DNA of 64,000 nt. It comes from Halogeometricum pallidum JCM 14848 (GTDB taxonomy: Archaea; Halobacteriota; Halobacteria; Halobacteriales; Haloferacaceae). Below the pieces are notes generated by a model. That model saw only the letters and a program-made list of their open reading frames with translations, was not told where the DNA came from and did not search any database. The stretch spans positions 40,570 through 104,569 of the forward strand of contig NZ_AOIV01000041.1 of the NCBI RefSeq assembly GCF_000337095.1, read 5' to 3'. The position numbers were made by a program, and so were the translations under genes. Shown here piece by piece: positions 1-64,000 of this stretch; the stretch's first letter is position 1, and the number at the start of each line of letters is the position of its first letter.

Positions 1-21
1 GATAGGATCTTGATCCGCAAG

Positions 22-82
22 TGACATCCTCCCCGTCGTTTACGACGGGGCTTCCCGTACCGCAGTTGGGATATTTGCTGGT
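22..82 (-). ncRNA. Right end / putative 3' scaffold of TnpB guide RNA
   Basis: Downstream of the tnpB stop codon there is a perfect 8-bp hairpin with a TTTA loop (31-38 pairing with 43-50). In TnpB systems the transposon right end is transcribed as the omegaRNA/reRNA scaffold and the flanking host DNA supplies the guide. By that model the guide would be the DNA leftwards of position 22, read on the minus strand and beginning CTTGCGGATC. The role is inferred from the family; only the hairpin and its position are seen. Confidence 0.5.
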
Positions 83-1333
83 CTACGACACAACTTGTTC
101 TCGCGGGGCGAAAACCCCACTCTTTGAATCGAACAGGTGTACCGAGGGCTGTGCCATACAGCCGTTACTCCTATCCTCGCCATGAGGACTCGGAGTTATC
201 TTCTGGCGCATATTCTCCGCTCCGTTGCAATCCGCGTTCCCGACCAACCCACATGACGAGCAGACATACAACCCACGGTGCTTCCGGTTCCCTTTCGTGT
301 TGTCACCACACCGTGAGCAGATCTTACTGGTATCCCACTCGTTCTCTTTTAGCACCTCAACACCGCGAATCTCGCCTTTATATGCGAGGTACTGGTAGAT
401 ACGGTCGAACGCCCACGTATGCAACTTCTTGTTGCCGGTCTTGCCCCAATCTGATTCTCGCACGTCTTCGGGCCAACTCACTGCGAGCGTCCCAACACCG
501 CGTTCGACACACTCCGTGATGATGGTGTCCGTCAGCGTGTGGTAGAAGTGCGTTTCGCGCTCTGCAAGTTTCCTGCGTGCCCACATCGACTTCTCCGATG
601 GGCCGTTATCGCCTTCCGTGTCGTACTCAGCACGCTTGAAATAGTGCTTGTCTTGCTTGAGGGAGTTCCCGGGATAGAGAACGTAATTGTCGGAGAAGGC
701 GACTGTGGCGATGTTCTTGATACCAAGGTCGATGCCTGCCACGCCATCGTCTGCTGAGTCGTTCGTTTCGAGGCTGACTTTGCATACGAAGTGGAGTTCC
801 CACTCGTCGCCGTTCCAGACGACGCGAACGTTCTGCACGGACTCAACCTCTGAAAGGTTAATGCCGGGGCGTGTCTGGTACTCGCAGAGGAGGAAGTCTG
901 ACCAATACTCCTTGAGATTCGACCCTTTGCTGAGTCGAACACGGTTGTTCTCTGGGTCGTGTTTGAAGCCGTCTGCTTTGAACGTGACCGTGCTCTTGGG
1001 CCGGGTGTCGCCGTGTATACGGTAGCCGGGCGGATTCGCCGTCTCGTCCTTGTGTCGCAGATCGAACCACGACTGGAAAGCGTCGGAAAGTTCTTCGATG
1101 ACTTTCTGACTGGATTGTGCGTTCAAGTCTTTCCAGCACGACTGGTTCTTCATGTACGATTTCAGTGACCCTTCGTCTGGGATTTCGCCGGTTGCGTTCC
1201 AGATGCGGTCGGCTGTCCATCGTGCGACGTTCCAGATTTTGGAGGCGGAGTCTCCGAGCAAATCAAGGCCATCACCGACCTGCCGGTGGTTCTGGATGGA
1301 ACCAACGTAAGTGCGCGTGGCCTCAATCGCCAT
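83..1333 (-). CDS. tnpB: TnpB-like RNA-guided nuclease (IS1341-type transposase)
   Basis: This 416-aa protein has the layout of full-length haloarchaeal TnpB. The RuvC-I motif GIDLGIKN (catalytic Asp) lies near residue 202. A zinc ribbon with two CxxC pairs (CSRCG and CSSCG) lies near residues 340-365. The RuvC-III motif NADCNGAENM (catalytic Asp) follows directly. The RuvC-II strand reads GTLAVSWPEDV: a Glu is present, but its register differs from the usual V-E-D-L, so the active site may be rearranged. All main domains are intact, so the protein is probably functional as an RNA-guided DNA nuclease. There is no tnpA beside it, so transposition would need a TnpA in trans. The start is the ATG at 1333. 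Confidence 0.88.
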   Translation of the reverse strand: MAIEATRTYVGSIQNHRQVGDGLDLLGDSASKIWNVARWTADRIWNATGEIPDEGSLKSYMKNQSCWKDLNAQSSQKVIEELSDAFQSWFDLRHKDETANPPGYRIHGDTRPKSTVTFKADGFKHDPENNRVRLSKGSNLKEYWSDFLLCEYQTRPGINLSEVESVQNVRVVWNGDEWELHFVCKVSLETNDSADDGVAGIDLGIKNIATVAFSDNYVLYPGNSLKQDKHYFKRAEYDTEGDNGPSEKSMWARRKLAERETHFYHTLTDTIITECVERGVGTLAVSWPEDVRESDWGKTGNKKLHTWAFDRIYQYLAYKGEIRGVEVLKENEWDTSKICSRCGDNTKGNRKHRGLYVCSSCGLVGNADCNGAENMRQKITPSPHGEDRSNGCMAQPSVHLFDSKSGVFAPREQVVS

Positions 1334-1432
1334 ACATAGGATATGTAAATAAGCCTACTTAATGGTGCGGATTGGCGTTGAATATCTAGTCTGCCATCGT
1401 TGGTGGACTGTGGAGGAGTTGTCGGATTCACT

Positions 1433-1450
1433 CCCACCCTGAAGGGCGGG
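1433..1450. repeat. Left-end stem-loop of the TnpB element
   Basis: CCCACCCT and AGGGCGGG pair over eight positions (one G-T wobble) around a two-base GA turn, about 100 bp upstream of the tnpB start. Small hairpins of this form mark the left ends of IS200/IS605-type elements and are the site recognised by TnpA. Confidence 0.6.
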
Positions 1451-1473
1451 ATTCTCTCCTTGAAGGAAGATAG

Positions 1474-1559
1474 CTATAGTAGCGTTCGCAGCTGATTACT
1501 CATCCGACCGCACGGTGTCATGCGGTCGAGTAAGTGAAGACTTGCGAACACTACTATAG
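1474..1559. repeat. Nested inverted repeats at the 3' end of the VirB4-like gene
   Basis: The outer arms 1474-1490 and 1543-1559 match over 16 of 17 bases. Between them lies a second, perfect 8-bp stem (1505-1512 with 1521-1528). The structure covers the last codons of the VirB4-like gene and the DNA before the TnpB element. It could be a transcription terminator, a recombination or nicking site, or an older insertion scar. The sequence alone does not decide. Confidence 0.5.
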
Positions 1560-3589
1560 TCGGAAGACAACAGCTGATCCGCTCGAAGCTCAGCTTGTTC
1601 ACTGATTGCTTCTTCGCTCCCGGCTGCCGGCTCGTAGTCAATCACCTGTGTCTCCTGTTCCATCGCTCGTACTTCGATTCCGCGCCACTCTCCATCAACT
1701 CCAATGAGCGCCTCTGAATAGCCCAACCGATCGTTCCCAGGAATCGCATTTTGCACGAAGCGCATCTGAGCGTGATTCAACCCGAACTCGTTTGCCCAGG
1801 TCTCATCCATTCCGGACAACCGATGGAACTGCTTGATGGCACACTGGTCGAGAATCGCTTCGGACTCGGGATGCTGGAAGAACTCATCGACAGTCTGGGT
1901 GACGAGTCGAATAGAGAGGTCATGGTGGCGGTGGTGTCGAAACACCGTCTCTAAGAATCCCAAGCTCGCGACATCCTGCATGATGTAGCGCGCTTCATCG
2001 ATGACGAACACGACCTCTTTGTCCGTCTCTTTCGCGCGCTCGTAGACGAGTGAGATGAGCAACTGCATGAGGAGACTCGTGCTCCCACCGACAGTGCCCT
2101 CTTGTTGGCCCAAATCGAGATAGATAACCTTCTCGTCACGAATGTCGAACTCTGTCGGGTTACCGAGATTCTCGTATCGACCTCCCTCAGCGAACGACCG
2201 TAGCTGGTCGATAAGCCAGGGTGCATCGGCTTCGATTTTCGCTGTCTCCTCGTTCGTTCGGATGACGAACGACTCAGGGGTCGTCGTCATCTGGGTGAGT
2301 ACGTCGAGCACCGTCCGCATCGTGGGGCTCTCCTTCCCGTGTGTGCTCATTTCCTCGGTGATTCCCTTCCGAGCGTACGCCTCGGTGACCGCAAGTTCGA
2401 GTGTCGTTCGTCGGTCACCGAGCGTCACACCACGGAGGGCGAAGTAGTTCATCAGGAAACTGAGCACGTCGTCGATCTTTCCTTTGAACGGGCTCGCGTC
2501 GTCACTCATCGATCGGCGGATGTGTTTCGGTGTCGGCTTGATGTCGAGTGGGTTCAGCCCCATGTTTCCGCCGACCGTAATTCGCTGGGCACCGAGCGCT
2601 TCTGCGACGCCCGCCCAGTTGTTCAGCGGCTCTAAGATCACGCCGATTCGGTCCTCAGAGCGCATGATCGACCGGAGGAAGTTCTGCTTCGAGCCGAACG
2701 ACTTGCCCGACCCCGGCTCCCCAACGGTGAACATCGCGTAACCGTTGTCTCTGGCGAACGCGTCGATAACGACTGGACTGTCGTTGTGGCGGTGGACGCC
2801 GACTTCCACGCCATCCGGTTCGAGTATCGTCGGGTTGTGAACGGACGCTAAGAGTGCGCCGACCGCGCCACCGAGAACTGTGGCTTCTCGGCCGAGCGTC
2901 GCAGGACCCAGTGGTGACGCCGTCTGAAGTGCCAAGTCCTGCCGGCCCACGGCCGTCTTCGGGGTGAGGTTCGCGGGATGATCTCTGAGTTTCCGTCGAA
3001 TCTTCCGAACAGCTCTATCAAGTTCCTCCCGTGTCTCCGCTCGGACGGTCACGACCATCGATTGGGAGAAGACCTGCTGGCCGTTCTCGACGGCACTGTA
3101 CGTCTCTGCCGCTTGCTGTGCGCGTGTCCGGAGATACGAACTTCGCACACCCTCTTCTAAATCGGAGTCGATACTGAGATCGTCTGCAGTCGAACGGAGG
3201 TTCTTTCGTGCTCGTTCTTGGTCTAAGGGGCGGAGTCGAACAGTACAGTCGAACTCGACGTCCGTGAGGTTGAACAGATCGTTCAGATAGCCATCGGCAG
3301 GATAGTCGGGATAGCCCGCGATAGTAAGCGACGACGTCCACTGTTCGCCGACCTTCGCGGCACGTGTCTCCCATTCGATAGCCGACGGCGCCAGCGTCTC
3401 CTGCTGTAGTTCAGCAACCGAACGAAGCGCCACGCGTTCGTCCATTGCAGTTGCGAGAAACGATTCGTCGAATCCGTGTTCGAGATCGTACGGCTCGGTC
3501 CGTCGGTCGTATTTTATCCACAGTACCGTGCTGAGGATACCGAGGAACCCGGTGACGCAGGCGACAGCGATCCAGTGGAGGTTATTCAT
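1496..3589 (-). CDS. VirB4/TraC-like conjugation ATPase
   Basis: This 697-aa protein has one N-terminal membrane segment (about residues 5-26), then a soluble region, then a P-loop ATPase domain of the VirB4/HerA class. The Walker A GEPGSGKSF is at about 290-298 and the Walker B VVFVIDE at about 526-532, followed by the ARYIM segment typical of VirB4. VirB4 proteins power assembly of, and transport through, type IV secretion machines. It is the last gene of a five-gene minus-strand run and overlaps the upstream gene by 8 bp, so the two are probably translationally coupled. A HerA-type pilus or DNA-pumping ATPase of another system is less likely, given the neighbouring membrane genes. Confidence 0.82.
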   Translation of the reverse strand: MNNLHWIAVACVTGFLGILSTVLWIKYDRRTEPYDLEHGFDESFLATAMDERVALRSVAELQQETLAPSAIEWETRAAKVGEQWTSSLTIAGYPDYPADGYLNDLFNLTDVEFDCTVRLRPLDQERARKNLRSTADDLSIDSDLEEGVRSSYLRTRAQQAAETYSAVENGQQVFSQSMVVTVRAETREELDRAVRKIRRKLRDHPANLTPKTAVGRQDLALQTASPLGPATLGREATVLGGAVGALLASVHNPTILEPDGVEVGVHRHNDSPVVIDAFARDNGYAMFTVGEPGSGKSFGSKQNFLRSIMRSEDRIGVILEPLNNWAGVAEALGAQRITVGGNMGLNPLDIKPTPKHIRRSMSDDASPFKGKIDDVLSFLMNYFALRGVTLGDRRTTLELAVTEAYARKGITEEMSTHGKESPTMRTVLDVLTQMTTTPESFVIRTNEETAKIEADAPWLIDQLRSFAEGGRYENLGNPTEFDIRDEKVIYLDLGQQEGTVGGSTSLLMQLLISLVYERAKETDKEVVFVIDEARYIMQDVASLGFLETVFRHHRHHDLSIRLVTQTVDEFFQHPESEAILDQCAIKQFHRLSGMDETWANEFGLNHAQMRFVQNAIPGNDRLGYSEALIGVDGEWRGIEVRAMEQETQVIDYEPAAGSEEAISEQAELRADQLLSSDYSSVRKSSLTRPHDTVRSDE

Positions 3590-4667
3590 CGCGAACCTCG
3601 CTCTGAAGCGTCATCCCGGATCGAACGACCGCTGTGTCGTCACCGAAGTCGTGTTCTGTCCCGTTCCAGAAGTCCAACAGCCGAACATAGCACTCCGTCG
3701 TACTGAGTCGACGCGATCCCCAGCCGTTCGTCTTTGCGATGAGTTCCGTTTCGACGATACGACAGCGGCGGTCGAGCGTCTCGAACAGCTTTGTTCGTAC
3801 TTCTGCTTCTGTGAGGCGATCGCGCCGCGTGACGAACGGACGGAGAACTAGCCCTAACACCGGTACTCGCGCGAGACGACCTGCTGGTGTCGGTTCTTCG
3901 TCGTATCGGGTGTACACGTCTCGAGGCGCCACTTCCAAACAGAGGAAGTGATGGAGTTGTTGAGTCCCCTCCATCTCTCGGGGACGCTTCTCTCGATATT
4001 CTTCGAGTAACGTCGCGAGTGTTTCGTTCTGTGTTACATCGTCTGCGTCCAAGCGCGACTCGACTTTCTCGATGAGGCGTTCGACAGGGAATGGTCGTGT
4101 CGTCGTATGGACTGTGAGCGGGAAGTTCAGCTCGTTGTTCGCAAAGTGTTCGCCGACTTCCTGCATCCCCGCCCAGTCGCCCGACATGGCGAAATCCATG
4201 TTCCCGGGGTGCACTTCGAGAAGTGCAACCACTGTCCCGTCAGTCCGCTCGACTGCCCTCGCCGCTGGCCATGCACGCTTGAACTTTGTGAGCGCTTCAG
4301 TCGTCTCGTCGACGGCGAACGGCCGATATGGAAGCCGGTCGTCTGTCGTCACATCGTCGGCTGATGCCGCACGACTCAACGTCATCGCAGGGCGAGTCGC
4401 GTAGTACCGGCTCACGTCTTCGAGCCACGTTGCAGCGGAGAGATGCGGTGGGGCAGCGTATACTGCGGCGATACCGAACAGCGCACCGAGAGCGACAAGT
4501 GGGAGAACGAGTGCATCGATCTCAACAAACCCACCGATGAGTACGCCCGCAATTGGGCCACCGCCGAGCACGTACAGGTCACCCTCTTCGAGGTTGATGA
4601 TCGGGAGTCGGTTCGCGTCTGCGTAGACGTCCATAATCCGCCGAGCGGCGGGTGTATCACGAGGCAT
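3582..4667 (-). CDS. VirB3/PrgI-like membrane protein of the T4SS-like module
   Basis: This 361-aa protein has two adjacent hydrophobic segments near the N-terminus (about residues 32-48 and 51-72). A long polar cytoplasmic-type domain without recognisable motifs follows. A short membrane anchor encoded directly before VirB4 is the usual position of VirB3 (Gram-negative) or PrgI (Gram-positive and archaeal) proteins, which recruit the ATPase to the membrane. Here the soluble part is much longer than in typical VirB3/PrgI, so the family assignment is inference from topology and gene order. The stop codon overlaps the VirB4-like start by 8 bp, and the gene upstream ends only 2 bp away. Confidence 0.55.
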   Translation of the reverse strand: MPRDTPAARRIMDVYADANRLPIINLEEGDLYVLGGGPIAGVLIGGFVEIDALVLPLVALGALFGIAAVYAAPPHLSAATWLEDVSRYYATRPAMTLSRAASADDVTTDDRLPYRPFAVDETTEALTKFKRAWPAARAVERTDGTVVALLEVHPGNMDFAMSGDWAGMQEVGEHFANNELNFPLTVHTTTRPFPVERLIEKVESRLDADDVTQNETLATLLEEYREKRPREMEGTQQLHHFLCLEVAPRDVYTRYDEEPTPAGRLARVPVLGLVLRPFVTRRDRLTEAEVRTKLFETLDRRCRIVETELIAKTNGWGSRRLSTTECYVRLLDFWNGTEHDFGDDTAVVRSGMTLQSEVRDE

Positions 4668-4669
4668 AG

Positions 4670-5797
4670 TTATTGGTATCCGGGATCGTTCTCAGTTCGA
4701 CGGTACGACGGGATGCCGTGCTGACCGTAGGCATCACTCACGACGTTGTCCTGTGCTGTTCCGCTCGACCGATGAGGAGCTGTTCTTTTCGTCGGTTCAC
4801 CGGCGCGTTGTGCAACCGTTTGGGCTGCTGTCGCGGTCGCACCCCGACGAACAACGTCAGCTGCTGCTCTTGGTCCGGCAGTGTATCCGAAACCAGCGAT
4901 GAGAGCGCCGGTTGCAACAGCTGATCCTACCTGTCCCGCGGTCCGCGTTGCGAGCGGCGCTGCATCGCGGAAGAGCTTCCAAATGATGTATACCGACGTT
5001 ACAGGGAGCGACACGGCGATGAGATACGAAACGAGCGCCGTATCCGGAAGAAACGACACGCCGTACTCAGCTGTGAACAGGAGGCCATACACGTGGAACA
5101 GAAGCGCGACCGGAAGTGGCATGAGCGCAAGTGGAACGAAGCGTCTCGCGATCCCGGCCGCGATACGGGAAATGACAGGCAGAGTTCCGTACTTCAGTGC
5201 AAGGATCACCGGCATTCCGTACAGATAGACGTACAGGAGGATCTGCCGCAGGAGGAGCGCAACCTTCACCGCAGTAATCGTGAGCCCACCTGCACCGGCG
5301 AAGATAAAGCCAAAGACTGGATTCACGAACGAGACGCTCAGAAAGTCGAGCATCGTCGCCTCGAGCGCCTCGAACGGCGGTAACAGTGCGATCGTGAAGC
5401 CGTCGATAAGGTAGAGCGCGAGCGTCGCGATCCAATACCAGGTGACGATGACCATCACACCGGTCCACATTGTCGCTTTCGACCGGCGCGCACGCATCGA
5501 ATCACCGACGCTGAAAATCCGGAGGAAATGGTGCGCTTGGACAGTGCAGACGAGCACGAGTAGTGCAAGCAGCGTTATCTCGCCGCCGACAACTGCCGAA
5601 TGAATCGTCGTCCACGGACCGTTCGTCGGCGTCCCGAGGACGAAGTTGCCGTCTGTCTGCGGAAGCGTCGTACCAAACAGTTCGGCGTTGATCGATTCGT
5701 AGCCGTCTGTAAGCATCTGACGCAGCCAGTTGGTTACGACGCCGATGATATCGCTGAACCACCGCGTCCCGAGTTCACCGAGCGTTGATTCAGCCAC
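4670..5797 (-). CDS. VirB6/TrbL-like polytopic membrane protein
   Basis: This 375-aa protein has a short amphipathic N-terminus, about seven hydrophobic segments between residues 65 and 305, and a polar, basic and proline-containing tail of about 70 residues. This matches the inner-membrane channel component VirB6/TrbL, and the gene sits between the pilin/secreted genes and the VirB3/VirB4 pair, as such genes do. No enzymatic motif was seen. The assignment rests on topology and context, not on a sequence signature. Confidence 0.6.
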   Translation of the reverse strand: MAESTLGELGTRWFSDIIGVVTNWLRQMLTDGYESINAELFGTTLPQTDGNFVLGTPTNGPWTTIHSAVVGGEITLLALLVLVCTVQAHHFLRIFSVGDSMRARRSKATMWTGVMVIVTWYWIATLALYLIDGFTIALLPPFEALEATMLDFLSVSFVNPVFGFIFAGAGGLTITAVKVALLLRQILLYVYLYGMPVILALKYGTLPVISRIAAGIARRFVPLALMPLPVALLFHVYGLLFTAEYGVSFLPDTALVSYLIAVSLPVTSVYIIWKLFRDAAPLATRTAGQVGSAVATGALIAGFGYTAGPRAAADVVRRGATATAAQTVAQRAGEPTKRTAPHRSSGTAQDNVVSDAYGQHGIPSYRRTENDPGYQ

Positions 5798-5806
5798 GAT
5801 GTCCTC

Positions 5807-7450
5807 CTACCATCGACCCTCCTCGCCGTAGAACAACTGACCGAGGCGCCTGCCAGCGATGAATACGACCACGAACGGGATACTCGCTCTCAGAGCATCG
5901 ACACCGAGTGTAACCCACCCGCCGAGACTCGTGAGTGGGTGGAATGCGACACGTTCGGTACTGGGAAGATACGTAGTTCCAGTACCATCCCACGCTTTCG
6001 GTCTGTAAGAGACGGTGGAGATGCCGCGTGCAGGTACCAGTATCCTTGTCGTTCCGTCGGAATCGATCGCGTAGGTTCTGCCTCCACTCTGGAGTACACC
6101 ACCTGCGTCAGTTCGACGTGTGGGTCGGATCCGGTCGCCTGTCGTGTTGTCTCGGAGTGCGACCGAGAGAACGACTGCCGTCTCGTTCTTCGAGAGCACG
6201 GTCGTTTCGAGCGTAGTGGGTCGTAGTTCGCTCGTCCGTTGCTTATCGGAGACGTCGACCGTGGTCGTCGTTCCGGCTACCAACCCTCTAATCGAGAGTA
6301 CGTCTTCGAGGGGGTGACTGTGGTCTGTGACGAGCGTTTCCGGTCGGCGATACGATGCATCGATAACGTCGACTGCAATCCGACTCGGGAGGGCTGGTGC
6401 GTCCTCTGTCGCCCACGTTGAGCGATCCGCTTGCACGCGTACCGCCCGCGAAAGGGGTGCAGGACTCGGTTGAGTACGTGCTGGATACGCATGAACGACG
6501 ACAGGGCGTGTCTGTAGTGCGGCCGTCTCTCGACCTGCTTCGGATGTTCGGGTTATCGTCTGCCAGGAACCGGACCCAACAGTGTAGAAGCGCCAAACGT
6601 TCCGAACTGATTCGTCGGTATCGGCGGCAGATCTGTATGCTGCGTACGGTTGTGACGCAGTTACTGCAAGGAGTCCTGTCTCGGCAGGAGTCTTCGCTAT
6701 GGCAACATTGTAGGACGGTCGATAGATCTGAACGTCTACCGAGTCGTGAACGGTAACCTGGTACTCCGTGCGAGAGGTCTCGGTGACCGTTTGATTCGCT
6801 GTCTTTCGTGTACTAGTCTTCTCAACTGTCGCCAACATTCTGGCTTCAACCCAAAGCGTTCGTCTTCCCTTTCCAGCGAGTGAGTACCGAAACGTTGGCG
6901 TGCTTGACTGTGATCGCTCTCGTATCTCACTATCGACTCCGAACCGAACAGCATCGACCTCGGTGGATTCGAGAGCCCACGTCGTCGTCTCGTTCTCTGT
7001 TTCGACTCTATCAGGTAGTTCAATTCGATAGTCGATAAGTGCTCGAAGTGTTCCTGCTGGGGCGACGTAGCGAGTTGTTTCATCAGCGGTCGAGTGAGTG
7101 ATTGTTTCTGGGCCACTCGAGAAGATCGTCGCGTGCGCATCTCGAATCGGCCCGCTCGACGCTACTTCTGCACCGTTCGGATACGCTGATTCGTACGGAC
7201 CGAGTGACCGGATCTGCTCGAACGATTCACTGGTCACCTGTTCTACTGTCTCCGGTGGCGTCGAATAGGTGATATCGGTACACTCTGCTAACTCTCCGAG
7301 CGCATCTGTCTCTGAGAGACTCATCCTACAGTCGTCGGAATCATCCGACCAGAGTACGGTCGGATCATTCGGTGGTGCATCCGCTGAGACCCCCGTGGTA
7401 AGGAGCGTGAGTGCGCTCACAACGCTCACTATGCGAAGAAATGGCCGCAT
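5807..7450 (-). CDS. Large secreted, C-terminally anchored protein of the T4SS-like module
   Basis: This 547-aa protein begins with a Sec-type signal (hydrophobic stretch about residues 6-23, Ala-rich end). It continues as a Thr/Ser/Arg-rich, beta-type extracellular region and ends with a membrane segment at about residues 515-535 followed by a short charged tail. I do not recognise the ectodomain. Its position, 9 bp upstream of the VirB6-like gene and 26 bp downstream of the pilin-like gene, suggests a surface component of the machine, for example an adhesin or a cell-envelope conduit across the S-layer. It seems less acidic than chromosomal proteins of the region, in line with transfer. Confidence 0.6.
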   Translation of the reverse strand: MRPFLRIVSVVSALTLLTTGVSADAPPNDPTVLWSDDSDDCRMSLSETDALGELAECTDITYSTPPETVEQVTSESFEQIRSLGPYESAYPNGAEVASSGPIRDAHATIFSSGPETITHSTADETTRYVAPAGTLRALIDYRIELPDRVETENETTTWALESTEVDAVRFGVDSEIRERSQSSTPTFRYSLAGKGRRTLWVEARMLATVEKTSTRKTANQTVTETSRTEYQVTVHDSVDVQIYRPSYNVAIAKTPAETGLLAVTASQPYAAYRSAADTDESVRNVWRFYTVGSGSWQTITRTSEAGRETAALQTRPVVVHAYPARTQPSPAPLSRAVRVQADRSTWATEDAPALPSRIAVDVIDASYRRPETLVTDHSHPLEDVLSIRGLVAGTTTTVDVSDKQRTSELRPTTLETTVLSKNETAVVLSVALRDNTTGDRIRPTRRTDAGGVLQSGGRTYAIDSDGTTRILVPARGISTVSYRPKAWDGTGTTYLPSTERVAFHPLTSLGGWVTLGVDALRASIPFVVVFIAGRRLGQLFYGEEGRW

Positions 7451-7476
7451 TGGTGTGATGTGCTATGACCTCGTAT

Positions 7477-7917
7477 TCACCACGGGGCGAGGTCGACGCA
7501 CGAGGCGAGCGGGAGTCCCATCGTCGAGCCTGCGACTGTGTAGAGTGGCCCGAGAACGAGAAGCATTCCAGTCGATTTGAACGCCGTTCGCTTGTGGCGC
7601 TTGATCTTCTCGCGAGCATCAAGGCCGAACGAGAACATCTCCATGAGCGAGTTTCCCTGCCAGACGATAACTAGCCCAATAACGCCGAGGCCAGTCGTAA
7701 GCTGGAAGAATCCGGATATCATGGTCGAAAGCCCGTCGGCTTGACAGACGATGCTTTGGTCAGTGGTTTGGGCGAGTGCGGGATCGACGGCGGCCAACAA
7801 CAGTACGAAGACCGGTACCGCTGCTCGGTGCACGAACCGGTAGTGTAGTTCGGTGAAAATCGTGTTCTCAGTTGTTGATGCGGCGAACAGCTTCGAGAGT
7901 TCGTCTTGGATTGTCAT
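7477..7917 (-). CDS. Pilin-like small membrane protein (VirB2/TrbC-like topology)
   Basis: This 146-aa protein has a hydrophobic signal-like segment at about residues 32-48 ending in a possible cleavage site (PALAQ). Two further membrane segments follow (about 68-87 and 113-131) with a basic loop between them. Long-leader signal peptides followed by two helices are characteristic of VirB2/TrbC conjugative pilins. It is the first gene of the five-gene run and has its own promoter. The assignment is by topology and gene order only. Confidence 0.55.
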   Translation of the reverse strand: MTIQDELSKLFAASTTENTIFTELHYRFVHRAAVPVFVLLLAAVDPALAQTTDQSIVCQADGLSTMISGFFQLTTGLGVIGLVIVWQGNSLMEMFSFGLDAREKIKRHKRTAFKSTGMLLVLGPLYTVAGSTMGLPLASCVDLAPW

Positions 7918-7954
7918 ACGTGTAGGCTCACAAGTATCTCACCTTTGACTAAGG

Positions 7955-7965
7955 ATTTAAAATTT
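7955..7965 (-). promoter_or_regulatory. TATA box of the T4SS-like operon
   Basis: On the minus strand an AT-rich AAATTTTAAAT element lies about 40 nt before the start of the pilin-like gene, in an otherwise mixed sequence. It is the only good archaeal promoter candidate for the five close or overlapping genes down to 1496, so they probably form one transcript. Confidence 0.5.
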
Positions 7966-8010
7966 GATAATCAAGGATTCAATGGCGGTCACTTGTCATA
8001 TTCTCTTGTG

Positions 8011-8019
8011 GTATAAAAA
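8011..8019 (+). promoter_or_regulatory. Strong plus-strand TATA box in the 7918-8242 gap
   Basis: GTATAAAAAG is a near-ideal archaeal TATA element. The expected start of transcription is near 8040, where an ATG at 8042 opens a 22-codon frame that ends at 8110. The only gene downstream is the broken methyltransferase. The gap otherwise holds AT-rich DNA without a convincing gene. Confidence 0.45.
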
Positions 8020-8242
8020 GGTCTTAAACAGCATATAAACTATGGTCAGTGGACTACCCTACCTTCATAGTGGGACTACAGTACAGGGCCTCTGTGGATA
8101 TCAAATATGATTTTGGAAGTCAAGGGTGGAGGAGGGGGAAACGTTTTCTTGAATCTATTGATCAGTCTGGGAAGTCCGCTGTCGCTCATGGGACGGGCTC
8201 AAAAGAGACCCCGTGTGCGAAGTGAATTGACGAAGAGTCGAA

Positions 8243-9216
8243 GTGGGTCCTGCACTGTCGCTCGCCCTCGAGTTGGACCTTTTCGAGTCGCTCGCGGACG
8301 CGGAGGCCCCGCTCACGGCCGCGGCCCTCGCCGACCGCCTCGACGCCCATCCTGACGGTATCGCTACGCTTTGCAACTTTCTGGTGGTTGGGGGTTATCT
8401 GGCGAGCAAAGCGGACGGCTACCGCCTCACCGGGATGACGGAGACATGGCTGCTGGCCGCGTCCGAGACCAATATGGGACCGTGGTTCGCGTTCTGGAAC
8501 GAACTCGTTTTCCCGTTCTGGGAGGGTGAACTCGAAACCGCGGTCAGGGAGGGCGAACCGAGCCAGTCGATCTACGAGTGGTTCGACGAGCAGCCCGGCC
8601 GCTGGACGGTCGCGCAGGCCGGCTTTCGGGCGGCCGCCTCTCTGCTGGTGGACGACGTGGTCGACGCGGTGACCGTTCCGGGCGGGAGCACGCGGCTCAT
8701 CGACGTCGGCGGGGGACACGGACTCTACGCCACCGAGTTGTGCCGCCGGCACCCAAATCTCTCGGCGACCGTTTTCGACCTCCCGGGGGCCGTCGAGGCC
8801 GTCGACGACGAGGTTCCGGACGCGGTGGCGGACCGAATCAGCACACGAGCGGGAGACTACCGGGCGGACGACCTCGGGGACGGCTACGACGTGGCGCTCC
8901 TATTCAACGTCGTCCACGCGCACGACTCGGGAGAAAACACTGCGCTGTTCGAGCGTGTGGCCGATTCGCTCGCGCCGGGCGGGCGGATTATCGTGCTGGA
9001 TCAGTGGGAGGGGAGCGGACGAACGCCGGTGAGTCCGGTCTCCGGTTCGTCGCGCTGACGTATCTGACGACCCTCGGAGCAACCGTCTACGCCCACAAGG
9101 AGGTCGCTTCGTGGCTCCGGGACGCCGGCTTCGCAGACGTCACCCAACAGAGCGTCGGCCCACTGTCGGGGCTGGCGCTCGTCGAAGCGACGAAGCGGTC
9201 AGTCATTCACGACTGA
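8243..9216 (+). pseudogene. SAM-dependent O-methyltransferase, N-truncated and frameshifted
   Basis: The frame from 8243 to about 9020 encodes a winged-helix dimerisation region and a class I methyltransferase core. These include the SAM motif LIDVGGGHG, the acidic residue region ATVFDLPG, and the LAPGGR strand. The reading frame then shifts near 9015-9040, and the conserved C-terminus (FVALTYLTTLG, then VASWLRDAGF) continues in another frame to 9216. The N-terminus also begins inside the usual first helix, with no start codon where the family has it, so about 20-30 residues appear to be missing. The stop codon falls inside a transposon-type hairpin at 9206-9225. I call it a pseudogene; a sequencing error could explain the frameshift but not the truncation. 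Confidence 0.75.
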
Positions 9217-9225
9217 AGTCGTGGA
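9206..9225. repeat. Transposon-end hairpin scar
   Basis: CACGACT and AGTCGTG pair around a GA turn (9208-9223), with a further wobble and one pair outside. Hairpins of this form are common at ends of haloarchaeal IS605/IS1341 elements. It overlaps the end of the methyltransferase pseudogene. Confidence 0.5.
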
Positions 9226-9399
9226 CTTGTCAGCGGACTCCCCTTCTGGCGTCGATTCGACGGAGGCGTGGAAATCACCATTCAGGTTCACGTCCCTGAT
9301 GTCAACGCACACGGCCAGGGGACGGCGGTCGGCGATGAAACGGTGCCGAAGCAGATGCGCCGTCTACGCGGCGAGTTCCTCGAACGGCCGACGAAATAG
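9217..9399 (+). pseudogene. Possible transposase C-terminal fragment
   Basis: Right after the hairpin scar a frame without start codon stays open for 60 codons. It contains VHVPDVNAHGQGTAVG, whose D-V-N-A resembles the RuvC-III motif of TnpB followed by a variable tail. If correct, this is the 3' end of an element whose middle was deleted. The match is short and the call is tentative. The rest of the gap to 9685 holds only a hairpin at 9499-9513 (CCCTCT/AGAGGG) followed by a T-rich stretch, possibly a terminator or the other element end. Confidence 0.35.
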
Positions 9400-9498
9400 A
9401 ACCGCCGTATCTCTATTTCACACGGCCCTCCGGACAATTGCTCGGTAGTTCGTCGGGACTGTGGACGGCCACGACTCGTCTTCAACAGCGCCACACTA

Positions 9499-9522
9499 CC
9501 CTCTATTAGAGGGAGTTTTCTT
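9499..9522 (+). terminator. Hairpin with T-rich tail
   Basis: CCCTCT-ATT-AGAGGG (9499-9513) is followed by AGTTTTCTTC. It could end transcription from the left or be the right end of the decayed transposon. Confidence 0.35.
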
Positions 9523-9685
9523 CGGTCGACGCTCCAATCGACCACGCTCGAACACCGGTATCCGGCCAATCTGTTATTGCCAACTTACTTGAGCGAGGAG
9601 GGTGTAGAATCTATATGAGTTCTCTCACATCTATTGAGTCGAAGCCGATTCTACCCATACAAATAGCTCTCGGAGTGGGTGGGTT

Positions 9686-10513
9686 GTGAACCCGAGTCGC
9701 GTCGACTCTCTCGTTGATCTGGCCTACGGCCTGTTGATCGCGGTCTCGGTCGGACTGATTGTCGTCGCCGGAAACGCTGTCGGGTTGGCGTTCGGATTTG
9801 GAGTGTTAGTCTCCTACGTCCTCCACGTCGTCTGGAAGATGGCCCGGTTCGACCCGAATTGGATGACGACGGCGGTCAAAGAAACCGTCGAGGAGACGGT
9901 CAACGAAACCGTCGAGGAGACAGTCGAGGAAACCGTTGAGGAGACAGTCGAGGAAACCGTCGAAGAGACGGTCGGAAAAACCGTTGACGAGACAGTCAAC
10001 GAGACGGTGGAGAAGACCGTCGAGGAGACGGTGGACGAGAAGGTCGGAGAGACGGTGGAAAAGACAGTCGGTGAAACCGTCGAGAAGACGGTGGGAGAGA
10101 CAGTAGAGAAGACCGTCGAGGAGAAGGTGGGCGAGACGGTCGAAAAGACGGTGGACGAGAAGGTTGGTGAGACGGTCGAAAAGACAGTCGGTGAAACTGT
10201 CGAGAAAACAGTTGGCGAGACGGTAGAGAAGACCGTCGAGGAGAAGGTGGGCGAGACGATGGAGAGAACCCTCGAAGAACAGCGTGCGGCCGAGAGGGCG
10301 AACGGGGAGGTGGAGGGGGCCGCCGAGGACGACGAAGTGGACGAGCCTTCCGAGGATGACGAGGTGGAGAACGTTGCTGAGGACGACGAAGTGGACGAGC
10401 ATTCCGAGGATGACGAGGTGAAGAACGTTGCTGAGGACGACGAAGTGGACAAGCCTTCCGAGGATGACGAGGTGGAGAAGGCAACCGAGGACGACGACAC
10501 AGAGAACCGATGA
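9686..10513 (+). CDS. Membrane-anchored protein of four-residue (ETVE) repeats with acidic tail
   Basis: This 275-aa protein starts at a GTG. Two hydrophobic segments (about residues 11-29 and 32-50) anchor it. Residues about 65-196 are an almost unbroken array of four-residue units of the type [E/D/G/N/K][T/K]V[E/G/D], with a Val at every fourth position and no Pro. Residues about 210-275 are a second repeat, EDDEV units with alternating 9-residue spacers. The first array should form a long charged helix; a strict period of four differs from the 3.5 of ordinary coiled coils. Function unknown. The stop overlaps the start of the phosphate transporter gene (ATGA), so the two are co-translated and probably work together. 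Confidence 0.8.
   Translation: MNPSRVDSLVDLAYGLLIAVSVGLIVVAGNAVGLAFGFGVLVSYVLHVVWKMARFDPNWMTTAVKETVEETVNETVEETVEETVEETVEETVEETVGKTVDETVNETVEKTVEETVDEKVGETVEKTVGETVEKTVGETVEKTVEEKVGETVEKTVDEKVGETVEKTVGETVEKTVGETVEKTVEEKVGETMERTLEEQRAAERANGEVEGAAEDDEVDEPSEDDEVENVAEDDEVDEHSEDDEVKNVAEDDEVDKPSEDDEVEKATEDDDTENR
10034..10273 (+). repeat. Two tandem 120-bp repeat units inside the tetrad-repeat gene
   Basis: Positions 10034-10153 and 10154-10273 encode nearly the same 40-residue block (beginning DEKVGETVEKTV), with differences mostly at third codon positions plus a diverged end in the second copy. The array therefore grew by in-frame duplication and has since been held by selection on the protein. 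Confidence 0.75.
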
Positions 10514-11688
10514 CAAGCCTCCTACTCGTCGTCGGCGTTCTCGTTGCGATGTTCGTCGCCTACAACATCGGGGGGTCGACCACGGGGCCGGCGTTCGGGC
10601 CGGCCGTCGGGGCCGGCGCCATCTCCAAACCCGTCGCCGCGGCGCTGATGGGCGTGTTCTTCTTCATCGGTGCCTGGACGCTGGGTCGGAACGTCGTGAC
10701 GAAACTCGGCACCGAACTGGTCGTCGACCCCGGTGTCTTCACGCTCGAATCCTCCATCGCGGTGCTGTTCTTTATCGGGGTCGCACTGCTGATCGGGAAC
10801 CTCTTCGGCGTCCCGGCCTCGACCTCGATGACCGCCGTGGGGGCAATCGCCGGCCTGGCGCTGGCCGGCGGCGTGCTTGATTTCGCCGTGATGGGACAGA
10901 TCGTCGTGTGGTGGGTCGTCTCGCCCATCATCGGCTTTTGGGTATCGCTGATCATCGGTCGGTACTTCTACGCGCGGCTGAACGGACTGATCGCGATGGA
11001 GCGCAGTACGGGTCCCCTGTTGGACCTCGACCGGTCCGGTGTCGTCCCCATCCCGCGGATTCACCGGACGACCAACCGTCGGGAGCTAGTCGGGACGGTT
11101 ACCGTCGTCGCCATCGGCTGTCTGATGGCCTTTTCCTCGGGCACCTCGAACATCGCCAACGCCGTCGCACCGCTGGTCGGCAGCGGCGAACTGGCCATGA
11201 ACCCGGCTATCATCTTCGGCGGTATCGCGGTCGCCATCGGTTCGTTCACCATCGCTCGACGAACCCTGGAGACGATGGGCAGTGACCTCACGGAACTCCC
11301 CCTCACCGCGGCCATCGTCGTCGCGTCGGTCTCCTCGACGCTGGTCGTCTTCCTCTCGGCGCTCGGCATTCCCGCGAGTTTCGTCATCATCGCCACCATG
11401 TCCATCGTCGGGTTGGGGTGGGGCCGAGCGACTCGACCGATGACCGGTTCCGAGATAGTCACCGGTAACGGCGGGGCCCCGATCACGGTCGACGCGCTGG
11501 CGGCCGAAACGGAGGGTGAGACGCTCCCTCCGATCGGCGCGGAGGACGCCGAGGACATCCCCGATCCGGGGGCGTTGTTCAATCCCGTGATGACCGCTCG
11601 GGTCGTCCTGATGCAGAACGTCGTGCCGGCCATCGCGACGCTCGGTGCCTACCTCACGTTCCGGTTCGTTCCGATATTCGGATTCTGA
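10510..11688 (+). CDS. pitA: PiT-family inorganic phosphate transporter
   Basis: This 392-aa polytopic protein has about ten hydrophobic segments in two homologous halves, as in PiT (PF01384) cation-phosphate symporters. Each half carries the family signature in diverged form: AYNIGGSTTGPAFGPAVGAG near residue 16 and SSGTSNIANAVAPLVGSG near residue 210. It probably imports phosphate (or metal-phosphate) with H+ or Na+. A central polar loop separates the halves and the C-terminal quarter ends in another membrane segment. PiT genes usually pair with a PhoU-like DUF47 gene; here the upstream partner is instead the tetrad-repeat membrane protein, overlapping by 4 bp. Confidence 0.88.
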   Translation: MTSLLLVVGVLVAMFVAYNIGGSTTGPAFGPAVGAGAISKPVAAALMGVFFFIGAWTLGRNVVTKLGTELVVDPGVFTLESSIAVLFFIGVALLIGNLFGVPASTSMTAVGAIAGLALAGGVLDFAVMGQIVVWWVVSPIIGFWVSLIIGRYFYARLNGLIAMERSTGPLLDLDRSGVVPIPRIHRTTNRRELVGTVTVVAIGCLMAFSSGTSNIANAVAPLVGSGELAMNPAIIFGGIAVAIGSFTIARRTLETMGSDLTELPLTAAIVVASVSSTLVVFLSALGIPASFVIIATMSIVGLGWGRATRPMTGSEIVTGNGGAPITVDALAAETEGETLPPIGAEDAEDIPDPGALFNPVMTARVVLMQNVVPAIATLGAYLTFRFVPIFGF

Positions 11689-11744
11689 GCCGGAGCCGAC
11701 TCGAACCGCGTTCCGTCTCCTGACCGATTCAGCGAGCGGGTTGT

Positions 11745-13361
11745 TCAGTCCACGAACTCTACCCCCCTGATCTCGAATCGCGCGCCCCCGTCCGTTCCCT
11801 CTGTCGCGCGGATGTCCCAGCCGTGAGCATCAGCGACTTGTGTGACGATGCTCAGTCCGAAGCCGGTTCCGTCCTCGGCGGTCGAGTAGCCCGCGTCAAA
11901 TACCCCGTCGCGGTCGTCTTCGGGGATGCCGGGACCATCGTCCTCGACGTAGAATCCGTCAGCCAGTTCACCGACAGTGACAGTCACGTCCGCACCGCCG
12001 TGCTCGATAGCGTTCCGAATGAGGTTCTCGAACAGTTGCTGGACGCGGCTCCGGTCGGCCTGAATCGTCCGATCAATCTGTATCACAATCGTTGCCTGAG
12101 CCGTCTCGACGGTTTGCCAGCACGTCTCGATAAGCTCCCTGACAGCAACCGCCTCTAGTTCACCGACCTGCTCGCCTTCACGAGCGAGTGTGAGCAGGTC
12201 GTCGATCAACACCTCGATCCGAGTATGGGCCCGTACGACGTGGTCGAGGTGCTCACTGTCACACTCCGTCCGTGCCAGATCGACCCGTCCCTGCGCCACG
12301 TTGAGCGGGTTCCGGAGGTCGTGCGAAATGACGTTGGCGAACTCTTCGAGCCGTTCGTTCGTCTGCTCTAACTCGCGGCGATAGCGCTCACGTTGGGTGA
12401 TATCGGTGAGCGTGATCAGTTGACCGGTCGCTACCTCTCCCGACAGGAACGGGCTACTCGACACCTGATAGACTCGCGGCCCGGCTTCGTTCTCGATCTC
12501 GATGAACTCGGTCGTCTCAGCAAGCGCATCTACGACGCGGGGAATCACGGAGTGGACTGATTCCCCGAGCGACCCCTGCAGGGTCGGAAGAAGCTCGACC
12601 GCTGCGTGGTTGTAATCTCGGATACGCTCGTCTTGGTCGAGAAAGATCGCGGGCGCTTCGGTTCCGCTGGTGAGCTGAACGGTTTCGAACTGTCGAAAGT
12701 AGACGAACAAGGTTCCGACGGCGAAAATCGCCACTCCCGGCGGCTCGTACATGAGCGGCAGTAGTGCCGGGATCTGCTCGGCGAGTATCGTGACTCCCGC
12801 CGGGAGGCCGGTGAGTCCGAGAAGGACGACGAGCGGACGCGTATCGGTTCCGGTATGGTACAGCCGTTCGAATAGCATGAAGAATCCGACAGCGATGACT
12901 GCATACGACAGGCCGAGGAAGATCCAATAGAGGGGGTTGTGTTGGACGGCGAGATGCGGGAACGGGTCACTCGCCCACGTCGTCGTAAAGAAGAGGTGGT
13001 GCAGTGGATTTGTGAGCTTCAAAAGAACCGTGAAGAGAAAGATCCCAGCGGCGACTCGTCGATAGGGCATCTGTCGGGGGGGACGACCGGTATAGGCGGC
13101 GCACAGATAGAGGAAGGCACCGACCGAAACGAACGCGGAACTGATGCCGAGGAGATAGAACGCCAGTCTCACGGAATCGAGTGGCGCTACGAGGTATCCG
13201 ACGTAGCCGATTGCCCAGACCCCGACCGTAAACAGCAGTACAACGAATCCGTCACGGGTCCCTCGATGCTGTATCTTTCTCGCCTGCGGAATACTAGCGA
13301 GGCAAATCAGCGCGGAGAGAGCAAAAATGACGACGTGGGCGACGAACGAGAGAGTAGACAA
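11745..13361 (-). CDS. 7TM-PAS sensor histidine kinase
   Basis: Seven hydrophobic segments fill the first 220 residues or so (7TM histidine-kinase sensor type). A PAS-like domain follows (IFLDQDERIRDYN onward), then the HisKA H-box VISHDLRNPLN and a full HATPase_c domain with N-box NLIRNAIEHG, G1 DDGPGIP and G2 GTGFGLSIV. It should autophosphorylate on the H-box His; no partner response regulator is adjacent. I place the start at the TTG at 13361: an AATTATA box lies about 30-35 nt upstream, and longer starts would run into the neighbouring gene. The ligand is unknown. Confidence 0.82.
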   Translation of the reverse strand: MSTLSFVAHVVIFALSALICLASIPQARKIQHRGTRDGFVVLLFTVGVWAIGYVGYLVAPLDSVRLAFYLLGISSAFVSVGAFLYLCAAYTGRPPRQMPYRRVAAGIFLFTVLLKLTNPLHHLFFTTTWASDPFPHLAVQHNPLYWIFLGLSYAVIAVGFFMLFERLYHTGTDTRPLVVLLGLTGLPAGVTILAEQIPALLPLMYEPPGVAIFAVGTLFVYFRQFETVQLTSGTEAPAIFLDQDERIRDYNHAAVELLPTLQGSLGESVHSVIPRVVDALAETTEFIEIENEAGPRVYQVSSSPFLSGEVATGQLITLTDITQRERYRRELEQTNERLEEFANVISHDLRNPLNVAQGRVDLARTECDSEHLDHVVRAHTRIEVLIDDLLTLAREGEQVGELEAVAVRELIETCWQTVETAQATIVIQIDRTIQADRSRVQQLFENLIRNAIEHGGADVTVTVGELADGFYVEDDGPGIPEDDRDGVFDAGYSTAEDGTGFGLSIVTQVADAHGWDIRATEGTDGGARFEIRGVEFVD

Positions 13362-13422
13362 GATCCTGTCGTCCCTAAATACGTTCGCCGTATAATTGCT
13401 TACGGCATCCGCCGGTAGTCTC

Positions 13423-14187
13423 TCACTCCCCGAACAGCGGTTCGCCCGGGTGGAACTGAACCTCACCCTTGACGGAGACGCGTGCGAGTGCCCGGTCACC
13501 GATGCCGAGTTCGCGAAGCGGTTCCGCGCGGTGAGAGTCGCCGAACGCCACCGAAACCTCGTCAGTGAACGGCCACGCGCCAATCTCACCGTGTACCTCG
13601 TTCGGGACGCGCAGCAACGTGTCGTCTTTGACAGTGTACGTGTAGCCGTCGTCCCGCATCTCCATCGACGGCGGATAGGTGGTCTCGAAGGTGATGAACC
13701 GGTCGCCGTCGACGGTGACGGTCGTTCGTCGGCGGGTACCGTCGTCCCTGTGGGTGATGTCGGCTACGACTTTCGGGAACCCCCAGATATCGACCCCGAG
13801 GGCTTTGGCCGGTTCCGTCGTCACCGGCAGATACCACATGTAGCCGCTCGTCCCGTGGGTCAGCGCCGACAGATACGGAACCGTCGTCGCCGACTCGTGA
13901 ACGGCGGGCAGAACGACGGCAAACTCGTTGTACGGGTCGATCTCGCCGTTGCCGATGCGATGATACTCGACGCTGAGAAACGTCACCGCCGCTTTTCCGC
14001 CCGCCGTCACCCGCATGGGTCGTAGCCCGTCGGGCAACAACGCCGCGAGTTGCCGTCTCGGGACCGTGAACACGGCCCCCAGCATCGTCGCTTCGGTCGA
14101 CAACGGGAGGGTAACCGTCTCCCCCGTCGAGAGCGTCACCGGTTCCGTCTCATCGGATGCTGGTGGTGAGGCGTGGTCTGTCCCCAT
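13423..14187 (-). CDS. Acetoacetate decarboxylase family protein
   Basis: The protein is 254 aa when started at the ATG at 14187. A CTTTATTTC box about 25-30 nt upstream supports a leaderless transcript from this ATG, although the frame stays open further up. It belongs to the ADC fold: VFTVPRRQLAALLP and LSVEYHRIG in the first half, then YLPVTTEPAKALGVDIWGFPK, where the Lys of GFPK matches the Schiff-base lysine region of acetoacetate decarboxylase. Haloarchaeal members are not all decarboxylases, so the substrate is open. It lies on the same strand as, and upstream of, the sensor kinase gene. Confidence 0.75.
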   Translation of the reverse strand: MGTDHASPPASDETEPVTLSTGETVTLPLSTEATMLGAVFTVPRRQLAALLPDGLRPMRVTAGGKAAVTFLSVEYHRIGNGEIDPYNEFAVVLPAVHESATTVPYLSALTHGTSGYMWYLPVTTEPAKALGVDIWGFPKVVADITHRDDGTRRRTTVTVDGDRFITFETTYPPSMEMRDDGYTYTVKDDTLLRVPNEVHGEIGAWPFTDEVSVAFGDSHRAEPLRELGIGDRALARVSVKGEVQFHPGEPLFGE

Positions 14188-14717
14188 AAGATGATACACC
14201 GTGGCAGAAGGAAATAAAGCTAGATACCGCACTCGGGGAGCGGTCACGGCGCCGTCGTGAACTGATTCTACGGGTGGGTTGGAACTGTTCAGCTTCCATC
14301 AACTCAAATACTGGAATCATATATCTCCAAAATGCTGTTGTATCTCCCGATTGTATCTATCTATTGGGTTGAATAGACCCATCTATGGGCCGATTGACCT
14401 CGCTGAAGCGCTTCTAGGGACCGAACTCGCCGAGCAGGTGAGAGACGCGGGCGTATCGGCCACAGAAGTCCCAATCGAAGCAGGCGGGCTATCACATCCG
14501 GAGAGCCCCATTTTCTCCAAGGCCCACGCTCGCGTAGCGGTAGAGACGGCCGGCGACTACCGGTGGAACTGTCGCGGAACGACCGTTTCTAACGATCAGT
14601 CTTCGGTACCGATACACGCTATCGCACGAACCGGGGGGATTGCTGAGACGACCGTCTTTTTGCGTGTTATTATCAAACACGTCACTTATCTCCTCGGACT
14701 GCGTACTAGGATTCACA
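14188..14717. other. Gene-free stretch with a coding-like relic
   Basis: No intact gene is seen in these 530 bases. About 14395-14540 reads as protein-like sequence on the plus strand (PIDLAEALLGTELAEQ and onward) without start codon or recognisable family, in keeping with a gene relic. The start of the stretch carries the promoter of the decarboxylase-like gene at about 14211-14219 (minus strand). Confidence 0.4.
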
Positions 14718-15119
14718 ATGAAGGGGGATGTCCGGTTGGAGGACTTGACAAAAGCCGGACTAAAAAGGTACAAACAGGAATCGATTGTCGAGGAAGTCAA
14801 CACTGCAGTCGGGTCGATAATCGCGGGCTTCGAAGAACACTCCGGCAAGCATCTCAGAGATAAAGACGTTCACATCGCGAGATTCGAACTTGACGTCTAC
14901 GAAGAGGGCTCGAGTGAGAAATCACACTTCGTCTACAGTCGTTCTCGCGGGTTCGGTCTGACGTCCCCGTTCGGGAGTGGTTTCCAGTTGCCGTGGCCGT
15001 TCCCGCCTCACAAGCACTGCACGTGGACTCACTGTATCGACCTGGAGATTCCAATTCCCGGTTCGGACACCGTGATTGTCGTTCCCATCTGTATCGACGT
15101 AGAGTACCCCTGCTGGTAG
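14718..15119 (+). CDS. Hypothetical protein with Cys/Trp-rich C-terminus
   Basis: This 133-aa protein begins MKGDVRLEDLTKAG. The first half is charged and helical; the second half is rich in Phe, Pro and His, ends in a short beta-type region and carries four Cys (HCTWTHC, VPICIDVEYPCW). No family was recognised. The ATG at 14718 is chosen because the codons before it look non-coding. The closely spaced Cys and His residues could bind a metal or form disulfides. No partner genes are near, and base composition is lower in GC than the DNA to its right. Confidence 0.55.
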   Translation: MKGDVRLEDLTKAGLKRYKQESIVEEVNTAVGSIIAGFEEHSGKHLRDKDVHIARFELDVYEEGSSEKSHFVYSRSRGFGLTSPFGSGFQLPWPFPPHKHCTWTHCIDLEIPIPGSDTVIVVPICIDVEYPCW

Positions 15120-15356
15120 AACAGGGACGGTTCCGACGGAAGAACTGCGGACTCCGCACACCGACTTATTCAACGAGATGAGCCCGTTGCTGACTGCACC
15201 TTCTCCGTTCAACAACCCGTTCGTCTCAACTACGCGGGGTTCCAACTGACGCCTCATTCCGAGACGGGGCGTACACCTGACTCCCGGTGTGTTCGAAACG
15301 CCGTACTACAGCACCGTATCTCGCCAAGGCGGATCTATATCGCCCCCGTGTGGCGC

Positions 15357-16130
15357 TTAGTAGTCCTGTCTCTCCAGTTCGATGATGTTCGCCGCGTCAG
15401 ACACCGCCCGCGGGAGTTCCTCCGTGAAGTAGTCGTCCTGCGCGCGACTCGCGGGGACGGCGACGCTGATGGCACCTCTGACCGACACGTCGTCGGACTG
15501 GGTGTCCCTGATGGGGGCCGCGACGCAGCAGAGGCCGTTCAGTTGCTCCTCGTAGTCGAAGGCGACGCCCTCCGTGCGCGCCGTCTCCAGTTCCGCGTCC
15601 AGTTTCTCCCGGTCGGTGATCGTTCGCGGCGTCGTGGCCGGCAGTCCGTGTCGCTCGACGATTTCGTCGACGCGTTCGGACGACACCTGCGAGAGGAACG
15701 CCTTGCCGAGCGCGTTGTCGTGCAGTCGCTTTCGGTTCCCCGCGGTGTCGAAGTTGACCGCGTCCTCCCCGCGATTGTCGTAGATGTAGTAGCCGTAGCC
15801 GTGCTCTTCGACCATCAAGATGCAGAGTTCGCCCGTCTCGCGGGCGAGTTCGTCCACCTTCGCTTTCCCCGCCTGGTACGTGCTCATCTGAGAGACGACG
15901 TCGTGTCCCATCGTCAGCAGGTTCAGACTGACCCTGTAGCCGTCGCGTTCGCGGACCACGAACTCCGCGTCCTCCAGTGTCTTCAGGTGGTAGTGCGTCG
16001 TGCTCTTCGCGATGCCCAGACGCTCTGCTACCTCCGTCGCCGTGGTTCGCTCTCGGCCGGCGAGAAAGCCGAGAATCTCCAGCGTCCGTTCGGAGGCTTC
16101 GATTCGCTTCGTCCCTGTTTCGCGTGCCAT
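15357..16130 (-). CDS. IclR-family transcriptional regulator (first)
   Basis: This 257-aa protein starts at the ATG at 16130. The N-terminal winged helix spans about residues 10-70 (TATEVAERLGIAKSTTHYHL is the recognition region). The C-terminal IclR ligand-binding domain runs to the end, with the usual LHDNALGKAFLSQ and GLCCVAAPIRD segments. It is divergent from the amidohydrolase-DUF59-ADH genes and a perfect inverted repeat lies between them, so it most likely controls that cluster and itself in response to a small organic ligand. Confidence 0.88.
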   Translation of the reverse strand: MARETGTKRIEASERTLEILGFLAGRERTTATEVAERLGIAKSTTHYHLKTLEDAEFVVRERDGYRVSLNLLTMGHDVVSQMSTYQAGKAKVDELARETGELCILMVEEHGYGYYIYDNRGEDAVNFDTAGNRKRLHDNALGKAFLSQVSSERVDEIVERHGLPATTPRTITDREKLDAELETARTEGVAFDYEEQLNGLCCVAAPIRDTQSDDVSVRGAISVAVPASRAQDDYFTEELPRAVSDAANIIELERQDY

Positions 16131-16224
16131 GGTCGTCCCTTCGGACCGAACAGTAATCAATTTTCACCACAGTAGAACCGCCGCTCGCGTCGCACGACGG
16201 CTGAGTTCCCGCTATCGTCCATAT

Positions 16225-16246
16225 ATTACAGAACTATGGCTGTAAT
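16225..16246. promoter_or_regulatory. Candidate operator of the first IclR regulator
   Basis: ATTACAG (16225-16231) and CTGTAAT (16240-16246) form a perfect inverted repeat with an 8-bp spacer. It sits in the 324-bp gap between the divergent regulator and amidohydrolase genes, about 95 bp from the regulator start. Binding is inferred. Confidence 0.5.
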
Positions 16247-16420
16247 CAAATCTGGCATCGTGTTCGACAGCGTAGAACCCACTTCGGCCTCGACGGCGCG
16301 TTCGCAGACGCCGGTTTAACCCTGAGCTCGCGTGTCGAATGTCTCCGGTTCCGGGTGTTCGACAGGATTGAACGGACCACGAAAGGGAGTTTCAGCCGCC
16401 GAGGCGTATCTCACCAAAAC

Positions 16421-16430
16421 AATTATTATG
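16421..16430 (+). promoter_or_regulatory. TATA box of the amidohydrolase operon
   Basis: AATTATTATG lies 25-34 nt upstream of the amidohydrolase ATG at 16455, the spacing of a leaderless haloarchaeal transcript. Confidence 0.5.
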
Positions 16431-16454
16431 GTATGTTCATGAGTCCCATACGGG

Positions 16455-17513
16455 ATGTACCAACAAGACGGAGAGGAGATATTCGTCATCGACGGGCACG
16501 TCCATCTCTGGGACGCCCGCGAGGAGAACATCATACACCAAGGCGGCGAGGAATTCATCCAGTGTTTCTACGACTACCACACCGGATTCACGCCCGAGGA
16601 ACGAGAGTGGGACCTCGAGGAGTATCGGTACTACGGGCCCGACCGGATGACTGAGGACCTGTTCGGAAACGCGGCGGCCGACATGGCCGTCTTCCAACCG
16701 ACGTACCTCACCGACTTCTACGACGAGGGATTCAACACCATCGACCAGAACGCCGAGTTGGCCGAGGAGTACCCCGAACGGTTCGTGCTCAACGGCGCGT
16801 TCGACCCGCGGGACGGCGACGCGGGGATGCGCGACCTCGAACGGCAGAAGGAGGAGTACGACATCCAGGGCGTGAAGGTCTACACGGCGGAGTGGAAGGG
16901 CGAATCGAAGGGGTGGCGTCTCGACAGCGACGAGGCGTTCGAGTTCTTAGAGAAGTGCGCGGACCTCGGTATCGACAAGATTCACGCGCACAAGGGGCCG
17001 ACGATTCGACCGCTGAACCGCGACGCGTTCGACGTCGCGGACATCGACGACGCGGCGAGTTCGTTCCCCGATCTGGACTTCGTCGTCGAACACGTCGGAC
17101 TCCCCCGATTAGACGACTTCTGTTGGATCGCCGCCCAGGAACCGAACGTCTACGGCGGACTCGCCGTCGCGGCGCCGATGGCGCAGAACCGACCGCGAAA
17201 GTTCGGCGAGATAATGGGCGAACTGCTGTTCTGGCTCGGCGAGGATCGCATCATCTTCGGCTCCGACTACGCCCTCTGGAACCCCGACTGGCTGGTCGAG
17301 ACGGTGATGAACGCCGAACTCACCGACGAGCAGAAAGACGAGTACGGCATCGAACTCTCGCCCGACGTGATGCGAAAGATCATGGGCGAGAACGTCGCGG
17401 AACTGTACGACATCGACATCGAGGCGAAAAAAGAACAGTTCCAGTCCGACGACGTCACCGAGGAGTTTGGGCTCGGAGACCACTACGGCGCCCCCGACGC
17501 CACCGCAGACTGA
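16455..17513 (+). CDS. Amidohydrolase (TIM-barrel, PF04909 type)
   Basis: This 352-aa protein has the amidohydrolase-2 fold. It shows the metal-binding HxH in VIDGHVHLWD near residue 15, later histidines in IDKIHAHKGPTIRPL and VVEHVGLPRL, and the catalytic Asp in IIFGSDYALW. The overall pattern, including GVKVYTAEWKGES and FCWIAAQEPNVYGGLAVA, is as I recall it for the amidohydrolase encoded beside bacterial propane/acetone monooxygenases, whose exact reaction is not established. It overlaps the DUF59 gene (TGATG) and is followed by a Zn alcohol dehydrogenase, the same trio as in those clusters. Confidence 0.85.
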   Translation: MYQQDGEEIFVIDGHVHLWDAREENIIHQGGEEFIQCFYDYHTGFTPEEREWDLEEYRYYGPDRMTEDLFGNAAADMAVFQPTYLTDFYDEGFNTIDQNAELAEEYPERFVLNGAFDPRDGDAGMRDLERQKEEYDIQGVKVYTAEWKGESKGWRLDSDEAFEFLEKCADLGIDKIHAHKGPTIRPLNRDAFDVADIDDAASSFPDLDFVVEHVGLPRLDDFCWIAAQEPNVYGGLAVAAPMAQNRPRKFGEIMGELLFWLGEDRIIFGSDYALWNPDWLVETVMNAELTDEQKDEYGIELSPDVMRKIMGENVAELYDIDIEAKKEQFQSDDVTEEFGLGDHYGAPDATAD

Positions 17514-18295
17514 TGTCGAGTCGAACACACAGCGAGGACGGTCCGTCCGTCCCGGACGTACGCGCCCGACTGGACCGCGTCACCGACCCGGAACTCGACG
17601 AATCCATCGTCGAACTCGGCTACGTCGACGACATCGTTCTCAGAGGCCCGGCCGTCGACGTGACGTTCTCGCTCCCGACGGCGTGGTGTTCGCCCGCGTT
17701 CGCGTGGATGATGGCGTCGGACGCCCGCGACGAGGTCGAGTCGCTCCCCTCGGTCGAGACGGCGACGGTCACGCTCCGGGACCACATGCACGAGTCGGAG
17801 ATCACGCGCGGGGTCAACGCACGCGAGTCGTTCGCGTCGACGTTCCCGGACGCCGACGGCGACGTCGCCGGTATCCGCGCCTCCCTCGACGACAAGGCGC
17901 GCGTCGGCCGACAGTTCGAAGCGCTGAACGAACTCCTGGAGGCCGGCCTCACCGAGCGACAGATCGTCGCGCTCCGACGCGAGGACGTCTCGCCCGAAGA
18001 CGGAGCGGTGTTCGTCCGGGACGGTTCGGTCGGTATCTCCGTCGAGCGGGAACCGCTCGCCGAGTACGTCGAGAAGGTCGAAGCTACGGGACTGGTCGAG
18101 ACGGGCGAGGACGTGCTGTTCCGAACGCCGGAGGGTGACCCCATCCCCGCCGACGAGTTCGACCTCGTCCACAAGCGGAGTCGCCTCGCGAAGGTCAACA
18201 TGACCGGGCAGGGAAACATCTGCGATGCGCTCAACGAAGCGCGGTTCGACCCGGACCGACCGGAGACCTACGGACCGCAGGCGGACGAGTCCTGA
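17513..18295 (+). CDS. MIP18/DUF59 family metal-sulfur cluster assembly-like protein
   Basis: This 260-aa protein begins in the overlapping TGATG of the preceding gene. Residues about 15-95 form the DUF59 domain (RVTDPELDESIVELGYV, then LPTAWCSPAFAWMM with the conserved Cys). The remaining 165 residues are a helical extension with no family I can name. In bacteria a DUF59 protein of this extended type sits between the amidohydrolase and alcohol dehydrogenase genes of propane-oxidation clusters. A role in iron-sulfur or di-iron centre maturation is plausible but inferred. Confidence 0.75.
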   Translation: MSSRTHSEDGPSVPDVRARLDRVTDPELDESIVELGYVDDIVLRGPAVDVTFSLPTAWCSPAFAWMMASDARDEVESLPSVETATVTLRDHMHESEITRGVNARESFASTFPDADGDVAGIRASLDDKARVGRQFEALNELLEAGLTERQIVALRREDVSPEDGAVFVRDGSVGISVEREPLAEYVEKVEATGLVETGEDVLFRTPEGDPIPADEFDLVHKRSRLAKVNMTGQGNICDALNEARFDPDRPETYGPQADES

Positions 18296-18373
18296 AGCTC
18301 CCTGTCCGTCTCGTCGGCTCTCGGAGGGTCCCAGTGGGTGGGTGGAGACGACGTACGACGGTTCGACCCGCGG

Positions 18374-18382
18374 ATTTATAAT
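18374..18382 (+). promoter_or_regulatory. TATA box of the alcohol dehydrogenase gene
   Basis: TTTATAATG lies about 30 nt before the ATG at 18410, giving this gene its own leaderless promoter in the 114-bp gap after the DUF59 gene. Confidence 0.5.
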
Positions 18383-18409
18383 GAATGATACGGAACTACC
18401 TCTTGCACC

Positions 18410-19450
18410 ATGTTAGCAGCACGTTTGCACGAGTACACCGAGGACATGAGCGAACCCCTTTCTATCGACGAGGTCGACCGACCGTCCGTCGACGTCTCCG
18501 ACGGCATCGTCGTCGAGGTGGAGGGGGCGGGATGGTGTCAGACCGACAACCACATCATCGAGGGGATGTGGACCGACTACGTCGAACAGACGCTCCCGAT
18601 GACGCTCGGCCACGAGAACGCGGGCACCGTCGTCGAAGTCGGCGAGGAGGTAAACACGGTCGAGGAGGGCGACCGAGTCATCTGTCACCCCGTCGCGACG
18701 TGCGGGACGTGCCGGGCGTGCCGGCTCGGAAACGACATGTACTGCGAGGATCTGTCGTTCCCGGGACTCACGACGGACGGCGGCTTCGCGGAGTATCTCC
18801 TCACGAACGAGCGCGCCGTCATCCCGCTACCGGGCGACGTCGACACGGCGGACATCGCGCCGCACGCCGACGCCGGCATCACGGCCTACCACGCAGTGAA
18901 GAAGGCGGCCGACGAACTGAACCCGGGCGATACGGCCGTCGTCGTCGGCGTCGGCGGCCTCGGGCACATCGGGCTACAGTGTCTGGACGCGATGAGCGCC
19001 GCCGACATCGTCGCACTCGACGTGAAGGAGGCCGCCCGCGACCTCGCGTCGGAACTCGGCGCGAGGCACGTCCTCGACCCGACGGCGGAGGACATCCCCA
19101 GCGCCGTCGACGACCTCACCGACGGGAGCGGCGCCCAGCAGATTATCGACTTCGTCGGCGCCGACGAGACCACCTCGATGGGCCCCGACATCGCCGCGCC
19201 GGGAGCCGACCACCACGTCGTCGGCTACGGCGGCCACGTCCACGAGCCGTCTCAGACGCTCGTCGACGGCGAACTATCCTACCGAGGGACGCTCGTCGGC
19301 CGCTACACCGAACTGCAGGAACTCGTCGCCCTCGTCGACCGAGGGGACGTCGAACTCCGAACGAGCCAGTACGACCTCTCCGATATCAACAGCGTCGCCG
19401 AGCGCCTCGAACACGGCGAGATAGAGGGTCGGGCGGTCATCATCCCGTAG
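18410..19450 (+). CDS. Zn-dependent alcohol dehydrogenase (MDR)
   Basis: This 346-aa protein is a full-length medium-chain dehydrogenase. The catalytic zinc ligands are Cys in GAGWCQTDNH near residue 43 and His in LGHENAG near 67. The structural zinc has four Cys in CGTCRACRLGNDMYC. The Rossmann motif is VVGVGGLGHIG near 180. It should oxidise an alcohol with NAD(P)+ in the cytoplasm. It follows the amidohydrolase and DUF59 genes, as in bacterial propanol/propane clusters, so a short secondary alcohol or diol is a reasonable but unproven substrate. Confidence 0.88.
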   Translation: MLAARLHEYTEDMSEPLSIDEVDRPSVDVSDGIVVEVEGAGWCQTDNHIIEGMWTDYVEQTLPMTLGHENAGTVVEVGEEVNTVEEGDRVICHPVATCGTCRACRLGNDMYCEDLSFPGLTTDGGFAEYLLTNERAVIPLPGDVDTADIAPHADAGITAYHAVKKAADELNPGDTAVVVGVGGLGHIGLQCLDAMSAADIVALDVKEAARDLASELGARHVLDPTAEDIPSAVDDLTDGSGAQQIIDFVGADETTSMGPDIAAPGADHHVVGYGGHVHEPSQTLVDGELSYRGTLVGRYTELQELVALVDRGDVELRTSQYDLSDINSVAERLEHGEIEGRAVIIP

Positions 19451-19533
19451 TCCGCCGGGCGTCGACCGCCCCCGCAGCCGCCGCACTCGAACGGCGCGCA
19501 CTCCGGCGGTTTTCTTTCGATTCCGTCGAACGG

Positions 19534-20637
19534 CTACGACTGCCGTTCGCCGACTCGACGACCGATTCTGTCGGCGGTCCGGAGCGCGTCTCGGACCATC
19601 GGCGGCGTCACCTCGAACGGCTCGTTGTGAATCGTCTCTTCGGGGTCGCACGCCGCCTCGGCGACGGTGTCCAACTGCGCCGTCGTCGCGTCGTCGAGTC
19701 CGATATCGGCGAGCGTCACCGGGAGGCCGAGCGCCAGCGAGAACTCGACGTAGTCCTCGACGAAGCCGTCCTCGCGGCCTTCGAGCACGAGTTGCGTGAC
19801 GGTCCCGACGTTCACCTTCTCGCCGTGTGTGGCGTCGTGCGTCTCCTCCAGTTGCGTCAGCCCGTTGTGTACCGAGTGCGCCGCGGCCAGTCCGCCGCTC
19901 TCGAAGCCGAGACCGCTGAGCAGCGTGTTCGCCTCCGCGACGGCCGCGACGCTCTCGGTGACCGCGCCCTCCTCGACGGCGTCCACGGCGGAGAGCGCGT
20001 GGTCGCGGAGCGTCTCGTAGCAGAGCTTCGCGAGTCGGTGTCCGGCCCGCGTCGGCGTCCCGCCGACGACGTTCTGACCGCCCGACCGGTACGTCGCGTC
20101 GGCCTCGAACCACGTCGCGAGTCCGTCCGCGACGCCGGAGCGGAAGAACCGGGTCGGAGCCCCGGCGACGATCGCGGTGTCCAAGAGAACGAGGTCGGGG
20201 TGTTGGTCGTAGAATCTGTACTCCTCGAACTCCCCGTGCTCGCTGTAGATGACCGACAGCGCACTCGTCGGCGAGTCGGTCGACGCGACGGTCGGCATGG
20301 AGACCATCGCTCCGCCCGTCTCCTCGCGGACCGCTTTCGCCGTATCGAGCGCCTTCCCACCGCCGGCACCGACGATGACGTCCGTGCCGCGTCCGTCGAC
20401 GACGTCCGCAACTCGCTGTATCTCGGTCTCGGAGCTCTCCCCGTTGAACTCGAGCGTCTCGGCTTCGATATCCGCCGCTTCGAGACTCTGAACGACCCGC
20501 TCGCCGACGAGGTCGAGCACGACGTCGTCGGCTAGGAGGAGACACGCCGTCCCGAGCGACCCGACGTGTTCTCCGATATCGTCTACCACGCCCCGTCCCT
20601 GTACGTACGCCTCCGGTGACTCGAATACCTGCGGCAT
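19534..20637 (-). CDS. gldA: Glycerol dehydrogenase-like iron/zinc alcohol dehydrogenase
   Basis: This 367-aa protein starts at the ATG at 20637; a CTCTTAAC box about 25 nt upstream supports this start. It is of the GldA branch of the iron-containing ADH superfamily. The dinucleotide-binding segment GAGGGKALDTAKAV is near residue 97. Metal ligands are an Asp in SGVADGLATWFEA and two His in AAHSVHNGLT and DATHGEKV. It should interconvert glycerol and dihydroxyacetone, or related diols and ketols, with NAD+. It converges on the Zn alcohol dehydrogenase, so it may serve the same catabolic route, or simply glycerol use, which is central in haloarchaea. Confidence 0.82.
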   Translation of the reverse strand: MPQVFESPEAYVQGRGVVDDIGEHVGSLGTACLLLADDVVLDLVGERVVQSLEAADIEAETLEFNGESSETEIQRVADVVDGRGTDVIVGAGGGKALDTAKAVREETGGAMVSMPTVASTDSPTSALSVIYSEHGEFEEYRFYDQHPDLVLLDTAIVAGAPTRFFRSGVADGLATWFEADATYRSGGQNVVGGTPTRAGHRLAKLCYETLRDHALSAVDAVEEGAVTESVAAVAEANTLLSGLGFESGGLAAAHSVHNGLTQLEETHDATHGEKVNVGTVTQLVLEGREDGFVEDYVEFSLALGLPVTLADIGLDDATTAQLDTVAEAACDPEETIHNEPFEVTPPMVRDALRTADRIGRRVGERQS

Positions 20638-21177
20638 GCGAAGGACAACCACGCCGAAGGTGTTAAGAGTTCCCGTGGATGTGGCGGTGGTCGTGCCACG
20701 GGTCCGTCGGCTGATAGCGACGGAACGTGCGATTCTACGCACGGATTCAGGAGAACTCCGAAACGCTGGTTCGAGTCTGCGGCGTCGAGCGAATTCCACG
20801 ATTCGAGTGAGTGTACAGGCATCACAGAATAGGTGTGGAAGGTCGTTTCTGGCACCATAATTCTGAATATATCTACATATGTCGGATAGATAGTATCAAT
20901 ATCCCAGATACAACTATACTAAGAGCGTTTGGTGAAACTGAGCGCCTTTTGAGAGGAATTCGACGACCGAAGTAGCCAGTCGAGACGAGTTCGAGACTCC
21001 GGGATCGCGGTCGATCGGGACCGGAGCGGTTCGTTCCGCCGTTCGCGAGGCGCCGGGACGACTCTCGCCGTTCGACGGCGTCCGTCGCGGTCGACTGCCC
21101 CCCAGAGAACGACACCTCTATTATCGCCCACGAGCGAAATCCGCCGATGAACAACGTTAGCATGCGGTGGTGTACGG
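20638..21177. other. 540-bp intergenic region between gldA and the ACT-hom genes
   Basis: No gene is seen. The left end carries the gldA promoter (minus strand, about 20660-20667). An AT-rich block at about 20860-20935 (CATAATTCTGAATATATC and onward) and a CTATTATC box near 21116 could promote the ACT gene. No repeat of note was found. Confidence 0.4.
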
Positions 21178-21711
21178 ATGAGTGAGGCGGACAGTACCGT
21201 CCAGTCGTACACGCTCCGTCTCGAACTCGTGGACGAACCGGGCGAACTGCTCCGTTCGCTCCAGCCCATCGCCGAAAAGGGCGGGAACCTCCTCTCGATC
21301 TTTCACGAGCGCGGAAACGTCACCCCGCGGGGTTACATTCCGGTCGTCGTCGACGTCGAGGCCACCCCGGACCGCTTCGAGAAGATCGTCGACGCGCTCA
21401 GCCGAACCAACGTCAACGTCATCCAGGCCGGCACCGAGCGGTACAGCCAGGAACTGACCGTTCTCCTCTCCGGGCATCTCATCAACACCGACTTCTCGAA
21501 CACGCTCTCTCGCATTCAGGAGACCCGAAGCGCCACCGTGACGGACATCTCGATCTCTGCACCCCAAGGCTCCACCGAGATTTCCAGCGCGCGCATCCGG
21601 ATGGCGACGCAGTCGGGGTCGAAAAACGAGGTATTGGCGGCCATCAGAGAGGTCGCCGAGGAGAAAGACCTTCGTCTCGTCGAACCGCTCGTCACCGGTG
21701 GTCACGCGTGA
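21178..21711 (+). CDS. ACT-domain amino-acid-binding regulatory protein
   Basis: This 177-aa protein has an N-terminal ACT domain (LRLELVDEPGELLRSLQPIAEKGGN, residues about 12-80; written here in shortened form as DEPGELLRSL) and a second diverged ACT-like half. Such stand-alone ACT proteins are encoded directly before hom in haloarchaea and probably provide the feedback-sensing domain (for threonine or another aspartate-family amino acid) that the short homoserine dehydrogenase lacks. The stop codon overlaps the GTG start of hom. Confidence 0.8.
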   Translation: MSEADSTVQSYTLRLELVDEPGELLRSLQPIAEKGGNLLSIFHERGNVTPRGYIPVVVDVEATPDRFEKIVDALSRTNVNVIQAGTERYSQELTVLLSGHLINTDFSNTLSRIQETRSATVTDISISAPQGSTEISSARIRMATQSGSKNEVLAAIREVAEEKDLRLVEPLVTGGHA

Positions 21712-22667
21712 ACGTCGGCGTCGTCGGGGCCGGCGACGTCGGCAGCGCCGTCGTCGAACTCGCCGAGGCGTACGGACACGCCGTGACCGGATTCGCGGAC
21801 TCGCGGAGCGCCGTCGTGGACGCCGACGGTATCGACGTGGCGTCCGCCCTCTCGACGAAGCGCACCGAGGGTACGGTCGGGTCGGGCGACCCGGAGGCCG
21901 TGTTGGATGCCGAGTACGACGTGCTCGTCGAGGCGACGCCGACGACGCTCGGCGACGCCGAACCCGGATTCTCTCACGTTCGGACCGCGCTCGAACGGGA
22001 CCGACACGTCGTGCTGGCGAACAAGGGTCCGATCGCGGAGCGGTACGGCGACGTTCGGGAACTCGAAGCCGAGAGCGCCGGGTCGGTCCGGTTCGAGGCG
22101 ACGGTCGGGGGTGCGATCCCGGTTATCTCCACCATCGAGGGGTTCGGAACGTCGCGGGTCGACTCGCTCCACGGCGTTCTGAACGGGACGGCCAACTTCG
22201 TCCTCTCGCGGATGAGCGCCGAAGGACTGGACTACGAGCACGTCCTCGCGGAGGCGCAGGACTTGGGCGTCGCGGAAGCGGACCCGACGTTCGACGTCGA
22301 CGGGACGGACACCGCGCTCAAGGGAGTCATCGTCGCCAATCTCCTCTTCGACGGGGAGTACAGCATCGAGGACGCTTCCGTGGACGGTATTCAGGCGCTC
22401 CCCGGGACCCTGCTCGAACTGGCGCGGGAGGACGGCCAGACGATTCGGCTCCTCGCGGAGGTGCGTAACGGGAGCGTTCGGGTGAGTCCGCGTCTCGTCC
22501 CCGTCGAGAGTCCGGTCGCCCCCACCGGAACGCACAACGCCGTGCAGTTGGACATCGAGAACGCCGGTCAGATGAACCTCTCGGGTCGCGGAGCGGGCGG
22601 CGTCGAGACGGCGAGTGCAGTCCTAACCGACATCGGGCGTTTGAGCGGAAAACAGACGAAACGATAA
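21708..22667 (+). CDS. hom: Homoserine dehydrogenase
   Basis: This 319-aa protein is short because it lacks the C-terminal ACT domain. It has the N-terminal NAD(P) fold VGVVGAGDVGSAV, the active-site segments LANKGP and FEATVGGAIPV, LNGTANFVLSRM, and the substrate-binding AEADPTFDVDGTD. It reduces aspartate semialdehyde to homoserine for threonine and methionine synthesis. It starts at a GTG that overlaps the stop of the ACT gene, so both are translated together and the two proteins likely form a regulated complex. Confidence 0.9.
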   Translation: MNVGVVGAGDVGSAVVELAEAYGHAVTGFADSRSAVVDADGIDVASALSTKRTEGTVGSGDPEAVLDAEYDVLVEATPTTLGDAEPGFSHVRTALERDRHVVLANKGPIAERYGDVRELEAESAGSVRFEATVGGAIPVISTIEGFGTSRVDSLHGVLNGTANFVLSRMSAEGLDYEHVLAEAQDLGVAEADPTFDVDGTDTALKGVIVANLLFDGEYSIEDASVDGIQALPGTLLELAREDGQTIRLLAEVRNGSVRVSPRLVPVESPVAPTGTHNAVQLDIENAGQMNLSGRGAGGVETASAVLTDIGRLSGKQTKR

Positions 22668-22692
22668 CTTCGGAATCGGGTCTTCAACGGGG

Positions 22693-23436
22693 CTACTCTG
22701 ACAGCGGAATCTCCTTCGGTACCGATACCTCGCTCCGAAGCGTGTCCATCACGTCGTCGTCGACGCTGTTGTTCTTCGTGAGTTCGATGAGCGACGCGAG
22801 TTTTTCGAGCGGAATCTGGCCCGGCGCGTAGTCGACGTCGTCCGCCAGCAGCGGCGCGTATCCGAGTTTGGAGCCGTAGAGATGACCGATGACGCGGGTG
22901 TGGCTTCCGATCTCACCCATCGAGATTCCCGCGACGTCGATTCCCTTCTGCGTGGCGGCGTGGACGGCTTCGAGAAGCGTGAGCGTGTCCGATTGGTCCC
23001 GCGGGAACGTCGCCACCTTGGCGATGTCGCCGTACGCCGCGCACTGTTCGATGATGGCGTCGAGCACCGCTCTCTCGGGCGTGTCGTCGAAGTCGTGATG
23101 GGAGATGATGAGTTGCACGTCGTTCTCGCGGAACTCTGCGGCGAGCCACTCCTTCGAGCGAATCGTCTCGTACTCGATATCGACGAACTTCACGGAGTCG
23201 AACCGCGACGCGGAGAAGAGGTCGTCGAGTCGTCCCGTGTCGTTCGCCTTTCCGCCGAACCATCGCGCCCGGTTCGTCGCGATGATCGGCAGTTCGCCGT
23301 CGTACGCCTCCAGTTGTTCGATCGGATTCTCCGCTTTGTCCATCCGGAACTCGATGAGGTCGGCGATTCCTCGAGCGTCCTTCTCTCGTGTTAGGTCATT
23401 TGTTGTTGCAGCGAGAGCCGATTCCTCGATTTTCAT
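22693..23436 (-). CDS. aroD: Type I 3-dehydroquinate dehydratase
   Basis: The protein is 247 aa from the ATG at 23436, with a TTTATAC box about 25 nt upstream. Type I dehydroquinase signatures are complete: EFRMD (Glu29, Arg31), the catalytic His in ISHHDF (His114) and the Schiff-base Lys in DIAKVATFP (Lys140), then GEIGSHTRVIG and the C-terminal APGQIPL. It dehydrates 3-dehydroquinate to 3-dehydroshikimate, either for aromatic amino acids or, in this catabolic setting, for quinate breakdown. A close paralogue lacking the catalytic His lies directly upstream. Confidence 0.85.
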   Translation of the reverse strand: MKIEESALAATTNDLTREKDARGIADLIEFRMDKAENPIEQLEAYDGELPIIATNRARWFGGKANDTGRLDDLFSASRFDSVKFVDIEYETIRSKEWLAAEFRENDVQLIISHHDFDDTPERAVLDAIIEQCAAYGDIAKVATFPRDQSDTLTLLEAVHAATQKGIDVAGISMGEIGSHTRVIGHLYGSKLGYAPLLADDVDYAPGQIPLEKLASLIELTKNNSVDDDVMDTLRSEVSVPKEIPLSE

Positions 23437-23624
23437 GTGAGGTCTTATCACTCTGTCGGGTATAAACGTTGGCTCTTTCCGCAATATCGCGCCCGTGTGT
23501 CTCTCGCTCGCGAACGCCACGGGCGACTGACCCGACAGCCCCGAAGCGAAAACAGTACAAGAAATTATATTCACTACGCAGTATCTGTTTCAAGTCGAAA
23601 TAGAAGATCACCACACGATAGCGG

Positions 23625-24326
23625 CTACAAACTTTCCGCGAGTTCGTCTCCGCGGCTAATTCCTTGCGCATCCGCGATCGTATTTAGCACATCGTTGAGT
23701 TGTTTCAAGCTGATGTCTCCCGACCCGGTGTCGGGTCGGATGGGGGCGTAGGCTAATCTCGACCCGTAGAACGCGCTGACCACGCGAGTGTGCTTCCCGG
23801 CCGCTCCGCTCCCATACCCCGCAATGTCCGTCTCGCCCCGCGAAGCGTCGTTCAAACACTCCAGCAGTACCAGCGCGTCTCTCTCGTCCTCGACGAGGAT
23901 GACGACTTTGATGAGGTCCCCGTGCTCTCCGCACTCGGAGATGGTCTCCCGGAGTTCCTCTTTCGACGGAGCCGCTTCGTTGCTGTAGCTCGATATTAGT
24001 AATTGGATCTCTCGGCTGCGGAGCCGTTCGAACGTTTCGCCCCGTTCGTCCGCATCGGCCAACGGCACTTCTACTATCTCCACGACGCCCGGTGGCGCGG
24101 CGGCGGCGATGCTGGCCACGTCGTCCGGCTCAAGCGTATCCCCGCCTTCGGTGGCCGCTCTTGGTGAGAGGATAAGCGGGACGCCTGGGGTATAGTTCGA
24201 GAGTTGGGCCCGCGGGTCCTCCGCACTCCCCAATCGGAACTCGACGTAGTCCGCCAGCTCGCGGACCGCTTGTACCGTTGCTAAATCGTCGGTCACACCC
24301 ACCAGTCGACACTCATCAACGTCCAT
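23625..24326 (-). CDS. Dehydroquinase-like paralogue lacking the catalytic His
   Basis: The protein is 233 aa from the ATG at 24326, with an AT-rich CATTTTTGAA box about 25 nt upstream. The fold and many motifs match the neighbouring AroD (EFRLGSAEDP; DLIKVVILV with the Lys kept at 140; GKHTRVVSAFYGS). However, the His position of SHHDF reads SYSN (Tyr114). In type I dehydroquinases this His is the general acid/base, so the dehydratase activity should be low or lost. It may act as another Schiff-base enzyme or as a partner of the intact copy. Confidence 0.75.
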   Translation of the reverse strand: MDVDECRLVGVTDDLATVQAVRELADYVEFRLGSAEDPRAQLSNYTPGVPLILSPRAATEGGDTLEPDDVASIAAAAPPGVVEIVEVPLADADERGETFERLRSREIQLLISSYSNEAAPSKEELRETISECGEHGDLIKVVILVEDERDALVLLECLNDASRGETDIAGYGSGAAGKHTRVVSAFYGSRLAYAPIRPDTGSGDISLKQLNDVLNTIADAQGISRGDELAESL

Positions 24327-24744
24327 GTCATACGTAGCTCTCTGCGGATTCAAAAATGTTTCTCAGGTTCGGAACCTCGTTACCTCCTCTCTGTTTCGAT
24401 GGATGCACGGAACGATCGTTCCTTACTGTAGCGTTCTCCCCTCCTTTGAGCATCTTGCAACGATGAAATCTGCCCCGTACCGGCCGCTCTCGGACGAATC
24501 AGTGATACTATTACAGTACTAACCATGTAACATCTGCCAGATACTGTCCAACGCATTGCTTCAATAATATCGAACCGAGGTCTTGGTGGGCGAACCGTGC
24601 TCTTCGCGGAACTACTGACGGAAACGCAAATGTCAAAATCGACCGAGGGGCGAGACCGTACGGCGACAGCGTGAATCAGTTGTCTCTGTTGTCCGAGTTC
24701 TCTCTCGGAGTCAGTGTTGTCACTCGCGCAGCGTCGCCGTGCAC
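24327..24744. other. 418-bp gap with one IclR-type operator-like site
   Basis: No gene is visible. TTCAATAATATCGAA at 24560-24574 matches the palindrome found near the second IclR gene with one changed base. It lies about 235 bp upstream of the dehydroquinase-like start and downstream of the RraA-like gene. Confidence 0.45.
24560..24574. promoter_or_regulatory. Candidate IclR operator, imperfect copy
   Basis: The TTCAA-N5-TCGAA site shares its TAATA spacer with the site at 27979-27993. Confidence 0.4.
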
Positions 24745-25434
24745 TTACTGGATGGAGTCTTCCGGTCCGACGATGGTTAGGTTGTCGAACAGTTCGTCGT
24801 AGCCGTTGAGTTCGTACAGGTACTCTCCCTCAAGCACTTCTTCGCGCACGGAATCCTCCGAATCGAGCTTCGCGCGGGAGCGCTCCAGCACGTCTTCGGC
24901 TCCTTCGGGCGGGATGACGGCTACTCCGTCGTCATCGCCGATAACGATGTCGCCCGGGTCCACGCTCACCCCGCCGCACGCGACTGTGACGTTTATCGAA
25001 CCCGGGTCCTGCTTGAGCGGTCCTTGAGGGTTGACTCCGCGTCCGTACACGGGAAACTCCATCTCGGCGATTTCCCGGCTATCCCGGTACGCGCCGTCGA
25101 TGATGATTCCGGCGAGTCCGTTCGCCTGACAGGACGTGCACATCAGTTCGCCGATGTGGCCTGTTTCGGTGTACCCGTTGCAGTCGATGACGAGGACATC
25201 ACCGGGTTCGGTCATCGTGATGGCCTTGTGGATTATGAGGTTGTCCCCAGGCGACGCGTTGACGGTGACCGCCGTTCCAGCCATCTCCACGCCGTCGTAC
25301 GCCGGCCGGACCCCCGAGTCCATCGTCAGTCCGATGTTCCCGGTGACGTCGGAGACGATGGTGCTCGGAACGTCTTCGAACGCCGCAACCACGTCGCTGT
25401 CGGGACGGTCTACGTCATGCTCTACCGTGTGCAT
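24745..25434 (-). CDS. RraA-like protein / oxoacid aldolase family
   Basis: This 229-aa protein has the RraA (DlpA) fold. It shows GTAVTVNASPGDNLIIHKAI, then GDVLVIDCNGYTETGHIGE, the nucleotide- or metal-site region IIIDGAYRDS, and FPVYGRGVNPQGP. Members of this fold either bind RNase E (bacterial RraA) or are Mg-dependent aldolases such as 4-hydroxy-4-methyl-2-oxoglutarate/4-carboxy-4-hydroxy-2-oxoadipate aldolase. The catabolic neighbourhood and TTT transporter favour an aldolase or decarboxylase of an oxo-dicarboxylic or tricarboxylic acid. The substrate cannot be read from the sequence. Confidence 0.78.
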   Translation of the reverse strand: MHTVEHDVDRPDSDVVAAFEDVPSTIVSDVTGNIGLTMDSGVRPAYDGVEMAGTAVTVNASPGDNLIIHKAITMTEPGDVLVIDCNGYTETGHIGELMCTSCQANGLAGIIIDGAYRDSREIAEMEFPVYGRGVNPQGPLKQDPGSINVTVACGGVSVDPGDIVIGDDDGVAVIPPEGAEDVLERSRAKLDSEDSVREEVLEGEYLYELNGYDELFDNLTIVGPEDSIQ

Positions 25435-25668
25435 GTGGCGAACGATGCGTACGGCTCACGTTAAACTATCGGTGTTCCGAGAAAGACCTGACCGCTCCCC
25501 TCCCATCGATGTGGGCGGGTCTTTCAACGAGGGGCGACCGAACGGTGAAGCGGTCGCGCGACGGAGGCGGGACCAGCGCACTCTGATGAGAATATGGGCT
25601 CCCGAAATCTCTGCACTTCCCGCTGAGCGCGTCTCCGTCCCCGAATTCTTCTCTCTCCCAATCCATAG

Positions 25669-25676
25669 AATTATAT
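25669..25676 (+). promoter_or_regulatory. TATA box of the MDR dehydrogenase gene
   Basis: AATTATAT lies 24-31 nt upstream of the ATG at 25700, which decides that start against longer in-frame alternatives. Confidence 0.5.
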
Positions 25677-25699
25677 CCGCAGGGCTGCCACGATGCTGT

Positions 25700-26737
25700 A
25701 TGCGTGGATTAGCGAAGACGGAGCGTACTGAAGGGTACGTCGAACTTATCGAACGGGAGCGTCCGACACCGGCGTCCGACGAGGTGCTCGTCGAGGTGGA
25801 GTACGCCGGCATGTGCGGTAGTGACGCCGGCATCTACAAGTTCAAAGCGCCCTTCGAGCGGATGAACCTCCCGACGGTCATCGGCCACGAGTACTCGGGT
25901 CGCGTCGCCGAAGTCGGCGCCGACGTGACGGCATTCTCTCCCGGCGACCGAGTCGTCGAGCGACCGATTCGGCCGTGCGGCGACTGCTATCAGTGTCAGA
26001 TAGGCGAGGAGAACGTCTGTCAGCACACGGAACTCACCGGCATCGACCACGACGGCGCCTACGAGGAACTCATCGCCGTTCCGGAGCACGTCCTTCATCC
26101 AGTCCCCGACGGCGTCTCGGCGAAGCACGCCGCGATAGTCGAACCGACAGCCATCGCGACGCGCGCCGTCATCGAGAACTCGCGGGTCAGCCCCGGTGAC
26201 CGCGTCTTGGTCGAAGGGCCGGGGCCCATCGGACTGCTGTGCGCGCAGGTCGCCGACGCGCAGGGTGGCGACGTGGTCATCTCCGGCGTCGGACGGGATT
26301 CGAAGTACCGTCTCCCGCTCGCTCGGGAACTCGGATTCGAGACGCTCAACGTCGCCGAAACGGACGTCGCGTCGCACCGCGACCGGCTGACGGACGGCAT
26401 CGGGTACGACGTGGTGTTGGACACGACGGGCCACCCGTCGGGGTTGACCACCGCCGCGGACGAGACACGCAAAGGCGGCCAGATAGTGCTCGTGGGGCAG
26501 ACCGGCGAGACGACGATGCCGTACTCGCCGCTCGTCCGCGCCGAAGTCGACCTCCAGTGCAGTTACGGGGCGACGTACGAGGACTTCGAGCGCGGACTGC
26601 GACTCATCCAGTCCGGAGACATCGACTGCGAGACGTTCATCGACGACCGATTCTCGCTCCTCGACGCCGACGGGGCGTTCGAGGCGTTTCTCGCCGGCGA
26701 GACCTGCAAACCCGTCTTCGACGTCTTGGAACTGTAG
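25700..26737 (+). CDS. Zn-dependent polyol/sugar dehydrogenase (MDR)
   Basis: This 345-aa protein has the catalytic zinc Cys in YAGMCGSDAGIY, His in IGHEYSG, the structural-zinc Cys set CGDCYQCQIGEENVC, and the Rossmann motif VEGPGPIGLLCAQ. The pattern with GMCGSD is that of threonine/sorbitol/galactonate-type dehydrogenases. It probably oxidises a polyol or sugar acid with NAD(P)+. It is encoded alone on the plus strand between the RraA-like and SDR genes, which point the other way, but is probably part of the same catabolic group. Confidence 0.82.
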   Translation: MRGLAKTERTEGYVELIERERPTPASDEVLVEVEYAGMCGSDAGIYKFKAPFERMNLPTVIGHEYSGRVAEVGADVTAFSPGDRVVERPIRPCGDCYQCQIGEENVCQHTELTGIDHDGAYEELIAVPEHVLHPVPDGVSAKHAAIVEPTAIATRAVIENSRVSPGDRVLVEGPGPIGLLCAQVADAQGGDVVISGVGRDSKYRLPLARELGFETLNVAETDVASHRDRLTDGIGYDVVLDTTGHPSGLTTAADETRKGGQIVLVGQTGETTMPYSPLVRAEVDLQCSYGATYEDFERGLRLIQSGDIDCETFIDDRFSLLDADGAFEAFLAGETCKPVFDVLEL

Positions 26738-26951
26738 TCTTCAGTGGCCTTGACTGCGGACTGACGAGCAGAGCGACGATCGAATTCCTTCGAACCCGCC
26801 CGTACACCATTCTGTGAGCCGTCGTGCGCGAGGTTGGAGATTGCTCTCCGAAGTCACGACCGAAGAGGAGAGCGGCCGGCGTCCTATACTCGCGTACCGA
26901 CCGTCGCACCGCGTTACCGGTCGTCGAACCCAAACGACGTTCTGACCGGGG

Positions 26952-27863
26952 TCATCGTTTCGACTCGGGGGAAGGGTCCTCCGCCTCGGGCGGACCGTCC
27001 CACCGACACCCGTCGTCCTTCGGTTCGTATCCGAGAACCTCCTTTGCGTGCTCGGTGTCGAACCACCGAGACTCGTTGTCGCTGACGGCGTAGAAGGTGT
27101 CGTACGTCACCGTCTCGTTCTGGAGGCAGCACTCGATGAGGTGGGCGAAATCTCGCTGGGAGGTCCACGTCGCTTTCAGCCGTTTCACCATCCGTTCGTA
27201 CTCCTCGCTCCCGCGCTCCCAAGACCCCGTTTGCGATTGGTCCCAGACTTCGTCGCCGTCAAGTTTGTGCTCGTCACCCCTGTCGACGCCCCGTTCGGCG
27301 TCGCCATACGGATGGTCGTACCGCTCGGTGCGGACGCTGGAGATGCGGAGCGAGAACAGCCGTTTCGGATACGAGTCGCGTCGCGCGTGCGACCGGAGGA
27401 CGTTTTCGCCGAAGACCTTCGACGCGCCGTAGTATCCGTCCGGTTTCGGCAGCGACTCGTGATCGAGCAACAGCGGATGGTCCTTCTCGTAGAGTTCCGG
27501 CGCGTGGTCCTCCTCGTACAGACCCATGACCCGTTGTGAGGACGCGTACACTAACTTCTCCACTTCGGCGTCCTGGGCCGCCTTGAGGACGTTGTACGTG
27601 CCGACGATATTCGGTTGGACGATGTCCTCGAACTCCGCCCCGGCGTCGGACTGAGCGGCGAGGTGGACGACGGCGTCCTGCCCGTCGAAGGCGGGCCGGA
27701 TCTCCTCGTAGTTGCTGACATCGGCCACGTGCGTCTCGTAGTCGGGGTGCTCGTTCCGGTCGAGGAAGGTGAACTCGTATCGCTCCTTGCCCACCAGGTG
27801 GTTGCGCAGGGCTTCTCCCGCCTCGCCGAACGGACCGGTAATGAGGACTCTTTGCGTACTCAT
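26952..27863 (-). CDS. NAD-dependent epimerase/dehydratase, uronate dehydrogenase-like
   Basis: This 303-aa extended SDR has the cofactor motif ITGPFGEAGEALR, the downstream strand DAVVHLAAQSDAG, the catalytic YGASK and a C-terminus (YAVSDNESRWFDTEHAKEVL shortened here to DNESRWFD) like that of uronate dehydrogenases, which convert glucuronate or galacturonate to the aldarolactone. Other sugar-nucleotide epimerases of this length keep different C-termini, so a sugar-acid dehydrogenase is favoured. A CTATAAATA box lies about 30 nt upstream of the start, and an IclR-type palindrome lies further up. Confidence 0.7.
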   Translation of the reverse strand: MSTQRVLITGPFGEAGEALRNHLVGKERYEFTFLDRNEHPDYETHVADVSNYEEIRPAFDGQDAVVHLAAQSDAGAEFEDIVQPNIVGTYNVLKAAQDAEVEKLVYASSQRVMGLYEEDHAPELYEKDHPLLLDHESLPKPDGYYGASKVFGENVLRSHARRDSYPKRLFSLRISSVRTERYDHPYGDAERGVDRGDEHKLDGDEVWDQSQTGSWERGSEEYERMVKRLKATWTSQRDFAHLIECCLQNETVTYDTFYAVSDNESRWFDTEHAKEVLGYEPKDDGCRWDGPPEAEDPSPESKR

Positions 27864-27888
27864 CGATAATGGAGGTTGAGACTGGAGA

Positions 27889-27897
27889 TATTTATAG
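27889..27897 (-). promoter_or_regulatory. TATA box of the uronate-dehydrogenase-like gene
   Basis: CTATAAATA on the minus strand, 26-34 nt upstream of the start codon. Confidence 0.5.
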
Positions 27898-27978
27898 CTT
27901 CTGCGAAGTGGAATCGGTCCCTCAGGCTCCGACGAGACCTTTAACAGGTGTTTTCGGAAGAAAAACCACTATCTCTAC

Positions 27979-27993
27979 TTCAATAATATTGAA
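27979..27993. promoter_or_regulatory. Candidate operator of the second IclR regulator
   Basis: TTCAATAATATTGAA is a perfect palindrome (TTCAA-N5-TTGAA) about 85 bp upstream of the SDR TATA box and 94 bp after the end of the IclR gene. The same core recurs next to the IclR promoter. Confidence 0.55.
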
Positions 27994-28086
27994 CCAGTGG
28001 CGAACGTGAGAATTACGAACATAGGAGCGTAACGGAAAACGGGAGAGGGAACGAACGGTACGGCGATAGAGTCAGAAACGAGAGAG

Positions 28087-28860
28087 CTACCGTTGGGAGA
28101 GTTTGAGTTCGATGATGTTCTTTTTGTTCAGTATCGCCGGGGCGAGCGTTTCCTCGATGCGCTCGTCTCCCATCCGGCTGAGGGGGCCGCTGATGCTGAT
28201 CGCGCCGACGACGCCGCCCGAGTTCGATAATATTGGAGCGGCGACGGCGCTGACCCCGACGAAGTGCTCTCCCCGGTTCACGGCGTACCCTCGTTCTCGC
28301 GTCTCCGCAAGTTCCTCGAACAGCGCCGCTCTGTCGACGATGCTCTCCTCGGTGAGCGCCGGGAGCCCCCGCAGGTCGAGGATAGCCTCCACTCTCTCGT
28401 CGGAGAACTGAGACAGCATCGCCTTCCCGAGCGCCGTGTTGTGCAAGTAGAGGTGCGCACCCAAGGCCGCGTTGTCGTCTATCGATTCGGGTCCCTCCGA
28501 CTTGTAGAGTTGTACCATGTACCCGTTCTGTTCGGTCCCGACATTCGCGATTTCCCCGGACTGCGTTCGGAGGTCGTCGATCTCCGATTTCGCGGCCTGA
28601 TACAGCGGCAACTGGTCGCGCAGTTGACCACCGGTGCGGAGAAAGAGGAAACTGCACTCGTACCGCCCGTCGCGCTTTATCACGTAGTCGTTCTCGACGA
28701 GAGTGACGAGGTGGATGTGGGCGGTGCTCATCGGCGTGTCGAACTCCTCTGCGACCGCCGAGAGCGTGGCCGGCCCCTCCGTCCGCAGATACTCCACGAT
28801 GTCGAACGCTCGAGAGACGCTCTTCAACTGCCGCGCGCCCGACGGGTCGTTCTCGCTCAT
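28087..28860 (-). CDS. IclR-family transcriptional regulator (second)
   Basis: This 257-aa protein has a winged-helix domain at about residues 12-75 (ATLSAVAEEFDTPMSTAHIH is the recognition part) and a C-terminal IclR effector domain (LHNTALGKAMLSQ, FVGVSAVAAPI). It is divergent from the MBL hydrolase gene, sharing a 166-bp control region with a long perfect palindrome 40 bp from its own start. It probably regulates the SDR, MBL, transporter and aldolase genes around it in response to their substrate. Confidence 0.88.
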   Translation of the reverse strand: MSENDPSGARQLKSVSRAFDIVEYLRTEGPATLSAVAEEFDTPMSTAHIHLVTLVENDYVIKRDGRYECSFLFLRTGGQLRDQLPLYQAAKSEIDDLRTQSGEIANVGTEQNGYMVQLYKSEGPESIDDNAALGAHLYLHNTALGKAMLSQFSDERVEAILDLRGLPALTEESIVDRAALFEELAETRERGYAVNRGEHFVGVSAVAAPILSNSGGVVGAISISGPLSRMGDERIEETLAPAILNKKNIIELKLSQR

Positions 28861-28899
28861 ACCTCCGCATTCGGTCGTCGTATCTTAAGTGCTAGGAAT

Positions 28900-28920
28900 C
28901 ACTTCAACGATGTTGAAGTG
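28900..28920. promoter_or_regulatory. Palindromic operator between IclR and MBL genes
   Basis: CACTTCAAC-GAT-GTTGAAGTG is a perfect 9-3-9 inverted repeat containing the TTCAA-N5-TTGAA core. It lies just upstream of an ACTTAAGATA box (28881-28890, minus strand) serving the IclR gene, a position fit for autoregulation and control of the divergent gene. Confidence 0.6.
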
Positions 28921-29026
28921 GGGTGTGGCCGAACACGCGGACGGCGGCACGGAGTCTGGGAGAGAACGGCTGTACCCTCGCTCATCGGTAGTTTTATTTT
29001 TTCCGCGAAGCGAGTCGCCTACGAAC

Positions 29027-29671
29027 ATGAGCGCGGAGAGCGTCGTCAAAGGTATATCGCTGATCCAGTTCGAGCACGTCCGCGTGTACGTACTGGAGGA
29101 CGTACCGAGCGGAGAGACCACCCTCATCGACACGGCGTTCGAGGAGAACGGCGAGGAACTCGTGGCGGTGCTCCGGAACGAGTTCGGCGGCGTTGACCGC
29201 GTCATCCTGACGCACGGTGACCACGGGCACCACGGCGGACTTCCGTATGTGATGGATGCGTTCTCGCCGACGCTGGCGGCTCCCGACAACGAGACGAAAC
29301 TGTACGAGGCCATCGAGTACGAGCCGGACGTCCGCTACGAGGACGGGGATGTCCTCGACGGCAATATCGAGGTGATACAGGTCCCCGGCCATACGCAGGG
29401 GACGTCCGCGCTGTTGCTCCGAGACCGGGATATCCTCATCTCGGGGGACGCACTCGACGGCGCGGACCGCGCCGGTCTCCCGGCCGGCTACCTCCTCCCG
29501 CCGCCGGCACTCTTCAACGACGACCACGAAGCGGCCGAGATCAACCTCTATAACCTGCTTCAGTACAATTTCGAGACGCTGTTGGTGTTTCACGGATCGA
29601 ACGTGTTCGAGAATCCAAAGGGGAAACTCGACGACTTCCTCGTCGAACGCGAGTGGGACCCGCGCCCCTGA
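29027..29671 (+). CDS. Metallo-beta-lactamase fold hydrolase
   Basis: The protein is 214 aa from the ATG at 29027, with a GTTTTATTTT box 27-36 nt upstream. The metal site motif is THGDHGHHGG (HxxDHxHH form), followed by the third His in VPGHTQGTSALLL and the bridging Asp in LISGDALDG. It probably hydrolyses a (thio)ester or lactone; a lactonase would fit next to a uronate-dehydrogenase-like enzyme that makes lactones. The exact substrate is not shown. Confidence 0.82.
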   Translation: MSAESVVKGISLIQFEHVRVYVLEDVPSGETTLIDTAFEENGEELVAVLRNEFGGVDRVILTHGDHGHHGGLPYVMDAFSPTLAAPDNETKLYEAIEYEPDVRYEDGDVLDGNIEVIQVPGHTQGTSALLLRDRDILISGDALDGADRAGLPAGYLLPPPALFNDDHEAAEINLYNLLQYNFETLLVFHGSNVFENPKGKLDDFLVEREWDPRP

Positions 29672-29717
29672 GCAACCGGTTGCTGTCGAGACGGTACGGA
29701 ACGCTCCTCCTCCCGCG

Positions 29718-30152
29718 TCAGTTTTCGTCGTCGACGAACGACGTGACGACGGGACAGGTCGCGTCCAGCAGGATGGACTGTGCGACGCTCCCGAACAGAA
29801 CCTTCCCAGTGGGAGAGCGTCGTCGGGGCCGAACGACGATATACCGGGCGTCCCGCTCCTCGGCGTAGTTGATGATTTCGTCGGCCGGATCGCCGACTAA
29901 TCCGACGGTCTCGTACTCGACCGAGATGTCGGTCACCGCTTCCTCCGCCATCTCCGCCGCCGCGCTGCGGACCTGGCCCATGTCGAGGGGTTCGTCCGCC
30001 TGCGCGCTGGTCCGCCCCAGGTTCACGAACTCCGAGCGGGTCAGCGCGTGGACGAAGTGAATCGTATCGTCGAACGCCTCTGCCAGTCGCTCGGCCTCTC
30101 TTACCACGGTCGTCGTTCTGTTCGATTTGTCTACCGCTCCGACGATTACCAT
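29718..30152 (-). CDS. Universal stress protein A family
   Basis: This 144-aa protein has one Usp domain. The N-terminus MVIVGAVDKSNRTTTV and the C-terminal segment SPTGKVLFGSVAQSILLDA match the ATP-binding subfamily signature (G-x2-G-x9-G-S/T-like), although the first glycines are replaced by arginines. UspA genes are often linked to transporter genes in haloarchaea and may regulate them; here it is divergent from the tctC-like gene. Confidence 0.82.
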   Translation of the reverse strand: MVIVGAVDKSNRTTTVVREAERLAEAFDDTIHFVHALTRSEFVNLGRTSAQADEPLDMGQVRSAAAEMAEEAVTDISVEYETVGLVGDPADEIINYAEERDARYIVVRPRRRSPTGKVLFGSVAQSILLDATCPVVTSFVDDEN

Positions 30153-30275
30153 GCCTCCTACTGATTCGTAGCTCCCACATCATTGTTTCGCCCTCGAACG
30201 TCGATTTCCCGTCGCGTCTCTTGTCATCGGATGATAGAAAAACCTAAATGATAGTCCCCACACGATAGAGTAGAG

Positions 30276-31310
30276 ATGACAGACGACAGTATCTCTGCCA
30301 GCGCTGGGGACAGCCAGGCGAGTACGTACGGTGGCAGTGTGAACCGACGGAACGTCCTGAAGGCTCTCGGTGGGACGGGCCTCGTGGCGACCGCGGGATG
30401 TACCGGGCAGCTATCCGGCGGGTCGAACCAGGAGTGGCCGTCCCGTCAGGTCGAAGTGGTCTCTCCGTGGTCGGCCGGCGGGGGAGCTGATCGGACGAGT
30501 CGGGCGGTCGCAGACGCCGGGGAAAGCAATACCGACGTCTCGTGGAACGTCAGCAACCAGACGGGCGGGTCGGGGTCGGTCGGGATGAGCGCGGTGGCGA
30601 ACGCGGAGCCGACCGGACACACGCTCGGCTGCACCGCTCCCGAAATCTGCCTGTATCAGCACCTCGGAATCGCGGACCTGGGTCCGGACGACATCACGCC
30701 CATTATGCAGTACACCCAGATGCCCGCAGCCATCGTGGTGAGGGAGAACTCCGATTACACGACGGTCGACGAGTTCCTCTCGTACGCGAAGAACAACAAG
30801 GTGCAGATGGCCAACTCGGGAATCGGATCCTCGTGGCACATGGCGGGTGCCGCCTGGGCGTACGAGGCGGGCATCGACGTCCAACACGTCGCCTACCCCG
30901 GTGCGGCCCCGGCTATCACCGCGACCGTGAACGGCGAAGCGGACTGCGCGACGGTCGGCGCGGTGGAGGTCGCTTCGCAGGTCCGCGACGGCCCCCTCAC
31001 GGCGCTCGGCGTCATGTACGACGAACAGCTCGAATCGCTCCCGAACACGCCGACGATGCAGTCGCAGGGCATCGATATCGTCATCGGATCGTGGCTCGCG
31101 CACTTCGCGCCACCGGACCTCCCGGACGACGTGAAGCAGTCCATCGTCGAGACGTACAACACCGTCTACGAATCCGAATCGTTCAAGACGTTCATGGAGA
31201 ACAACAACTTCATGCGCGTCAAACGGGGTCCCGATGAGCTCCAGAAGTTCCTCGACGAGAGATACAAGTACTACGGTCAGCTAGTCGAGAAGCTGAACAT
31301 CCAGGCCTGA
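30276..31310 (+). CDS. tctC: TTT transporter solute-binding lipoprotein (TctC-like)
   Basis: This 344-aa protein has a Tat signal with Arg24-Arg25 (NRRNVLKALGGTG) and a lipobox ending at Cys42 (ATAGC), so it is a lipid-anchored extracellular receptor. The mature part is a Bug/TctC-type binding protein (VVSPWSAGGGADRTSR, then NSGIGSSWHMAGA and HVAYPGAAPAI). It captures a carboxylic acid for the tripartite tricarboxylate transporter whose membrane parts are encoded next. A CCTAAATG box precedes it. The ligand is unknown. Confidence 0.88.
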   Translation: MTDDSISASAGDSQASTYGGSVNRRNVLKALGGTGLVATAGCTGQLSGGSNQEWPSRQVEVVSPWSAGGGADRTSRAVADAGESNTDVSWNVSNQTGGSGSVGMSAVANAEPTGHTLGCTAPEICLYQHLGIADLGPDDITPIMQYTQMPAAIVVRENSDYTTVDEFLSYAKNNKVQMANSGIGSSWHMAGAAWAYEAGIDVQHVAYPGAAPAITATVNGEADCATVGAVEVASQVRDGPLTALGVMYDEQLESLPNTPTMQSQGIDIVIGSWLAHFAPPDLPDDVKQSIVETYNTVYESESFKTFMENNNFMRVKRGPDELQKFLDERYKYYGQLVEKLNIQA

Positions 31311-31369
31311 CCACTTCACAACCGACGACCCGAGGGACCGCGGGAGTCTCTTCGGTCGACACCAGTACC

Positions 31370-31398
31370 TTTTTATAAATCATGCGTGAAAATTTCAC
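31370..31398 (+). promoter_or_regulatory. TATA box and palindrome upstream of tctB
   Basis: TTTTATAAATC (31370-31380) is followed at once by GTGAAA-A-TTTCAC (31386-31398), a perfect short palindrome at about the expected transcription start. The tctBA genes thus have their own regulated promoter apart from tctC. Confidence 0.5.
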
Positions 31399-31413
31399 AC
31401 AGTCACCAAATAC

Positions 31414-31608
31414 ATGAGCACCAGTAATGCACGTTCGGGGAATCGACCGACTGACCCCCGAGAGAGACGCGTTCGAAGCGAACGACGACGGAACCCGATG
31501 CCGACCGCTGTGTCGTCTTCTGCGATGGGAGACCCGCGACCGGTCGATACACGGACCGCGTCGACTCGGGAGTACCACCTCGAATCGGAGTCACACCATC
31601 TCGTATGA
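31414..31608 (+). CDS. Possible 64-aa leader peptide gene before tctB
   Basis: The ATG at 31414 lies about 35 nt after the TATA box and the frame ends in an ATGA overlap with the tctB start. The product is Arg- and Ser-rich rather than acidic, unlike real haloarchaeal proteins, and has no recognisable domain. It may be only an untranslated leader of about 200 nt. Confidence 0.25.
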   Translation: MSTSNARSGNRPTDPRERRVRSERRRNPMPTAVSSSAMGDPRPVDTRTASTREYHLESESHHLV

Positions 31609-32090
31609 AACTCAGCACCAACGCGCTACGGTCGAGTCCGCTCGCAATCGCCTTCATCGTCGGTGCGGCAGTCGTGATACTCTTCGCGTCCCGCTTCCCG
31701 AGCGGCGGCGAGGTGGGACCGGGCTTCTTCCCCATCGGCATCTCGACCGGCATCATCCTCTTCGCGCTCGTCGAATTGGTCACCGAAGATGACGGCGGAC
31801 TCGACGTGAGCGACCACGACCTTCGGGCCGCCGGCGTTGTGTTGGCCCTCGTCTTCGGATATCTCGTCGCGATGCCGCTCGCGGGATTCCTCGTGGGGAC
31901 GATACTGTTCCTGCCGGTCATCCTCTACTACTCGGGCGTCCGCTCGCCGACGACGATAGCCGTGATTTCGCTACTGCTCCCTCTCGCGCTGTTCTATATC
32001 TTCAGTCAGTTCTTCTTGGTCCCGCTTCCGGAGGGCGTGATACCGTTCTCCAGACTGCTCCCCCGGCTTCCCGTCTGGGTGATGCTATGA
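31605..32090 (+). CDS. tctB: TTT transporter small membrane subunit (TctB-like)
   Basis: This 161-aa protein has four hydrophobic segments (about residues 12-28, 43-60, 75-105 and 120-145), the standard topology of TctB. It begins MKLSTNALRSSPLAIAF and carries the FPSGGEVGPGFFP segment seen in the family. It partners TctA in the membrane. Its stop overlaps the TctA start by 4 bp. Confidence 0.85.
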   Translation: MKLSTNALRSSPLAIAFIVGAAVVILFASRFPSGGEVGPGFFPIGISTGIILFALVELVTEDDGGLDVSDHDLRAAGVVLALVFGYLVAMPLAGFLVGTILFLPVILYYSGVRSPTTIAVISLLLPLALFYIFSQFFLVPLPEGVIPFSRLLPRLPVWVML

Positions 32091-33577
32091 TAGAGTACAT
32101 CATCGCCGGGTTGACGAACGTCCTCAACCCGTTCACGCTCTTCCTGATGGTCGCCGGCGTGCTCGTCGGTATCCTGATGGGGTCGATTCCGGGAATGACG
32201 GCAACGATGACCGTTGCGGTCCTGCTCTCGTTCACGTTCACCATGGACCCCGGCAACGGGATGATGCTCCTGCTCGGAATCTACGGCGGCGCGGTGTACT
32301 CGGGGTCGATTCCGGCGATTCTCATCCGCACACCGGGGACGCCGTCCGCGGCGGCGACCATCTTCGACGGCTACCCGCTCTCCCAGAAGGGCGAGGCGGG
32401 CAGAGCCATCCGAATCAGTACCGTCGCCTCGTTCATCGGCGGCGTGATCAGCGTCATCGGGCTGATGTTCTTCTCGCCCCTCATCGCAGACGCGGCCCTG
32501 CAGTTTCGCTCGCCGGAGTTCTTCGCGCTTGCGCTGTTCGGGCTGACGATAATCGCCAGCGTCAGCGGTGATTCGCTACCGAAGGGGATGATATCCGGCC
32601 TCCTCGGGATGCTCGTCGCCACGGTCGGCATCGATCCGCTCACCGGTTTCCAGCGGTTCACGTTCGGCGTCCCGGAACTGCTCACCGGCGTCCAGTTCAT
32701 CGCGGTCATGATCGGATTGTTCGGCATCGCGGAAGGGATGAAGGCGTACTCCTCGGGTATCGACGACGAGGGGAAGAAAGTCGATCAAGACATCGATGGC
32801 ATCCTCCCGTCGCTCTCGGATCTGAAAGCGATCGGTCCCGTCTCGACGGCGTCCGGCATCGCCGGCGTTCTCATCGGTTCTATCCCCGGCGCGGGTGGTG
32901 ACATCGCGGCGTTTATCACGTACAACGAGGCCACTCGATGGATAAAGGACGCCGTTCCCTCGTTCGGCGAAGGCAACGTGCGCGGCATCGCGGCCGCGGA
33001 GTCAGGGAACAACGCGAGTACCGGCGGCGCGTTGATTCCGACGCTCACGCTCGGCATTCCGGGTGACTCGGTCTCGGCTATCCTCATCGGCGCCCTGATG
33101 GTTCACGACGTTCAGCCCGGTCCGGCGCTGTATCAAGAGGAGACGACGCTGCTGTACACCATCTTCGTCGGGTTCCTCCTCATCTACGTCCTCATCCTCG
33201 TGTTCGGATTGCTCGGGGCGCACTACTGGGTTCGACTCATCAACATCCGCGAGTCGCTTCTCTGGCCCGCCATCTTGGTCCTCTGTGTCATCGGTGCGGT
33301 CGCCCTCCGAGGGAACCTGTTCGACGCGTGGGTCATGCTCGGTGCAGGTGCGCTTGGATACGTGCTCCGTCTCCGCGGGTATCCGTTGGCGCCGATGGTG
33401 CTCGGACTCATCCTCGCGCCCATCGCCGAGACGAATCTCCGACGTTCCCTCTCGCTGTCCGGCGGGTCGTTCGACATCTTCTACACCAGTCCGATCGCAC
33501 TCGTCATCATCCTCCTCAGCGTCGCGACCATCGCTGTCCCGGCGGTTCGCTCCCTGTCTTCGCGCTCTTCCGCCTGA
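32087..33577 (+). CDS. tctA: TTT transporter large membrane subunit (TctA-like)
   Basis: This 496-aa protein has about twelve membrane segments. The TctA signatures are clear: GVLVGILMGSIPGMT near residue 24 and the repeat GVLIGSIPGAGGDIAAF near 260, plus PGTPSAAATIFDGYPL and TLGIPGDSVSAILIGAL. It forms the translocation pathway for the carboxylate delivered by TctC, driven by an ion gradient. It is coupled to tctB by an ATGA overlap. A T-rich stretch at 33586-33602 may end the transcript. Confidence 0.9.
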   Translation: MIEYIIAGLTNVLNPFTLFLMVAGVLVGILMGSIPGMTATMTVAVLLSFTFTMDPGNGMMLLLGIYGGAVYSGSIPAILIRTPGTPSAAATIFDGYPLSQKGEAGRAIRISTVASFIGGVISVIGLMFFSPLIADAALQFRSPEFFALALFGLTIIASVSGDSLPKGMISGLLGMLVATVGIDPLTGFQRFTFGVPELLTGVQFIAVMIGLFGIAEGMKAYSSGIDDEGKKVDQDIDGILPSLSDLKAIGPVSTASGIAGVLIGSIPGAGGDIAAFITYNEATRWIKDAVPSFGEGNVRGIAAAESGNNASTGGALIPTLTLGIPGDSVSAILIGALMVHDVQPGPALYQEETTLLYTIFVGFLLIYVLILVFGLLGAHYWVRLINIRESLLWPAILVLCVIGAVALRGNLFDAWVMLGAGALGYVLRLRGYPLAPMVLGLILAPIAETNLRRSLSLSGGSFDIFYTSPIALVIILLSVATIAVPAVRSLSSRSSA

Positions 33578-34005
33578 ACGGCGGTTCCTTCTTTTTGTTC
33601 TATCCTCGTTTTACAAACATAAGATTGTACCCGGACAGTTAGAACCGCCTCTGCTTTTTCTGATGATAAAAACCACAATATGTACTTAAAATTGCGCAAA
33701 GGAGGATATAAAATAGGGGTAGGAGAATATAATTGGGAATAGCTACATATGCCCGTATATCTGGAGTTATAGGTCCACAATGTGTTTGCATTTATGTTCA
33801 TGAGAGGTCAACCCGACGCAAGAGTTTCCTCTCGATGGCCGCCCACTACCCAAACCACCGCCGTTTTTCCTCCTGCTCTCGATTTCTCCGCTCATCGCTC
33901 GATCTTCTCCCAACCTCGCACCATTAAAATACAAGTTATAAATATATAAGATTAATTCTATTTTCCTCAACACTTTACTGGCCGCCCTCTCGAGAGTAGT
34001 TTGTC
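33578..34005. other. 428-bp AT-rich intergenic region
   Basis: No gene is seen. A T-rich stretch follows tctA (33586-33602). Several TATA-like boxes occur: GATATAAAAT near 33706 and GTTATAAATATATAAG at about 33934-33950. The latter probably serves the subtilase at 34006 with a short 5' leader. Confidence 0.45.
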
Positions 34006-35511
34006 ATGTCCTCGCTTACCAGACGCTCCCTCCTCAAGGGAGTCGCCGGCAGCACACTCGCTCTCGGTGCGATGGGAACCGCCACGGCCGCGGACGGCCG
34101 CGAGCAGTACGTCGTGACCGCGCCCGGCGACGGCGCTCTGAAGAGACTCGAACGGCGCGGCGCGGAGGTGGTCGCCTCTATCGCCGACGATACCGTCCAC
34201 CTCGTCCTCGCGGGCGAGGAGACGGATCTGAACGGCGTCGGCGGCGTCACGTCCGTCGACCCGAACGGGGGGTATCGACTGCTCGGCCCGGCGAAGCAGG
34301 CGACCAGTACGGCGGAGTCGCTGGACGACCAGTACGCCTCGCTCCAGTGGGACAAGATGGCCGAGACGACCGGCGCGTTCGAGGCCCACGACACCGCGAC
34401 GGGCGACGGCAGCACCGTCGCCATCATCGACACCGGCATCGACGAACAGCACCCGGACATCCCCGCCGTGATGGAGAAGGGAAGGCTGTTCCGCGCGGAC
34501 GGGCTGACGAGCCCCGACGGCGAACCCACCGTCGCGGGCGACGAGACCATCGAGGCGAATCTCCATCCCGATTCCGAGGAGGTGGAGCCGTACGTCTGGC
34601 GCGGCCCGCCGGAGACGCGCACCCAGTCGGCGGCCGACGACGTGCAGTCACACGGGAGCCACTGCGCCGGCATCGCTACGGCTAAAAACGACGTCGACGC
34701 CGACGGCGTCCCCGAGGACGTGGGCGTCGCCGGAATGGCGCCGGACGCCGACGTGGTTCCCCTCCGCGTGTTCTACTGGAAGAAACTGGAGGAGTACGAA
34801 CTCGACGCCGACGGCGACGGCGAGGTGGAGGAGACGATTCCGGTCGTCACGACGCTGTTCACGACTGACTTCGACATTTTGAGCGCCATCGACTACGCGC
34901 CCGACGCCGGCGCCGACGCCGCGAACATGAGCCTCGGCGGCGGCGTCATCAAGGGTGCAGAACACAGCACCGGCGAGCACGTCGCCTACCAGCGCGTGAC
35001 GCAGGACGCGGTCAAACGAGGAACGGTGGTGACCGCCAGCGCGGGTAACGCGAGCGCGAACCTCCAGCAGGGCGGCTTCTACACGCTCCCGAACAGCGTC
35101 CCCGGAGCGCTCAGCGTCAGCGCGACCGGACCGAACAACGAACTCGTGTTCTACTCGAACTACGGCACCAGCGACATCGACGTGGGCGCGCCCGGCGGCG
35201 GGTACGAGACGCTGGAGAAGACGCTCGCGGCGGACACCGAGTGGCCCTTCCCCACGAACCTCGTGCTGTCGACGGTACCGCCGGACCTCAACGACGGACT
35301 CGCCTACGATTGGTACGCCGGGACGTCGATGGCCGCCCCGCAGGTGGCCGGCCTCGTCGCCCTTGTTCGCGAAGTCGCCCCCGATATGAGCGCCAAGAAG
35401 GTCCAGAACGTCATCGAACGGACCGCTCGGCACAGCAACGGCAAGAGCAGCCCCGAACTCGGCGCGGGCGTCATCTACGCGCCGGACGCCCTCGAAGAGG
35501 CCCAGCGCTAG
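34006..35511 (+). CDS. Tat-exported subtilisin-like serine protease (halolysin type)
   Basis: This 501-aa protein has a Tat signal (TRRSLLKGVAGS, then Ala-rich to about residue 29), a propeptide of roughly 80 residues, and a peptidase S8 domain. The catalytic triad is Asp142 (AIIDTGID), His216 (SHGSHCAG) and Ser441 (GTSMAAPQVAG), with the oxyanion Asn in TASAGNAS. It is a secreted halophilic protease. It differs from typical halolysins in having an acidic insert (DADGDGEVEE) and no C-terminal extension domain. Confidence 0.9.
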   Translation: MSSLTRRSLLKGVAGSTLALGAMGTATAADGREQYVVTAPGDGALKRLERRGAEVVASIADDTVHLVLAGEETDLNGVGGVTSVDPNGGYRLLGPAKQATSTAESLDDQYASLQWDKMAETTGAFEAHDTATGDGSTVAIIDTGIDEQHPDIPAVMEKGRLFRADGLTSPDGEPTVAGDETIEANLHPDSEEVEPYVWRGPPETRTQSAADDVQSHGSHCAGIATAKNDVDADGVPEDVGVAGMAPDADVVPLRVFYWKKLEEYELDADGDGEVEETIPVVTTLFTTDFDILSAIDYAPDAGADAANMSLGGGVIKGAEHSTGEHVAYQRVTQDAVKRGTVVTASAGNASANLQQGGFYTLPNSVPGALSVSATGPNNELVFYSNYGTSDIDVGAPGGGYETLEKTLAADTEWPFPTNLVLSTVPPDLNDGLAYDWYAGTSMAAPQVAGLVALVREVAPDMSAKKVQNVIERTARHSNGKSSPELGAGVIYAPDALEEAQR

Positions 35512-35663
35512 CACACCTGCCGACCCATCGTTTTTCGGTATCGTACGACACGCTCGCGTCCGATTCCCCCCGGTATAGACAACATACCAGATACATCGAT
35601 ATCCAAAATTGATAATCCGACGAATACCGTTATGAAGCCGCTTCGGTTTTTCCCGTATACACT

Positions 35664-37943
35664 ATGGAACATGTCTCGCAGCGGGTGGAATCGCGTCTTC
35701 CCGATCGAATTCGGCAGAACTACTTGTGGCGATTGGTGGCCATCTTCCTCGTCATCAGCGTCATCGTCGGCGCCGTCGGCATCTATCAATATCAGCAAGT
35801 GGAATCGACGGTCGAGGCGGAGGCGGAGGAGCGACTCCTCCAGACGGCCAAGGAGAACGTCGAGGTGCTCTCGGCGTGGCGCGCCGACCACATGAAGACG
35901 GTCGGACTGCTCTCTAACTCCGAGACGTTGACGGGCGACGACGAGGCGCGGATGAACGCCCACCTTGCCTCACAGCACGAGCAACTCCCGGCCGACATCA
36001 TCGACCTCTCGGTCGTCGACCTCCAGTCCGGCGAGGTGCTCGCGAGCACGTCCGAGGGACAGGCCGGAACGACGATGGACCGCGTCACCGCGGCCGCACC
36101 GGTCTCTTACGTCGACCCGAACGCCGTCGGGTCGACCGCGAAGCACCAGTGGCAGGGCGACGGCGCGAACGTCATCTCCTTCTTCAGCCCCGTTCCGGGC
36201 GCGACCAACCGCGTGCTCGTCTACTCGGCCGAGACGGCGACCGTCGACGAACGCCTCAAGGGCGCCGAGGGGTCGGTCACGCAGTTGATCGGTACGACCG
36301 GCACCATCGACTTCGACGGCAGCGGCGAGAACGCCGGCGAGCAGTACCCGGTCGAGAACTCCGAGGCGGTCGAACGAGCGTGGGCGGGCGAGTCGGGCGT
36401 CGTCGTCCAAGACGCCGCGCCCGGCTTGATGGAAGAACGGCACCTCGTCGCGTACGTTCCCTACCACGCGGGTCTCATCCTCCTCGTGCACGAACCCACC
36501 TCCTCGGCGTTCGCGCTGGGTGACCAGGTTGCCGGCACGGTCGCGTTGCTCATTGGGGTAACGGTGGCCGGATTCGTCGCCCTCGGCCTGCTCATCTCGC
36601 GCAGCACGACCAAACCCCTGCGCGACCTCTCCGAGAAGGTGCAGTCGCTCCGCGAGGGCGATCTCGACGTCGACCTCTCGACCGGCCGCGAGGACGAGTT
36701 CGCCGGGGTGTTCCGCGGTATGGCGGCCCTCCGCGACGACTTGCTCGACCAGCGACGCGACGCCGAACGCTACGGCGACGTGATGAACGTCGCCGCGGAT
36801 GGAGACCTCTCCGCGCGGATGGACGCCGACAGCGACAGCCGCGACATGCGGACCATCGCCACCTCGTACAACGGGATGATGGACGAGATAGAGGAGACGG
36901 TCGTCGCGGTCCGGCAGTTCAGCGGCGACGTGGCCTCGCTCAGCGAAGAAGTCGCGGCCAGCGCCGACGAGGTTAGCCGCGCCAGCAGCGAGGTCAGCAC
37001 GTCCATCCAGCACATCGCGGACGGCGCGACCGACCAGAACGACAGCCTCCTCGCCGTCTCCGAGGAGATAGACACGATGACCGCCTCCGTCCAGCAGATC
37101 GCCGCCTCGGCGGACGAACTCGCCGACTACACGAGGAACTCGGCGGCGAAGGGCGACGAGGGACGGCGGGCGGCGAACGAGGCCCTGACGGGCATCGAGA
37201 CCATCCAAAAGGAGACCGAGCACACCGTCTCCGAGATGGAGCAACTGGACGAACAGATGAGCGAGATCGGCGAGATCGTCGAGGTCATCTCCGACATCGC
37301 CGAGCAGACGAACATCCTCGCGCTGAACGCCAACATCGAGGCCGCGCGGGCGGGCGAGGCCGGATCGGGATTCGCCGTCGTCTCGAACGAGGTCAAGTCG
37401 TTGGCCGAGGAGACCCAGGACTCCGCACAGCGCATCGAAGAGCGCATCGCGTCGCTGCAGGACCAACAGCAGAGCGTCCTCGACGGGATGGCGCGGATGC
37501 GCACCCGCGTCGAGGAGGGAACCGAGTCGGTCGGCACGGCGATCGGTTCCTTCGAGGAGATCGTCGAGGAACTGGACGAGACGAACGCGAGCGTCGAGGA
37601 GATAAACGCTGCGACCAGTCGACAGGCCGAGTCCTCGCAGGACATCCTCAACATGACGGAGGAGGCGACGAGCATCAGCGAGGAGACGACCGCGGAGGCG
37701 CAGACGGTCTCCGCGGCGGCCGAAGAGCAGACGGCGACGCTCTCGGAGGTTTCGGAGGGTGTCAGTCGCCTCGCGGAGAACGCGAGCGAACTTCGGACTC
37801 ATCTCGAACAGTTCGAGGTGCGCGACGAGGCGAACGGAGCGTCGGGGTCCGACGCCGTCGGCGACTCGACGGCAACCGATTCGACGGTCGCCGCGCCGGC
37901 CTCCCGCCCGACGGCGACCGACGGCGGCGCTAACGCGCAGTAA
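35664..37943 (+). CDS. Membrane chemotaxis transducer (methyl-accepting, Cache-type sensor)
   Basis: This 759-aa protein has a membrane segment at about residues 25-44, an extracellular region of about 240 residues of Cache type, and a second membrane segment near 293-313. HAMP repeats follow (TKPLRDLSEKVQSLREGD), then a long cytoplasmic coiled coil with the highly conserved hairpin tip ISDIAEQTNILALNANIEA. It signals to CheW/CheA to steer swimming in response to an unknown ligand. The last 60 residues are a low-complexity tail. Confidence 0.9.
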   Translation: MEHVSQRVESRLPDRIRQNYLWRLVAIFLVISVIVGAVGIYQYQQVESTVEAEAEERLLQTAKENVEVLSAWRADHMKTVGLLSNSETLTGDDEARMNAHLASQHEQLPADIIDLSVVDLQSGEVLASTSEGQAGTTMDRVTAAAPVSYVDPNAVGSTAKHQWQGDGANVISFFSPVPGATNRVLVYSAETATVDERLKGAEGSVTQLIGTTGTIDFDGSGENAGEQYPVENSEAVERAWAGESGVVVQDAAPGLMEERHLVAYVPYHAGLILLVHEPTSSAFALGDQVAGTVALLIGVTVAGFVALGLLISRSTTKPLRDLSEKVQSLREGDLDVDLSTGREDEFAGVFRGMAALRDDLLDQRRDAERYGDVMNVAADGDLSARMDADSDSRDMRTIATSYNGMMDEIEETVVAVRQFSGDVASLSEEVAASADEVSRASSEVSTSIQHIADGATDQNDSLLAVSEEIDTMTASVQQIAASADELADYTRNSAAKGDEGRRAANEALTGIETIQKETEHTVSEMEQLDEQMSEIGEIVEVISDIAEQTNILALNANIEAARAGEAGSGFAVVSNEVKSLAEETQDSAQRIEERIASLQDQQQSVLDGMARMRTRVEEGTESVGTAIGSFEEIVEELDETNASVEEINAATSRQAESSQDILNMTEEATSISEETTAEAQTVSAAAEEQTATLSEVSEGVSRLAENASELRTHLEQFEVRDEANGASGSDAVGDSTATDSTVAAPASRPTATDGGANAQ

Positions 37944-37990
37944 GGTCGTCAGAACGTTCGCGTACTTCTTTTCCGTTCCGCCGAATACGG

Positions 37991-38386
37991 TCAGCGGCCC
38001 GTTTCGAGCCGTTCGAGAAACTCTTCGCGCCGGATCGGTTTGGTTATGTAGGCGGTGATCCGGTCGCCGTCGCCGTTCAGGTGTTCGTCCGCCTCGTAGG
38101 CGCTGAGGACGAACACGTCGCCGTCGAACTCGGTTTCGTCGATTCGGTCTATCACCTCCGGCCCCGAGAGGTTCGGCATCCTGCGGTCGAGAACGAGGAC
38201 GTCCACCGATTCGTCGATTTTCGACAGCACGTCCTCGCCGTCGGCCGCCTCCCGCACGTACCACCCTTCCTCGCTCGCCAACCAGATGACGAGCGTTTCG
38301 CGGAACTCCTCGTCGTCGTCGGCTAACAGGACCGTTCGTTTCGTCGTCTCTTTGCTCCGTCTGGATGTGGGTTGACTCTGCTGCAT
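37991..38386 (-). CDS. Single-domain response regulator (receiver protein)
   Basis: The protein is 131 aa from the ATG at 38386. It is a lone REC domain: acidic pocket DDD at 23-25, phospho-acceptor Asp67 (VLVLDRRMP), the switch Ser in FVLSAYEAD and the Lys in YITKPI. There is no output domain, so it works as a phosphate shuttle or by protein contact, for instance downstream of one of the sensor kinases at 39.6 or 11.7 kb or in chemotaxis. It converges on the transducer gene. Confidence 0.85.
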   Translation of the reverse strand: MQQSQPTSRRSKETTKRTVLLADDDEEFRETLVIWLASEEGWYVREAADGEDVLSKIDESVDVLVLDRRMPNLSGPEVIDRIDETEFDGDVFVLSAYEADEHLNGDGDRITAYITKPIRREEFLERLETGR

Positions 38387-38542
38387 GCTTTTCACCCTCG
38401 TTTCGGCGTCCCACCCCTGTGACGCCCATCCGTCTCTGCGGATGAGTAGTGATGCGATTCTTCCTGTATGAACCTTCACCTTGTATGTACAACCCTATTC
38501 TTATATTCCGGCTTCTTCCTCCCTCATTCCGACGCAACGTTC

Positions 38543-39202
38543 TCAGCGCTCGTCGTCGTCCACGGAAGAGAGCGTCTCGCCCAGGATGCAGTTGATGCCG
38601 CGTCGGATTCGGGAGCCGACCGCCTGCTGGCTGATTCCGAGCTTCGAACCAAGTTCGGCCATCGTCACGCCCCGCGGCGTGTCGAAGTAGCCGCGCTCGT
38701 ACGCCAAGACCAGCGCCTCGCGTTGGGCGTCGGTCAGTGTGGCCTCCGCCGACCGCTGCCGCGGGGTGAGCGAGTGGAGTTCGGTCATCGTGACCGGCAC
38801 GCTCCACTCCTGACAGCGGTCGTAGAACGCGGCGACGTCGTGGCGCTTATCGCCGCGTATCCGGAACAGCCACCGCTCGCTCGTGCCGACCGCTTCGAGG
38901 AGCGGAACGCGCGTCGCGGCCAGCGCGCTCAGAACGCCTCGGTAGGAGGGGTCCCACTCGACGCGCAGGAGGTACTGGTCGTCGACGGCGTCCACGAGTC
39001 GGAGGCTCCGCACGCCGGGGTGCGAGGAGAACGCCGCCTCCACGTCGTCGACGCACACGCCGTACACCCACGCGTACGGTATCAGCACCTCATCGTTCGG
39101 AACGACCCGTTCCAACTCCACGGTCGCCGCCGGGAACTCCTCGAAGATGCTTCCCAGCGGGAACTCCGTGGCGCGGACCGTGAACGTCGCCTCAGTCGCC
39201 AT
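38543..39202 (-). CDS. HTH_10 (Bat-type) transcriptional regulator
   Basis: This 219-aa protein has an N-terminal domain of about 150 residues of the bacterio-opsin-activator type and a C-terminal HTH_10 domain (LTDAQREALVLAYERGYFDT shortened to AYERGYFDTPRG, then LGISQQAVGSRIRRG). Haloarchaeal HTH_10 regulators control stress and redox genes; the target here is unknown. A promoter-like box about 200 bp upstream and a 14-bp palindrome between it and the gene suggest a leader with regulation. Confidence 0.85.
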   Translation of the reverse strand: MATEATFTVRATEFPLGSIFEEFPAATVELERVVPNDEVLIPYAWVYGVCVDDVEAAFSSHPGVRSLRLVDAVDDQYLLRVEWDPSYRGVLSALAATRVPLLEAVGTSERWLFRIRGDKRHDVAAFYDRCQEWSVPVTMTELHSLTPRQRSAEATLTDAQREALVLAYERGYFDTPRGVTMAELGSKLGISQQAVGSRIRRGINCILGETLSSVDDDER

Positions 39203-39583
39203 TACTCGCCGGTCGTCGAGCGTTGACGGGCGGACGGTCGAAGAGAGCGGTGACCGCTCGCGTTCCCCCGCGCGGCGGGGGGCCGAATCGGATACAGTCT
39301 GCGTTCGGAAAGGAAATCGAGGCGGCAGAGAGCGTGCTGACCATCGAACCTACTCACTGTACAGTGATTAGCCACGTAACGAGCAGCTTTCCGTGTGAAA
39401 GGTGTTTAAATACCACCGACGTCGCGGTCGCGCTGTCGGTCAGTTTTCTCGGTCGAGAAGGGGAGTCGCGGCGACGGGAATCCCGCGCTCCTCACCGCGC
39501 GGTTCCACCCGCCACCGCCATCACCGACGCACGTCGTGCGCTCGCGACGCGCACTTCCGAGGACCGGGCGCCGTTCGCCGCCC
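39203..39583. other. 381-bp intergenic region with palindrome and TATA box
   Basis: No gene is seen. GGTATTTAAACACC-type sequence (39401-39414, minus strand) is the best TATA candidate for the HTH_10 regulator, leaving a leader of about 170 nt. TCACTGTACAGTGA at 39354-39367 is a perfect palindrome within that leader. Confidence 0.4.
39354..39367. promoter_or_regulatory. 14-bp perfect palindrome (candidate operator)
   Basis: TCACTGTACAGTGA lies just downstream of the presumed transcription start of the HTH_10 regulator gene. Confidence 0.4.
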
Positions 39584-41278
39584 TCACCGGCCCCCGCCGG
39601 TCGGGAGGCGAAGCGCCGCCGTCGCGTCGCCGTCGAAGTCGAGTTCGCAGCCGACGAGTTCGGCGCCCCAGCGGACCACCCAGAGGTCGAGGCTGCTGGC
39701 GTGAGTGAGCGCCGTCTCGGTGCCCGCTTCGACCGCTTCGACCTCGTGGGACGGGAGCGGTCCGGACCCACGGAATTCGAGGCGGCGAAAGCTCGCGTCC
39801 GTTCCCGCCCCGCTCTCGGATTTCGCTTCGACCCCGTCGATCAGGCGGATGACCACGTCGCCGCCGACGTACTCCTCGATGGCGCTCAGCAGGCGGGCCG
39901 CCGTCGTCGTCAGGAGGCGAGCGTCCGTCTCGACGACGGCGTCGGGGTTCACCTCCACGGCGGCGGCGTGTTCCACGCCGGCCGTCGCGACGGCGTCCGA
40001 AACGACGTCCCGGAGGCGGACCGACGCGCGTTCGACGTCGGCGCGGTCCACCACGCGATCGACGGCGCGCGCGTCCTCGGCGAGTCGGAGGAGCTTCTCG
40101 GCGGAGCGCGAAGCGGCCGCCAGTCGCCGGTCGCGGCCGCCGTCGGTCGGCAGTTCGGTCTCCTCGCGGGCGAGTTCGAGGTTCCCTAAGACCACGTTGA
40201 GGTCGTTTCGGATGTTGTGTCTGAGGACGCGGTTGAACACGTCGAGTCGCTGCTCGCGGCGGCGCTGGACGGTGACGTCCTGAAAGAGGACGCTGTAGCC
40301 GACGGGTATCCCGCTCGGGTCGACGTGTTCGGAGGGGCTGACGGCGAAGTCCCGGGGGACGCCGTCGACGCGGGCCGTGATGGTCTGGTCGGCCGCAGCG
40401 AGGTCGATATCGGACCCCACCACCTCGTCGAGGCCGGTTTTCAGCGCCGCCCGCTTCGAGGTTCCGAACGCGTCGGCGGCGGCGGGGTTGAGGTCGACGA
40501 CCCGCCCTTTCGGGTTGACGACGACCACGGGCGATTCGAGGTAGTCGATGGCCGTCTCGTCGACGACGCGTCGCGTCGTGGGGTTGTACTCGAAGATGTC
40601 CGTGGCGAAGACGGCGTAGCCGTCGGCCAGCACGTGCGGGATGAACGCCAGCGGCATCAGGTTCAGATACGGGTACGGCCCCACCTCCGCGAGCCACATC
40701 ACCTCCGCCAGTCCGGGCGGGATGGTGCTGAACACGATGGCGAGCGACTCCGCGCGGTACAGCGAGTAACTCGCCGCCGTATCGAGGAGTACGACCGCCG
40801 CGACGCCGACGAGAAACAGCCCGAGACCGACGAAGGCGACGCCGCCCGGGGCCGCGCTGTAGGTGGCGCTCGACAGCCCCAACACGGACTCGACGCGGAA
40901 GTTGGTCCAGAATAGCCCGTGCGTCCGGTTCGTCGCCAGCACCACGGAGATGACGAACGGGAAGGCGAACAGCGCTCGGAACCACGGGGTGCGGACGAGG
41001 TGACCCCGACCGCTGTACGAGAGCGTGAACGCGAGGAAGGCGACCACTTGCACGGCCAGCGCCGTCCACGCAATCGTCTCCAACAGCTCTCGGAGCGCCG
41101 GGTCGAAGACGAGGTAGGAGACGCCGACGGTGGCGCAGAACACCGCCTGACTCCCCAGCGTCGCGGCGAACCACTTCGCGCCGGGGCTCCCCCGGTAGGT
41201 GAGGAGCTTCCACCCCAGCCCTGCCGACCCGACGGCCGCGAGGAACGCGCCCGCGATGGGCCAGAGCGCGACGCTCAT
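39584..41278 (-). CDS. 7TM-PAS histidine kinase with degenerate ATP-binding domain
   Basis: The protein is 564 aa from the ATG at 41278. Seven hydrophobic segments fill residues about 1-215, a PAS domain follows (VVVVNPKGRVVDLNPAAADA), then an H-box of the RHNIRNDLN type. The C-terminal part has the size of an HATPase domain but lacks a clear N-box Asn (RLLSAIEEYVGGDVV) and has FRGSGPLPSHE in place of the DNGPGIP-type G1 box. ATP binding may be weak or lost, so it may be phosphorylated by another kinase or act as a sensor without kinase activity. Its closest layout in the window is the intact kinase at 11.7-13.4 kb. Confidence 0.75.
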   Translation of the reverse strand: MSVALWPIAGAFLAAVGSAGLGWKLLTYRGSPGAKWFAATLGSQAVFCATVGVSYLVFDPALRELLETIAWTALAVQVVAFLAFTLSYSGRGHLVRTPWFRALFAFPFVISVVLATNRTHGLFWTNFRVESVLGLSSATYSAAPGGVAFVGLGLFLVGVAAVVLLDTAASYSLYRAESLAIVFSTIPPGLAEVMWLAEVGPYPYLNLMPLAFIPHVLADGYAVFATDIFEYNPTTRRVVDETAIDYLESPVVVVNPKGRVVDLNPAAADAFGTSKRAALKTGLDEVVGSDIDLAAADQTITARVDGVPRDFAVSPSEHVDPSGIPVGYSVLFQDVTVQRRREQRLDVFNRVLRHNIRNDLNVVLGNLELAREETELPTDGGRDRRLAAASRSAEKLLRLAEDARAVDRVVDRADVERASVRLRDVVSDAVATAGVEHAAAVEVNPDAVVETDARLLTTTAARLLSAIEEYVGGDVVIRLIDGVEAKSESGAGTDASFRRLEFRGSGPLPSHEVEAVEAGTETALTHASSLDLWVVRWGAELVGCELDFDGDATAALRLPTGGGR

Positions 41279-41467
41279 CCGGTCCGGGCCCCACCCGACT
41301 CGTCCCCGACCATCCCGCCTTTCGCTCCGGCGCCTCGGCGGACGGTCCCCTCGTCCCAACTCATCTCTGCCTCTCTATTCGTCTCGGAAGTAATAATCCT
41401 CTCCCTGAATTATCAGTTTCTATATCGGAGCGGTCTGCACCGGGGCGAGGCGAGAGGGGACGGGTGG

Positions 41468-43237
41468 TCAGTCGTCCGCCGAGATGGGGTCGCCGCTCGC
41501 GTCGGTCGGCGCGGGACTCTCACCGTCGTCGAACGGGTACCACGACTGCTTCCCGTCGGTGAGACAGGGGTCGACGTAGTCGGTCTCCTCGGGTTCGGCG
41601 AACTCGACGAGCGCCTCCTGACCGGTGGCTTCGACCCACTGTCTGAACGTCTGGCCGTTCTCGCGGTGGGCGGCGAACGCTTCGAGCAGGTTCCTGAGCA
41701 GGCCGGGCACCTCGTCGGCGGGAACGCGCTGGCGCACCCACTCGACGAACGTCGGTTCCGGACCGATGCCGCCGCCGACGCCCACGTCGAGCGCCTCCAC
41801 CATCTCGCCGTTCTTCCGCGCTCGCATGCCTTGGAACCCGATATCGGCGGTCAGCGCCTGCCCGCAGTCGGCCGTACAGCCGGAGTAGTGCATCTTGATC
41901 TGCGAGACGTCGTCGGGCAGTTCGACGTTCGCGCGCAACCAGCGCAGCATGACCGCCATCCGCGCCTTCGTCTCGGTCAGCGCGAGCGAGCAGAACTCCG
42001 TGCCCGTGCAGGCCATCGCGCCGCGGGTGAAGACGCTCGGTTCGGGGCTGTGCGTCTCCAGCAGGTCCGCGGCCAACAGGTCGTCCAGTTCGGACTCGGG
42101 GACGTCCACGACGAGCGGGTTCTGCCGGCGGGTGAGCCGCACGGCGCCGGAGCCGTGTCGGTCCGCGAGGTCCGCCAGTTCGATGGTCTCGGCGGCGGTC
42201 AGTCGACCGACCGGCACCGAGAGGCCGACGTAGTAGCCGCCGTTCTTCTGCTCGTGGACGCCGACGTGGTCGTGCTTGCCCGCCTCGTCGGGGCGCCCGG
42301 CGTTGTAGGTGTACTCCTCCCGGAGGTTCGTCCCCTCGCGGTCGAGTTCGAAGTCGACGTACTCCGCCTGGAGCAGTTCGCGGATCTTCTCCGTTCCCCA
42401 CTCGTCGACGAAGAACCGGCTTCGGTTCTTCTGGCGGTTCTCCCGGTCGCCGTGCTCGAAGTAGAGCTCTACGAACCCCCGCACGACGGCGTACGCCTCG
42501 TCCGGTTCGACGAAGATATCGAGACTCTGCGCCCGCCGCGGTTGGCGCCCGCCCAGACCGCCGCCGACGCGCACGTTGAATCCGCGGACCGCGTCGCCGT
42601 CGACGGTCTTCTCGGCGGGTTCGAGTCCGATGCCGTTGATGGAGTCCTGCGCGCAGCCCTCCCGACAGCCCGTGACGCTGATGTTGAACTTCCGGGGCAT
42701 GTTGGCCAGGTCGTCGTCGCCGCGCAGTTTCTCCGATATCTCGTCGAGCACGGGTTGGGCGTCGACGAACTCCCGGTCGTCGCGGCCGGCGACCGGACAG
42801 CCCGAGATGTTGCGCATCGTGTCGCCGCCGGCCGAGCGCGAACTGACCCCGACCGACTCCAGTCGCTCCCATACCTCGGGGATGTCCTCCAGTTTGAGCC
42901 AGTGGAGCTGAACCGACTGGCGGGTGGTGAGGTCGATCCAGGCGTTCCCGAACTCGGGATTCTCGACCGGGCCGGCGGCGTAGTCGCGCGCCACCTCGCC
43001 GATGGCGCGCAACTGGTCCGGTTCGAGCACGCCGTTCGTGTTGGCGAGCCGCATCATGAAGTAACTCTCCTGACCCGACCGGTGGTGGAACACGCCCCAG
43101 AACTTGAACCGGGAGAACCACATCTCCCGTTCGTCCTCGGGTATCGACTCCCACCCGTCCTCGGCGAACTCGAGTATCTTCTCGCGGACCTCGTCGCCGT
43201 ACATCCCCGCCTTCCACTCTTCTTTCTTATTCGCCAT
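41468..43237 (-). CDS. nirA: Ferredoxin-dependent assimilatory nitrite reductase
   Basis: This 589-aa protein has two sulfite/nitrite reductase ferredoxin-like half domains and two siroheme-Fe4S4 domains. Cluster and siroheme ligands are the Cys of ACTGTEFCSLALTETK and HYSGCTADCGQ (C-x5-C and C-x3-C). The first half carries RNISGCPVAGRD, and FNISVTGCREGCAQDSING lies in the middle. It reduces nitrite to ammonium with six electrons from ferredoxin in the cytoplasm. The extra C-terminal 60-70 residues are acidic and Cys-poor. It is divergent from nasA, with a decayed transposon now between them. Confidence 0.9.
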   Translation of the reverse strand: MANKKEEWKAGMYGDEVREKILEFAEDGWESIPEDEREMWFSRFKFWGVFHHRSGQESYFMMRLANTNGVLEPDQLRAIGEVARDYAAGPVENPEFGNAWIDLTTRQSVQLHWLKLEDIPEVWERLESVGVSSRSAGGDTMRNISGCPVAGRDDREFVDAQPVLDEISEKLRGDDDLANMPRKFNISVTGCREGCAQDSINGIGLEPAEKTVDGDAVRGFNVRVGGGLGGRQPRRAQSLDIFVEPDEAYAVVRGFVELYFEHGDRENRQKNRSRFFVDEWGTEKIRELLQAEYVDFELDREGTNLREEYTYNAGRPDEAGKHDHVGVHEQKNGGYYVGLSVPVGRLTAAETIELADLADRHGSGAVRLTRRQNPLVVDVPESELDDLLAADLLETHSPEPSVFTRGAMACTGTEFCSLALTETKARMAVMLRWLRANVELPDDVSQIKMHYSGCTADCGQALTADIGFQGMRARKNGEMVEALDVGVGGGIGPEPTFVEWVRQRVPADEVPGLLRNLLEAFAAHRENGQTFRQWVEATGQEALVEFAEPEETDYVDPCLTDGKQSWYPFDDGESPAPTDASGDPISADD

Positions 43238-43265
43238 CGGCCACCTCCGAACTGGTCGTTCGGAA

Positions 43266-43317
43266 CACTATAACACAGAAGTTGGGTGTTTGATTCATTA
43301 ACAGATACAGACACCCA
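43266..43317 (-). promoter_or_regulatory. nirA promoter with adjacent inverted repeat
   Basis: GTTATAGTG (43266-43274, minus strand) is a TATA box about 30 nt upstream of nirA. Directly upstream of it TGGGTGT (43283-43289) and ACACCCA (43311-43317) form an inverted repeat with a 21-bp spacer, a possible site for a nitrogen regulator. Confidence 0.4.
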
Positions 43318-43726
43318 CACCCACGCATAAAATACTGGTCCTTTAACAAATATACAAAATCGTCTCTCGAACTCGACGGACCGAAAACGCGGGGCGGGGC
43401 ACCGGATATTTTTCGAGACTATCTGAGAGAATTTTTATTTCGGCGTTCGGTCCGTTCGAGAACTGACGATGTGCAACGGGACGGGCGGGCGGCCCCGTCC
43501 CCGAGAGACGCGGCGGCGTTCGCGTCGCACGCGGGAACCCTTAGCCACGCAATACAATATAATCACTTTTAGGCCCTGCTGTTGTCTTCATAGCAACAGC
43601 TATTGGGCGAGAGAGGAGACGGAAACACAGTCAGCGAGCGTAACAGTGGACGAACGTTTTATTCAAAACACCATGATAGTCGTCGACGGAATCCTCGCCA
43701 CCCGACCATGACAAATAGACAAGCGC

Positions 43727-44062
<336 letters not shown>

Positions 44063-44093
44063 GAAAAAGTCGCTCACGTGGAGGGTGGTGCTA

Positions 44094-46238
44094 ATGCCAG
44101 ACCCCGAACGCGAGGATTCCCGCGCCTTTAGGCGCGGGAATAATGTCAATGATTCGAAACCAACCACCTGTATGCGATGTGCGGTCGGATGCGGCTACCT
44201 TCAAGCGGGCGCGGCCTCCGGTCAGGGCGTCGCCGACGTGTCCGGTCACGCGGAGCATCCGACGAGTCACGGCGGCACTTGCGGTCGCGGCGTGCGCGAG
44301 ACGGTCGACCCCCGGGGGGAACGACTCACGACGCCGCTGATACGACGGGGGGATAGCTTACGGCCGACGGACTGGGACACCGCCCTCGGCGTCGTCGCCA
44401 CCCGCCTCATCGAGGCGATTCGCGAGAGTCCGAGCAACGTCGCCGTGCTGGGAAGCGGCCAGCAGACGAACGAGGCGGCGTACGCGTTGGGGAAGGTCGC
44501 CCGCGGCGTCTTCGGGACGCCCCACTACGACGCGAACACGACGCTGTGCATGGCGTCGGCCGTCACGGCGTACTACCAGGCGTTCGGGAGCGACGCGCCC
44601 CCGCCGACGTACGACGACATCCCCGAGGCGGACACGCACGTCGTCTGGGGGGCGAATCCGGCCGTCGCCCACCCCGTCCTGTACCGCTGGCTCGCCGACA
44701 GCGCCCGGGCGGACGGCGGTCGGTTGATCGTCGTGGACCCGGTGTCGACGAAGACGGCCGCGGACGCGGACGTGCACGTCCAACCCGACCCCGGCACCGA
44801 CCTCGCGTTGGCGCGCGCCGTGCTCGCGCACGTCGTCGAGTCGGGCGCGGTGGACGAGGCGTTCGTGGACGCGCACACCGAGGGGTTCGAGCGGATGGTG
44901 GAGTCGCTCCCGGACGCCGAGACGGCGGCGGCGACTGCGGGCGTCCCCCTCGACCGGGTTGCGGCGGTCGCCGCGGCGCTGGACGCGCCCACGATACTCT
45001 ACTGGGGGATGGGCGTCAACCAGAGCGTGCAGGGCACCGCGACGGCGCGGGCGCTCATCGACCTCTGTCTGGCGACGGGGAACCTCGGCCCCGGTTCCGG
45101 TCCGTTCTCGCTGACCGGACAGGCCAACTCGATGGGCAATCGCGTCTGCGCCTCGAAGGGGACCTGGCCCGGACACCGGGCGTTCACCGAGGGGGCCAAC
45201 CGAGAACGGATGGCGAAGGTCTGGGACGTGCCGCTGACCCGCCTCCCGGACTCCTCGGGGCCCGGATTCGTGAGCATCGTCGACGGCCTCGCCCGCGGCG
45301 ACATCGACGTCTGCTGGACCGTGGCGACGAACCCCGTCGCCGGCATGCCGGACGCCGGGTACGTGAAGAAGGCGCTCGACGACGCCTTCCTCGTCGTGCA
45401 GGACGCGTTCCGCTCGGACACCCTCGAGTGCGCCGACGTGGTGCTGCCGGCGGCGACGTGGGGCGAGACCGAGGGGACCGTGATGAACATGGAGCGTCGC
45501 GTCTCCCCGGTGACCGCGGTGACCGACCCGCCGGGGTCGGCCCGACAGGACATCGACATCGTCGCGGCCGTCGGCAACCGCATCCATCCCGGCGTGTTCG
45601 AGGGTCCGCCGGTGGACCCGGAGTCGGTGTTCGACGAACTGCGGGAACTGACCGCCGGCACGACGGCCGACATCTCGGGGATAACGTACGACCGCCTGGA
45701 GCGGGACCTCGCCGTTCGGTGGCCCGCGCCCGACGCGGACACCGAGGGCGGCTATCGGTACTACGACGACGGGGCGTGGTCGTTCTACACCGACTCCGGC
45801 CGCGCCAGGTTCTCGACCGCGGTGCACAGCGCCGTCCCCGAACCCGTCGACGAGGAGTACCCGCTCACGCTCACGACCGGTCGGCGCTCGGACGCCTACA
45901 ACACCGGCGTTCGGACGCGCGACAGCGGCGAGAGCGAGAAACCCACCGCGCGGATGCACCCCCAGACCATCGCGGACTGCCTGCTATCGCTCGACCGCGG
46001 TGAGACGGTCATCGAGTCGCGCCGCGCCAGCGTCGCCGTCGAGGTGGCCCCGAGCGACGGCGTCCCGCCGGGCGTCGTCTGGCTTCCCATCCACAACGCG
46101 GCCGCCAACGAACTGACGCTGTCGACCGTCGACCCGGAGTCGGCCGAACCGAACCTGAAGCAGTGCGCCGTCGCGCTTCACCCGCCGGAGCGGACGCGCG
46201 CAGAGCGAGAACGGAATACGGCGGTCCTGCCGACGTAG
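44094..46238 (+). CDS. nasA: Assimilatory nitrate reductase (molybdopterin, Fe4S4)
   Basis: This 714-aa protein is a molybdopterin oxidoreductase. The N-terminal Fe4S4 site is TTCMRCAVGC (C-x2-C-x3-C) plus a fourth Cys in HGGTCGRGV. The Moco domain has SGQQTNEAAYALGK and NTTLCMASAV, and the C-terminal molydopterin dinucleotide-binding domain starts near LTLTTGRRSDAYNTG. It reduces nitrate to nitrite ahead of NirA. The start is abnormal: between the transposon end and the first cluster Cys there is no ATG, GTG or TTG in frame, so translation must begin inside the transposon end (ATG 44094 or GTG 44085/44088), adding a foreign N-terminus of about 20 residues encoded by the hairpin DNA. Confidence 0.85.
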   Translation: MPDPEREDSRAFRRGNNVNDSKPTTCMRCAVGCGYLQAGAASGQGVADVSGHAEHPTSHGGTCGRGVRETVDPRGERLTTPLIRRGDSLRPTDWDTALGVVATRLIEAIRESPSNVAVLGSGQQTNEAAYALGKVARGVFGTPHYDANTTLCMASAVTAYYQAFGSDAPPPTYDDIPEADTHVVWGANPAVAHPVLYRWLADSARADGGRLIVVDPVSTKTAADADVHVQPDPGTDLALARAVLAHVVESGAVDEAFVDAHTEGFERMVESLPDAETAAATAGVPLDRVAAVAAALDAPTILYWGMGVNQSVQGTATARALIDLCLATGNLGPGSGPFSLTGQANSMGNRVCASKGTWPGHRAFTEGANRERMAKVWDVPLTRLPDSSGPGFVSIVDGLARGDIDVCWTVATNPVAGMPDAGYVKKALDDAFLVVQDAFRSDTLECADVVLPAATWGETEGTVMNMERRVSPVTAVTDPPGSARQDIDIVAAVGNRIHPGVFEGPPVDPESVFDELRELTAGTTADISGITYDRLERDLAVRWPAPDADTEGGYRYYDDGAWSFYTDSGRARFSTAVHSAVPEPVDEEYPLTLTTGRRSDAYNTGVRTRDSGESEKPTARMHPQTIADCLLSLDRGETVIESRRASVAVEVAPSDGVPPGVVWLPIHNAAANELTLSTVDPESAEPNLKQCAVALHPPERTRAERERNTAVLPT
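44116..44141 (+). repeat. Right-end hairpin of the decayed TnpB element
   Basis: ATTCCCGCGCC-TTTA-GGCGCGGGAAT is a perfect 11-bp stem with a four-base loop (the same TTTA loop as the hairpin at 31-50). It is followed by AATGTCAA and then nasA codons. It lies inside the only available nasA reading frame. Confidence 0.7.
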
Positions 46239-46754
46239 ACAGACGCCGCCGACGACGACGCGCCGCTACCCTGCCGCGCCGGACGGCCGCTCTCGACGTC
46301 TCTTTGCTTCACCCCGTTGACGCGGACAACCGTCGCGCGACCGACACGCCGAGCGGCGCGACCACCCGGCGTACTCGCATCCTCATGGTTGTTCATAAAA
46401 TTAAACTGTGATTGTCGATTCTAAACTAGATCGTCCAGTGATTGTCCGACAATTCATTTCAACTCCCAGAAATAGAATAATAACCCGGTTCGAGCGCCTA
46501 ATTGAGAAACTCGTCTCTCGAATCATCTGACCGGTCGTTTGTCAACCGAATATCTTATTAAGTACCCATGTATGGCACGGAACTGTAATGGAGTGTAAGA
46601 ACAGAAGATTTAGGACGGATTGCGTACAGGAGTCGCAAGCCGCACCGGTCGGTCGGTGGACGAACCGGCACGTCTCGGCGGGTTCGCGTTCGGTTCGGTC
46701 GGGTGCCGTGCTCGGCCGGACGGGCGTCGAGAAGCGGACGGCGGAGTGTCGCAG
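46239..46754. other. 516-bp region upstream of narK with palindrome
   Basis: No reliable gene is seen. ATTGTC-C-GACAAT (46441-46453) is a perfect short palindrome, and the half site TGATTGTC also occurs near 46409. A CTTATTAAGTA box at about 46552-46562 would start a transcript with a long leader of about 170 nt before narK. Confidence 0.4.
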
Positions 46755-48071
46755 ATGAACAGTCCGATCAAGATGACGAAGTACCGGACGCTGCTGCTCG
46801 CCACCGTCGGATTCAACTTCTCGTTTCTCATCTGGTTCTCCTTCGCGCCGTTCACCGGCCCGATGGCCGAGGAGTTCGGCCTGTCGCTGACCGAAATCGG
46901 CATTCTCGCCAGCGCGGCCATCTGGCTCGCGCCGTTCGGCCGCATCCTGACCGGGTGGCTCTCCGATAAGTTCGGCGCGCCCACGGTGTTCGCCATCGTG
47001 CTGGGCTACGTCGGCGTCTTCTCGATGGCCTCGGCGTTCGCCCAGTCGTACACGGTGTTCTTCGTCGAACGCCTCATCGTCGCCACGGCGGGCATCACGT
47101 TCGTCATCGGCATCCAGCACGTCTCCGAGTGGTTCGATGAGGGGGAACTCGGCACCGCCGAAGGCATCTACGCCGGTATCGGGAACGCCGGCGCCGCGGG
47201 TGGCGCGCTCATCCTTCCGCGCGTGTTCGGGTCGGACTGGAGCGGTCCGCTGTTCTCGACGAACTGGCGCGCCGCGTTCTTCTACACCGGCGTCGTCTCC
47301 ATCGCCCTCGGCGTCGTCTACTTCGTGTTCGGCGAGGCGGCCAAGAGCGACGCCAAGCGGCAGGCGACGAAGGACAGCACGAGCTTCAAAGGCTGGTTCT
47401 TCACGGCCACGCGGTACGGCACCGTCGTCCTCGCCCTCGCGTACGTGATGACGTTCGGCCTCGAACTGTCGATGAACGGGTGGCTCGCCACCTACTACCG
47501 CGAGGGGTTCGACACGAACAACCTCGTCCTCGCGAGCACGTTCGCGGCGACGTTCTCCGTCGCCGCCGGCCTGCTCCGCCCCATCGGCGGCTACGTCAGC
47601 GACGTGCTGGCGCGAAAGGAGAAAGACATCCTGCCCGTGTTCACGGGCCACTACCGCGAGCAGTGGACGTTCGTGACCCTCTGTTTCGTCGTCCTGACGA
47701 TGCTCGGGATGACCGCCGCGGGCCTCACCGGTCGGGTCCTCGTCGCCGTCGGCGCCGGTTTCCTCGTCGGCACGGCCTGTGCGCTGGCCGAAGGCTCCAT
47801 CTTCGCGCAGGTTCCCGCGATGTTCCCCAACAGTTCGGGCGCCGTCGCGGGCGTCGTCGGCGGTATCGGAACCGTCGGCGGCATCGTCTACCCCCTCGTC
47901 TACTCCGCGCCGTACCTGCCGAACCTCCACACCGGCTACTCCGTCGTCGCGGTGTCGATGGTCCCCATCGTGCTCCTGACGGCGTGGGTGTTCCAGCCGA
48001 AGATAGCCAGCGTGGCCAATCAGGCCGGGTTCGTCGGCCGGCAGGAGACGACAGTGACCTCCGACGACTGA
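46755..48071 (+). CDS. narK: NarK-type nitrate/nitrite transporter (MFS)
   Basis: This 438-aa, twelve-helix major facilitator protein starts at [12 protein letters not shown]; residues before it read as non-coding. The family motifs include the first-helix [18 protein letters not shown], the loop 2-3 sequence [12 protein letters not shown], and the nitrate signature-type [11 protein letters not shown] and [13 protein letters not shown] segments (Gly-rich helices 5 and 11). It imports nitrate or nitrite for NasA and NirA. It lies on the nasA strand but with its own promoter region. Confidence 0.88.
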
Positions 48072-48189
48072 GCCGAACGGGGATTGCGCTCCGTCTCCCC
48101 TCAACCGTCTCGAATCGCGGGCCGTTCGATTTCCGTCCGCTTTTCTTCCGTTCGTTCACGCGCGCCGCGCGCCGCGACTCGTACCCGGT

Positions 48190-48579
48190 TCAGAACTGCT
48201 CGGCGGTGTCGACGCCGATGACGACGCCCGCCTCGTCGTTCGCGAAGCCCCCGTCGGCGTCGGCCGTGGAGGCGAACGTCAATCGCGCCTGTTCGGCGTG
48301 GGCGCGGTGGACGGCCTCCGCCACGTCGTCGTCGAACGAGAAGTCGGCGATTACCTCCTCCCACGACGAACGGGGGACGCGGTACGCCCGCACGTCGTCG
48401 ACGGTGACGTAGTCGCCCTCTCGCTCGAACGTCGAGTGCTGACCGAGGAGGGCCGCGTTGAACTCGACCAGCGCGTCCGCCAGGTCGTCGGCGTCGACGC
48501 CCGTCTCGTCGGCGGCGCGATGTACGACCGCGTCGTCTATCGGCGCCTCTCGCGTCTCCGAGGAACTGTCGTCTGACAT
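48190..48579 (-). CDS. Conserved acidic hypothetical protein
   Basis: This 129-aa protein is very acidic, which supports a real haloarchaeal gene. It has a helical N-terminal half (ADDLADALVEFNAALLGQHS) and a short beta-rich centre (EREGDYVTVDDVRAYRVP). No family was recognised. It is convergent with narK and follows the lipoprotein gene; there is no sign that it belongs to nitrate assimilation. Confidence 0.6.
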   Translation of the reverse strand: MSDDSSSETREAPIDDAVVHRAADETGVDADDLADALVEFNAALLGQHSTFEREGDYVTVDDVRAYRVPRSSWEEVIADFSFDDDVAEAVHRAHAEQARLTFASTADADGGFANDEAGVVIGVDTAEQF

Positions 48580-48672
48580 CTGACTGGTCGGGTCGACGGC
48601 GGCCTGCCGGTTCGGTCTTTCGGCCCGACCGGTCCGACGGTCGGGTCCGCCGCCCGCCTCGACGACGGCGAC

Positions 48673-49659
48673 TCACCCCTCGTCCGCCGTTTCGAGCGCG
48701 AGTCGGTACTCGTAGTACGCGCCCCCGTATCGGAGCAGGTCTCTCGGCGGGTAGTCGTTCGCGCCGCCGTCCTTCGTCACGTTCCCGTCGATGTACGCCC
48801 GTTCGTCCAACCGCTTCAGCACGGAGACGAACGCGTCGGGGAACGGATGCTCGGCGGTGTACCCCTCACCTCGCGCCCGCCGGAACACCTCCCGTTCGGC
48901 CTCCGAGAGCGTCTCAGGGTCGATTCGCGCGCCGACGAGGCGTCCGCGGAGCGCCTCCTCTATCCCCGCCTCGGAGTCGGCGACGGGGTCGGCGTCCGGG
49001 CGGTAGACGGCCTCGTGGAACGTCTCACGGGCGACTTCGACCCGCCAGATGCGGTCCCTGTGGGCGACCCGCGACGGGCCGTCGTCGGCGAGGAGTTCGC
49101 TCTGGTTCGCAGTATCGTCGTCCCGATAGACGTAACCGCCGCGTTGGACGAGTCCCCACGGAACGCCGCCGGCGTTGCCGCGGGCGCGCGCCGCCATGTA
49201 CGCTATCTGGACCGCGCGCTGGTCGACCTTCGGCAGGTCGTCTCTCTCCACGTACGTCGACTCGTCGGCGTCGTCGGTTCGCCCCGCCTCGTGTAGTCGT
49301 AGGACGGGGTGTGTCACCTCCTCCTCGCCGACGACCACCTCGTCGAGGCGGTAGTACGTTCCGTTCAGTTTCGCCCACGCGGGGTCGGGTCCCGGGAACG
49401 GCTGTCTGCGCTGCGTCGCGTCCTCGGTGCCGTTCACGGCCGCCGCGAGGGCCGCCTCGTCCCACGGGACGCGCGTCTCGTTCAGGTCCCGAACGTACTC
49501 CTCGCGGAGCGTCGAAGCGCGGTCGTAGAGGCGAAACGTGAGCGTCGCGGCGTCGCCGTCGGTCGTCTCGGACAGCCGATCCGCACAGCCACTCACGGCG
49601 GAGAGGCCGACTGCGCCGGCGAGTGCGAGGAGCCGTCGTCTGGACGTGGTGGAGGGCAT
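48673..49659 (-). CDS. Tat-exported lipoprotein, unknown function
   Basis: The protein is 328 aa from the ATG at 49659. The signal has three arginines (TSRRRLLALAGAVGL) and a lipobox ending in Cys (AVSGC), so it is a lipid-anchored extracellular protein. The mature region is acidic, without recognised motifs, and ends in YYEYRLALETADEG. The start is fixed by the signal peptide; the frame is open further upstream only as a shadow of the peroxiredoxin gene. Confidence 0.75.
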   Translation of the reverse strand: MPSTTSRRRLLALAGAVGLSAVSGCADRLSETTDGDAATLTFRLYDRASTLREEYVRDLNETRVPWDEAALAAAVNGTEDATQRRQPFPGPDPAWAKLNGTYYRLDEVVVGEEEVTHPVLRLHEAGRTDDADESTYVERDDLPKVDQRAVQIAYMAARARGNAGGVPWGLVQRGGYVYRDDDTANQSELLADDGPSRVAHRDRIWRVEVARETFHEAVYRPDADPVADSEAGIEEALRGRLVGARIDPETLSEAEREVFRRARGEGYTAEHPFPDAFVSVLKRLDERAYIDGNVTKDGGANDYPPRDLLRYGGAYYEYRLALETADEG

Positions 49660-49844
49660 TCGGTCTTCAGGTTCGACCAACACGTCAAGTATCTTCGGTA
49701 TGTTCGGAGCGCTCCAACGCGAATCCCCGCGGGAGTCCGGGTCGGTCGACCGAGGGTGCGTCGCCACTGTCGAGGTTTCGCGTCGAAAAAGGGTGCTGTG
49801 TCGGGGGGTTGCGAATCGACCGGCATCCGCGCTCTCGTCTCGAA

Positions 49845-50318
49845 TCAGGCCGACTGGACGGCGTCCAGCAGTTCCTCGTAGTCGGGTTCGTTCTCGGGGG
49901 AGTCGGCCTCCCACGCGTACGAGACGGCGCCGTCGTCGTCGACGACGTACACCGCGCGGTTGGCGACGCCGTACAGACCGAGGTCGCCGATGTCGGTTTC
50001 GAGGTCGTAGGACCGAATCGTCTCCCGGCCCATGTCGCTGACGAGGGGGAACGACAGGTCGTACTCCTCGCGGAACGCGTTGAGCGAGAACGGCGAGTCG
50101 GCGCTCAGTCCGTACACCGACGCGCCGGCGTCCTCGAACTCCTCGGCGTGCTCTTCGAGGGCGGACATCTCGTTGGAGCACGGCGGCGTGAACGCGCCCG
50201 GGAAGAACGCGAGCAGGACGGGACCGTCGCCGACGGCCTCGGACAGCGAGAACTCCTCGACGTCTCCGTTCGCGACCTTGTTCGTGAACTCGGGTGCGTC
50301 GTCGCCTTCTGAGACCAT
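49845..50318 (-). CDS. Peroxiredoxin (AhpC/TSA family, single Cys)
   Basis: This 157-aa thioredoxin-fold protein has the peroxidatic Cys47 in the motif FPGAFTPPCSNEM and the supporting Arg in NRAVYVVDDDG. It contains no other Cys, so the resolving thiol must come from a partner (1-Cys mechanism). It removes peroxides in the cytoplasm. PPCSNE in place of the usual TPVCTTE is a known variation of the redoxin type. Confidence 0.87.
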   Translation of the reverse strand: MVSEGDDAPEFTNKVANGDVEEFSLSEAVGDGPVLLAFFPGAFTPPCSNEMSALEEHAEEFEDAGASVYGLSADSPFSLNAFREEYDLSFPLVSDMGRETIRSYDLETDIGDLGLYGVANRAVYVVDDDGAVSYAWEADSPENEPDYEELLDAVQSA

Positions 50319-50552
50319 ACCCCACCTTCGGGCTCTCGGGCGGATAAACCGTCGACAGGACGTCGCTCTCGCCGCCAGCGGGAGAGCTATATGTCGTCCG
50401 TAGACGGACCTTGAACGTTGTTGCCGGGACGGCGACCGTTCGGTCGGGACCCGTCGCTCACCGCACCCCGCGTCAGCACGCGTCTATGTGCGTTCAATAC
50501 CTGAGCCGACGTACAGTGCGGTACCTACGGAACTCCTCCGCGGGAAACCATC

Positions 50553-51299
50553 ATGAGTACTCACTACCCCACCGTCGAGACGAACGGCCCGCGCGACGGG
50601 CGCGCAATTCGCGCCGTCTTCGTCGCCGTCGGCCTGTTCGCCCTCGGCGTTCTCGCCAACCTAGTCCTGAGCGTCGCCGTCGCGGTGCCCCTGTTCCTCG
50701 CGGGCGTCGGCGTCACTTCGGCCGCGGCCCTCGTACTGCTGACGCTCGCCGGCCAACTCGGCTTCGCGGCCGTCGCCGTCGGCTACCTGCGGCGCTGGCT
50801 CTCCGGCGTACCTGTCCGCCGGCTCACCGGTTCGGACGCGCGCGTCGTCGGCCTCTACACCGTCGCCGTCCTCCTCGTCGCGTTCGGGTTCACGGCGCTG
50901 AGCGCCCTCCTCCCCATCGAACCCACGACGAGCGTCGTCGGCGACGTGGCAGCCTCCGCCCCCTGGGTGCTGCTCGCGTTCGCCGCGCTCTCGGTGCTCG
51001 TCGTCGCCCCCGCCGAGGAACTGCTGTTCCGCGGCGCCGTCCAAGGGCGACTCCGACGCGCGTTCGGCCCCGTCGCGGCCGTCGTCGTCGCGGGACTGCT
51101 GTTCGCCGCCATGCACGTCCTCAACTTCGGCGTCCTGAACGCCGGTGCGGCCGTCGCCCTCGGCGTCATCTTCCTCGTCGGCGCTCTCCTCGGGTGGGCG
51201 TACGAGCGCACGGGCAACCTCCTCGTCCCGATGGCGATTCACGGCGTCTACAACGCCGTGCTGTTCGGCGTCGCGTACCTCGCGGCCGTCCTCGCCTGA
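50553..51299 (+). CDS. CPBP-family intramembrane metalloprotease
   Basis: This 248-aa protein has about seven membrane helices. The catalytic motifs of the CPBP/Abi family are present: Glu155-Glu156 to Arg160 (AEELLFRG), His in LFAAMHVLNFG and the final His in MAIHGVYNAVLFG. It probably cleaves prenylated or membrane substrates; the archaeal function is unknown. A standalone gene between peroxiredoxin and antiporter. Confidence 0.87.
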   Translation: MSTHYPTVETNGPRDGRAIRAVFVAVGLFALGVLANLVLSVAVAVPLFLAGVGVTSAAALVLLTLAGQLGFAAVAVGYLRRWLSGVPVRRLTGSDARVVGLYTVAVLLVAFGFTALSALLPIEPTTSVVGDVAASAPWVLLAFAALSVLVVAPAEELLFRGAVQGRLRRAFGPVAAVVVAGLLFAAMHVLNFGVLNAGAAVALGVIFLVGALLGWAYERTGNLLVPMAIHGVYNAVLFGVAYLAAVLA

Positions 51300-51422
51300 A
51301 ACATCACCGCGCTCGACGGCGCTCTCGAAAAGAAGACCCTCGCAGACTCGCGTATCGGTCCGGGTAGGTTCGACCGCACGCGCCGTTCGAGAGGGAGTTC
51401 TACCGTCCTCGTCAGGTTTCCC

Positions 51423-53237
51423 TCACTCGCTGCCGGTGCCGCGGCCCTCTGCGTTGGAGTCGTCCCGTTCGTCGTCGGTGCTCGGCGTCCGCTCGTCCCC
51501 CTTCATCGACGGGAGGTCCATCTCCGGGTCGTGGGTTATCTCCTCTTTCTCCGATTCGCCGAGCACCTCGTCGCCGACGGTCAGTCCGAACTCCTCGGCG
51601 CGTTCGCGCCAGAACTCCCGGTACCCCTCGTGTTCGACGTCGCTCGTCACCGTCGTCTCGCCGCGTTCGACGCGGGCCTCCTTCTCGCGCACCTCGGCGA
51701 TGAGGTCCTCGGTGAGGTCCCTCGATAGCTGGCCGCTCAGTTCCGCTTCGGTGATGGCGCTCTCCTCCGCCTGGAGGATGCGCGCCTCGCCCTGCAGGAG
51801 TTCCTGTTTCAAAAGCGAGGGCTCGGCCTCCAGCAGCGCCCGGATGACGTGGTTGAGCTCCTTTTTCTCGCGGCCGTACTCGCGTTGGAACCGCTCGTAC
51901 ACGTCCGTCCGAATCAGGTTGCGGTCGTGAAGTCGCTCCGCCTCGTCGAGCGCCTCGTCGACGGCCTTCGCTCGGGTGAGAAGCAGGCTGTAGAGCTTCT
52001 GTTCCTCCCCGGAGGTGCGGACGCCGACGGTACGGAGGAACCACTTCATCGAGAGCCCCTGCACGACGAGGCTGAACGCCGCGATTCCGAAGACGAGGAC
52101 GCGCATCTGTTGTCGCGGCCCGACCGACTCGGGGAGACCGAGGACGAGGGCGATGGGGATGGAGCCGTGGAGGCCCCCCCAGACGAGGACGTGCTGGTAC
52201 TTCCGTGAGACGTTCGCGTTGCTCAGTCGGTTGACTATCCCGGTGAGGGGGTAGACGGCGATGGCGCGCGCGGCGAGGACGAGGACGATGGCGGGAATCA
52301 GCACCTCGATTTCGGCGAGTATCTGCCGGATGGGCGTCTTCACGCCGAGGAGGACGAAGATGAACGTGTTGACGACATACGCCGCCGTCTCCCAGGTGTT
52401 GAACACCGCGGTCTTCGTCTGCGGCGACATGGCGTACTCGCGGCCGCGGTTGCCGATGAGGAGGCCGGCGGCGACGGTGGCGATGACGCCGCTGACGTGC
52501 AGGTAGTGCTCGGCGACGAGGAACGCGCCGTAGGCGAGCACGACCGTCAGAACGATTTCGGTCATGTGCTCGTCGAGGTTCGCCATCACGCGGTAGATGA
52601 GATAGCCGCACGCGAGGCCGACGACGGCGCCGCCGCCCGCGGAGACGATGATACCGCTCACGAGGTCCGTGACGCCCGACAGCGTCGCGAGGTCCGCGGC
52701 GCTCTCGCCCGCCTCGACGAGGGCGAGCAGCGCCGAGAAGATGACGACGGAGATGCCGTCGTTCATGAGGCTCTCGCCCTCCACGAGGACCGAGAGCCGT
52801 TCGGGTGCGCCGACCTGTTTGAACAACGAGAGCACGGAGACGGGGTCCGTGGGGAGGATGATGGTGCCGAACAGGAGCCCCATCAGGAGCGTGTAGCCGA
52901 GCAGGCGTGTCGAGACGACGCCGACGATGATGATGGAGAGCGCCAGCCCCACCGTTGCCATCACCGCCATTACGGGGAAGTTCGCTCGGAACTCGTCGAT
53001 GTCAGTCGTCGCCGCGCCCTCGAACAGGAGCGGCGGGAGGACGACGAGTAGGATGATGTCGTGCGTCAGAGTGATGTCTATCCCGAGGCCGACGATGGAG
53101 GCGGCGAACCCGGCGAGCAGGAGCGCGATGGTGTACGGGACGCGCCCGATCTTCGCCAGTAGTGCGCCGACGCCGCCGGCGATGAGAAAGACGGTCAGGA
53201 GGTCGATGAGCTGTTGCTCGATTCCGCTCGTCGCCAT
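51423..53237 (-). CDS. Na+/H+ antiporter (CPA1/NhaP type)
   Basis: The protein is 604 aa from the ATG at 53237. Twelve or so membrane helices fill residues 1-410, with the ion-site motifs PTDPVSVLSLF and GESLMNDGISVVIF (the ND of CPA1 antiporters). A 190-residue charged cytoplasmic tail of coiled-coil type follows, ending very acidic. It exports Na+ in exchange for H+, central to pH and salt balance in a halophile. Confidence 0.88.
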   Translation of the reverse strand: MATSGIEQQLIDLLTVFLIAGGVGALLAKIGRVPYTIALLLAGFAASIVGLGIDITLTHDIILLVVLPPLLFEGAATTDIDEFRANFPVMAVMATVGLALSIIIVGVVSTRLLGYTLLMGLLFGTIILPTDPVSVLSLFKQVGAPERLSVLVEGESLMNDGISVVIFSALLALVEAGESAADLATLSGVTDLVSGIIVSAGGGAVVGLACGYLIYRVMANLDEHMTEIVLTVVLAYGAFLVAEHYLHVSGVIATVAAGLLIGNRGREYAMSPQTKTAVFNTWETAAYVVNTFIFVLLGVKTPIRQILAEIEVLIPAIVLVLAARAIAVYPLTGIVNRLSNANVSRKYQHVLVWGGLHGSIPIALVLGLPESVGPRQQMRVLVFGIAAFSLVVQGLSMKWFLRTVGVRTSGEEQKLYSLLLTRAKAVDEALDEAERLHDRNLIRTDVYERFQREYGREKKELNHVIRALLEAEPSLLKQELLQGEARILQAEESAITEAELSGQLSRDLTEDLIAEVREKEARVERGETTVTSDVEHEGYREFWRERAEEFGLTVGDEVLGESEKEEITHDPEMDLPSMKGDERTPSTDDERDDSNAEGRGTGSE

Positions 53238-53330
53238 TGGTCGTAGTTCTGGACGGCGACAGTTAGATGCGGCGGCCCTCGTGCGCATCGTTCACGTGGT
53301 GAACGATAGCCTCCGTCCCGGCGCCGCCGT

Positions 53331-54128
53331 TCAAGGCGACCGGGTGGACGCTACGTCCTCGACGGGCGTCGCGTCCGCCCAGACGTGGTCGAAGAGGTCC
53401 GCACCGAACGCCGCGGCGGCGGCGGTGTCCGCGACGAGTTCGGTGCTCGGGTCGTACGTCCCGTCGAGTCGGGGCAACGAGAGGAACGTTTTCTCGCCGA
53501 CCACCGCCAGGGCGAACGACACGTCGGCGACGCGAATCGAGAGGCTCTCGGGGACGGGGACCACCGCCGCGTCGTGGCGGCGAATCTCCTCGACGACGGC
53601 GTCGGTGACGAGGAGTCGTCCCGGTCGGTCCGCGCACACCTCGCGGAGCGTCCGCCCGAGATTCGGGAAGTGGACGGGTGAGACGACGGACATGGCGTCG
53701 GCGTCGAGGAGGTGTTCGTGGATGAGACGCACCGCTCCCCCGGGGTCGGTCTCGGAGGCGCGAAACACCTCCGCGTCGGCGAGTTCGCCGAGGCGAGCGC
53801 GGAAGACGTCGGGGAGCGCGCGCACGTCGTGCGTCTGCCAGTAACAGGGGTCGGCCGCGAGCAGCGTCTCTAACTGTCGCCGGCGTTCCACCGCGTCGGC
53901 GACGACGAGTCCGAGACCGGTGAGGCGGAAGCGGCCGTCGACGGTCTCGATGAGGTTTCGCTCCCGCAGGTCGTTCGTCGCGGCGTACACGCCGGACTCG
54001 CTGGCGTCGAGTGCGGCGCAGAGTTCGCGGGCCGTCCGCGCCTCCGACCGCAGGGCCGCGACCACGGACTCGCGGGTCCCCGAACTCGTGACGTACTCGA
54101 CGGTTCCCCCCTTCCGACTGTCGGTCAC
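53331..54128 (-). CDS. Winged-helix regulator with FilR1-type domain
   Basis: The protein is 265 aa if started at the GTG at 54128. A GGTTTAGTTC box about 25-30 nt upstream supports this start over longer ones. The N-terminal HTH (TARELCAALDASESGVYAAT) is followed by the C-terminal domain typical of haloarchaeal FilR1/DUF1724 regulators (GGAVRLIHEHLLDADAMSVV shortened to HEHLLDADAMSVVSP, and PESLSIRVADVSFALAVV). It probably represses genes in response to an unknown signal. The antiporter gene lies immediately downstream (93 bp). Confidence 0.7.
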   Translation of the reverse strand: MTDSRKGGTVEYVTSSGTRESVVAALRSEARTARELCAALDASESGVYAATNDLRERNLIETVDGRFRLTGLGLVVADAVERRRQLETLLAADPCYWQTHDVRALPDVFRARLGELADAEVFRASETDPGGAVRLIHEHLLDADAMSVVSPVHFPNLGRTLREVCADRPGRLLVTDAVVEEIRRHDAAVVPVPESLSIRVADVSFALAVVGEKTFLSLPRLDGTYDPSTELVADTAAAAAFGADLFDHVWADATPVEDVASTRSP

Positions 54129-54204
54129 GTTCGCAGCGTCGACGCGGTCCGAACTAAACCCAGCGGTCGGCGGTCGATAGTCGACGGACAGTGGGCAGCG
54201 GTCG

Positions 54205-54380
54205 GCGGATTTCCACCCGTCCGAACGGGTGGAAGCCGGGTTCGATTCCGGGAGGGCCGAAGGAACGCAGGAAGGGCGGACGGCGACTGGCGGAAGTCGA
54301 ACCACGGGGTCTCGGGTCCCGGCGAACGCACCTGTTGGGGTTCGTACCCGTCGGGACGGGTGAGTACAGGACGCTGCCCC
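54205..54380. repeat. Cluster of strong stem-loops between divergent genes
   Basis: TTCCACCCGT-CCGA-ACGGGTGGAA (54211-54234) is a perfect 10-bp stem with a tetraloop. It is followed by a T-arm-like GGGTTCGATTCC (54238-54249). ACCCGTC-GG-GACGGGT (54346-54361) is a second stem. The stretch 54129-54557 holds no convincing gene. This may be a structured RNA or a relic of a tRNA-linked insertion. Confidence 0.4.
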
Positions 54381-54557
54381 ACTTGAACGTTTATCAAATA
54401 TGACAGCAATCTTCCGGCTCGATTCGAAATTTCCAGTCGTACTGGAGCACCGGTACGCTCACCGCGAGGGTGTAAACGGACGACTCGACCGGATTCGACG
54501 GACCGAGAACCCGTCAGCCTCGAAACGCATTTATCATGAGTCTCGGTATGTCGTGTC

Positions 54558-55496
54558 GTGGATAGAGACGCCGCCCGCACCGTCGGCCTCGCCCTCCTCG
54601 CCGTCCTCGCCCTCGGCGTCGCGGCGGCCACCATCGACACCGCCGTCACCGGCGGGAGCGGCGGGTTCGGCGGGGGGACCAGCGGCTCCGGTATCGGCCC
54701 GTCAGACCAAGGCGACATCGGTCTCTCGGAGACGCAAAGCGGCGGCGGTGCTCCGATCATATCGTTCTGTCTCCCGATACTGACGAGGCCGGCGGTGATG
54801 GCCGGACTGCTCTTCGTGTTCGTCGCTCTGCTGGCGTTGGTGTACTACGACACCCGGTCGCTGCTCCCCGTCACCGCGGTGGGCATCACGTTCGGCCTGC
54901 CGGGGTACGTGCTCTGGGTGCTGTTGACTACCTGCGGTCCCCTCAACTTCGGCGGCGCCGGGACGGGAGCCAGCAACGGGTCGTTCTCGCTCCCGGAGGG
55001 GGGCGGCCAACTCGGCGGGTCCGGCGAGGGCGCCGTCTCCGCGCCGACGGCCGTCTTCGGCGTGCTCCTCGTCCTCGCCCTCGTCGGGGCCGTCGCCCTC
55101 CTCGTCCTCTCGACCGGCGACGACGACGCGGCCGGCCGCGAGACGGTCGCAGAAGCGGAGGACCCGGACGTCGATGTGGGCGAAATCGGGCGGGCGGCCG
55201 GCGCCGCCGCGGACCGCATCGAAGACGACGCCGACGTGGGCAACGAGGTGTACCGCGCGTGGACGGAGATGACGGCCCTCCTCGACATCCCGAACCCGCG
55301 GACGAGCACGCCCGGCGAGTTCGCCTCGGCCGCCGTCGAGGTCGGGATGGCCCGCGAGGACGTGGACGAACTCACCCGCCTGTTCGAGGAGGTCCGGTAC
55401 GGCGGCGAGTCGCCGACCGAGGACAGGGAAACGCGCGCCGTCACGGCGCTCAGACGCATCGAATCGGCGTACGCCGACGCTGAGGACGGCCCGTGA
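54558..55496 (+). CDS. DUF4129 domain membrane protein
   Basis: This 312-aa protein starts at a GTG. It has an N-terminal hydrophobic segment, a Gly/Ser-rich spacer, three more membrane segments (about residues 75-95, 98-118 and 160-180), and then the C-terminal DUF4129 domain (NEVYRAWTEMTALLDI, STPGEFASAAVEVGM, VRYGG). DUF4129 proteins travel with DUF58 and MoxR genes in cell-surface or protease-related clusters. It is the first gene of a GTGA-coupled run of at least four genes. Confidence 0.8.
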   Translation: MDRDAARTVGLALLAVLALGVAAATIDTAVTGGSGGFGGGTSGSGIGPSDQGDIGLSETQSGGGAPIISFCLPILTRPAVMAGLLFVFVALLALVYYDTRSLLPVTAVGITFGLPGYVLWVLLTTCGPLNFGGAGTGASNGSFSLPEGGGQLGGSGEGAVSAPTAVFGVLLVLALVGAVALLVLSTGDDDAAGRETVAEAEDPDVDVGEIGRAAGAAADRIEDDADVGNEVYRAWTEMTALLDIPNPRTSTPGEFASAAVEVGMAREDVDELTRLFEEVRYGGESPTEDRETRAVTALRRIESAYADAEDGP

Positions 55497-56110
55497 GAAC
55501 CCGGTCGCTCGTCGCGGGCGTCGGCGTCGCCGCCGTCCTCGGAGGACTCGCGGCCCTCGCGGGGTTCGTCGTCCCCGGCCTGAGCGCGACGTTCGTGTTC
55601 GTCACTATCGTCGGCATCGTGGCCGGCGTCCAGGGCCTCCGCTACGCGCTGGGTCGCCGGAACGTCGACTACCGCTCGACCGATACGGGCGACCCCGAAC
55701 TCCGCTACCGGGTGCCGACGCCGGGCGACGACGTCGACCGCAGACTGGTCGGCGCCGGCGGGTGGAGGCGGACGGGGGCGTCGAACCTCCGGACCCGCAT
55801 CCGGGAAGTGGCCATCGAGTCCCTCGTCCTGCACGACAACTGCTCGCCCGAGGCCGCCGAGGAACACGTCGAGGCGGGGACGTGGACGGACGACCCCGTC
55901 GCGGCTCGTTACCTCGGCGCGGACGTGCCGCTCTCGTGGGTGACGCGACTCAGTCTCGTCGTCCGCGGCGAGTCGTCGACGCCGGCCCGCGTCTCCCGGA
56001 CCGTCGCGGCCGTCGAGGCGATACACGACGGCGACGACTCGGTCACCGAACGGAGGCGAGAGCGGGGACGGGACTCGGCGGCGGACACCGTCGGGGAGGG
56101 CCGCCCGTGA
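55493..56110 (+). CDS. Haloarchaeal membrane protein of the DUF4129-DUF58 operon
   Basis: This 205-aa protein starts at a GTG overlapping the stop of the DUF4129 gene and ends overlapping the DUF58 start. It has two N-terminal membrane segments (about residues 4-24 and 27-48), then a polar region with a helical ending (REVAIESLVLHDNCSPEAAE). No enzymatic motif was seen. A member of this position is regular in haloarchaeal DUF58 operons, so it is probably a complex subunit. Confidence 0.7.
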   Translation: MRTRSLVAGVGVAAVLGGLAALAGFVVPGLSATFVFVTIVGIVAGVQGLRYALGRRNVDYRSTDTGDPELRYRVPTPGDDVDRRLVGAGGWRRTGASNLRTRIREVAIESLVLHDNCSPEAAEEHVEAGTWTDDPVAARYLGADVPLSWVTRLSLVVRGESSTPARVSRTVAAVEAIHDGDDSVTERRRERGRDSAADTVGEGRP

Positions 56111-57375
56111 GGGATATCGAGACGAACCGCTGGACCGGCATCGAGGGGGCGGCCCTCATCGCCGGCGCCGCGGGCGTCGTCCTCCAGCAGCCGTCGCTGC
56201 TCCTCGTCGCGGGCGTCGGCGTGGCCTACACCGCCTACGCGTGGCTCTCCGACGCGCCCGACCCGCGACTCGACGTCGAGCGGACGCTCTCGGAGACGAC
56301 GCCGGACACCGAGGAGGAGGTGCGCGTCACCGTCACGGTCACGAACGCCGGCACGACGCTCACCGACCTCAGGCTGATAGACGGCGTCCCGCCCGCCCTC
56401 GAGGTGACCGACGGCTCCGCGCGCCTCGGCACGGCGCTCCGACCGGGCAAGTCCGCGACGTTCTCCTACTCCGTCGAGGCCGTCCGCGGCGAACACGTCT
56501 GGGAACCGCTCCGCGCCGTCGTCCGCAGTCCGAGCGCCGAACGGGAACACAGCGAGACGGTCGCCTCGACGGAGGAGACGACGCTCCGGTGTGCGCCGTC
56601 GCTGGAGGCCACCTCGGACCTGCCGCTCCGGGGGCTGACGACGCAGTACACGGGTCGGGTGGCGACGGACGTCGCCGGCGACGGACTGGAGTTCTACTCC
56701 ACCCGCGAGTACCGCCGCGGCGACCCGCTCAACCGCATCGACTGGAACCGACGCGCCCGAACCGGAGAGATGGCGACCCTGGAGTTCCGCGAGGAACGTG
56801 CGGCCACCGTCGTCCTCGTCGTCGACGCTCGACGGGAGTCGTACGTCGCCGGGGAGGCGGGCGGACAGAACGCCGTCGAGCGCAGCGTCGACGCCGCGAC
56901 GCGGGCGTTCTCCTCGCTCCTCGACAGCGGCGACCGGGTGGGCGTGACGGCGCTGTCGCCGCGGGAGTGCTGGCTCGCGCCGGCCACCGGCGCGGACCAC
57001 CGCACGCGCGCGAGAGAACTGTTCGCGGCGAACCCCGCACTGGCGCCGACGCCGTCGGACGAGCCGTACTACCCCATCGTCGCCCTCCGCCGCCTGCGCC
57101 GCCGGCTACCGTCGGACGCGCAGGTGCTGTTCTTCTCGCCGCTGGCCGACGACCTCGCCGTCACCGCCGCGCGGCGGTTAGACGCCTACGGCCACCTCGT
57201 CACCGTCGTCAGCCCGGACCCGACGACGGGCGATACGACCGGTCATCGACTCGCGCGCGTCGAGCGACGGAACCGCCTCGCCCGCCTCCGACGGGCCGGA
57301 CTGCGCGTCGTCGACTGGGGGGAGCGACCGTTGGCGACGGAACTCGCCCGCGCCGGACGGCGGTGGTCGCGGTGA
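56107..57375 (+). CDS. DUF58 domain protein
   Basis: This 422-aa protein starts at a GTG overlapping the previous stop. It has two N-terminal membrane segments, a beta-sandwich region (RVTVTVTNAGTTLTDLRLID), and the DUF58 domain with its signature GLEFYSTREYRRGDPLNRID followed by W-N-R. A von Willebrand factor A-like fold with VVLVVDARRES follows. DUF58 proteins work with MoxR ATPases, one of which is encoded on the other strand at 58953-59909. Precise substrate unknown. Confidence 0.85.
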   Translation: MRDIETNRWTGIEGAALIAGAAGVVLQQPSLLLVAGVGVAYTAYAWLSDAPDPRLDVERTLSETTPDTEEEVRVTVTVTNAGTTLTDLRLIDGVPPALEVTDGSARLGTALRPGKSATFSYSVEAVRGEHVWEPLRAVVRSPSAEREHSETVASTEETTLRCAPSLEATSDLPLRGLTTQYTGRVATDVAGDGLEFYSTREYRRGDPLNRIDWNRRARTGEMATLEFREERAATVVLVVDARRESYVAGEAGGQNAVERSVDAATRAFSSLLDSGDRVGVTALSPRECWLAPATGADHRTRARELFAANPALAPTPSDEPYYPIVALRRLRRRLPSDAQVLFFSPLADDLAVTAARRLDAYGHLVTVVSPDPTTGDTTGHRLARVERRNRLARLRRAGLRVVDWGERPLATELARAGRRWSR

Positions 57376-57425
57376 CCCGTCCGGCGGCGGCCGCGACGGT
57401 CCTCCCCGAGGGGTGGTCGGCGTGA
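57372..57425 (+). CDS. Possible 17-residue coupled mini-gene
   Basis: GTG at 57372 overlaps the DUF58 stop (GTGA), runs 17 codons (VTRPAAAATVLPEGWSA) and ends at a TGA that overlaps the GTG at 57422 of the next gene. Both junctions have the same stop-start overlap as the rest of the operon. It may encode a small protein or simply pass ribosomes on to the next gene. Confidence 0.35.
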   Translation: MTRPAAAATVLPEGWSA

Positions 57426-57955
57426 CCGAGATAACTCGGCGGCCGCCAGTGGCGGGCGTCTCCGTCGCCCTCCTGGCCGCCGCGTTCGGGTTCGCGGGCC
57501 TCGGCGTCGCCTCGGCGGGTGCGCTGGTGCCCGCCGGCGTCGGCGTCCTCGTCCTCGCGGTGGGGCTGTTCCGCGCCTCGCGCCGCGCCGTGACGGTCGG
57601 GGCGACGGCGCTGTTCCTCGGCGTCCTCTACGCCGGCGCTCGGGGCGGAGCGACCGAACCGATTCTGCTCGGTGCGCTCGGAACGGTCGTCTCGTGGGAC
57701 GCCGCCGAGTACGCCATCGGCGTCGGCGAGCAACTCGGCCGCGGCGCGGACACGACGCGACTGACGCTCGTCCACTCCGCGACGACGCTGGCCGTCGGCG
57801 TCGTCGGCACCGCCGTCGCCTACTCGGTGTCCCTCTCGGTCGGCGGCGGCCAACCCGTCGCGGCGCTCGTGCTGTTGCTCCTCGGCGTCGTCGCACTGGT
57901 CGCGACGCTCCGCGGCGGCGCGGACGACGGCGGGTCGAACCGAACCCGGCGGTAA
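57422..57955 (+). CDS. Small membrane protein at the end of the DUF58 operon
   Basis: This 177-aa protein starts at the GTG at 57422 (57413 is possible). It has about six hydrophobic segments and a short basic tail, with no motif recognised. Proteins of this kind regularly close haloarchaeal DUF4129-DUF58 operons. It is likely a membrane subunit of the same complex. Confidence 0.7.
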   Translation: MTEITRRPPVAGVSVALLAAAFGFAGLGVASAGALVPAGVGVLVLAVGLFRASRRAVTVGATALFLGVLYAGARGGATEPILLGALGTVVSWDAAEYAIGVGEQLGRGADTTRLTLVHSATTLAVGVVGTAVAYSVSLSVGGGQPVAALVLLLLGVVALVATLRGGADDGGSNRTRR

Positions 57956-58024
57956 CCGTTTTCGGGCCCGGACCGGTCCGGTCCAGTTCGGCGTTCGCCG
58001 CGGGCGTCGAGCGCCGGTCGGCCG

Positions 58025-58909
58025 TCAGTTCAGGTCGCGTTCCCCTTCCGCGTCCACCGTCGCGGCGAAGACCGGAAGCGCCGGTAGGACGGTCTCGACC
58101 GGCCCGGACGCGAACTGTCTGAAGAGGTCCTGCATCCCCGTCACGGTGTCCTCGTCGAACCCGGCCCGTTCGAGGTCGTCGGGGCCGAGTCGCGGGCGGT
58201 ACGGCGCGGCGTCCACGAACGACGCGACGCGGTCGTCGGTTCGCTCGTACGCGCTCTCGAAGGCGTCGCCCTCCAGTCGGGGACCGACGTCCGACCACAT
58301 CCGCTCGAAGAACGAGGGCCACTGCGCGAGCGTTCGGTAGATGCTCGGCAGTTGGTCGTCGAACCCGTGGAACGACTGGACGTCGTCGACCGTCCCCGTC
58401 AGTTCCTCGGGCACGTCTTCGAGGTCGCGTAGCGTCGGCGCGCGCCCGCGGTCGCGGTCGAGCCACTCGGGGAACGGTTCGGTGGCCGCCCGTTCGTCGA
58501 CGGGATTCTCCCCGACCGGTTCGTCGTGGAGCGCCCGGTCCATCGTCTCGAACAGCACGGCCAACCGCGGCGCCACCACGTCGTAGGTGGCGAGTTGCCC
58601 GCGGAGTTCGCGGTAGGACGCCGGCGAGACGCCCGCCTCGTTCGCTCGGTACGTCGGGAGCGGCGTCTCGGCTTCCAGTTCGTCGAGGACGGCGCTCCGG
58701 TACTCGACCGTCAGCCGAGCGAACGCCCGCGTCTCGAAGAGGGGCTTGACCTGTCCCCACGCGTACCGCGTGAACTCGGGTTCGTTCGCCATCGCCGTCC
58801 GGAAGATCCAGTTGACTATCGGCGCGCGGAACGTCCGCTTGATGTCGGCGTAGACGCCGCGCCGCCACCCGCGGGCGTCCATCTCGTGGAGTTGCTCGTC
58901 GGTGTCCAT
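58025..58909 (-). CDS. DehI-like (halocarboxylic acid dehydrogenase/dehalogenase) family protein
   Basis: The protein is 294 aa from the ATG at 58909. All helical, it contains RAPIVNWIFRTAMANEPEFTRYAWGQ-type sequence (shortened: IVNWIFRTAMAN, YAWGQVKPLFETRAFARL) repeated in diverged form in the second half (LPSIYRTLAQWPSFFERMW), which matches the internal duplication of DehI 2-haloacid dehalogenases. Haloarchaeal relatives are common; whether they act on haloacids is unknown, and an Asp of the DehI active site cannot be assigned with certainty here. Confidence 0.55.
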   Translation of the reverse strand: MDTDEQLHEMDARGWRRGVYADIKRTFRAPIVNWIFRTAMANEPEFTRYAWGQVKPLFETRAFARLTVEYRSAVLDELEAETPLPTYRANEAGVSPASYRELRGQLATYDVVAPRLAVLFETMDRALHDEPVGENPVDERAATEPFPEWLDRDRGRAPTLRDLEDVPEELTGTVDDVQSFHGFDDQLPSIYRTLAQWPSFFERMWSDVGPRLEGDAFESAYERTDDRVASFVDAAPYRPRLGPDDLERAGFDEDTVTGMQDLFRQFASGPVETVLPALPVFAATVDAEGERDLN

Positions 58910-58952
58910 GGCGGCGTCTCGGAGAGGAGTTACATAGGTGTCGTGCCCGACG

Positions 58953-59909
58953 CTACTCGGACTCCACCGTCGGCACCTCGACCCGTCCGAGAACGTCCGC
59001 GACCACGTCGCCCTTGTCCACGTCGTTGACGTGCGCATCCGGCGTGAGGACGAGGCGGTGCGCGAGGACGGCGGGGGAGACGCGTTTCACGTCGTCCGGC
59101 GTGACGAACTCGCGGGCCGAGAGGACGGCGCGGGCGCGCGAGGCTTCCAGCAGTCGCTGCGTCCCGCGTGGGGAGACGCCGACCTCGACGCGGCGGTCGA
59201 CGCGCGTCGCCCGCGCCACCTCGGCCATGTATCGGAGCAGGTCCTCGTCGACGCGGACGTCCTCGGGGACGAGGCGCACGTCCAGCACCTCCGCTCTGCT
59301 CAGCACGGACCCGACGCTCGGACTGCGGGCCTCCCGGCCGACGCGCCGGCGGAGCAGTTCGACTTCGCCGTCGGCGTCGGGATACCCGATCTCCGTCTTG
59401 ACGACGAAGCGGTCTATCTGCGCCTCGGGGAGGGGGAAGGTGCCCTCGCTCTCGACGGGGTTCTGCGTGGCGATGACGAGGAACGGCTTCGGGAGTTCGT
59501 GCGTCTCGCCGTCCACCGTCACCTGGCCCTCCTCCATCGCCTCCAGCAGGGCGGCCTGCGTCTTCGGCGGCGCGCGGTTTATCTCGTCGGCCAGCACGAC
59601 GTTGGCGAAGATGGGTCCCTCGGAGAACTCGAAGGATTTCTCGCGTTCGTTGAAGATGTTCGTGCCGGTCACGTCGGAGGGGAGGAGGTCCGGCGTGAAC
59701 TGCACGCGGGAAAAGGAGAGGCCGAGTGCGGTGGCGACGCTGCGGGCGCTGAGCGTCTTGCCCATGCCGGGGACGTCTTCGAGGAGGACGTGGCCGCGCG
59801 CGAGGACGCCGATCATGACCCGTTCGAGGAACTCTCGGTCGGCGATGACCGCCTTCGACACCTCGGCGAGGACGTCGCCGCACGCCTCGCTCGCTTCGGG
59901 GATATCCAT
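58953..59909 (-). CDS. MoxR-family AAA+ ATPase
   Basis: This 318-aa protein has Walker A VPGMGKT near residue 49, Walker B LADEINRAPP near 109, sensor 1 in VIATQNPVESEG and the Arg finger/sensor 2 region in VGVSPRGTQRLLEASRA. MoxR chaperones act with DUF58 and VWA proteins. The DUF58 operon is 1 kb away on the opposite strand, so the pair is linked though not co-transcribed. The DehI-like gene follows closely on the same strand. Confidence 0.9.
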   Translation of the reverse strand: MDIPEASEACGDVLAEVSKAVIADREFLERVMIGVLARGHVLLEDVPGMGKTLSARSVATALGLSFSRVQFTPDLLPSDVTGTNIFNEREKSFEFSEGPIFANVVLADEINRAPPKTQAALLEAMEEGQVTVDGETHELPKPFLVIATQNPVESEGTFPLPEAQIDRFVVKTEIGYPDADGEVELLRRRVGREARSPSVGSVLSRAEVLDVRLVPEDVRVDEDLLRYMAEVARATRVDRRVEVGVSPRGTQRLLEASRARAVLSAREFVTPDDVKRVSPAVLAHRLVLTPDAHVNDVDKGDVVADVLGRVEVPTVESE

Positions 59910-60012
59910 ACGATGCTCGCGTCGTCGTGCGACTTAGTACTCCGGGTGAGACCCACGTGGTCCGTCGAAATCGAAACCGATTAAACTCGGGCCGTCCCAG
60001 TTGGGGATGCGA

Positions 60013-60097
60013 GCCGAGGTAGCCTAGCCCGGCCAAGGCGGTAGATTCGAAATCTACTGTCCATTCGGACACGTGAGTTCAAATCTCACCCTCGGCG
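60013..60097 (+). tRNA. tRNA-Ser (CGA anticodon)
   Basis: Acceptor stem GCCGAGG (60013-60019) pairs perfectly with CCTCGGC (60090-60096). The anticodon stem GTAGA/TCTAC encloses loop TTCGAAA with anticodon CGA at 60048-60050 (codon UCG). A long variable arm with TGTCC/GGACA marks a type II tRNA. The T-arm is GTGAG-TTCAAAT-CTCAC. Discriminator G; CCA is not encoded. A GATTAAAC box lies about 40 nt upstream. Confidence 0.95.
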
Positions 60098-60232
60098 CTT
60101 TCTCAGCGAACTCAGCCCGCGAGAGACCTCCGTGTCTCTCGCTACGCGTGACGTAGATACGCGGTGTACCGAGATTTGAATTAGCGAGTGACCGGCAGGG
60201 AGCGAGTGGAGTTCAAATCTCACCCTCGGCGC
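60075..60232. repeat. Duplicated tRNA-Ser 3' end (integration att scar)
   Basis: The last 23 bases of the tRNA plus one flanking C (60075-60098) are repeated exactly at 60209-60232, 134 bp further on. This is the direct-repeat layout left by a tRNA-targeting integrase. In the 110 bp between there is also an inverted copy of part of the T-arm (GAGATTTGAA at 60171-60180 facing TTCAAATCTC at 60212-60221) and a repeated AGCGAGTG. No integrase gene is present. Confidence 0.65.
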
Positions 60233-60388
60233 CTTCTTACGAATACGGCACTCCAAGTAGCGCGTACCTCTCGATATCGGCGGTCAACCGCGAATCGGCT
60301 TATCGCCTCCGAACCCATCACGAATTCGACCTGAATTTGGGGGAGATTCTGAAGAAGGTACATCCCGCTTGGGACTCCATCTCTTGGT

Positions 60389-62008
60389 ATGGCACGGAAC
60401 CGTTCCGAGTGGCGTCACGGGTCGACGCTCCTCGTCGCCCTGTTCGCGGGAATCGCCGCCGTCGCCGGGTCGTACGCCGCCGCCGGGTTCACCCCGGCGT
60501 TCGTCGTCGCGCCGGTGGAGGCGTTCCTCACGCGGACGGTGCCCGACGCGGTGCTCCGGTTCGCGATAACCACGCTCGGCACGTTCGCCGGTATCGAGCA
60601 CTTCGGGCAGCTACTCAACCTAGCGATGGCGCTCGGCTTCGCCGCGGCGCTCCTGGCGGCCGCGGCGCTGGCGGCGCTCGTCGTCGGGCGGCGACTCGAC
60701 TCCGCCCTCGCGTCGGTCGGATTAACGGGCCTGTTCGCGTGGGGTCTCACCGCGTCGCTCACGGGCGCGCCGGCGCTTTCGCTCGGTGCGGGCCTCGGCG
60801 GTGCGCTCGTCGTCGCGGGCGCCGAACTCGCGTCCGCGTCGACGGGCGTCCCGTCCGGCGGCGCCGACGCCGCGCGCCGGAGACGACTGCTCGGCGGCGT
60901 CGGTACCGCCGTCGGCGTCGGCGCCGTCGGCTTCCTCCTCGGTCGGTCGTCCTCCTCCGCCGGCGCGGACGCCGGGAGCGGTCCGAGCGCCGACGTCGAC
61001 GGGGGCGCGAGTGACGACGGCAGCGGCGGTGCCGACGCCGCGGACGCGGATGCGGGCGACGCGGACGCGTTCGGCGACCCGGAGGTCACGGCCCGGTATC
61101 TGGAAGAGGCCGAGAACCGGGCGCTCGACGTCGAGGGGTTGGAGGGACTCGTCAGCGGCAACTTCTACACCGTCGACATCGGGAACGTCGACCCGAAGGT
61201 CAGCGCCGACGAGTGGTCGCTCTCGGTCACCGGTGCGGTCGAACACGAACTCTCGCTCACCTACGCGGACCTGCGCGCGATGGGCGCCGAACAGCGGTTC
61301 GTCACGCTCCGGTGCGTCAGCGACAAGGTGAACGCGAAACTGATGGACACCGACCTCTGGACGGGCGTGGCCGTCTCCAAAATCCTGGAACGGGCGAACC
61401 CGCAGGCGAACTACGTGATGCTCCGCGCGGCGGACGACTACTTCGTGGGGTTCCCCCTCGACGCCCTGGAGACGGGCTTTCTCGCCTACGGGAAGGGCGG
61501 CGAAGCGCTCCCGCGGGCGCACGGACACCCCGTGCGGGCGCTCATCCCGGGGCACTGGGGGGAGGTCAACACCAAGTGGATAACCGAGATAGAGGTGCTG
61601 GAGAACGCCGAGAAGGGCTTCTGGGAGAAGCGCGGCTGGCACGGCACCGGTCCGGTGAACACCGTCGCCAAACTCCACGCCACGAACCGGCACGACGGCG
61701 AGATTCAGGTCGCGGGTCACGCCTACGCGGGCGTGCGCGGCATCGACCGCGTCGAAGTCTCCACCGACGGCGGCGAGACGTGGACGGATGCGACGCTGTC
61801 GGAACCGCTCCCGGCCGGCACCGACGAGGACGGCGACGCCGCAGAGGACGCCTGGCGGCAGTGGGAGCACACGTACGATGACCCCGGCACGAAGCACACC
61901 GTCGTCGTCCGCGCCGTCGACGGCACGGGGACGCTCCAACCCCGCGAGGAGGACGGACCCTATCCGAGCGGTGCGACCGGGTGGGTATCGAAGACCGTCT
62001 CAGGGTAG
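60389..62008 (+). CDS. Membrane-anchored sulfite-oxidase-type molybdoenzyme
   Basis: This 539-aa protein has a membrane domain of about five helices in residues 10-185, an acidic Gly/Ala/Asp linker (about 186-228), then a sulfite oxidase fold: Moco-binding Cys309 in FVTLRCVSDKVN, the substrate-site region GFPLDALETGFLAYG with HGHPVRALIPG, and the C-terminal Ig-like dimerisation domain (IQVAGHAYAGVRGIDRVEVS). It probably oxidises sulfite or reduces an S- or N-oxide at the cell surface, passing electrons through the membrane part. Fusion of several membrane helices with the catalytic domain is unusual for bacterial SorA/MsrP. Confidence 0.82.
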   Translation: MARNRSEWRHGSTLLVALFAGIAAVAGSYAAAGFTPAFVVAPVEAFLTRTVPDAVLRFAITTLGTFAGIEHFGQLLNLAMALGFAAALLAAAALAALVVGRRLDSALASVGLTGLFAWGLTASLTGAPALSLGAGLGGALVVAGAELASASTGVPSGGADAARRRRLLGGVGTAVGVGAVGFLLGRSSSSAGADAGSGPSADVDGGASDDGSGGADAADADAGDADAFGDPEVTARYLEEAENRALDVEGLEGLVSGNFYTVDIGNVDPKVSADEWSLSVTGAVEHELSLTYADLRAMGAEQRFVTLRCVSDKVNAKLMDTDLWTGVAVSKILERANPQANYVMLRAADDYFVGFPLDALETGFLAYGKGGEALPRAHGHPVRALIPGHWGEVNTKWITEIEVLENAEKGFWEKRGWHGTGPVNTVAKLHATNRHDGEIQVAGHAYAGVRGIDRVEVSTDGGETWTDATLSEPLPAGTDEDGDAAEDAWRQWEHTYDDPGTKHTVVVRAVDGTGTLQPREEDGPYPSGATGWVSKTVSG

Positions 62009-62117
62009 GACCGCCGACCCGCCGCACGGCCCTCCGACATCGTCACGACGCCGTCTTCCGAATTCACTTTCACCCCGCTAGGCTCGCCTACTTATCGGTT
62101 CTCGTGAATTTGTGGGT

Positions 62118-62300
62118 ATGAACGCGCTCGCAGTCGAGCGACGGGACGACGGCAGAGAACGGACGCACCGCATCGAGGTCACCGAGGTCGAAACGGCGCG
62201 CGTCGTCGACTACGCCGCGAGGCGGTTCGACGCCGACGCGGACGTGCGTTTCCGGCGCCGTCCGGGGGCGACGTATCTCCTCGCGGACGAGCGTCGATAA
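62118..62300 (+). CDS. Small hypothetical protein
   Basis: This 60-aa product starts at the ATG at 62118, behind a TACTTATC-type box about 28 nt upstream. It is charged (Arg/Asp/Glu), with a helix (ARVVDYAARRFDADAD) and a short C-terminal strand. No family recognised. It ends 16 bp before the convergent synthase gene. The placement, promoter and codon use make it a likely gene. Confidence 0.55.
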   Translation: MNALAVERRDDGRERTHRIEVTEVETARVVDYAARRFDADADVRFRRRPGATYLLADERR

Positions 62301-62316
62301 AAGAGACGGGAACCGC

Positions 62317-63888
62317 TCAGTCGTCGGCGCGCGGCGGCGACTCGGCGGTTCCGCCGAAGCCGTCGTCGTCGGCGACGAGGAGTCGGTCGAGCGCTTCGAC
62401 CATCGCCTCGACGCTGCACCGCGTGATGTCGGAGTCGCTGGTCGCCACGGTGACCGAGCGGTCGCCGTAGGACATCTCCACCTCGACGGTGACGACGGCG
62501 TCCGTGCCGCCGGTGATGGCGTCGACGTGGTAGGAGTCCAACTGCGCGTCGGCGTCCGGACCGAGCGCGGAGCGGACGGCTTTGACGGCGGCGTCGACCG
62601 GTCCGCTCCCGGTGCCCGACGCCACGCGTTCATCGTCGTCGACGCGGAGGCGGACGGAGGCCGTCGGCGTGCCGCCGCCGGAGGCGGCCGTGAGGTCGAG
62701 GAGTTCGACCCGGCGGTTCCGGTCTCTGCCCTGCACCTCCTCGGCGATGGCGAGGAGGTCGGCGTCCGTGACGCGCTTGCCCCGGTCGCCGACGGTCTTC
62801 ACGCGTTGGACGACGGCCGCGAGGTCCTCGTCGGACACCTCCACGTCGTGTTCGTCGAGGGCGGCGGCGACGCCGGCGCGGCCGGCGTGCTTGCCGAGGA
62901 CGAGACGACGCTCCCGTCCCACCGTCTCCGGCGGGTAGGGCTCGTACATCGCGTCGTCCTTCAGCGTCCCGTCGGTGTGGATGCCGCTCTCGTGCGTGAA
63001 GGCGTTCTCGCCGACGACCGCCTTGTTCGGCGGAAGCGGGACGCCCGTCGAGTGCGAAACCTTCTGCGCGAGCGGGTAGAGCTCGTCGAGTTTGGCCGTC
63101 TCGACGCCGTAGCAGTGCGACAGCGCGATGGCAACCTCTTCGAGGGCGACGTTGCCGGCGCGTTCGCCGATGCCGTTGACCGTGCCGTGGACCATGTCGG
63201 CCCCGGCGGCGAGGCTGGCGTAGACGTTCGTCATCGCCAGTCCGAGGTCGTCGTGCGTGTGCGTCGACACCGGGCCGAGTTCGGCCAGCGCCGAGACGTA
63301 CTCGAACGTCGTCTCGGGGCTGGCGTGCCCGACTGTGTCGGCGTAACAGGTCCGGTCGGCGCCGGCGTCCAGCGCCGACTCCGCGATATCGACGAGAAAG
63401 TCGAGGTCCGCGCGGGAACCGTCCTCGCCGATAACCTCGACCCAGAGGCCGTGGTCCTTCGCGTAGGCGACGAGTTCGCCGGTCGTCTCGACGACGCCGT
63501 CGCGCGTCGTTCCGACCTTGTCCTCGACGTGGCGATCGCTGGCGGGGACGACGATAGTGACGCCGTCGACGTCGCAGTCCAAGGCGAGGTCGACGTCTTT
63601 CTGCACGCCGCGGGCGAAACTGGTTATCGTCGCGTCGAGACCGAGGTCCGTGACCCGCCTGATGGTCTCGCGCTCGCCTTCGCCGGTGCAGGCGCTGCCC
63701 GCCTCGATGAACGGGACGTTCGCCCGGTCGAGCGCGCGGGCGATGTCCGCCTTCTCCTCGGGAGACAGCGAGATGCCCGGCGCCTGCTCGCCGTCGCGCA
63801 GCGTCGTATCTAAGAGCTGTACCGTATCGTCAGAATCCAGAACGGATGCGAGGGGTGTTGTGGGGTTACCCCCGAATAAATCGACCAC
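62317..63888 (-). CDS. cimA: Citramalate/2-isopropylmalate synthase family enzyme
   Basis: This 523-aa protein starts at a GTG, has an N-terminal HMGL-like TIM barrel with LLDTTLRDGEQAPGISLS, the metal-site HxH in STHTHDDLGLAM and GIGERAGN, and the C-terminal LeuA allosteric dimer domain (from about residue 390). It condenses acetyl-CoA with pyruvate (citramalate, isoleucine route) or 2-oxoisovalerate (leucine route). The short N-terminus and the LFGGNPTTPLASVLDSDDTV start resemble the archaeal CimA-type paralogue rather than the LeuA of the ilv-leu operon, so cimA is favoured but not certain. Confidence 0.78.
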   Translation of the reverse strand: MVDLFGGNPTTPLASVLDSDDTVQLLDTTLRDGEQAPGISLSPEEKADIARALDRANVPFIEAGSACTGEGERETIRRVTDLGLDATITSFARGVQKDVDLALDCDVDGVTIVVPASDRHVEDKVGTTRDGVVETTGELVAYAKDHGLWVEVIGEDGSRADLDFLVDIAESALDAGADRTCYADTVGHASPETTFEYVSALAELGPVSTHTHDDLGLAMTNVYASLAAGADMVHGTVNGIGERAGNVALEEVAIALSHCYGVETAKLDELYPLAQKVSHSTGVPLPPNKAVVGENAFTHESGIHTDGTLKDDAMYEPYPPETVGRERRLVLGKHAGRAGVAAALDEHDVEVSDEDLAAVVQRVKTVGDRGKRVTDADLLAIAEEVQGRDRNRRVELLDLTAASGGGTPTASVRLRVDDDERVASGTGSGPVDAAVKAVRSALGPDADAQLDSYHVDAITGGTDAVVTVEVEMSYGDRSVTVATSDSDITRCSVEAMVEALDRLLVADDDGFGGTAESPPRADD

Positions 63889-63923
63889 GAGTCATGTGCT
63901 CACACACTCCGTTACCGGCGACG

Positions 63924-63932
63924 TACTTAAAC
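63924..63932 (-). promoter_or_regulatory. TATA box of the citramalate synthase-like gene
   Basis: GGTTTAAGTAC-like sequence on the minus strand about 36-44 nt before the GTG start. The rest of the window to 64000 holds nothing else recognisable. Confidence 0.45.
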
Positions 63933-64000
63933 CAGCGGCTCCCGACAGTTTTCGCCGTTCGATTCGCCGCGACTGGTCGGTTCCGTCGGCGTCGGGCGTC

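Follow-up and report, generated by a model that had tools for sequence, protein, structure and literature searches.

DUF59 proteins such as SufT, CIAO2 and PaaD act in the maturation of Fe-S or di-iron centers. Genes for an extended DUF59 protein, together with those for an amidohydrolase-2 family protein (AMH) and a Zn-dependent alcohol dehydrogenase (ADH), occur in the MimABCD/PrmABCD clusters of actinobacteria and proteobacteria, which encode soluble di-iron monooxygenases (SDIMOs) of propane and acetone metabolism. The prm clusters of Rhodococcus and Mycobacterium contain, in addition to the oxygenase genes, those for a metal-dependent hydrolase, a metal-sulfur cluster biosynthetic enzyme, an alcohol dehydrogenase and GroEL (PMC4428276). 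In the proteome of Actinomycetospora grown on 2-hydroxyisobutyrate, the amidohydrolase-like protein of the Mim cluster accounted for 3.2% of the protein, 1.6-fold relative to acetone and comparable to the 3.8% of MimC (PMC7176365). The three genes have long been known only as accessory members of bacterial propane-oxidation clusters, and those for AMH and DUF59 are easily taken as monooxygenase helpers. The literature searched yielded neither an assigned role for them in the propane/acetone monooxygenase clusters nor a functional study of the pair, and no biochemistry of AMH.

Organization of the locus

The window analyzed is a 64-kb stretch of contig NZ_AOIV01000041.1 of Halogeometricum pallidum JCM 14848, to which all positions refer. 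The five genes described in the first-pass annotation (an IclR regulator, an amidohydrolase, a DUF59 protein, an ADH and a GldA homologue, with no monooxygenase) are confirmed and all intact. The features of the region are:

13423..14139, minus strand: acetoacetate decarboxylase-like protein (PF06314), a neighbor
15357..16130, minus strand: IclR-family regulator (PF01614/PF09339, IclR_C/HTH_IclR), divergent from the trio
16225..16246, no strand: perfect 7-bp inverted repeat ATTACAG-N8-CTGTAAT, a possible regulator site judged from its sequence
16416..16428, plus strand: AAAACAATTATTA, promoter-like element 5' of the amidohydrolase gene, its position conserved in four relatives
16455..17513, plus strand: AMH, 352 aa (PF04909, Amidohydro_2)
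17513..18295, plus strand: extended DUF59 protein, 260 aa (PF01883, FeS_assembly_P, N-terminal, plus a C-terminal extension)
18410..19450, plus strand: Zn-dependent ADH, 346 aa (PF08240/PF00107, ADH_N + ADH_zinc_N)
19534..20637, minus strand: GldA-like glycolaldehyde reductase (Pfam Fe-ADH; NF053832), a neighbor judged to lie outside the module

The AMH and DUF59 genes overlap by 1 nt (TGATG at 17511-17515). The divergent arrangement of the IclR gene and the trio is repeated in loci L031-L033. The inverted repeat is absent from the three relatives aligned, and no palindrome common to four relatives emerged as a conserved IclR operator.

The three proteins are homologous to the mim/prm accessory proteins, as had been proposed, with identities to the bacterial members of 51-60% for AMH, 28-40% for DUF59 and mostly 44-51% for ADH, and the order AMH-DUF59-ADH is that of the actinobacterial prm clusters (PMC4428276). 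In contrast to these clusters, the haloarchaeal trio has its own IclR regulator, lacks an SDIMO and a MimG-type GroEL, and stands alone across Halobacteria. The window contains no SDIMO, MmoB, reductase, GroEL or WD40 homologue, and neither do 42 other haloarchaeal loci save for one 23% GroEL match. The SDIMO profile PF02332 matched nothing in the whole genome, whereas the positive control gave matches in four of six plasmid records, known SDIMO clusters among them.

The GldA homologue scores 672 bits (cut-off 550) against NF053832, which is NCBIfam's curated model for glycolaldehyde reductase, a known haloarchaeal enzyme (PMC9700705), and adjoins the trio in only 2 of 40 loci; its proposed membership in the system was therefore abandoned. 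The acetoacetate decarboxylase-like gene, considered as a link to acetone, is a real PF06314 match yet stands beside no other trio. Across the 40 haloarchaeal neighborhoods no gene beyond the trio is common, and the neighbors, which reflect only lineage synteny and unrelated families (photolyase, amine oxidase, E1 dehydrogenase), were set aside as clues to function.

Distribution and gene coupling

The long DUF59 protein is encoded in 123 of the 391 Halobacteria sampled (about one third) and an SDIMO in four, with no genome containing both. An SDIMO is likewise absent from 23 of 25 Chloroflexota and five of six Bacilli carriers, which upholds the earlier proposal of an activity independent of the monooxygenase. 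Chloroflexota, Bacilli and Poribacteria also have SDIMO-free trios, often with a regulator of the IclR or sigma-54 type. Because IclR genes adjoin such trios in Thermomicrobium and Thermogemmatispora, the arrangement is not peculiar to archaea. Thermomicrobium roseum and its relatives have the same four gene families (IclR-DUF59-AMH-ADH) with no adjoining SDIMO and an AMH of 53% identity; these trios differ in being bacterial and in placing DUF59 ahead of AMH. The toluene-type SDIMO of T. roseum lies ~370 kb from the trio and is not accompanied by an AMH gene.

AMH and DUF59 are jointly present or jointly absent in 145 of 145 genomes, and their genes are adjacent in the haloarchaeal loci read. 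Evolutionary distances correlate at r = 0.90 for AMH-DUF59 and 0.54 for AMH-ADH. The pair is thus the core and ADH the looser member. The first-pass interpretation is supported with respect to homology, SDIMO absence and independent activity, but not with respect to GldA membership. As the trio occurs without a propane-oxidizing enzyme in Halobacteria and several bacterial phyla, AMH and DUF59 probably constitute an enzyme of their own.

The extended DUF59 protein

The PF01883 match covers residues 15-86 of the 260-residue protein, whose invariant residues are C59, H91, K128, C237 and R244. The PF01883 domain and its conserved cysteine are common to PaaD and SUF-associated DUF59 proteins; in contrast to these, the extended protein has a C-terminal extension of ~170 residues with a second invariant cysteine. 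Its scores fall far below the NCBIfam equivalog cut-offs for PaaD (26.3 versus 180 bits) and SUF_assoc (20.7 versus 143.4 bits). In the AF2 model (pLDDT 90.4) the DUF59 domain matches structures 2cu6, 3lno and 1uwd. A Foldseek match to a tyrosine-recombinase-like structure (5hxy) was dismissed owing to the high rmsd and a TM score of ~0.3 or less.

The established roles of SufT, CIAO2 and PaaD, and the resemblance of the model to CIAO2B (6tbn), raise the alternative that AMH and DUF59 form a maturation apparatus that supplies a different enzyme with iron. In bacteria this client would be the SDIMO, and in haloarchaea another metalloenzyme. In SDIMO clusters the pair is adjoined by GroEL genes, and in many of the proteobacterial clusters by a WD40 gene, consistent with such a role. 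However, all 123 haloarchaeal carriers and most of those in Chloroflexota and Bacilli are devoid of an SDIMO, no common alternative client adjoins the trio, and the abundance of AMH is close to that of the monooxygenase subunits (PMC7176365), which makes this explanation unlikely.

The amidohydrolase-fold protein

AMH scores 165.7 bits against the PF04909 profile (cut-off 26.4) and contains the HxH, H, H, D ligand pattern of the family as H15, H17, H177/H179, H213 and D271. K141 and K180 are invariant near the metal site; C37 and C223 were also marked, with K141, in the alignments. The AF2 model has a pLDDT of 91.8, and no close solved structure was found. The metal site is not uniform, since H17 is lost in AMH of Peribacillus and Paenibacillus, and H15 and mostly D271 are lost in a distant PF04909 family. 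The TIM-barrel and the HxH-H-H-D pattern are common to LigJ, LigW, ACMSD and LigY, metal-dependent hydratases, hydrolases and decarboxylases of PF04909. These show less than 20% identity to AMH in the fold comparison, and AMH differs from them in its invariant K141, HK motif and constant DUF59 partner.

The amidohydrolase-related dinuclear oxygenases (AROs) AibH1H2, SfbO and PtmU3 share with AMH the fold and an Fe-S type genomic neighbor, the same guilt-by-association that led to the AROs (PMC10811679), and 8sm6, 8sm7, 6m1w and 8ful are among the top 50 Foldseek matches. AMH might thus be an oxygenase like AibH2 or SfbO, with DUF59 as its iron or electron partner. The ligands do not agree with these encouraging fold matches. 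The six-ligand dinuclear set of AibH2, D25-H27-H211-E265-D337-H340 (PMC7782822), is not kept in AMH: by motif position, the strand-8 DxxH is missing (D271 lies in DYAL/DYAI) and strand 6 ends in His213 rather than a ligand Glu. Moreover, non-redox PF04909 enzymes outscore AROs in the fold search, no Rieske or reductase gene is present, and the partner is of the DUF59 (PF01883) or NifU type rather than a Rieske protein (PF00355). ARO membership was consequently rejected as quite unlikely.

Distant PF04909 proteins are adjoined by a short DUF59 gene and once, instead, by a gene for a CxxC NifU-like protein; a second dyad is present in the H. pallidum genome, and the partner protein contains conserved thiols.

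Phylogeny

Haloarchaeal AMHs form one clade that groups with SDIMO-free Chloroflexota and Poribacteria sequences (support 94/93), and haloarchaeal ADHs group with SDIMO-free Bacillota (support 92). The root of the AMH tree, which would tell gain from loss of the SDIMO association, differs between two outgroup choices; the haloarchaeal clade is separate from SDIMO-linked AMHs, and AU tests reject grouping it with neither actinobacteria (p 0.22) nor proteobacteria (p 0.063). Although these tests and the identical gene set and order accord with a relic of an actinobacterial or proteobacterial propane cluster that lost its monooxygenase, such an origin is improbable given the grouping of both proteins with SDIMO-free sequences, the conservation over many haloarchaeal families, which argues for maintained function, and the lack of an adjoining SDIMO in the distant dyads read.

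Proposed function

On balance, we slightly favor the trio as a self-contained, inducible catabolic module with a two-gene AMH-DUF59 enzyme core, to which ADH feeds a carbonyl. As the catalytic subunit, AMH would contain a metal site comprising H15, H17, H179, H213 and D271, and the extended DUF59 protein would be its dedicated, presumably complexed partner, holding or delivering a metal or Fe-S cluster via C59 and C237. ADH, for which the closest solved structure is Aeropyrum ADH (1h2b), followed by R. ruber ADH-A, would generate a carbonyl by oxidizing a small alcohol, and the pair would further convert this carbonyl or its hydroxylated derivative, possibly at the level of acetol or a 2-oxoaldehyde. 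Where bacteria have an SDIMO, this alcohol would originate from an alkane or acetone, whereas the module would be fed directly in haloarchaea and most Chloroflexota and Bacilli carriers.

The first-pass annotation considered a ketone, diol or lactone, and the substrate of the trio may belong to such a class; for AMH-DUF59 it is probably a small carbonyl made by ADH. DJ-1 genes adjoin the AMH-DUF59 pair in four Bacilli loci, two of which also have glycolate oxidase genes, and glyoxalase-like VOC genes lie near 14 of 80 bacterial pairs. These methylglyoxal-type neighbors suggest a small-carbonyl substrate, with the VOC genes counting as weak evidence because the family is broad.

That AMH and DUF59 stay intact and always occur together where no SDIMO is encoded indicates a function of their own. 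In our reading, AMH with a thiol or Fe-S partner is an old two-gene enzyme, common to the SDIMO clusters and not in need of an SDIMO. Haloarchaea offer a clean assay setting, with established genetics and no SDIMO to confuse the outcome. Beside one distant relative a NifU-type protein takes the place of DUF59, a hint that many proteins annotated as amidohydrolases may depend on iron. More tentatively, PF04909 proteins with an Fe-S carrier could represent an undescribed iron- or Fe-S-dependent amidohydrolase-fold class of archaea and bacteria, cleaving or rearranging small ketones, acetol-type hydroxyketones or acyl derivatives. If so, the two accessory genes of the propane clusters would encode a missing catalytic step of aerobic propane and acetone metabolism.

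The trio locus and its genome

The five genes were found at the place and in the order of the first-pass annotation, and profile searches gave clear family matches for all of them:

15357-16130, minus strand, IclR regulator
16455-17513, plus strand, PF04909 amidohydrolase (AMH)
17513-18295, plus strand, extended PF01883 protein (long DUF59)
18410-19450, plus strand, Zn alcohol dehydrogenase (ADH)
19534-20637, minus strand, GldA homologue

The AMH and DUF59 genes overlap by 1 base. The IclR-AMH intergenic region contains a perfect inverted repeat, TTACAG-N8-CTGTAA (16225-16246), which is absent from three close relatives. An acetoacetate decarboxylase-like protein (PF06314) encoded nearby at 13423-14139, minus strand, adjoins no other trio examined. 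GldA scores above the cut-off of the model for haloarchaeal glycolaldehyde reductase, part of a nucleoside degradation pathway (PMC9700705). It was excluded from the module because only 2 of the 40 gene-called loci have it next to the trio.

A monooxygenase elsewhere in the same regulon was considered initially as a sign of an ordinary propane pathway. The profile search with PF02332, which covers the family of soluble di-iron monooxygenases (SDIMOs), returned zero proteins from the whole H. pallidum genome (4.38 Mb, 99.98% complete); plasmid records searched alongside as a control matched in 4 of 6 cases, known SDIMO clusters among them. In the 64-kb window, tblastn searches for SDIMO, coupling-protein, reductase, bacterial GroEL and WD40 genes all came back empty.

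Relation to propane clusters

The proposed homology of the trio to propane-cluster accessory proteins is upheld. Bacterial members are 51-60% (AMH), 28-40% (DUF59) and mostly 44-51% (ADH) identical to the window proteins, AMH-DUF59 pairs adjoin SDIMO genes on plasmids of Caballeronia, Bradyrhizobium, Aminobacter, Ponticoccus, Paracoccus and Gemmobacter (tblastn), and in Rhodococcus, Mycobacterium smegmatis and Gordonia the same accessory genes follow downstream of prmABCD (PMC4428276). The trio proteins are not distant from the propane-cluster members.

Haloarchaeal AMHs form a single clade, which the careful AMH tree places with SDIMO-free Chloroflexota and Poribacteria (support 94/93, not starred); grouping with SDIMO-linked actinobacterial (p 0.22) or proteobacterial (p 0.063) sequences was not rejected. 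The root shifts with the outgroup, and the SDIMO link may have been either gained or lost. Haloarchaeal ADHs also form a single clade, next to SDIMO-free Bacillota ADHs.

On a Rhodococcus aetherivorans BW2 plasmid (L079, 7579-9937), a large SDIMO subunit gene, unannotated in the table, is present, and the remaining SDIMO genes are apparently absent ahead of the AMH-DUF59-ADH-GroEL genes. A WD40 gene recurs in proteobacterial SDIMO clusters that also have DUF59 (L073, 4209-5309, and others), a combination recalling how CIAO1 pairs with CIAO2B in the eukaryotic complex for Fe-S targeting.

Distribution without monooxygenase

Long DUF59 (E < 1e-40) occurs in 123 of 391 Halobacteria genomes and PF02332 in 4 of the same set, none of which has long DUF59. 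These SDIMO genes (L171-L175, four haloarchaeal genomes) are genuine, and the trio is absent from all four genomes. AMH and DUF59 were concordantly present or absent in 145/145 genomes compared. In the haloarchaeal loci read they are same-strand neighbours, with ADH adjoining AMH in most and no further gene common to all.

Among the 80 bacterial pair loci on genome contigs, those in Proteobacteria and Actinobacteria are mostly linked to an SDIMO. Of two Thermomicrobium-type genomes tested, one has no PF02332 protein genome-wide. The same holds for three Poribacteria, one Dehalococcoidia, one Ktedonobacterales genome, Thermogemmatispora, and Bacillota that include Paenibacillus validus. The T. 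roseum SDIMO is toluene-type, lies ~370 kb from the trio and has no adjoining AMH. Matches were found in 32 of 251 sampled Chloroflexota; among the 25 above about 440 bits, only two (G800 and G721) have PF02332. In the Chloroflexota loci read the trio is clustered, usually alongside an IclR or sigma-54 regulator. Six of 250 Bacilli are carriers, one with an SDIMO. One genome with an intact pair (G014) also carries a partial extra copy of long DUF59 that has no accompanying AMH (L059, 9444-9986).

The AMH-DUF59 pair

Across 101 loci, the distance correlation was 0.90 for AMH-DUF59 (largest value in 500 permutations, 0.09) and 0.54 for AMH-ADH. Distant PF04909 proteins (26-31% identity) are directly followed by a short PF01883 protein in Natrinema (one copy appears interrupted), Natronorubrum, Haloarcula, Bradyrhizobium and Sphingopyxis; in a Chloroflexota group (38-40%) the short protein precedes. 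H. pallidum itself has a second, short-type dyad (L254, 1369-2909; C11:103584-104689) adjoining an acyl-CoA synthetase-like gene. On a Shinella zoogloeoides plasmid (L181, 3989-5292), a NifU-like PF01106 protein with its CxxC kept replaces the usual DUF59 after PF04909. A Haloterrigena PF04909 protein (24%) has no annotated PF01883 or NifU-like partner. Because distant PF04909 proteins also carry the partner, we read the pairing as older than the SDIMO association and independent of it.

Residues, models and possible chemistry

AMH residues H15, H177, H179, H213, D271, K141, K180 and C223 are kept in 43/43 aligned sequences. H17 is almost as constant, with losses in Peribacillus and Paenibacillus. 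The distant group retains H17, K141, H179, K180 and H213, with H15 and mostly D271 altered. In long DUF59, C59, H91, K128, C237 (within the extension) and R244 are invariant in 46 sequences. The AF2 models are confident (DUF59 90.4, AMH 91.8). In structure searches the DUF59 domain matched DUF59 proteins of known structure, with CIAO2B as a weaker hit; AMH matched PF04909 hydratases, hydrolases and decarboxylases, and, lower-ranked, the dinuclear oxygenases AibH1H2, SfbO and TruffO. AMH lacks the six-ligand pattern of such oxygenases (PMC7782822) and was rejected as one.

In Actinomycetospora grown on 2-hydroxyisobutyrate, the Mim-cluster amidohydrolase-like protein makes up 3.2% of protein, 1.6-fold relative to acetone, an abundance near those of MimC, Adh1 and MimG (PMC7176365). 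Such a level is more in keeping with an enzyme than with a maturation factor present in traces. ADH is similar to that of Aeropyrum and to ADH-A, the secondary-alcohol dehydrogenase of R. ruber. In four Bacilli loci (L075, L169, L194, L195) the pair adjoins DJ-1 genes; two of these loci also have glycolate oxidase genes, and a CdaR-type regulator was seen at one. Glyoxalase-like VOC genes were found close to 14 of the 80 bacterial pairs and also adjoin the Rhizobium N324 pair. Taken together, these features suggest that the chemistry may involve small hydroxyketones or 2-oxoaldehydes.
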